From positions 1 to 11,550 of the forward strand of contig WJIO01000130.1 in NCBI GenBank assembly GCA_014730235.1: a DNA stretch of 11,550 bases, given 5' to 3'. The notes under the pieces are model-generated. The model made no database searches. It was given only the letters and a program-made list of their open reading frames with translations, and was not told the origin of the DNA. This document shows, piece by piece, positions 1 through 11,550 of this stretch (within the stretch, counting starts at the first letter, position 1; each line of letters starts with the position of its first letter). The DNA is from Candidatus Poribacteria bacterium. GTDB taxonomy: Bacteria > Poribacteria > DTPJ01 > WJIO01. Made by a program: the position numbers and the translations under genes.

Positions 1-17
1 AGATTCGGGGGTGCAGA

Positions 18-1022
18 ATGAAAATTGAAAGTTCAAATATTCAATTTAAAAGCCAACATAATATTCGGAGAAAGGAATCCATTCGGGAGTCCCTTGATAT
101 AAGAATAAACATTCCCCATAATAAAAAAATAAACAGTAGTAATGGAGATACAGTTAATCTGTCGAAAAAATCGAAAAAGACTGAATCACTTCTGGATGAA
201 GATGATCTTAATTCAGCTCTAACAAATGAACTGAGAATGATAAAGCTTCTTCTTGAAAAACTCACCGGCAAGAAGATTAAGCTTACATATATCAAACCCG
301 TTAAAGAAAGATCCCCGGAGATCAAAGCCAATCAGCAGGAATTAAAGCCAGAGTTTGGTCTTGATTATAATTTTCAGCATACAATTTATGAATCTGAAAA
401 GACTAATTTCTCTGCAAAAGGAATCATAAACACATCCGACGGCAAGCAGATTTCTTTTGAGCTTGATCTGGAACTAAGCAGGGAATTCTTACAACAACAG
501 AATATAAATATTTCAGCAGGAAACTCACCAAAACTAACCGACCCATTGGTAATCAATTTTGAAGGTAAAGCTGCTGAACTTACAGACGCCAAATTTAATT
601 TCGATCTTAACATAGATGGCAAAGATGAACAGATATCCTTTGTAAGTCCAGGAAGCGGATTTCTGACTATTGATAAAAATAATGATGGCAAAATAAATAA
701 TGGCAGTGAATTATTCGGACCAAAAACAGGAAAGGGATTTGAAGAACTTGCTCAGTATGATTCAGATGGTAACAAATGGATAGATGAAAATGATCCAATT
801 TATAATGACCTTAGAATATGGTCTAAGAATGGCGGGGGAAAGGATAATTTATTTAGCTTAAAGCAGAAAGGAATAGAAGCAGTATACCTGGGTAATCAGA
901 TTACATATTTCAATTTAAATAACAGACAGAACATTATGAAAGGGCAGGTTCAATCAACAGGGGTATACGTAAATGAAAACAACAGTATAGGAACTATACA
1001 GCAGATTAATTTGGTCACTTAA
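18..1022 (+). CDS. Conserved EF-hand calcium-binding-type protein of unknown function
   Basis: A 334-residue protein with no signal peptide or membrane segment. Residues 1-90 are charged and poorly structured (many Lys, Ser, Asn). The part from about residue 124 onward is the recognisable one: a 'SAKG...DGKQISFELDLELSREF' stretch (132-157), then 'DPLVINFEG' (175-183) and two acidic loops. Loop 1 (219-231) begins D-x-N-x-D-G and runs into GSELFG, so it departs from the canonical position-12 Glu. Loop 2 (248-259) has D248, D250, N252, D256 and D259, a good EF-hand fit. From memory, this C-terminal layout recurs in a widespread family of uncharacterised bacterial proteins of about 300-340 residues. 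Calcium binding is inferred from the loops; the cellular role is unknown. The ATG follows a G-rich site (7-13) at short spacing, but the frame stays open to the window edge, so the true start could lie upstream. No clear terminator follows. Confidence 0.85.
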   Translation: MKIESSNIQFKSQHNIRRKESIRESLDIRINIPHNKKINSSNGDTVNLSKKSKKTESLLDEDDLNSALTNELRMIKLLLEKLTGKKIKLTYIKPVKERSPEIKANQQELKPEFGLDYNFQHTIYESEKTNFSAKGIINTSDGKQISFELDLELSREFLQQQNINISAGNSPKLTDPLVINFEGKAAELTDAKFNFDLNIDGKDEQISFVSPGSGFLTIDKNNDGKINNGSELFGPKTGKGFEELAQYDSDGNKWIDENDPIYNDLRIWSKNGGGKDNLFSLKQKGIEAVYLGNQITYFNLNNRQNIMKGQVQSTGVYVNENNSIGTIQQINLVT

Positions 1023-1103
1023 CAGTCGTATTTTTGACGTTTTTCCAAGCACAAATTTTACATCCCTGTGTTATTGCGAAGAACGGAGTAACAAATAAAG
1101 TTT

Positions 1104-1226
1104 GGTTCTTCCAAGTTCAGTGTGGTATAAAGATAAGAAACTTCTATATCTTGTCATTCCTGCGTTCGCAGGAATGACAAGCTGAAAAAATTTTCAAATT
1201 ATTACCATACTCAAACCGGAAGAGCC
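1104..1226. mobile_element. MITE-like inverted-repeat element, copy 1
   Basis: A non-coding element of about 123 bp. Its ends are imperfect inverted repeats: 1101-1128 and the reverse complement of 1202-1229 match at 21 of 28 positions, both starting near GGYTCTTCC and ending near GTATGGTA/GTGTGGTA. A 7-base AAAGTTT lies on both flanks (1097-1103 and 1227-1233), which looks like a target-site duplication. The centre is a near-perfect hairpin (see 1151-1180). A second, longer copy lies at 8561-8746. It carries no transposase, so it would have to be mobilised in trans. The ends and centre are seen directly; mobility is inferred. Confidence 0.7.
1151..1180. repeat. Central hairpin of MITE copy 1 (TCATTCCTGCG type)
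   Basis: Arms 1151-1164 and 1167-1180 are perfectly complementary over 14 positions, with TT at the centre. The core is ATTCCTGCG/CGCAGGAAT. Short palindromes of this kind (ATTCCxGC...GCxGGAAT) are common interspersed repeats in many bacteria. No T-run follows, so it is not a classical intrinsic terminator, although it could slow polymerase or protect RNA 3' ends. Confidence 0.8.
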
Positions 1227-1265
1227 AAAGTTTTCACGGACATAAATTGGACGTTTTTTTTCTGC

Positions 1266-1294
1266 TTGACAAATAATTTAATCTATGATATTTT
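1266..1294 (+). promoter_or_regulatory. Probable sigma-70-type promoter for the structured leader
   Basis: TTGACA (1266-1271) is a perfect -35 box. A 17-base spacer leads to TATTTT (1289-1294) as the -10. Transcription would start near 1301 and run through the 36-codon ORF, the competing hairpins and the 69-codon gene. A short inverted repeat, GTAAAA (1295-1300) with TTTTAC (1320-1325), sits at the expected start of the transcript. The box match is seen; activity is inferred. Confidence 0.6.
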
Positions 1295-1376
1295 GTAAAA
1301 GCTCAGTACTAGATAGCAGTTTTACAGGTCACTGACATTGATAGTATAATAATATCCTATTTGGGAGGACGTCGGG

Positions 1377-1487
1377 ATGAGATTAAATATGAAAACGAAA
1401 AGCGATTTAGTCAAAAATAATACATTCCGACAGGCATTTGCTACCCAATGCCGCCTATCAAGATTTTGTGTTTTATATGACATTTGA
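1377..1487 (+). CDS. Small ORF with strong ribosome-binding site, possible leader peptide
   Basis: A 36-codon reading frame (ATG 1377, TGA 1485-1487) preceded by GGGAGG (1363-1368) at 8-base spacing, which is among the better ribosome sites in the window. The peptide begins MRLNMKTKSDLVKNN and ends with CVLYDI. It has basic residues toward the N-terminus, two cysteines, and no signal peptide or membrane segment. It lies between a probable promoter and an RNA hairpin cluster, and its stop is 8 bases before the next ribosome site (1496-1501). It may be a regulatory leader peptide or a real small protein. I recognise no homolog, and chance cannot be excluded at this length. Confidence 0.4.
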   Translation: MRLNMKTKSDLVKNNTFRQAFATQCRLSRFCVLYDI

Positions 1488-1507
1488 ATCTAAGCAGGAG
1501 GCTATGG

Positions 1508-1555
1508 ATGCAAATGCTTCCATGGCTTTCTGATACAATAAAGTATCTTTTTTAA
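1508..1555 (+). CDS. Possible 15-residue leader peptide
   Basis: ATG at 1508 lies 6 bases after AGGAGG (1496-1501), a perfect ribosome site. The frame reads MQMLPWLSDTIKYLF and stops at TAA 1553-1555. It overlaps RNA arms 2 and 3 described for 1496-1590, so a ribosome translating it would change which hairpins form. An ATG at 1504 would give only nine residues and sits too close to the ribosome site. The coding claim rests on the ribosome site and placement alone. Confidence 0.3.
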   Translation: MQMLPWLSDTIKYLF

Positions 1556-1590
1556 AGCCATGGGAGTCAATCTTCTCATGGCTTTTTGCT
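1554..1590 (+). terminator. Probable intrinsic terminator (arm 3:4 hairpin)
   Basis: Stem 1554-1565 with 1574-1585 (12 pairs, one G-U), loop 1566-1573, and a T-rich tail TTTTTGCTTT ending at 1592. The first T residues overlap the stem base. Stopping here would give a short RNA and leave out the 69-codon gene that starts 40 bases further on. Confidence 0.55.
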
Positions 1591-1630
1591 TTCTCAACAA
1601 AACACACTATAACTCAAGGAGGTTCTGGCA

Positions 1631-1840
1631 GTGGCTAAAGGCGGCCATAGAAGGCCTTATAAACGCAAAAGGAACAATTTTAACCGAGAGAATGATAACG
1701 AAACAAAAAATCTTCGTAAAGTAAAAGGTAGAAAACAGCAAGCCAGAAAAAACAAAACATTACTCAGAAAAATGCGAGGCGTCAAATGGGATGAAGATGA
1801 ATACAGCGAAGAACTCGAAGAACTGGATGATATTAATTAA
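1631..1840 (+). CDS. Small bipolar charged protein of unknown function (basic body, acidic tail)
   Basis: A 69-residue protein starting with GTG at 1631, 8 bases after a perfect AAGGAGG (1616-1622). Residues 1-52 carry about 21 Lys/Arg, which suggests binding to RNA, DNA or another polyanion. Residues 54-67 carry ten Asp/Glu. There are no cysteines, and no signal peptide or hydrophobic segment. I do not recognise the family; it does not match small ribosomal proteins that I can recall, such as bTHX, although the composition is similar. Upstream is a structured, terminator-like leader, a common setting for autoregulated RNA-binding proteins such as ribosomal proteins; that link is inference. 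It ends 13 bases from the end of the convergent minus-strand gene, with no evident terminator between them. Confidence 0.8.
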   Translation: MAKGGHRRPYKRKRNNFNRENDNETKNLRKVKGRKQQARKNKTLLRKMRGVKWDEDEYSEELEELDDIN

Positions 1841-1853
1841 TCCGGTTAAAATA

Positions 1854-2564
1854 TTATTTATCCCGCATTTCCCTGTATTTATCGGCAGCTTTTACAAATG
1901 CCTTAAATAAGTCAGCTATAGGTGTACTATTTCGCCACATTCTTTCCGGGTGAAATTGCACACCTATAGCAAAGCTGTGGGTAATACTTTCTACACCCTC
2001 GATTATCCCATCACTGGATACAGCAGAAACAATAAATCCCGGAGCAACTTGCTTAACTGCCTGATGATGAAAGGTATTTACCCGGATACTTTTTCCCATA
2101 ATCTCCATTAATTTGGTATTCTCTTTTATCTCTATAGAATGTGTTCCGTAATCTCTCGGGGCTTCCTGACGGTGTTTTAGTTTACCTTTTTGGTATTTTA
2201 TATCCTGGTGTAATGTTCCTCCTGCCGCCACATTAAGCAACTGTATCCCGCGACATATACCAAAAACGGGTATGTCTATCTCTAAAGCTTTTTTTGCAAG
2301 AAACATCTCAACCCGATCTTTCTCAACATCAATGCTTCCCATCGCAGGTATTGGCTCTTCACCAAATAGATATGGATCTACATCAACACCACCGGAAAGA
2401 AGCAATCCATCAATCAAATCAAGATATTCCAGCAATCGTTTATTTTCTATGAAAGGTAAAAGAATAGGTATAGCCCTGGCGTTTTCCAATGCTTTTATAT
2501 ATTCAATATTTATACCGTTTGAATCTGAAAGTGTTGTACATGTTATACCAATTACAGAACTCAT
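1854..2564 (-). CDS. Class I glutamine amidotransferase, gamma-glutamyl-GABA hydrolase (PuuD / peptidase C26) family
   Basis: A 236-residue cytosolic enzyme, close to the family's usual 240-255. The catalytic triad is visible: nucleophile C104 in GICRG (102-106), and H205 and E207 in QFHPER (203-208). Further family marks are 'LSGGVDVDPYLFGEE' (56-70), which supplies the oxyanion-hole glycines, 'NVAAGGTLHQDI' (111-122) and 'VNTFHHQAV' (162-170). PuuD itself frees GABA from gamma-glutamyl-GABA in putrescine breakdown. No other puu gene is nearby, so the substrate here may be another gamma-glutamyl amide. The start codon is set by GAGG on the minus strand, 7 bases upstream. It is divergent from the UroD-like gene at 2721 and shares the 156-base region between them. 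Confidence 0.9.
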   Translation of the reverse strand: MSSVIGITCTTLSDSNGINIEYIKALENARAIPILLPFIENKRLLEYLDLIDGLLLSGGVDVDPYLFGEEPIPAMGSIDVEKDRVEMFLAKKALEIDIPVFGICRGIQLLNVAAGGTLHQDIKYQKGKLKHRQEAPRDYGTHSIEIKENTKLMEIMGKSIRVNTFHHQAVKQVAPGFIVSAVSSDGIIEGVESITHSFAIGVQFHPERMWRNSTPIADLFKAFVKAADKYREMRDK

Positions 2565-2720
2565 AATTTTTCCTCATTAAGTTTTTTGATAAAAATTAAG
2601 CGCGCACTCAAATTAATCCGCTTTCGCGCTAATCAAGCGCGTTACGAATGTTTAAGTGCACGCCTATTCAGTTTATATTTACAATGCAAGTTTGTCAAGC
2701 AATTTTATGGAGTTATAAAA
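2565..2720. promoter_or_regulatory. Divergent intergenic region with repeated AAGYGC boxes
   Basis: This separates the minus-strand amidotransferase from the rightward UroD-like gene. Three similar boxes occur: AAGCGCGCAC at 2598, AAGCGCGTTA at 2635 and AAGTGCACGC at 2654. An inverted CGCGCT at 2625-2630 can pair with AGCGCG at 2599-2604. This could be an operator array for a regulator of both genes. AT-rich -10-like words lie at 2674-2685, but no convincing -35 partner is visible, so no promoter is assigned. Confidence 0.3.
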
Positions 2721-3854
2721 ATGCCCACCAACGAAGAAAAACAGCAGGTATGGCAGGCTTATCACCAGCGGAAACCTGTCAGAGTTCCGGTAACTTATGG
2801 TGCCAATCCCAGAACAGTTTTGTTTAACAGTGATCTTAATCCCAACAATATTTCCTTTGAAGAGTATTTTACAGATGCAGAAGCTTTGGTGGAAATTCAG
2901 CTCAGGTTCATGGAATACCGAACCCAGGTCCTCAACAAATACTGCGACAGCCCGGTAGGACGACCTGAAGAACTGGCTTTTTATGTAGACAATCAAAATT
3001 CCTACGACTCCCTGTATTTTGGCACACCCATCGAATTCAGAGAAGGTCAGGTCGCTGATACTACTCCTATACTAAGCGGCAATAAGAAAAACGATATATT
3101 CCAGATAGATATAGATAATCCTCTGGAAAATCCCTTTGTAATGCAGACCCTTAAACGTTACGAAGAAATAAAAAAAGTGGTAGATTCTCTATCTTATCAT
3201 GGCATGACTTTCAGCGTTCAGCCGCCTATTTTTGGCTTTGATGGCCATCTCACCATTTCTACATGCCTGCGGGGAGGTGAATTATATTCCGACATATATG
3301 AAGACCCGGAATACTTTCATCACCTAATGAGTTTTATCCATGAAGCCGTAATAATACGCAATAAAGCCATTGCTGAATACTTCGGACAAAAGGCTTTCAA
3401 TGGAAATCACGGGGGGTTGGCGGATGATTCAATCCAACTTGTTTCCATTGATACATACAAAAAGATGATCTTACCATATCACCGAAGATGGTATGCCCTA
3501 TGGTCCGAAGAAGGCCCTCATGGAATGCACCTGTGCGGCGATGCGACCAGGCATTTTCCCATAATAAAGGAAGAGCTAAACGTAAACAGCTTTGATACTG
3601 GTTATCCGGTTAATCATAAATGGTTGAGGGAAACTCTTGGACCTGATGTCCAGATACATGGAGGCCCGGAAGCCTCGCTTTTGCTTAACGGTACACCAGA
3701 GCAGGTATATAAGCGAACAAAGGAAATACTCCAATCAGGAATAATGGAAGGTGGTCGCTTCATCCTTAGGGATGCCAATAATCTACCGCCAAACTGCCCC
3801 GAAGAAAACCTGGCTGCCATGTATAATTGCTGCCTGGAATATGGAAATTATTAA
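2721..3854 (+). CDS. Uroporphyrinogen decarboxylase (URO-D) superfamily protein, non-heme type
   Basis: A 377-residue TIM-barrel protein. The start is ATG 2721, 8 bases after GGAG; the frame is open further upstream from a TTG at 2586, but that extension is low-complexity basic sequence with no ribosome site. Family marks include ADDS (234-237) in the position of the usual E/D-D motif, 'HLCGD' (270-274), 'HGGPEASLLLNGTPEQV' (313-329) and the 'GGRFILRDANNLPPNCPEENL' type C-terminus (344-364). H270-x-C272 matches the first two zinc ligands of corrinoid:CoM methyltransferases (MtaA/MtbA). The Cys expected in their 'SPGC' segment is replaced (RDAN), although C359 lies nearby. The N-terminal 'RQAGRY' signature of true heme-pathway UroD is missing, so a role in heme synthesis is unlikely. 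Plausible roles are methyl transfer or another small-molecule reaction; no corrinoid protein is seen nearby. It is likely the first gene of the run to 8550. Confidence 0.85.
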   Translation: MPTNEEKQQVWQAYHQRKPVRVPVTYGANPRTVLFNSDLNPNNISFEEYFTDAEALVEIQLRFMEYRTQVLNKYCDSPVGRPEELAFYVDNQNSYDSLYFGTPIEFREGQVADTTPILSGNKKNDIFQIDIDNPLENPFVMQTLKRYEEIKKVVDSLSYHGMTFSVQPPIFGFDGHLTISTCLRGGELYSDIYEDPEYFHHLMSFIHEAVIIRNKAIAEYFGQKAFNGNHGGLADDSIQLVSIDTYKKMILPYHRRWYALWSEEGPHGMHLCGDATRHFPIIKEELNVNSFDTGYPVNHKWLRETLGPDVQIHGGPEASLLLNGTPEQVYKRTKEILQSGIMEGGRFILRDANNLPPNCPEENLAAMYNCCLEYGNY

Positions 3855-3877
3855 GTGATCAGTAAACAGTGATCACT
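3854..3877 (+). repeat. Short inverted repeat upstream of the SpoU-type gene
   Basis: AGTGATCA (3854-3861) and TGATCACT (3870-3877) form an 8-pair stem with an 8-base loop. AGTGATCA also recurs as a direct repeat at 3868-3875. It lies directly after the UroD-like stop and 19 bases before the next start. No T-run follows, so it is not a standard terminator; it may be an RNA processing or stabilising hairpin, or a protein site. Confidence 0.5.
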
Positions 3878-3896
3878 ATACAAAGAAAGGAATATT

Positions 3897-4379
3897 TTGA
3901 TAGTTGTCCTGGATTGTATAAGAAAAGCTCAAAATCTGGCTGCTGTAATGCGCTTAATGGCAGCCACAAATGCTGATGTATATCTGACCGGAGATGTTTT
4001 AAGACATGACCATCGCAAGGTAAAAAATCACATGCAGAAATGGGCCCGATTGAATAATCCCGATGAAGTTGACAAAATCGTCAATGTAAGATATGTTGAA
4101 ACGCTTCAGGAATTGATAAAGAACTTTCGTTCCCAGGGATACAGGATCATAGGTACGACCCCAAGTGCGGATACAATATATACAGAGTTGGATTACAGTC
4201 GTGATGATTTTGTCCTGATCTTCGGCCCGGAGGTTTCTGGCTTAAGCCAGGAAAAACTTGATATGTTAGACGTAAAGCTAAGAATACCCATGCGCAATGA
4301 CATAGATTCCCTTAACCTGACCAATTCAGTTTCAATAATACTATATGAAGCCCTTAGACAGCAGGGATTTAAATTTTGA
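3897..4379 (+). CDS. SpoU/TrmH-family RNA 2'-O-methyltransferase
   Basis: A 160-residue SPOUT-fold enzyme, similar in size to TrmL and consisting of the catalytic domain only. Such enzymes transfer a methyl group from S-adenosylmethionine to a ribose 2'-OH of tRNA or rRNA. Motif 1 is N13...R19 (normally N-x-G-x3-R, here with Ala at the Gly position). Motif 2 is 'VLIFGPEVSGLS' (106-117). Motif 3 is 'IPM' (130-132) followed by 'SLNLTNSVSIILYE' (138-151), with NLTNS in place of the usual NVSVA. The start is TTG 3897, 5 bases after AAGGA; no ATG is better placed. The stop overlaps the next gene's start by two bases, implying translational coupling with the DNA methyltransferase. The target nucleotide cannot be told from sequence. 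Confidence 0.88.
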   Translation: MIVVLDCIRKAQNLAAVMRLMAATNADVYLTGDVLRHDHRKVKNHMQKWARLNNPDEVDKIVNVRYVETLQELIKNFRSQGYRIIGTTPSADTIYTELDYSRDDFVLIFGPEVSGLSQEKLDMLDVKLRIPMRNDIDSLNLTNSVSIILYEALRQQGFKF

Positions 4380-5620
4380 AAAATGCGGATAAATTTCAAC
4401 CTCGCTACCAACTTCATGAATACCCTGGCCGTAAACCCTGGTATGTAATCAGAAATTATATTAATGAATATTCAAAGCCAGGAGATACAATACTTGATCC
4501 CTTTTGCGGAAGCGGCGTAGTTCTCTGTGAAAGTCTTATAACGCGCAGGAAAGCCTTAGGTGTGGATATTGATCCCGTTGCCGTATTCATATCCGGGATG
4601 ACTTGTATATCCCCTATTCAGATAAAACAATTAAAAAAAGATTTTCAAAAAATAGCGGCAAAAGCAAAAGATAAAATCTATGAAATATATGCTGTTCCAG
4701 ATTTATGTGACAGATGCGGTGGAAAGATGTTTGCTTCAAGAGTTGCAAGACTTCCCGGTGAACTGGCGTTAAAAGCTACCTGTCTAGAATGTAACAAACA
4801 TCAGGACAGCATTATTAGCCTCAGTGAGTGGGAAATAGAGGGGGATATTGAAATACCATATTGGTATCCAAAAGATATTAAGCTACCATCGGATATCCAG
4901 GGTAATATCAAATATCTGCACAAGCTTTATACCATTAGAAATCTCAAAGCATTATCCATACTGTGGCAATCTCTTAATCTGGTTAAAGATGAAATCATCA
5001 GAGAGCTTTTCCGGCTTTGCTTTTCCGCAAATTTATCAAAGTCCAGCAGTATGAATGTACCAAAGAAAACTGGAAAGGGTTGGACTTCGGCTGATTACGA
5101 AGTTTATAATATACCGGATAATTTTATTGAATTTAATGTCTGGGAGGGTTTCGCAAACAAGTTTCAGCTTTGCTTACAGGCAAAAAGCCAGACAAATGAT
5201 CTGATCGGTGATTATTATAACTATGAAACTTTCAAGCTTTTTAAATCATCATCAGAAAAGATGAGTTTTTTATCTGATGATTCAGTGGATTATGTTCTCA
5301 CTGATCCACCTTATGCAGACCTGGTGAAATACCACGACAGGAACTTTGTCAGGAGGGCATGGCTTGGTTATGAACATGAATATAAATTCAGTATTTATCC
5401 TGTCATGATGAAAAATGTATTCAAAGAGATAACAAGGGTATTGAAATCCGAAGGTTATGTGTCTATAATGCTAAAGGATACATCAAAAGAATTCCGCAGA
5501 GATATTTTAGAAATAGCTGGCTCAAGTGGTTTGGTTTACGATAAAACCGACAGGCGTAATCTGGGTTACGGTAATAAACATGTTGATCATGTAATTAATT
5601 TGAAGAAAGGTAAAATTTAA
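4376..5620 (+). CDS. DNA (N6-adenine or N4-cytosine) methyltransferase with CxxC pairs
   Basis: A 414-residue S-adenosylmethionine-dependent amino-methyltransferase. 'PGDTILDPFCGSGVVLCES' (35-53) is motif I with its lead-in, and 'GVDIDP' (62-67) is the next strand. The catalytic motif IV 'TDPPY' (309-313) comes about 265 residues later, so a large target-recognition region lies between them, an alpha-like order (I-TRD-IV). That region holds two CxxC pairs, C111/C114 and C136/C139, a likely zinc ribbon. The TTG start at 4376 overlaps the previous stop, with AGGGA 8 bases upstream; the first in-frame Met is at residue 75, beyond motif I, so TTG is preferred. No restriction enzyme is adjacent, so it may be an orphan regulatory methylase. 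A Trm11-like RNA methylase is an alternative, but the long insertion argues against it. Confidence 0.82.
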   Translation: MKNADKFQPRYQLHEYPGRKPWYVIRNYINEYSKPGDTILDPFCGSGVVLCESLITRRKALGVDIDPVAVFISGMTCISPIQIKQLKKDFQKIAAKAKDKIYEIYAVPDLCDRCGGKMFASRVARLPGELALKATCLECNKHQDSIISLSEWEIEGDIEIPYWYPKDIKLPSDIQGNIKYLHKLYTIRNLKALSILWQSLNLVKDEIIRELFRLCFSANLSKSSSMNVPKKTGKGWTSADYEVYNIPDNFIEFNVWEGFANKFQLCLQAKSQTNDLIGDYYNYETFKLFKSSSEKMSFLSDDSVDYVLTDPPYADLVKYHDRNFVRRAWLGYEHEYKFSIYPVMMKNVFKEITRVLKSEGYVSIMLKDTSKEFRRDILEIAGSSGLVYDKTDRRNLGYGNKHVDHVINLKKGKI

Positions 5621-6732
5621 TGATATACAGAAAATTGGGTCGGACTGGTGTTGATATTGGTATCATTGGTATGGGAACTGAATATCTGAATGGACTGCCG
5701 CCAGAAGATTTTCTTTCTATCGTATCAAAGGCCATCGAGTATGGTGTCAATTACATAGACATATTCTTCGCCCATCCTGAATTTCGGGATAAGATAGGCG
5801 CAGCCTTAAAAGGCAAAAGGGATAAGGTTATCATCGCCGGTCATCTGGGTTCAGCAGCCAGAAAAGACGGACAGTATTATAAAACCCGTGATCCTGAAAT
5901 TACTGAAGGGTATTATCTTGATTTCCTGAAACGTCTGGACATGGAGTATGCAGATATAATAATGCTTCATAACGTGGACGAAGAGAAGGAATACGAAGAA
6001 GTAATGGACAGCGCGTTAAAAATCGCCCAAAAATTCCAGAAGGAAGGCAAAGCCCGATTTATAGGAATGAGCGCCCACAGACCAAAAGTAGCCACAAAAG
6101 CCATTGAAAGCGGCATTGTGGATGTCCTCATGTATCCTGTAAATTTTACAACTGATGCCATGCCGGGTAGAAAAGAATTATTAAGTAAGTGTTCCAGCAA
6201 CGGTGTTGGATTGGTGGCCATGAAACCCTACGCCGGCGGAAAGCTGCTTCAAAAAGGTTCTATACATCTGGAACATTATCAGTCCGGGTGGGAAAGCATG
6301 AAAAAAGACCTACCCAATGTTATATCACCGATTCAGTGTCTCAGCTATACTCTTTCGCAGATCGGTGTTTGCACGGCTATTCCGGGAGTTAAAAACATCT
6401 CAGAATTAGATGCCGCCTTGCATTACCTCGAAGCCGCAGATGAGGAAAAGGACTTCTCCTCGGTAATAAAAGATTTTGCCGAATACACCGCAGGTGAATG
6501 TGTCTACTGCAACCACTGCCTGCCGTGCCCATCTAAAATTGACATAGGCCAGACCATGAGATTGCTGGATTTAGCCCAGCATGCTATGTCTGATGAAATA
6601 TTGGCATTGTATGAGGAACTTGACACTAAAGCTTCCGACTGCGTCGAGTGTGGTTCGTGCGTTAAACGCTGTCCTTTTGAAGTTGATGTGATTCCGAAGA
6701 TGAAAGAGGCTGTAGAATTATTTGGAGATTAA
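5620..6732 (+). CDS. Aldo/keto reductase with C-terminal 4Fe-4S ferredoxin-like motifs
   Basis: A 370-residue cytosolic protein. Residues 1-285 are an aldo/keto reductase barrel opening with 'YRKLGRTGVDIGIIGMGT' (3-20). The C-terminus has eight cysteines in two clusters: C294, C297, C300, C303 and C341, C344, C347, C351 (C-x2-C-x2-C-x3-C-P), typical of two [4Fe-4S] centres. Mapping the catalytic tetrad by eye gives Asp D47 and His H117 (MLHN). The Tyr position is H52 (FFAHPE) and the Lys position is H75 (IIAGHLG). That makes ordinary NADPH-dependent carbonyl reduction doubtful; a ferredoxin-linked redox reaction on a sugar or other carbonyl is possible. The start ATG shares one base with the previous stop (TAATG), with GAAAGG 9 bases upstream, so it is coupled to the methyltransferase. 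Confidence 0.9.
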   Translation: MIYRKLGRTGVDIGIIGMGTEYLNGLPPEDFLSIVSKAIEYGVNYIDIFFAHPEFRDKIGAALKGKRDKVIIAGHLGSAARKDGQYYKTRDPEITEGYYLDFLKRLDMEYADIIMLHNVDEEKEYEEVMDSALKIAQKFQKEGKARFIGMSAHRPKVATKAIESGIVDVLMYPVNFTTDAMPGRKELLSKCSSNGVGLVAMKPYAGGKLLQKGSIHLEHYQSGWESMKKDLPNVISPIQCLSYTLSQIGVCTAIPGVKNISELDAALHYLEAADEEKDFSSVIKDFAEYTAGECVYCNHCLPCPSKIDIGQTMRLLDLAQHAMSDEILALYEELDTKASDCVECGSCVKRCPFEVDVIPKMKEAVELFGD

Positions 6733-6775
6733 ATTCAGTAATAGGTATATCATAAATATAGAGTGAGGATATATT

Positions 6776-7504
6776 ATGGATATTGGAAATTTTTCTGTCA
6801 GCTATATTTCGCATGTATCTTTCTTATTTCAATCAAAATCTGGAACTACAATATTAACAGACCCGTTGTTTGCCGATGGTTTTATGTGGAATGGTCATCT
6901 TGAGTCGTATCTAAGCCCACCAGAAATATCCATTGATTCTATAAAGAATTGTGATGCCATTTTTATAACCCATATACACGGCGACCACTGTGATCATGAA
7001 GCTATAAAAAGAATAAACGACAATACAGGCGCGAAAATCTATGCTCCTGACGATGTTCGGGAATCCCTGAAAGAATTCGGTGTTCCTGCTGACAGCCTGA
7101 TTCATATTGATGATGGGACAGAAGCTAAGGTTAATGATGTAACTTTGCTGCCTCTGGCTGGATACGATAATTCCGCTGATGAAAAAGGACGACCAAATAA
7201 GTTCTCAGTTATCATTTCATCGGGTGAAACAAGCCTTTTTTACAGCGGCGACTGTCACAGCGTTCCACCAGGGCTTAAAGGCAGAAATGTTGATGCAATA
7301 TTTATATGGCCCCATCATAATGATCGGAATATCTTAAATTTCCATAACGATGTTAATTTTAAAAAGTTTGTGATGATGCACGGTGATAAATTTAAGCCCG
7401 GAGAATTTCTCTGTAACCTGGATTATTCAGAACAAAAGGTACGATTAGAAAAACTAATACCGGGAATTGAGATAATTATCCCTGTACCTATAAAGTCATT
7501 ATAA
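6776..7504 (+). CDS. MBL-fold metallo-hydrolase (UlaG-like)
   Basis: A 242-residue protein of the metallo-beta-lactamase fold. The metal-binding motif H-x-H-x-D-H is seen at 66-71 (THIHGDH). Further likely ligands are D159 in 'YSGDCH' (156-161) and H202 in 'MMHGD' (200-204); 'LTDP' (27-30) is the usual early strand motif. Family members of this size, such as UlaG, hydrolyse sugar lactones or phosphodiester-type bonds with zinc or manganese. The substrate here is unknown, but a lactone role would suit the surrounding sugar genes. The ribosome site TGAGGA is 6 bases before the ATG. It follows the reductase by 43 bases and probably shares its transcript. Confidence 0.88.
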   Translation: MDIGNFSVSYISHVSFLFQSKSGTTILTDPLFADGFMWNGHLESYLSPPEISIDSIKNCDAIFITHIHGDHCDHEAIKRINDNTGAKIYAPDDVRESLKEFGVPADSLIHIDDGTEAKVNDVTLLPLAGYDNSADEKGRPNKFSVIISSGETSLFYSGDCHSVPPGLKGRNVDAIFIWPHHNDRNILNFHNDVNFKKFVMMHGDKFKPGEFLCNLDYSEQKVRLEKLIPGIEIIIPVPIKSL

Positions 7505-7533
7505 AATTAAATGGTAAAAAGGAGAAAAGCTTT

Positions 7534-8550
7534 ATGTCATATTCCAGATATTCAGTAGTAAAAACAAAACAAGAGGATATGTCTGTATATATACTTGCAG
7601 ATACGGCTGTTCCATGCAAAGCTCAGATTGTTCCGGAGTTTGGCAATAACTGCTTCAGCTATTCTGCCACTATAGATAATAAAATAGTAGATATAATTGA
7701 TCCGCCGCCGGATCTGAAGACTTTAAAAGAAAGACCGTCAGGATTTGGTAATCCTATCCTGTTTCCCTTTCCCAACCGTATCAGGGAGGGTAAATTCAGC
7801 TTTGAAGGTATAGATTATCAGTTTAATATACCCAGCACAAGACCTAACTCCATACACGGCCTGGTATTAACCCTACCCTGGGATGTAGAAAAAGCTGAAG
7901 CTGATAATGAAAATGGTGCCCAGTTGGTATCTGTAATAAAATCAGCCGATTTTCCAGATGCCATACGCCAATTTCCCTTTCCCTTTGAATTGAAAGTCAC
8001 GTATTCACTCAAGGATGGAGTTCTTGAAATGCTAACAGAGGCAACGAATCTGAGCGATAAAAATATGCCTATGGGATATGGTATACACCCTTATTTCAAA
8101 GCCCCGATAATGGACTCCACTGATCCTGAAGATTGTATAATAACAGTTCCAGCCAGAAAATACTGGGAGCTTGAGGAATTCCTGCCCACTGGTAGAATAC
8201 TTAACGCAACAGGTAAATATAACCTTACTGATGGTGTTCCTTTTTCTTATATAAAATTCGATGATATTCTTACTGATGTTGTATTAACAGATGGCGTTTC
8301 CCGATGTTTTATTGACGATAAAACAGCAAAAATGCAGATGATACTGGAATCCGATCCCATATTCAGGGAAATTGTTGTTTATACACCTCCAGAAAGGCGC
8401 GCCATATGCTTTGAGCCTTATACATGTCCTACGGATGCTGTAAATCTACATGCAAAAGGCATTGATGCAGGTCTCATAATTCTTAAGCCCGGAGAATCTT
8501 TCAATGGTAAGGTTAGAGTTATATTGAACAGAACCTATAAGCAAGTTTAA
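7534..8550 (+). CDS. Aldose 1-epimerase (galactose mutarotase)-like protein
   Basis: A 338-residue beta-sandwich enzyme of the family that interconverts alpha and beta anomers of free sugars. Family marks in order are N81-R82 in 'PFPNRI' (78-83), H108 in 'SIHGL' (106-110), the catalytic acid H185 in 'GIHPYF' (183-188), and the catalytic base E294 in 'CFEPYT' (292-297). The length matches the family. It has no signal peptide, so it acts in the cytosol. The ribosome site AAGGAG is 9 bases before the ATG, and 29 bases separate it from the MBL-fold gene. It is likely the last gene of the run, because the MITE-like element begins 11 bases after its stop and brings hairpins that could end or protect the transcript. 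The sugar is not identifiable. Confidence 0.9.
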   Translation: MSYSRYSVVKTKQEDMSVYILADTAVPCKAQIVPEFGNNCFSYSATIDNKIVDIIDPPPDLKTLKERPSGFGNPILFPFPNRIREGKFSFEGIDYQFNIPSTRPNSIHGLVLTLPWDVEKAEADNENGAQLVSVIKSADFPDAIRQFPFPFELKVTYSLKDGVLEMLTEATNLSDKNMPMGYGIHPYFKAPIMDSTDPEDCIITVPARKYWELEEFLPTGRILNATGKYNLTDGVPFSYIKFDDILTDVVLTDGVSRCFIDDKTAKMQMILESDPIFREIVVYTPPERRAICFEPYTCPTDAVNLHAKGIDAGLIILKPGESFNGKVRVILNRTYKQV

Positions 8551-8560
8551 TAAAACTAAT

Positions 8561-8746
8561 GGTTCTCCAGGGGTTAGTGTGGTAATGAAGAAAAATACAA
8601 GTTACACAGGAAAAACCTATTTTGCTTGTCATTCCTGCGAAATCAGGAATCCAGGAGCTTAAACATGATGATTTGATTCCTGCTTTCGCAGGAATAACAA
8701 GCTGAGAGAATTTTCATATTATTACCACACTAAACCCGGGAGAACC
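8561..8746. mobile_element. MITE-like inverted-repeat element, copy 2
   Basis: A non-coding element of 186 bp. Its terminal repeats 8561-8585 and 8722-8746 match at 23 of 25 positions as inverted repeats (GGTTCTCC...GTGTGGTAA), better than in copy 1. The right third, after the central repeat (CTGAnAnAATTTTCAnATTATTACC), is almost the same as copy 1, which shows common origin. It is 63 bp longer than copy 1, mostly in the centre and the left spacer. The flanks (AACTAAT and AGAAAAT) show no clean duplication. It fills most of the gap between the mutarotase and LamG genes. Confidence 0.75.
8625..8701. repeat. Paired ATTCCTG palindromes inside MITE copy 2
   Basis: Two small palindromes, ATTCCTG...CAGGAAT (8631-8650) and ATTCCTGC...GCAGGAAT (8676-8695), lie inside larger outer arms CTTGTCATTCCTGCG (8625-8639) and CGCAGGAATAACAAG (8687-8701). 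The two ends of the unit are therefore inverted copies enclosing about 47 bases. Copy 1 has only the collapsed form, one hairpin. This resembles the compound ATTCC-type repeats found dispersed in many bacterial genomes, including the dRS3-like class of Neisseria in style. Confidence 0.65.
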
Positions 8747-8769
8747 AGAAAATCAAAAAGGAGAAAATC

Positions 8770-9524
8770 ATGTTATACAATAAAAATTTGTTTTTCATCG
8801 GATTTTTGCTGCTTGTTTTGTTTGTTAATCTAACAGAAGCTCAACAGGTCGTTACAGATGGCCTTTTGGTTTACCTGACGTTCAACGAAAGCGATATTGA
8901 CGGTGAAGAGGTTATGGATGTATTTGGTGAGAATCACGGCATTATAATAGGAAACGCCGTAATAGTTGAAGGTAAGTATGGCACAGCCCTGGAATTTGAC
9001 GGCGCAGCGGCCTATGTGGAAGTCCCTCATACTGATGATATGGAAGTGATGTGGGAAACCCATACAATGGAAGCCTGGATTTACCAGATCGAATCCCGCA
9101 GCAGCAGGATACTTGATAAAATAACTGCCGGAACTGCTGACGGTCCCCATCTTGACACCCATCCGGGAACAACCCTTCGCACATGCGCCGGAACTGTGTT
9201 TCTTCCGGAATTGATTATTCCCTGGAAGAATGGACTCATGTAGCTGTGACTTTTAACGAGGGAGTAATTAAGCTCTATATAAACGGTTCTGTTGAAGGTG
9301 AAGATGAAGTAGCATCACCCCTCGCGGGAAACGAACACTCAATAAAAGTCGCCGCAGACAGCGCAGGTCAAAACTTATTCCGGGGAATAATTGACGAAGT
9401 TCGTATCTATGGAAGAGCGTTGACAGAAGATGAAATTATGCAAAACATGAACGCTGAAGGTCTTGCGGTAAAACCAGAGGATAATCTGGTTTCTTTATGG
9501 TCTGTGGTTAAGACTTCCGAATAA
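8770..9524 (+). pseudogene. Secreted LamG-domain protein, frameshifted
   Basis: The first frame (8770-9243) encodes a Sec signal peptide: K5, a hydrophobic core 7-19 and likely cleavage after A24 (TEA-QQ). A LamG/concanavalin-like fold follows: 'GLLVYLTFNE', 'ALEFDGAAAYVEVPH', 'HTMEAWIYQ'. It then loses the family pattern and stops at TAG 9241. The rest of the domain ('LEEWTHVAVTFNEG', 'KLYINGS', 'RGIIDEVRIYGRALTEDEI') continues one base earlier in register to 9524. Restoring one T at about 9195 would give G-T-C-V-S-S-G and a single protein of about 251 residues. Such proteins usually bind or process extracellular glycans. This is either a decayed gene, an on/off variant or an assembly error. 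The ribosome site AAGGAG is 6 bases before the ATG. Confidence 0.8.
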
Positions 9525-9536
9525 TGTAACTACTTA

Positions 9537-9566
9537 TTGAAAATTTTATGACATTGCATGTATACT
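9537..9566 (+). promoter_or_regulatory. Probable promoter for the second UroD-like gene
   Basis: TTGAAA (9537-9542), an 18-base spacer, then TATACT (9561-9566), 58 bases before the ATG at 9625. Both boxes are close to sigma-70 consensus. The placement fits a new transcription unit beginning after the LamG gene. Confidence 0.5.
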
Positions 9567-9624
9567 AATATCTGGAATAATCGCCGTCTATAGTGTCGAA
9601 TTAATATAAAATCAGGAGAACGAC

Positions 9625-10719
9625 ATGGATACAATGACGAGTATAGAACGAATGAGCAATATCCTCCAGAGAAAGCCTGTTGATCGTATTGCGCTAAACG
9701 AAAGCTACTGGGGTGAAACAGTAGCCCGATGGCGTAATGAAGGTCATCTTAAAGAAAACGAATCACCCCATGAGCACTTTGGATATGATTACTCTCAGGG
9801 TGGATGGCCCAACGTCGCGGCAGATCCCGAATATTCCGGTGAAACCCTGGACGAAACAGACGAATGGCGTCTTGTTCGCAATGCAAACGGTGCCCATCTG
9901 AAATGGTGGAAACACAAGGCCGGAACTCCGGAACACGTGTTTTTTGAGGTGCAGGATAGATCAGGATGGGAAGAGCAGATAAGGCCAAAACTCACAGACG
10001 ATAATCTCTTGAGAAAACGCATAAATGTAGAAGGCTATAAAAACGGTCTGAAAAGTTCACATGATAAAGACCTTTTCTTCTTCATCAACGGTGTAAATGT
10101 GTTTGAATGTATACATCCGGTATGCGGTCATGAGTATATGCTGATCGGAATGGCTCTGGATCCCGATTGGGTTCGGGATATGTGCAACGTATACGCAGAA
10201 CTTATAATCAAATGCTACGAAATCCTGATCTCTGAAGGCGGCGTACCTGACGGCGTTTTCTTTTATGAGGATATGGGTTTCAAAGCCAAACCTTTTATGT
10301 CACCCAGGATGTATAAAGAGATAGTCTGGCCTGCCCACAAAAAGACCTTCGATTTTGCCCACAGCTACGACCTGCCGGTAGTTATTCATTCATGTGGATA
10401 TGTTGAACCGCTGGTTCCCGGTCTTATCGAAGCCGGAATGGACTGCTTGCAGGCTATGGAAGTCAAAGCAGGAATGGACCTGGTTCAGCTAAAGCGTGAT
10501 TATGGTGACAAAATTGCCTTCTGTGGAGGTTTGGATGTAAGGGTTCTTGAAACAAATGATCTGGATAAAGTGGAAGAAGAGCTACAAAAAAAACTGCCCA
10601 TAGCTATGGAAGGCAGCGGCTACATACTCCACAGCGATCACAGTATCCCCAATACGGTGGACTACGAAACATATAAGTATTTCGTCAAACGAGGTCTGGA
10701 AATTGGTACTTACAAATAA
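9625..10719 (+). CDS. Uroporphyrinogen decarboxylase (URO-D) superfamily protein, second copy
   Basis: A 364-residue TIM-barrel protein, only distantly similar to the one at 2721. It opens with the 'SIERMSNILQRKPVDRIAL' segment (6-24) typical of UroD-like methyltransferase relatives. Later come 'FFYEDMGFKAKPFMSPRMY' (212-230), 'VIHSCGYVEPLVPGLIEAG' (253-271) and 'FCGGLDVRVLE' (299-309). H255-x-C257 is the HxC pair that binds zinc in corrinoid methyltransferases. The later Cys of those enzymes is absent (LHSDHSIPN, 335-343), although C300 is near. The heme-pathway N-terminal signature is lacking. The start is fixed by AGGAG 6 bases before ATG 9625; a second ATG at 9634 is less well placed. It is followed within 23 bases by the isomerase-like gene, so they likely share a transcript and perhaps a catabolic pathway. 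Confidence 0.88.
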   Translation: MDTMTSIERMSNILQRKPVDRIALNESYWGETVARWRNEGHLKENESPHEHFGYDYSQGGWPNVAADPEYSGETLDETDEWRLVRNANGAHLKWWKHKAGTPEHVFFEVQDRSGWEEQIRPKLTDDNLLRKRINVEGYKNGLKSSHDKDLFFFINGVNVFECIHPVCGHEYMLIGMALDPDWVRDMCNVYAELIIKCYEILISEGGVPDGVFFYEDMGFKAKPFMSPRMYKEIVWPAHKKTFDFAHSYDLPVVIHSCGYVEPLVPGLIEAGMDCLQAMEVKAGMDLVQLKRDYGDKIAFCGGLDVRVLETNDLDKVEEELQKKLPIAMEGSGYILHSDHSIPNTVDYETYKYFVKRGLEIGTYK

Positions 10720-10742
10720 TATGATAATTTCAGGAGAGAAAA

Positions 10743-11550
10743 ATGTTTTTATACTGCCTTAACACAAGTACAATCCGCAACTGCGATTTAGGATTAAAAG
10801 AAAAGATAGAGTTGACGGCCAAAACCGGTTATACCGGAATAGAGATATGGGTTTCGGAAATACATGAATATATCGGGCGTGGTGGTTCAATTAAGGAACT
10901 GAGATCAATACTTTCAGACAATGGGCTTGAACTTCCCAATCTGATAGCGTTTTTTCAGTGGGCAAATCCTGATAAAGCAAAACGCACAAAGGAAATGAGA
11001 GAAGGCGAAATTATATTAAGCGCAGCCGAAGACCTGGGTTGTCCTTTTGTGGCCGCGCCACCTTCAGGTATAACAGAAATGGTTGATTTACCTCTGGAAG
11101 ACATAGCTCAGTATTATGCAGACTTAATTAAGCTTGCCCGAAAATACGGTGTTGAGCCGCTTCTGGAATTCTGGGGTCACTCAAAGAAATTAGGCTCATT
11201 GAAAGAAGCCATGAGAGTATTAGAACTGGTTAATGATCCTGATGCCAAAATGCTCGGTGATGTATTCCACATGGCCAAAACCAAAGGCAGCTTTGAGCTT
11301 ATGAAACAGTTAAAACCTGGACAGTTAGGTTTATTCCATGTAAACGATTATCCTGACGCACCGGATATAACAAAATTAACTGATGATCAAAGAGTCTACC
11401 CCGGAGATGGTGCCGCTCCCCTTAAAGAAATTGCTCAAACTCTTAAAAACCTGAATTATTCAGGTTTTTTATCCCTTGAGTTGTTTAACGAGGAATACGA
11501 AAAAGCCGGTGCAGAAACTGTTCTGAAAACAGGACTGGAAAAAACCAAAC
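10743..11550 (+). CDS. Sugar phosphate isomerase/epimerase-like TIM-barrel protein (partial, runs off the right edge)
   Basis: 269 residues are visible and no stop is reached. ATG 10743 follows AGGAG (10732-10736) by 6 bases. The sequence opens 'MFLYCLNTSTIRNCDLGLKE' and 'KTGYTGIEIW', the usual first strand and helix of the xylose-isomerase-like AP-endonuclease-2 superfamily. The four expected divalent-metal ligands are present: E142 (LEFWGH), D173 with H176 (GDVFHMA), H199 (LFHVND) and E246 (LSLELF). 'YPGDGAAPLKEI' (219-230) is the standard segment before the last strand. Family members of about 270-290 residues interconvert ketoses, inosose or sugar acids, so only a short C-terminus should be missing. 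It is cytosolic, with no signal peptide. The substrate is not identifiable. It lies 23 bases after the second UroD-like gene. Confidence 0.9.
   Translation, partial: MFLYCLNTSTIRNCDLGLKEKIELTAKTGYTGIEIWVSEIHEYIGRGGSIKELRSILSDNGLELPNLIAFFQWANPDKAKRTKEMREGEIILSAAEDLGCPFVAAPPSGITEMVDLPLEDIAQYYADLIKLARKYGVEPLLEFWGHSKKLGSLKEAMRVLELVNDPDAKMLGDVFHMAKTKGSFELMKQLKPGQLGLFHVNDYPDAPDITKLTDDQRVYPGDGAAPLKEIAQTLKNLNYSGFLSLELFNEEYEKAGAETVLKTGLEKTK

Follow-up and report, generated by a model that had tools for sequence, protein, structure and literature searches.

Amino-acid attenuators of the trp/his type combine four competing arms with a leader ORF, and in trpL the leader stop codon is located between arms 1 and 2. 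In E. coli pyrBI, a ribosome trailing the polymerase past a U-rich pause can cover a terminator arm; the leader ORF of pyrBI extends beyond the terminator, and the system has no antiterminator switch of the kind considered below. The B. subtilis vmlR leader is built from an anti-antiterminator with an upstream ORF (uORF), a pause hairpin bearing a T-rich motif, and a terminator, the pause hairpin being placed at the apex of the antiterminator (PMC9226507). The vmlR uORF, which encodes a tripeptide, lies in a bulge, and its ribosome site falls outside the hairpin (PMC9226507). In Sinorhizobium meliloti, a DUF1127 gene is subject to uORF-translation-dependent attenuation, which has been proposed to monitor ribosome availability (PMC12218461).

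Here we describe a leader from Candidatus Poribacteria that appears to add a member to a known class of switches, placed before an orphan gene. The leader is found in a stretch of 11,550 nucleotides (contig WJIO01000130.1, hereafter ‘the window’, in whose positions all coordinates are given unless noted) from a genome of 5.5 Mb in 451 contigs. The gene that follows the leader has 69 codons and is monocistronic, with the upstream gene ending at 1022 and the downstream gene lying on the opposite strand. The features of the region are as follows.

1266-1294, + strand: second promoter-like site, TTGACA-17-TATTTT (consensus match only)
1321-1350, + strand: likely promoter, the best site, TTTACA-18-TATAAT, 11/12 (consensus match only)
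1364-1368 and 1377-1487, + strand: GGAGG and predicted uORF1, 36 codons, MRLNMKTKSDLVKNNTFRQAFATQCRLSRFCVLYDI, spacing 8
1370-1452, + strand: possible 5′ domain, with hairpins 1371-1379:1423-1431 (9 bp) and 1433-1438:1447-1452 (6 bp)
1492-1507 with 1576-1591, + strand: helix 1:4, 16 bp, closing the antiterminator state
1495-1508 with 1519-1532, + strand: helix 1:2, 14 bp, plus 1510-1511:1516-1517
1495-1532, + strand: hairpin 1:2, putative anti-antiterminator, -24.9 kcal/mol, including the uORF2 ribosome site and start codon
1508-1555, + strand: predicted uORF2, 15 codons, MQMLPWLSDTIKYLF, with GGAGG at 1497-1501
1516-1529 with 1554-1567, + strand: putative antiterminator 2:3, 14 bp, -24.4 kcal/mol including the apical hairpin
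1532-1536:1543-1547, then TTTTTT at 1548-1553, + strand: pause-like hairpin at the apex of 2:3
1554-1566 with 1573-1585, + strand: helix 3:4, 13 bp, with a U-rich tail
1554-1590, + strand: intrinsic-terminator-like hairpin 3:4 and tail TTTTTGCTTTCT, by structure prediction
1631-1840, + strand: 69-codon gene, GTG start at 1631, GGAGG at 1618-1622

Four arms in two near-equal states

In structure prediction, the leader forms a succession of three helices, mutually exclusive and ending in a putative intrinsic terminator. All three pairings drawn by hand in the initial annotation were found, each longer than drawn; the pairing of 1520-1529 with 1554-1563, given there as 10 bp, is present and runs to 14 bp. 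Helix 1:4 is a fourth pairing that the annotation had lacked. Its observation of a 15-codon ORF with a ribosome site overlapping the switch arms was borne out, the uORF2 start being six bases past AGGAGG (1496-1501), as was its view that this AGGAGG is hidden: it lies inside hairpin 1:2, within which the uORF2 ribosome site is buried. The stop codon of uORF2 (1553-1555) falls on arm 3, the 5′ arm of the terminator. Hairpin 3:4 is the top candidate among 14 terminator-like sites in the window, with a T tail that is imperfect, being interrupted by GC. When the full-length leader is folded, the two states are near-equal, with 1:2 and 3:4 together at -47.3 kcal/mol versus -47.5 kcal/mol for 2:3 together with 1:4.

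Arms, balance and rarity were all obtained by computation, with dinucleotide shuffles used as the chance model for arm strength and the energy of the weakest helix over arm triples as the score, which is -21.3 at this site. This value was reached by none of 600 shuffles of the leader (1357-1630; best -11.4) and by none of 2000 shuffles of 1494-1590 (best -10.6). When 1.2 Mb of this genome was scanned on both strands, the site ranked first, and the second-ranked site consists of palindromic repeats without a T tail. The four-arm structure is a real and unusually strong two-state leader, beyond chance. The folding z-score of the leader (-5.5 to -6.8) was not counted as evidence, since low values are common upstream of genes in this genome (mean z of -3.8, sd 4.0, for its upstream intergenic regions).

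Predicted promoter and uORFs, and folding of the growing transcript

A consensus scan of the + strand between 1351 and the 69-codon gene gave no promoter-like site, and the gap from the end of the terminator to the GGAGG of the gene is about 27 bases, so transcripts from the predicted promoters must read through the terminator. Three units of GGAGG and start codon (uORF1, uORF2 and the 69-codon gene), with spacings of 6-8, are found in the leader region. Across 2.4 million strand-bases, three such units fall within 255 bases only here and at one further place, in L038, and this rarity supports translation of uORF1 and uORF2, as far as can be judged from sequence. Neither uORF1 nor uORF2 contains a run of regulatory or stall codons.

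Folding of nascent transcripts, begun at 1490 and without a ribosome, is dominated by 1:2 up to 1560, after which 2:3 is favored at about 1567-1572; the combination of 1:2 and 3:4 then dominates at 1582-1586, and both states are balanced at 1590. The effect of a ribosome was modeled by masking its footprint, a crude model in which outcomes vary with ribosome position and with the assumed footprint. For a ribosome masked at the uORF1 stop, the model prefers 2:3 in nascent transcripts as far as 1572, though not once equilibrium is reached. For one placed at the uORF2 start, 2:3 is preferred only with footprints that end by about 1517, and the terminator with those that end at 1520 or beyond. Masking over roughly codons 3-10 of uORF2 allows the terminator to form, and a standard footprint on most early uORF2 codons favors the terminator over the antiterminator. 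A ribosome masked at the uORF2 end covers arm 3, so that the terminator cannot form.

Proposed mechanism

We infer promoter use, termination, uORF translation, pausing, polarity and signal as follows. Transcription would begin near 1357, and hairpin 1:2 would be the first to form, acting as an anti-antiterminator. When arm 3 emerges, 1:2 and 2:3 would be near balance, and a pause of RNA polymerase is probable at the small hairpin and TTTTTT (1532-1553), a step proposed by analogy with vmlR. If 1:2 is kept, arms 3 and 4 would make the terminator and the transcript would end near 1590; if arm 1 is occupied and arm 2 is free, 2:3 would form and the gene would be expressed, with 1:4 backing 2:3 once arm 1 is released. 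The most likely agent would be a ribosome on uORF1 and uORF2. If it stops where uORF1 ends, or right at the beginning of uORF2, it would disturb arm 1 and favor 2:3; in the middle of uORF2, it would cover arm 2 and favor the terminator; and held at the end of uORF2, it would cover arm 3 and block the terminator. As ribosome position on the uORFs would set the switch, the gene would respond to ribosome stalling or to the translation state.

It is probable that the leader is a conditional terminator of some kind. To the narrower proposal, that it is a ribosome-sensing transcription attenuator with anti-antiterminator, antiterminator and terminator for the 69-codon gene, we give about an even chance. 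Points against it are the dissimilar leader of the ortholog (below), the lack of stall codons in both uORFs, the burial of the uORF2 ribosome site, the imperfect T tail, the dependence of the modeled outcome at the uORF2 start on the footprint assumed, and the preference for 2:3 at the uORF1 stop in nascent RNA only.

Comparison with known systems

The likeness to vmlR is in the order of the parts: a short uORF whose ribosome site overlaps the first hairpin, as read from sequence only, and a predicted pause-like hairpin with a TTNTTT-type motif at the apex of the antiterminator, here at 1532-1553. The present leader differs in having a 15-codon uORF, a buried ribosome site, a stop codon on the terminator arm and an additional 36-codon uORF, and it also differs in phylum and in the gene controlled. 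With the S. meliloti DUF1127 leader it would have in common a small gene under uORF-dependent attenuation, whereas the mechanism there relies on C-rich codons early in the uORF (PMC12218461) and the one here would be a competing-hairpin switch; the 69-residue protein gave no match to DUF1127. What recalls pyrBI is the proposed cover of a terminator arm by a ribosome after a U-rich pause. Although four competing arms and a leader ORF are shared with trp/his-type attenuators, here there is no codon run, the stop is on arm 3, and the downstream gene is without a biosynthetic family match; amino-acid attenuators are less fitting than vmlR. The initial annotation had described mutually exclusive arms as in trp-type attenuation. 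The exclusive arms and the attenuation are well supported, but the trp type is not, because uORF2 has no codon run, its stop lies on arm 3, and masking with a standard footprint on most early codons favors the terminator.

In Rfam, no family, riboswitches and T-boxes included, reaches its gathering score, nor does any rise above threshold in a search at a relaxed E-value; the leader family His_leader (RF00514) has a weak score of 25.3 bits versus a gathering score of 49. At the level of gathering scores, this agrees with the annotation that no known riboswitch or T-box is present. Its further suggestion of an undescribed RNA regulator holds in so far as no Rfam family is matched, but not for the layout, which is that of the known vmlR kind. 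A limited literature search found no described RNA regulators in the phylum.

The 69-residue protein and its ortholog

The 69-residue protein is basic, with an acidic C-terminal end, and has no family match in Pfam, NCBIfam or PHROG. A PDB profile search gave weak matches only and an AlphaFold model was helical and of low confidence (pLDDT 70, pTM 0.33); both were set aside. Among 84 genomes of the phylum that were searched, the gene is present in two only. The ortholog, 45% identical, is from a genome in a different family of the same order (Candidatus Poribacteria metagenome-assembled genome, isolate SpSt-970, DTPJ01000203.1), and no further homologs were found in other GTDB contigs, viral contigs or plasmids.

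The leader of the ortholog (L003) carries a promoter-like TTGACA-17-TATTGT about 170 bases upstream of the gene, with neither a terminator-like hairpin nor alignable arms. The initial annotation had held that a lack of conserved arms in relatives would count against its proposal, and in the leader of this sole relative no conservation of the arms is seen. Conservation would add support for a vmlR-like attenuator, but it does not strictly define one. Within 585-760 of L003, a 12-bp long-range helix is predicted, and 627-643 of L003 can pair alternatively with 715-722 or 737-746, beside the ribosome site. Since this leader can fold over the start region, different control is possible there, and structure prediction makes translational control a possible form of it. 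Within the window, a candidate shared motif at 1373-1403 gave many 20-27-base matches in a DNA search of the 84 phylum genomes, and was dropped as chance because the best of these are in unrelated contexts, apparently coding DNA.

Other features of the window were also noted. The palindrome GTCATTCCTGCGNNNGCAGGAATGAC at 1153-1178 has exact copies in many of the contigs sampled from this genome and resembles a short mobile element or an abundant palindromic repeat. A 334-residue protein encoded at 18-1022 has no Pfam or NCBIfam family match and contains DxNxDG-like stretches that look calcium-binding. URO-D family proteins are encoded at both 2721-3854 and 9625-10719, making two in one 11.5 kb window. 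At 8770-9524, two ORFs that are not in the same frame overlap. A match to the C-terminal half of a Laminin_G_3 domain was found for the second, and the first looks like the part absent from its beginning, which points to an apparent frameshift or assembly error.

Alternative explanations

The same terminator/antiterminator switch could also respond to a ligand bound to the 5′ domain (1357-1492) or to the arms, either a small molecule or the 69-residue protein. The leader would then be a riboswitch or autoregulatory, and the uORFs would be incidental. A basic product fits RNA binding, and several helices can form a small structure in the 5′ domain, but the z-score of that domain is only -2.4, weaker than the average upstream region of the genome, and it may be ordinary. 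Translation of uORF1 would, moreover, run through the 5′ domain, and the lack of an Rfam match at gathering score also speaks against a riboswitch. The complementarity of 1432-1441 to 1510-1519 (10 bp), which covers the uORF2 start codon, could join the 5′ domain to the loop of hairpin 1:2; it was matched in 30 of 300 shuffles (10%) and was dismissed as chance. Overall, we regard control by a ligand or by autoregulation as unlikely.

A separate small RNA is a still less likely source of the hairpins, although the promoter-to-terminator unit of about 235 bases (about 1357-1590) would suit one, with the gene left unregulated and expressed through constitutive leakage or a start of its own. The distance from 1590 to the ribosome site at 1618 is too short for a normal promoter and holds nothing promoter-like, the 2:3 and 1:4 pairings would serve no need, and the ortholog likewise has its promoter-like site well upstream of the gene. 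It is very unlikely that the four arms pair by descent from a tandem-duplicated terminator hairpin and not through selection for switching. Arms 1 and 3, and arms 2 and 4, are each offset by exactly 56 bases, but at this distance the arms show identities of 7/14 and 11/14 and the loop 5/10, falling to 2/15 upstream and 5/18 downstream, so that no sign of a recent duplication is seen. In addition, the first hairpin has no terminator-like tail, and its arms still pair through G-U pairs.

Implications

Going further than the ribosome-sensing attenuator itself, one may speculate that the two-uORF leader controls a lineage-specific basic protein acting on ribosomes or RNA, and that the related lineage kept the gene while exchanging the terminator switch for another structured leader, a combination that we consider improbable. 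If the leader is a ribosome-sensing attenuator, transcription attenuators of the anti-antiterminator kind would extend to an uncultured phylum. An orphan small basic protein would then be under tight conditional control, which would offer a handle on its function, perhaps in translation stress.
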